Shown: positions 1 through 6,458 of the stretch, piece by piece
Layout of the letters: the number at the start of each line of letters is the position of its first letter
How positions within the stretch are numbered: the first letter of the stretch is position 1
Assembly: GCA_016840645.1 (NCBI GenBank)
Contig: JAEORY010000232.1
Coordinates: forward strand, 1-6,458
Source: Candidatus Borrarchaeota archaeon
Lineage (GTDB): Archaea; Asgardarchaeota; Sifarchaeia; Borrarchaeales; Borrarchaeaceae
Direction: 5' to 3'
Length of the DNA: 6,458 nucleotides
Notes under the pieces: generated by a model
Told to the model about the DNA's origin: nothing
Seen by the model: only the letters and a program-made list of their open reading frames with translations
Database searches by the model: none
Position numbers and translations under genes: made by a program

Positions 1-665
1 CTCCTGAATTCACAGGTATGGTTAGAGATGCAGCACAACAAATAACTAGCAAATTATCAGATAAGAAAACTCAAACTGTATTTGATAAATTAGATGATGT
101 AATAGGTAAAGGTGATGGTGGTCAGCTTCGTGATTTCTTAAAGAAGATGGCTATTGAACATTCAGCCGGAGGAACTGAACAGGCTAAGATGATTATGGGA
201 CAGGAAAGAACAGTAGAATTTTTGGATGAAATTGCTGATGATCTTCAAACATTGGAAGATAATGGTGTAAGTACAAATATTTTTACTGGTAATTTAGAAG
301 CAATGGCAAAGAAAGTAGGTGCAGTAGCAAATGCTGATATGAGAGCAGTAGCCACTAAAATAATGAAAGCCAGACAACAGTATAGACGATCAATGACAGG
401 TGTGGCATTTAGTCCTGGTGAAAATCTTGAATATGATGCCATATTCCCAAGTATTGATAAAACAGCTAATTTTAACACAGCTACTATTACAGCTCTAAAA
501 GAGGCATTTAGAGGAGATGTGGATTTCTTCTATTCATTTGCTATGGGGCAGGATGCTTATGATGAAATATTTAAAAATGCTAGTCAGGGTGGTGGAACAT
601 CCCAAACTGCCGAACCAACTCAGGCAGATCTTGATTATCTTACTTCTTTAAATCTTGGAATATAA
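1..665 (+). CDS. C-terminal part of a phage virion-type protein (5' truncated by window edge)
   Basis: The frame is open to the left edge (first complete codon at 3), and the first ATG at 18 has no ribosome binding site, so the true start probably lies outside the window. The visible 215 residues from that Met are mainly helical and have no membrane segment. Visible landmarks are a DKLDDVIGK segment near residue 23, an Arg-rich stretch leading into RRSMTG near residues 122-127, a YDAIFPSID segment, an aromatic DVDFFYSF segment, and a Gly/Thr/Gln linker before a short tail ending in LNLGI. The RR-MTG-to-Pro pattern resembles C-terminal regions of phage tape-measure or internal virion proteins; this is from memory and not a confirmed family match. 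The stop overlaps the next ATG by one base (TAATG), so the two are translationally coupled and probably belong to one late structural operon. Confidence 0.75.
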   Translation, partial: PEFTGMVRDAAQQITSKLSDKKTQTVFDKLDDVIGKGDGGQLRDFLKKMAIEHSAGGTEQAKMIMGQERTVEFLDEIADDLQTLEDNGVSTNIFTGNLEAMAKKVGAVANADMRAVATKIMKARQQYRRSMTGVAFSPGENLEYDAIFPSIDKTANFNTATITALKEAFRGDVDFFYSFAMGQDAYDEIFKNASQGGGTSQTAEPTQADLDYLTSLNLGI

Positions 666-2542
666 TGGCTAATTTAACAAAAGAACAGGTAGAAGAAATT
701 ATTAAAAATGCTCCGGCAGGCACATCTCCAGCAGGAATAATTGCTGGCTTAAGGCAACAAGGACATATTTTAGAGGGGTATGCAGAAACACAACAGGTAC
801 AACCTGCACAACAGCAATCTTCGGCTCTAAGGGGAGTAGGAAAGCAATTAAAAGAAACTGGAACTGGGCTATTTAAAGGTATAAGTAAGTTTGGGGAAAT
901 ATTAGGTTCACCAGGAAGAGCATTGGGGGCTTTGGCAGGTACTCCATTTGCTAAAGATAAAAAAAAGGCACTTCAAACATTTGCTACAGAATCACAAAAG
1001 CCATTAAAGGCTGGTTCTGCCATAATTCAAGCATTAGGTGTTAATTTACCTAAGCAAGTTGGTACAGGTATTGGACAACTTGCAGGAGGTACTGTCAGAG
1101 GGGTAAAAGAAATAGCTACTGGTGATATGGAGGGATTAAGAGAGGCTACCGAAGAACAAAGAGCTGGATTGGGCAAGGTTGGGAGTGGGGTAGCAACCGG
1201 ATTAGCTTTTGTGCCTACACCAGCATCTCAATTTGCTAGTGGTGTGTTAAGAAATATGGCTGAAGCAGTAGATAGTGGTAGAGATCCCAGAGAAATATTG
1301 GCTGAATCTTTAACTGCTGGTGGCTTGCAGGCAGGAGCATTTAAAGGGTTGGAAAGATTATTTAGTCCTAAAGTTATTAAAGAAGCACAGGCTAAGGTTA
1401 CTAAACAATCACAAGTTAGAGCTAAAATTAAGGATAAACAGCCTAAAAGAGTAGAAGAAATGCCTACAGAAGAAATAGCCAAAACCACTACAAGAGAAAA
1501 TATAGCAGGTTTAAGACCTGATATAAAAAAGCGTATTAGTGGGAAAGCTGAACCATTAAAGGAATATTTTGATGTTGCTAAAGCCAGAAATGTGGATGAT
1601 TTAGCTCCATCACCTTTGTCTGTAGCTGCTGAAAAAGTAGGTACTGTAAGACGAATTTTAACAGATAAATTAGATGATGCAGGTTCTGGTATAGGAAAAT
1701 TCAGACAAAAAATACAAACAACAAAAGCTCCAGTACAGGATATTCAGATGGCTATTGATAAATTAGATGATGCTATAGGTAAAAAAGGTCTTGTTGTGGA
1801 AAATGGTAAACTTATTGGTGCTAAAGGTAGAGAAACTATATTTAGCACTAGGGAAATCCAAGAATTGCAAAATATGAGAGATGGTTTACTTAGATTAAAA
1901 GGCGATCCTACTGTCATTAGGATTATAGATAATCGGAATATTATTGATAAAAATATAAATTTTGCTAAGCAGGCTAGAGAGATTTCAAATAAGCTTGATT
2001 CGATAGCTAAGAAAGTAAGAAGCTCTCTTAAAGACACAAATAGGCAGATTATAGGAGCTGAACAGGCTCAATTGATGGATGATTATAGCCGTATAGCTGA
2101 TTTGTTGGAAGATTTGAATAAATTGACTTCTAAGGGTAAAAATGCTGAATTTTTACTTAAAAGAATTTTATCTGAAAGAGATAGAATACCAAAGAAAACA
2201 CTTGATTTAGTGTTTAGGGAAACAGGTATTGATTTAATGGATGATGCAGTGATGGCTCAGGTGGCTACCGAATTATTGGGGAATCCTGCACAAAAAGGAT
2301 TGTTTCAGCAGGAAATAACAAAAGCCGGATTAGATGTTGCTTCAATATTGAGTGGTGGGAAAACTATGGGTGCTTTGCGTTTGCTAACTAAAGGAGCTAA
2401 GAAATTTTTTGAACCAGAGAGGGCTTTTATTAAAGCAGCAGAAAAAGGAAAAATTTTAACAAGACAACCTGATGTAGCACAAAAAATTAAAGCTCAAACT
2501 GAGTTGAAAGAAACAATTAAATCGAGAATAAAAACTGAATAA
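665..2542 (+). CDS. Large internal virion / DNA-ejection-type structural protein (putative)
   Basis: 625 residues. The start is the ATG of the TAATG junction with the preceding gene. Residues 1-40 form a compact motif (TKEQVEEIIKN, then a Gly-Thr-Ser-Pro turn, then IIAGLRQQGH..EGY) of a kind seen at the N-termini of phage particle proteins. Residues 41-55 are a Gln-rich linker. Residues 56-235 are Gly/Ala-rich and amphipathic (for example KVGSGVATGLAFVPTP), as in proteins that insert into or cross membranes during DNA ejection. Residues 236-290 are Lys-rich. Residues 310-540 are helical with two DKLDDA copies at 334 and 365. The Lys-rich tail includes a RAFIKAAEKGKIL segment. No catalytic motif is visible. 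Late-operon position and architecture support an injected or tail-associated structural role, which is an inference. No terminator is evident after the stop, which directly abuts the stop of a small gene on the other strand. Confidence 0.75.
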   Translation: MANLTKEQVEEIIKNAPAGTSPAGIIAGLRQQGHILEGYAETQQVQPAQQQSSALRGVGKQLKETGTGLFKGISKFGEILGSPGRALGALAGTPFAKDKKKALQTFATESQKPLKAGSAIIQALGVNLPKQVGTGIGQLAGGTVRGVKEIATGDMEGLREATEEQRAGLGKVGSGVATGLAFVPTPASQFASGVLRNMAEAVDSGRDPREILAESLTAGGLQAGAFKGLERLFSPKVIKEAQAKVTKQSQVRAKIKDKQPKRVEEMPTEEIAKTTTRENIAGLRPDIKKRISGKAEPLKEYFDVAKARNVDDLAPSPLSVAAEKVGTVRRILTDKLDDAGSGIGKFRQKIQTTKAPVQDIQMAIDKLDDAIGKKGLVVENGKLIGAKGRETIFSTREIQELQNMRDGLLRLKGDPTVIRIIDNRNIIDKNINFAKQAREISNKLDSIAKKVRSSLKDTNRQIIGAEQAQLMDDYSRIADLLEDLNKLTSKGKNAEFLLKRILSERDRIPKKTLDLVFRETGIDLMDDAVMAQVATELLGNPAQKGLFQQEITKAGLDVASILSGGKTMGALRLLTKGAKKFFEPERAFIKAAEKGKILTRQPDVAQKIKAQTELKETIKSRIKTE

Positions 2543-2671
2543 TTATTTTCTACAGTAAGCAATTGCCCACATCATAATAGCTATTCCTAAAGCCCAGTGC
2601 ATACAAAAGCCAAAAATTGTTAAAAATAATGCACCCATTACCTGTAAAAATGAAGTTAAATCGTTATCCAT
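2543..2671 (-). CDS. Small membrane protein, 42 residues (holin-like candidate)
   Basis: This short reading frame starts at ATG 2671 and ends at a TAA directly abutting the TAA of the virion gene on the other strand. The predicted product has a short polar N-terminus (MDNDLTSF) followed by about 30 strongly hydrophobic residues, enough for one long or two short membrane helices (VMGALFLTIFGF, then WALGIAIMMWAIAY), and ends in Cys-Arg-Lys. A near-consensus promoter (TTGACT, 17 bp, TATATT) lies immediately upstream and would start transcription about 15 bases before the ATG. Size, topology and position beside a peptidoglycan-cleaving-type enzyme suggest a holin or other small lysis factor, but no family is recognised. 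The frame fills a gap that would otherwise be unexplained. Against it: it is short, and small hydrophobic frames can occur by chance in AT-rich DNA. Confidence 0.6.
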   Translation of the reverse strand: MDNDLTSFLQVMGALFLTIFGFCMHWALGIAIMMWAIAYCRK

Positions 2672-2683
2672 AGTCTTTAATTA

Positions 2684-2712
2684 TTGGTAATCAATATACA
2701 CTACTTTATAAT
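2684..2712 (+). promoter_or_regulatory. Sigma70-type promoter for the C39-like peptidase gene
   Basis: The -35 element is TTGGTA (2684-2689) and the -10 is a perfect TATAAT (2707-2712), with a 17-bp spacer. The predicted transcription start near 2719 leaves only about 8 bases before the ATG at 2727, and no Shine-Dalgarno sequence is present. The peptidase can therefore be transcribed independently of the virion operon. The site overlaps the opposing promoter. Confidence 0.65.
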
Positions 2713-2721
2713 ATAAGTCAA
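2693..2721 (-). promoter_or_regulatory. Sigma70-type promoter for the 42-residue membrane protein gene
   Basis: On the - strand, TTGACT (2721-2716) is followed after exactly 17 bp by TATATT (2698-2693). The predicted start is near 2686, about 15 bases before the ATG at 2671. Its -35 lies at the start site of the rightward promoter, and the rightward -35 lies at this promoter's start site, so polymerase cannot occupy both. Confidence 0.55.
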
Positions 2722-2726
2722 GTATT

Positions 2727-3209
2727 ATGCCACAAAAATATTTTTCTCAGTTAGACCCAGCATGGGATCGTGAAATGTTAGGTGATACAACTTACTCTAT
2801 CCATTATTGGGGTTGTCTTGATACTACAGTTTGTAATGCAATACAGCAGATTTATAAGCATTATGATTTCACACCTAAGCATGGTGCTGAATTATTTGAA
2901 TATCTGCCAAATGGGAAGTTAATACATGATTCAATCAAGTTTAAGGATATGGAAGTTACTCGTGTTTGGAAAAAACCTGACCATGATGTTATTACAGATT
3001 TTACAAATAGTGAACATAAGGCAATAGGTGTCCGGATGGCATACAACCCTTTGCATTGGGTATTGGTGCATAAATGGACATGGAAATGGAAAGATTGGTT
3101 TCTTGCTGTTGATCCATTTACTTATAATCCGATTACAAGAACTGCCAGAATTGTTAAAAGACTAAAAAGAGATATTGATGGGGCTTTCTTGTTCAGCAAT
3201 TCTAATTAA
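2727..3209 (+). CDS. C39-like cysteine peptidase (putative phage lysin or wall peptidase)
   Basis: 160 residues. The N-terminus carries the pattern of the Peptidase_C39_2 group: YFSQLDPAWDREMLGDT..SIHYWGCLDTTVCNAI, where the Gln-Leu-Asp-Pro-x-Trp entry and the Gly-Cys pair are typical. Cys30 is the likely nucleophile, His110 in LHWVLVHK the catalytic base, and Asp129 in AVDPF the third member. The usual Cys, then HWVLV, then DP order is complete. There is no signal peptide or transmembrane helix, so export would need a holin or packaging into the particle. These folds cleave peptide bonds, and phage versions often attack peptidoglycan crosslinks or stems; the actual substrate is inferred. ATG 2727 was chosen because of the promoter ending just before it. 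The gene is flanked on both sides by - strand genes, and its stop overlaps the converging gene by 4 bases (TTAA). Confidence 0.72.
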   Translation: MPQKYFSQLDPAWDREMLGDTTYSIHYWGCLDTTVCNAIQQIYKHYDFTPKHGAELFEYLPNGKLIHDSIKFKDMEVTRVWKKPDHDVITDFTNSEHKAIGVRMAYNPLHWVLVHKWTWKWKDWFLAVDPFTYNPITRTARIVKRLKRDIDGAFLFSNSN

Positions 3210-3421
3210 AATATCACACCTCTCCGGTTACACCAATCAATAAGGTAATCTCTTAGTTGAGTTACCAATTCATTTTCAGAAAGGAGAGTTGTTCTTTGGA
3301 GTGTATGCCTAACTCTCCTTATTTCTTCATCAAATTCTAACGGAAGATTGAGATCATCTAAATCTTTCTGTAGTAAAATATCAAATTCCTCTTTGGTACG
3401 AGCTTCTTTATTGAAGTGCAT
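3206..3421 (-). CDS. Small helical protein of unknown function, 71 residues
   Basis: No family is recognised. The product is charged and predicted helical (KEEFDILLQKDLDDLNLPLEFDEEIRR, never broken by long polar linkers) and ends in WCNRRGVIF. There is no membrane segment. The start ATG lies 3 bases after the TAG of the preceding gene (TAG ATT ATG), implying coupled translation as the last gene of the - strand lysis-type operon. Its stop overlaps the stop of the convergent peptidase gene by 4 bases, which leaves no room for an ordinary intergenic terminator. A perfect 10-bp inverted repeat lies inside it. Coding support comes from the tight packing and plausible composition; the role is unknown. 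Confidence 0.6.
   Translation of the reverse strand: MHFNKEARTKEEFDILLQKDLDDLNLPLEFDEEIRRVRHTLQRTTLLSENELVTQLRDYLIDWCNRRGVIF
3281..3320 (+). terminator. Perfect 10-bp inverted repeat, possible terminator for the rightward peptidase transcript
   Basis: AAGGAGAGTT (3281-3290) and AACTCTCCTT (3311-3320) are perfect reverse complements separated by 20 bases. On the + strand the second arm runs into a T-rich stretch (TTATTTCTTC), about 70 bases after the peptidase stop. On the - strand no T-tract follows. It lies inside a - strand coding region. The loop is long and the T-tract is interrupted, so termination is only a possibility. Confidence 0.35.
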
Positions 3422-3424
3422 AAT

Positions 3425-3694
3425 CTATGTTGATTTTACATTATTAATTTCTCCATGTTTTCCTGTGGCATATGGATCTTTAGTTAATTCTTGCAATCTG
3501 CGGTGGACTTCTTTCAGTATTTCAGTACATTCATCATCTTCAGGGTGAAGTTCAGGAAAGTCTGAGAGTATATTAGACAAACCTACTCGCAGATTTCTGA
3601 GTTCAGCAATCCTGTCAGGTATTTCTGTTTCCTGTTCAAGTTGCCTCATAATCTTATCATAAAGATTAGCTCTTTGTTGCTGAGATTGTTTCAT
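3425..3694 (-). CDS. Small helical, probably coiled-coil protein of unknown function, 89 residues
   Basis: No family is recognised. The N-terminal 40 residues are Gln/Glu/Arg/Leu-rich with heptad-like spacing (NLYDKIMRQLEQETEIPDRIAELRNLRVGLSNIL), followed by an acidic turn (HPEDDECTEI), another helix and a polar tail. There is no signal peptide or membrane segment. The ATG sits in the context ACATTAATTATG without a Shine-Dalgarno sequence, nearly the same context as the DUF669-like gene. It lies 9 bases after the stop of the glucosaminidase-like gene and is followed after 3 bases by the next gene, so it appears to be an operon member. Its position after a wall-degrading enzyme is compatible with an accessory or regulatory role, but nothing in the sequence shows which. 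Confidence 0.65.
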   Translation of the reverse strand: MKQSQQQRANLYDKIMRQLEQETEIPDRIAELRNLRVGLSNILSDFPELHPEDDECTEILKEVHRRLQELTKDPYATGKHGEINNVKST

Positions 3695-3703
3695 AATTAA
3701 TGT

Positions 3704-4306
3704 TTAAGTTCTAAAATTCCAATTCTCATCTATACCATCATCATTATATATTACTCTCAATGCCCTCAGTACATTTTTATTCCAATTGAATTCAGAAGTG
3801 GCATAACATTTATATGGCATTGGAGCATTTTGACAAGAGTATTTTGTGTCTATATTATATCTGCCACCCTGACTAAGATGCCCTATTTTATTGACACCAC
3901 TCAGATATTTATTGTTCAGAGTGTCCATAATGGCTGTCCATCCTTCTAGTGGTGTGAAATATCCGACCCTCCATCCTCTGTCATTATTGCCAACATTTCC
4001 ATAATTATTCGGTGTGCTTAGATATTTGCCACATTGAGTATCTGCCCATGCTATTGCAAACACTACAGAGGGGGCTATATTTGCTTTCTGTGCTGTTTGT
4101 ATGATGTCCGGATATATTTCCTGCGTAGCAGTATCACAATGGGTAAAAACGAATTTTTTTAAGTTTTCTGACTTGTATAAAGTGGGGTGCATTTCTCCCT
4201 GTGGATTATATTCATCTGGGTAAAGAACGGAACTGTGACTTAGCACCATGTACAGAACCATGAACAGAACGAATATTGAAGGGGTTAGTTGTTTTTTTAT
4301 TTTCAT
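3704..4306 (-). CDS. Secreted or membrane-anchored glucosaminidase/muramidase-like lysis enzyme
   Basis: 200 residues. A Lys-rich start (MKIKKQ) precedes a hydrophobic helix at about residues 9-28, which is a signal peptide or signal anchor; the second would fit a signal-arrest-release endolysin. Residues 62-185 resemble lysozyme-like glucosaminidase domains: a helix with AIAWADTQCGKYLSTPNNYGNVGNNDRGW, then a TPLEGWTAIMDTLNNKYL segment and a C-terminal NWNKNVLRALRVIY helix. The likely acid position is Asp89 in WADTQCG, where many related enzymes carry Glu; whether Asp is normal in this branch is unclear. Cys57, Cys92, Cys158 and Cys167 could form disulfides after export. A small membrane-protein frame overlaps its first 95 bases. 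The start has no SD (ACTAAAAAATG). It lies in the - strand operon with other small genes. Assignment to a precise glycoside hydrolase family is not possible from sight. Confidence 0.7.
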   Translation of the reverse strand: MKIKKQLTPSIFVLFMVLYMVLSHSSVLYPDEYNPQGEMHPTLYKSENLKKFVFTHCDTATQEIYPDIIQTAQKANIAPSVVFAIAWADTQCGKYLSTPNNYGNVGNNDRGWRVGYFTPLEGWTAIMDTLNNKYLSGVNKIGHLSQGGRYNIDTKYSCQNAPMPYKCYATSEFNWNKNVLRALRVIYNDDGIDENWNFRT

Positions 4307-4382
4307 TTTTTAGTTTGTTAGAAAGATAAGTTAGTAATATGAATCCCACGAATGAGATTATAAAAGCATAAAGTATTTCCAT
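4212..4382 (-). CDS. Overlapping small membrane protein, 56 residues (holin- or spanin-like candidate)
   Basis: The start ATG at 4382 lies 19 bases after the stop of the preceding gene, in the context ACAAAAATG. The product has a short N-terminus, a clean transmembrane helix (about residues 4-20, LYAFIISFVGFILLTYL) and then a basic tail (NKLKNENKK) that continues inside the downstream enzyme gene in another frame, ending at TGA 4212. The overlap is 95 bases. Without this frame there would be a gap of about 95 bases in an otherwise tightly packed operon. A single-helix membrane protein immediately before an exported wall enzyme is the usual place for a holin or spanin. No homologue is recognised, and the C-terminal half encoded in the overlap could be dispensable. 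Confidence 0.55.
   Translation of the reverse strand: MEILYAFIISFVGFILLTYLSNKLKNENKKTTNPFNIRSVHGSVHGAKSQFRSLPR
4247..4270. repeat. 12-bp tandem duplication
   Basis: Two adjacent copies, CATGTACAGAAC (4247-4258) and CATGAACAGAAC (4259-4270), match at 11 of 12 positions. The length is a multiple of three, so both overlapping frames stay open. It encodes VLFM-VLYM in the hydrophobic helix of the wall enzyme and VHGS-VHGA in the overlapping small membrane protein. Confidence 0.8.
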
Positions 4383-4401
4383 TTTTGTTTTTGGTTAAGT
4401 T

Positions 4402-4599
4402 TTATTTTTGTTTTGAGGGATTGTCACCCTTGTTAGGTTTTAAAAGTTTATTTCTTAGTTCAGCTATTTCTGACAGAAGCTTGTCTTTCATAAATGTGGG
4501 AACTGATAAACTATCATCCATGCTTTTTAATTCTTTTAGCTTGTGTAATATCAAATATCTAAGCTGATCTTCTGTGATTTTAAACATCTTTTTTTTCAT
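4402..4599 (-). CDS. Small helical protein of unknown function, about 65 residues
   Basis: No family is recognised. The product starts with a basic MKKKMFKITEDQ and continues as amphipathic helices (LRYLILHKLKELKSMDDS and MKDKLLSEIAELRNKLL), ending in a Lys/Asn/Pro-rich tail. There is no membrane segment. Four starts are possible: ATG 4605, 4599 and 4587, and a TTG at 4638 that would lie within the promoter -35. The promoter predicts transcription from about 4603, which excludes the TTG and makes 4605 unlikely, so 4599 was chosen, with 4587 as an alternative. It is the first gene of the promoter-led - strand operon that continues into the membrane protein and wall enzyme. A first-gene regulator or lysis-timing protein is conceivable but unsupported. 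Confidence 0.6.
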   Translation of the reverse strand: MKKKMFKITEDQLRYLILHKLKELKSMDDSLSVPTFMKDKLLSEIAELRNKLLKPNKGDNPSKQK

Positions 4600-4609
4600 G
4601 TACATTACT

Positions 4610-4638
4610 ATTATACCATAAATTGAGAAAAAAATCAA
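4610..4638 (-). promoter_or_regulatory. Near-consensus extended -10 promoter for the - strand lysis-type operon
   Basis: On the - strand, TTGATT (4638-4633) and a perfect TATAAT (4615-4610) are separated by exactly 17 bp. A TGG directly upstream of the -10 gives an extended -10. The predicted start near 4603 is only a few bases before ATG 4599. It overlaps the 3' end of the HTH gene. This is the strongest promoter seen in the window. Confidence 0.75.
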
Positions 4639-4835
4639 TCAAAATATACTATTTTCACATCATTTTTCTGTAGAACCTCTTTTAGTCTGTCTATTGCTGT
4701 GTCCGGTATATTACCTCCATTTATCCATTTTCTTATTGTATCAGTGCCTCTTACCATCTGTCTGGCAAGATAATCTATTGTAATTCTTTCATTGGTCTGT
4801 TCAAGGGTTGCTTTTAGGTTTATTGTTTTTGACAT
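4635..4835 (-). CDS. Small helix-turn-helix DNA-binding protein, 66 residues
   Basis: The product has a compact HTH arrangement: ITIDYLARQMVRGTDTIRKWINGGNIPDTAIDRLKEVLQKNDV. The segment TIDYLARQMVRGTDTIRKWINGG reads as helix, turn and recognition helix followed by a wing-like Asn-Gly-Gly, close to Cro/C1-type or MerR-like small regulators. The IPDTAIDRLKEVL segment matches the fourth helix of Cro/C1 folds. A longer frame reaching 4991 exists but would run through the nuclease gene. ATG 4835, 10 bases after the nuclease stop in the context ACAACAACAATATG, is the sensible start. Its 3' end contains the -35 of the next promoter, so it is well placed to regulate the downstream operon; this is an inference. 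Confidence 0.7.
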   Translation of the reverse strand: MSKTINLKATLEQTNERITIDYLARQMVRGTDTIRKWINGGNIPDTAIDRLKEVLQKNDVKIVYFD

Positions 4836-4845
4836 ATTGTTGTTG

Positions 4846-5265
4846 TTACATATTATTAATGATTTCTTCCACCTGTTCTTCTGTTGGTGGTGGAGGTGGT
4901 GTCTGTATAAATTGTTGAGTGAATTTGATTGCTGCCTGATGTCCATTGCATACTCTTGCCACAACCTCTTTACAGGACTGAAGATCAGCAAGCCACATTT
5001 TCTGTTCTGGGCTTATTCTGCCTCCTTTTTCTTTCTTCATTTCTATAAAGAGAATCTGACCCTGATTATCTGCTCTGAGTTCCGGTGGAATGACTAATAC
5101 TAAGTCCGGAAGTCCTTTTACTACACCAGCCATTTTATTTTGATTTAAGGCTTTCCAACTATCTGTAAAAGTGGATTGGGCAGTAGCACAGATTTTTATG
5201 CCCTGTTCTCTTGCCCATCGGACAAATTTAGCTTGGTGTTTTAGCTCTGATAGTTCTTTTGTCAT
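4846..5265 (-). CDS. VRR-NUC family nuclease
   Basis: 139 residues. The layout is that of VRR-NUC proteins of the PD-(D/E)XK superfamily: an N-terminal helix with LKHQAKFVRWAREQG, then KGLPDLVLVIP with the metal-binding Asp54, then the ILFIEMKKEKGGRISPEQKMW strand and helix with Glu75 and Lys77, and a late VARVCNGHQAAIKF segment. These enzymes cleave branched or flap DNA, including Holliday-junction-type structures, and phage copies serve recombination or replication. The C-terminus has a run of five prolines and a helix, TEEQVEEIINN, that closely matches the N-terminus of the large virion protein. The start ATG overlaps the stop of the YopX gene (ATGA), so translation is coupled. The catalytic residues look intact. 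Confidence 0.85.
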   Translation of the reverse strand: MTKELSELKHQAKFVRWAREQGIKICATAQSTFTDSWKALNQNKMAGVVKGLPDLVLVIPPELRADNQGQILFIEMKKEKGGRISPEQKMWLADLQSCKEVVARVCNGHQAAIKFTQQFIQTPPPPPTEEQVEEIINNM

Positions 5266-5612
5266 TTTAATAAATCAGGGTTCTCATAAATGTTTCCGAT
5301 TATTTCAAATGTTTTATCTCTATATGGCATCCTTTGTTTTCCTGTTCTATTTTCCCCACCACGAATATGTTTGATTGACCAACCACCACTCCATACGACT
5401 TCACATTTTCCATAATATTTGTGTTTCACAATATCCCCCTCATAGATTTCCTTTTCGTTCTTATCCTTTAAACCTGTGTATTGCATGATGTGGAATGTAT
5501 CTTTATGCTTTAATGCGAATATAAAACTAGCCATATCATTTAAAAACTCTTTCCATGTAATCATGGCTTTTGTGTGGTTAGCCCATGCTCTAAATTTAAT
5601 TTCTCTATTCAT
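5262..5612 (-). CDS. YopX-family phage protein
   Basis: 116 residues from the chosen start. The N-terminus NREIKFRAW, the central MQYTGLKDKNEKEIYEGDIVKHKYYG and the C-terminal FEIIGNIYENPDLL are the recognisable signature of the YopX family, which is common in phages and prophages and has no established biochemical role. An upstream in-frame ATG at 5633 would add seven residues (MSVNNYI) and overlap the SWIM gene by 11 bases. The inner ATG at 5612, 10 bases after that gene's stop, gives the family-typical N-terminus and is preferred. Neither start has a Shine-Dalgarno sequence. The stop overlaps the nuclease ATG by 4 bases. The neighbours suggest a nucleic-acid-metabolism cluster. Confidence 0.88.
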   Translation of the reverse strand: MNREIKFRAWANHTKAMITWKEFLNDMASFIFALKHKDTFHIMQYTGLKDKNEKEIYEGDIVKHKYYGKCEVVWSGGWSIKHIRGGENRTGKQRMPYRDKTFEIIGNIYENPDLLK

Positions 5613-5622
5613 AATATAATTA

Positions 5623-5892
5623 TTAACTGACATCTTCCATAAATTGTTTTAACTCAGGATCTTCCTCAACCTTTTCTTCAGTAGTCTTATAACTAGGGTT
5701 TTTACTGACCAAAGGTGCAATCTTCTTACCGATTTTAGCAGCCTTAGCACGTTCTATTGCTTTTTCCTGTGGGGTTTGATATTTCTCTTTGGGTTTTATC
5801 CCAAACACTTCTTCTGCTTCATAAACTGTAATATGTTTACAGTTCTGTCTGTATTTGAATGAGGGGCAAGAGCAGACTGGCTTTCCGTTCAC
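5623..5892 (-). CDS. SWIM-type zinc-finger protein; true start probably upstream by frameshift
   Basis: From the GTG at 5892 the product is 89 residues and contains a SWIM finger CxCx(8)CxH: CSCPSFKYRQNCKH, with Cys7, Cys9, Cys18 and His20 as zinc ligands, followed by a helical Lys/Glu-rich tail. SWIM fingers bind DNA or proteins. The GTG start looks wrong: the upstream codons in the same frame read KGKTGDYVITEV, which is the first strand expected of a SWIM domain, and they contain no ATG, GTG, TTG or CTG back to a TGA at 5979. Coding in this frame appears to begin at the A9 run in the end of the preceding gene, as a -1 frameshift extension (from 5958, 111 residues). A non-canonical ATA or ATT start, or a homopolymer sequencing error, are alternatives. 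Co-transcribed with the DUF669-like gene. Confidence 0.75.
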   Translation of the reverse strand: MNGKPVCSCPSFKYRQNCKHITVYEAEEVFGIKPKEKYQTPQEKAIERAKAAKIGKKIAPLVSKNPSYKTTEEKVEEDPELKQFMEDVS

Positions 5893-5945
5893 CTCTGTGA
5901 TTACATAATCACCAGTCTTGCCTTTAATCTTGCTTGTTTTTAACC

Positions 5946-6353
5946 TTATTCCTCGCTTTTTTTTTCCTCCTCTTCTTCAAATGGAGCTTCCTCCTCCTCT
6001 TCTTTTGGTTTACCTTCAATCTCTTCCAAAGACACTACATTACAATATTCATTGCCATTTGTAGCTTTGGTGATTTTAGTTGTGAATTTGACCATCTTAT
6101 TCACAAGCTTTTGTTCATCGAATTCACCCTCAGCTTTATCAAGTTTAACACCTGCAACAACTAATAAGTGATCGAATGATGGGAAACCTGGAGTGAAGAA
6201 ATGGCTGAAAAGTGAACCATCTTCTAAAGAAAATTCAACAATCAGCTTATCTGTTCCATCCGGATTATTAAAGATGCTTACTTTATGAATCACTGCTTCA
6301 TATTCTCCATCAGGAATCATAGTTTCTGCACCTCTTTTGTATGGGAAAGCCAT
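5946..6353 (-). CDS. DUF669-like single-stranded-DNA-binding candidate, short (0-frame) form
   Basis: 135 residues. The pattern IPDGEYEAVIHKVSIFNNPDGTDKLIVEFSLEDGS, then LLVVAGVKLD, then LVNKMVKFTTKITKATNGNEYCNVVSLEEI matches my memory of phage DUF669 proteins, which are thought to act as single-strand DNA-binding OB-fold-like factors. Residues 115-135 are an acidic tail (EEEEEAPFEEEEEKKSEE), as in SSB proteins, where such tails recruit partners. The start ATG at 6353 lies about 11 bases after a predicted transcription start and has no Shine-Dalgarno sequence (ATTTAATTATG). The tail ends three codons after an A9 run with a perfect A_AAA_AAA slippery site. The downstream SWIM frame has no normal start of its own, so this gene may also give a 243-residue fusion ending at 5623. 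The DUF669 assignment is by pattern only. Confidence 0.75.
   Translation of the reverse strand: MAFPYKRGAETMIPDGEYEAVIHKVSIFNNPDGTDKLIVEFSLEDGSLFSHFFTPGFPSFDHLLVVAGVKLDKAEGEFDEQKLVNKMVKFTTKITKATNGNEYCNVVSLEEIEGKPKEEEEEAPFEEEEEKKSEE
5957..5965 (-). other. A9 slippery run, candidate -1 programmed frameshift or transcriptional slippage site
   Basis: On the - strand nine consecutive A residues read in the 0 frame as GAA AAA AAA AGC, giving the ideal A_AAA_AAA heptamer (5964-5958). After a -1 slip, translation continues AAG CGA into the SWIM frame to TAA at 5625-5623. The 0-frame stop comes three codons later. Two SD-like GGAGG strings lie upstream; the nearer ends at 5966, only 2 bases before the P-site codon, closer than in E. 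coli dnaX. No obvious strong stem-loop follows. Confidence 0.6.
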
Positions 6354-6370
6354 AATTAAATGGGTTAAAA

Positions 6371-6399
6371 AATATAATATTATTTTAGCATGGTTTCAA
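6371..6399 (-). promoter_or_regulatory. Sigma70-type promoter for the DUF669-like gene
   Basis: On the - strand TTGAAA (6399-6394) is followed after exactly 17 bp by TATATT (6376-6371). The predicted start near 6364 leaves about 11 bases to the ATG at 6353. The -35 lies inside the end of the preceding coding region. The region is AT-rich, so chance matches are possible, but the spacing matches the other three promoters. Confidence 0.5.
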
Positions 6400-6458
6400 T
6401 TTCTTTAATTCTTTCTCCTCCTCTTTTAATACCAATTTTTAATTTTTCCTGCATTTCA
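6380..6458 (-). CDS. C-terminal end of an unidentified gene (5' truncated by window edge)
   Basis: The - strand frame is open to the right edge and ends at TAA 6382-6380, 26 bases before the DUF669-like gene. About 25 residues are visible, Lys/Glu/Ile-rich and helical (KIGIKRGGERIKEIETMLK). A Met codon at 6454 could start a 24-residue peptide, but the end of a longer upstream gene is more likely given the close packing. No function can be assigned. Confidence 0.5.
   Translation of the reverse strand, partial: EMQEKLKIGIKRGGERIKEIETMLK

Follow-up and report, generated by a model that had tools for sequence, protein, structure and literature searches.

The run of nine adenines (A9) near the end of a phage single-strand DNA binding (SSB)-like gene is very probably a conserved programmed recoding site, by which one gene would yield both a short SSB with an acidic tail and a long SSB-SWIM protein. 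The gene resides in the window, that is, the whole stretch of 6,458 nucleotides analysed (contig JAEORY010000232.1), and its features are collected in Table 1. The reading is based on the sequences of eight junctions between an SSB frame and a SWIM frame: the -1 offset and the run are conserved, half of the junctions have no ATG, GTG or TTG before the zinc ligands, and the -1 frame is constrained. That the shift occurs, at what rate, which form dominates and which agent is responsible are matters of inference.

In the model proposed most expression would end a few nucleotides past the run, giving a short OB-fold SSB whose tail ends in KK-x. A fraction of expression would shift to the -1 frame within the run, translation going on into the SWIM zinc finger, and the long form would thereby exchange the last few SSB residues for about 67-116 residues carrying a CxC...CxH finger. 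The short tail and the finger may recruit different partners to phage ssDNA during recombination.

Table 1. Features of the SSB-SWIM junction in the window
Feature	Position	Strand	Remarks
SSB-like ORF, 135 aa	6353..5946	minus	short product, acidic tail ...APFEEEEEKKSEE
-1-frame TGA	5979..5977	minus	upstream closure of the SWIM frame
AGGAGG	5966..5971	minus	directly against the A9 run; complete in just one of the eight junctions
A9 run, proposed slip site	5965..5957	minus	0-frame A_AAA_AAA inside (GAA AAA AAA AGC)
-1-frame SWIM extension	5623..5955	minus	110 codons plus stop, after junction codon AAG at 5958-5956
0-frame stop TAA	5946..5948	minus	8 nt 3' of the A9 run
Predicted RNA stem	5866..5933	minus	start 23 nt 3' of the run; z -2.5 for the complete 111-nt fold
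GTG	5890..5892	minus	sole ATG/GTG/TTG of the -1 frame 5' of the ligands; last residue of the model's second strand
Zinc ligands CSCPSFKYRQNCKH (CxC...CxH)	5833..5874	minus	PF04434

The SSB-like gene and the finger in the window

An earlier note on this DNA had labelled the upstream gene DUF669-like. The label is not supported, since no Pfam family matches the ORF at E <= 0.1; the gene is described instead by the PHROG profile phrog_378, 'single strand DNA binding protein' (E 2.3e-7), and by an OB-fold model. The predicted structure, obtained from 19 sequences (mean pLDDT 75, pTM 0.60), has the strand-helix order of the OB fold, and its best PDB match is PrgE, an OB-fold DNA-binding protein of pCF10 (E 1.2e-4). 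Profile match and predicted model together support the assignment of ORF 6353-5946 as a phage SSB-like protein with an OB fold.

The remaining parts of the proposal fared better. Coordinates derived anew place the SWIM frame exactly -1 to the SSB gene and A_AAA_AAA three codons 5' of its stop, the 3' end reading GAA AAA AAA AGC GAG GAA TAA, and a recount returns the same fusion of 132 plus 111 residues (243). On the minus strand the -1 frame stays open between 5976 and 5623, and the SWIM finger claimed for it matches PF04434 with 20.2 bits, against a cut-off of 19.6. Between the TGA at 5979 and the GTG at 5892 there is no ATG, GTG, TTG or CTG, as had been noticed; ATA, ATT and ATC are present there. 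In the predicted model of the SWIM piece (pLDDT about 70) strands span residues 6-11 and 16-22, and the GTG encodes residue 22; a fold search with this weak model (pTM 0.33) returned nothing meaningful.

The A9 at 5965..5957 is the only one of the window, both strands counted. Somewhere in such a window an A9 is commonplace by chance (mean 1.39 over 200 shuffles), and the weight of the evidence is carried by recurrence in relatives. The combination of A9, CxC and CKH at the spacing of the window was found in 0 of 200 shuffles.

Eight junctions share the offset and the run

SSB homology searches of viral contigs led to L001, L007, L008 and L013. L001 shows 69% identity, and a second contig, L002, is identical to it over the stretch compared; the SSB of L013 is 30% identical to that of L008. 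A Pfam SWIM search retrieved L034, a second junction on the contig of L007. L023 and L027 were picked up by two pattern scans that required A9 with CxC and CKH behind it, and are hence selected for the run. The total is eight junctions including the window, with seven distinct SWIM sequences, L007 and L034 having one in common. The pattern scans gave 12 loci, four of them already known, two new and true (L023 and L027), and six rejected (L019, L024, L025, L026, L028 and L029), which have no in-frame SWIM tied to the A-run. The number is a lower bound, as the contig of L013 was missed though L013 matches the pattern locally. All copies come from uncultured-virus assemblies, and the named contigs, L002 counted, span six IMG/VR dataset numbers.

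The SSBs of the window, L013, L034, L007, L008 and L023 were scanned for phrog_378, L001 being outside this set; besides the window, matches were found in L013 (6.7e-6) and L034 (2.6e-4), and none at E <= 0.01 in L007, L008 and L023. A search of 50,697 phage records with the SSBs of the window, L008, L013, L023 and the database protein P0010 (those of L001, L007 and L034 were outside) gave no match for any but L023, whose SSB matches 35 records, the seven examined being Zobellviridae. Five SSBs of cultured Zobellviridae phages that match L023 (218-232 aa, with a C-terminal W) contain no CxC...CxH by eye. In the same records the SWIM piece of L027 has no match. The DNA of the window matches 41 phage records, and all 20 matches listed correspond to a YopX gene. 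Two scans of host genome contigs found no relative, and the matches to the terminase were all remote.

The SWIM frame is -1 relative to the SSB frame in 8/8 junctions, the run ends 1-8 nt before the SSB stop in all of them, and the CxCx(n)CxH motif is likewise present in each. The run is A9 in seven junctions and A10 in L034. It starts at codon phase 1 in the window, L001 and L034, phase 2 in L007, and phase 0 in L008, L013, L023 and L027. Wherever stretches of 4.4-10 kb were considered (window, L001, L007, L008, L013), it is the sole run of at least nine A's of that strand, and runs of at least nine T's are nil. PF04434 scores above the cut-off in the window, L001, L007 and L034 and below it in L013, L023 and L027; L008 gives no match. 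Five loci (L001, L008, L013, L023 and L027) have both a -1-frame TGA or TAA overlapping the start of the run and a 0-frame stop 3-5 nt 3' of it, and in these the change of frame is thus confined to the run. No ATG, GTG or TTG precedes the zinc ligands in the -1 frame of L007, L034, L013 and L027; the window, L001, L008 and L023 offer only a GTG, 9-30 nt 5' of the ligands.

According to the earlier note, the fusion would be supported by relatives that keep an A-run and the -1 offset, and 7/7 further junctions do so, L023 and L027 having been pre-selected for A9. It had also named what would count against the idea: a continuous SSB-SWIM gene is found neither in the eight junctions nor among 22 database SSBs, and in no junction does an ATG-started SWIM frame lie upstream of the finger. 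The offset and the A-run in relatives thus support, as far as sequences can, its notion that one gene gives a short acidic-tailed form and a long form with the finger. Recurrence in distant relatives suggests that the slip is deliberate.

Given the residues of the tail and the codon usage of the locus, the probability of at least nine A's is 0.16-0.49 per locus (seven loci computed), so the run is enriched just modestly over its lysine codons; the product for the four loci found by homology is 0.004, the loci being non-independent. The protein encoded by the -1 frame is also kept after the run, as in KKSIEAFNEVF (L008), KKTIEAFNEVF (L023), KKTIEVFEQVF (L027) and KKSIVEEVF (L013). From the run to CxC, differences peak at third positions of -1-frame codons in 9/9 pairs, which share sequences and are non-independent; counts at the three positions are 14, 7 and 24 for L023/L027, and a smaller excess, 20, 12 and 22, is seen for L008/L023. 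By this pattern the -1 frame downstream of the run is under coding constraint.

Two side observations concern these loci. One rejected candidate, L019:183-2386, is a 530-aa viral gene that ends TTA AAA AAA AAG CAA AGA TAA with A9; its -1 frame, open between 1751 and 2386, has its first ATG/GTG/TTG at 1841, and neither piece matches PHROG. Found by a pattern that requires A9, it is possibly an unrelated A9 recoding site. In L008 a tandem repeat at 4230-4398, with units of about GGCG(G/A)TGCTGTT, encodes (AVGG/AVGD)n in an ORF starting at 4009.

Database proteins

Two profile searches retrieved 22 SSB relatives of 114-161 aa. In-frame SSB-SWIM fusions are 0/22, in a search that scored 3,944 candidate proteins and in its second round admitted lengths up to about 260 aa. 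The common types of tail, KKK followed by a non-A codon, E-KK-S/T, and V/S-KK-N, correspond to the three codon phases of A9. Tails able to encode exactly A9 are found in 19/22 SSBs vs 2/93 control ORFs (at least 150 aa, mechanically listed). The three exceptions are P0004 (A8 at most), P0013 (A7 at most) and P0007 (none). A database search with SWIM returned six ORFs, one of which is the window's own; three share the V-N-G start that corresponds to the GTG, two start further on, at MAKQ, and one elsewhere. If recoding is at work, gene callers split SSB-SWIM genes and place the starts of the SWIM ORFs at internal codons.

Ribosome or RNA polymerase

Ribosome and RNA polymerase are about equally likely to be the slipping agent, and both may act. 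Pure programmed transcriptional realignment, in which RNA polymerase would add one A (or drop two) within A9 and thus produce mixed mRNAs, comes close to an even chance. The run is A9 or A10 whatever the codon phase, two of the eight junctions having been selected for A9, and it stays at 9-10 in phases 0, 1 and 2, though 8 or 7 A's would suffice for a ribosome in phases 1 and 2; this excess over the ribosomal minimum is limited to four junctions from about two lineages. According to PMC1088944, many bacterial genomes begin to show selection against A/T runs at a length of nine, and T. thermophilus dnaX slips at A9. Polymerase slippage needs no stimulator, and so fits L008, L013 and L027, which have no stable fold and a poor Shine-Dalgarno (SD)-like element. 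Yet PMC3711429 notes that shifts in both directions are frequent among families in which the polymerase is proven to slip, and here the direction is -1 only, in 8/8 junctions; the use of two directions is suggestive of polymerase, not obligatory.

Pure -1 programmed ribosomal frameshifting, in which tandem tRNAs on AAA-AAA would slip back one base on A_AAA_AAA and leave the mRNA unchanged, is credible to nearly the same degree. A conserved direction is a mark of ribosomal shifting in PMC3711429, and the constancy of -1 therefore speaks for the ribosome. A 0-frame A_AAA_AAA is present in 8/8 junctions, though any A9 implies it; that A_AAA_AAG occurs in none of them speaks, in turn, for the polymerase. 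Two database tails permit only A7-A8, which is sufficient for a ribosome.

Signs of stimulators are mixed. The SD-like element matches in 6/6 letters in the window, at 0 nt from the run, and in 5/6 letters in L001 (9 nt), L023 (8 nt) and L034 (3 nt), but just in 4/6 in L027 and 3/6 in L007, L008 and L013. Downstream folds are better than shuffles in the window (z -2.5), L001 (-4.3), L007 (-4.5) and L034 (-3.0), whereas no stable fold is predicted in L008 (+0.9), L013 (-0.2), L023 (-0.4) and L027 (-0.4). The main stem starts 20-23 nt after the run in the first four, and the first 51 nt downstream, taken alone, are no better than shuffles in 5/5 cases. The main stem is enclosed in L001 by a helix of 12 bp (nt 4 to 15 after the run) and in the window by 4 bp from nt 3. 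Covariation in the stem is slight, 1/15 consensus pairs being changed on both sides. Prokaryotic frameshift sites are sometimes without a detectable stimulator, as stated in PMC4066793.

Unlikely alternatives: separate genes and faulty runs

That the SWIM frame is a gene of its own, with GTG or a non-canonical ATA or ATT as start and coupled to termination of the SSB gene, is very unlikely. An in-frame GTG is available before CxC in the window, L001, L008 and L023, and three of the database SWIM ORFs have their starts at one common position, as a shared GTG start would give; yet half of the junctions lack ATG, GTG and TTG 5' of the ligands, and the residues of the -1 frame are conserved from the run onward. 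In addition, as both strands of the predicted model lie before or at the GTG of the window, a start there would sever the first strands and cost the finger its hairpin.

Least likely of all is that the run is an assembly error for a true A10, which would make one continuous gene, or phase-variable with on and off genomes, for, although homopolymers vary and L034 does have A10 (out of frame nonetheless because of its different codon phase), the same out-of-frame state in 8/8 junctions, on contigs from six dataset numbers, disfavours both sequencing error and phase variation, and none of the 22 database proteins is fused.

Exchange of SSB at the run

Programmed recoding, the preferred reading, gains a further aspect from L007 and L034, which lie near opposite ends of one 40.7-kb contig (40,683 bp, also carrying L018). 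Beginning at the A-run, the two are 99.7% identical over 1,632 bp; 5' of it no match exceeds 18 bp. The SSB proteins share 29% identity across 102 residues, and are hence distant homologues. We read the two, from their sequences, as alleles within one phage population; their presence on one contig is possibly due to a chimeric assembly. The contig of L027 starts inside the SSB gene, and the remaining 65 codons match the SSB profile phrog_1192 (2.8e-9) and, below the cut-off, gp32 (PF08804); this gp32-like piece, which matches three phage records, is followed by A9 and a -1 SWIM frame. L007/L034 and L027 thus indicate that differing types of SSB precede the same run plus finger, and the -1 offset survives the exchange of SSB at the run.

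A wider scenario, which on these sequences we consider conceivable and yet doubtful, is that the A-run is a joint in evolution as well as in expression: distantly related or unrelated ssDNA-binding modules (phrog_378-like, gp32-like) would be swapped before one SWIM finger, and each combination would be held at -1, and hence at a set ratio of tail form to finger form. The finger form would pair with a phage annealing protein resembling Rad51 paralogues, as the phage counterpart of partnerships between SWIM proteins and Rad51 paralogues.

Two further phage genes of composite or split make-up were met. In Pseudoalteromonas phage RIO-1 (L037:3025-3228) gene 23 lies directly 3' of the SSB gene, and its record states that it resembles the missing C-terminal segment of Pseudomonas phage PA11 gp15; SSB C-termini may thus be split in other phages too. 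Of the 860-aa ORF at L043:1469-4048, tblastn pairs about 64-452 with helicases and 453-839 with a phage large terminase. Both halves are also matched by PHROG terminase profiles, and the ORF is an apparent helicase-terminase fusion by sequence.

Function and comparison with known systems

Exonuclease genes are found near the SSB gene in L001, L007, L008 and L034, and VRR-NUC or resolvase-like genes near it in the window, L001 and L007. L013 has a Sak4-like gene nearby (phrog_124, 3.5e-45); the Sak4-like neighbour of L023 is weaker (7e-9) and is matched best by phrog_1366, of unknown function. It is from this neighbourhood that the proposed role in recombination derives.

dnaX and IS elements are familiar cases of recoding at A-runs, as PMC1088944 and PMC3711429 illustrate. 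Among the titles and opening lines of abstracts of the open-licence literature we found no phage SSB whose two C-termini result from recoding, and no such arrangement linking SWIM or SSB to phage frameshifting.

SSB tails recruit recombination partners. In phage HK620 the SSB associated with Sak4 depends on its six C-terminal residues for binding and stimulating Sak4 and for bringing it to ssDNA (PMC5928155). Since the shift proposed here would replace just that end, the two forms would by analogy recruit different partners to ssDNA. Among known systems the phrog_378 phage SSBs come close through the profile match, and the HK620 SSB through the Sak4-like genes near the SSB genes of L013 and L023; the comparison with HK620 is one of descriptions, and the abstract of PMC5928155 mentions neither a frameshift nor a SWIM finger.

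Sws1 of the Shu complex is likewise a SWIM finger protein in a recombination setting; here, in contrast, recoding would join the finger to an SSB, and the likeness is that of PF04434 alone. The partner of Sws1 is a Rad51 paralogue. Sak4 in turn is similar to RadB and Rad51 paralogues, as noted in PMC5928155. In IS630 and other IS elements out-of-frame ORFs are also fused at A9 (PMC1088944 and PMC3711429), but the product is a transposase, whereas here a finger would be added to a complete SSB.

With dnaX of T. thermophilus and E. coli the SSB gene shares a late A-run in a replication gene and two alternative C-termini. In E. coli dnaX the ribosome shifts at A_AAA_AAG. In Thermus the polymerase slips at A9, as PMC1088944 has it. 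The two systems differ in that the unshifted product of dnaX is the long one, while here it would be the short one, the shift adding a zinc finger; and dnaX encodes a clamp loader, here replaced by a phage SSB. If the model holds, a set share of the SSB molecules carries a zinc finger in place of the usual end; this would be a direct means of fixing stoichiometry on ssDNA, comparable to that of dnaX for the clamp loader.
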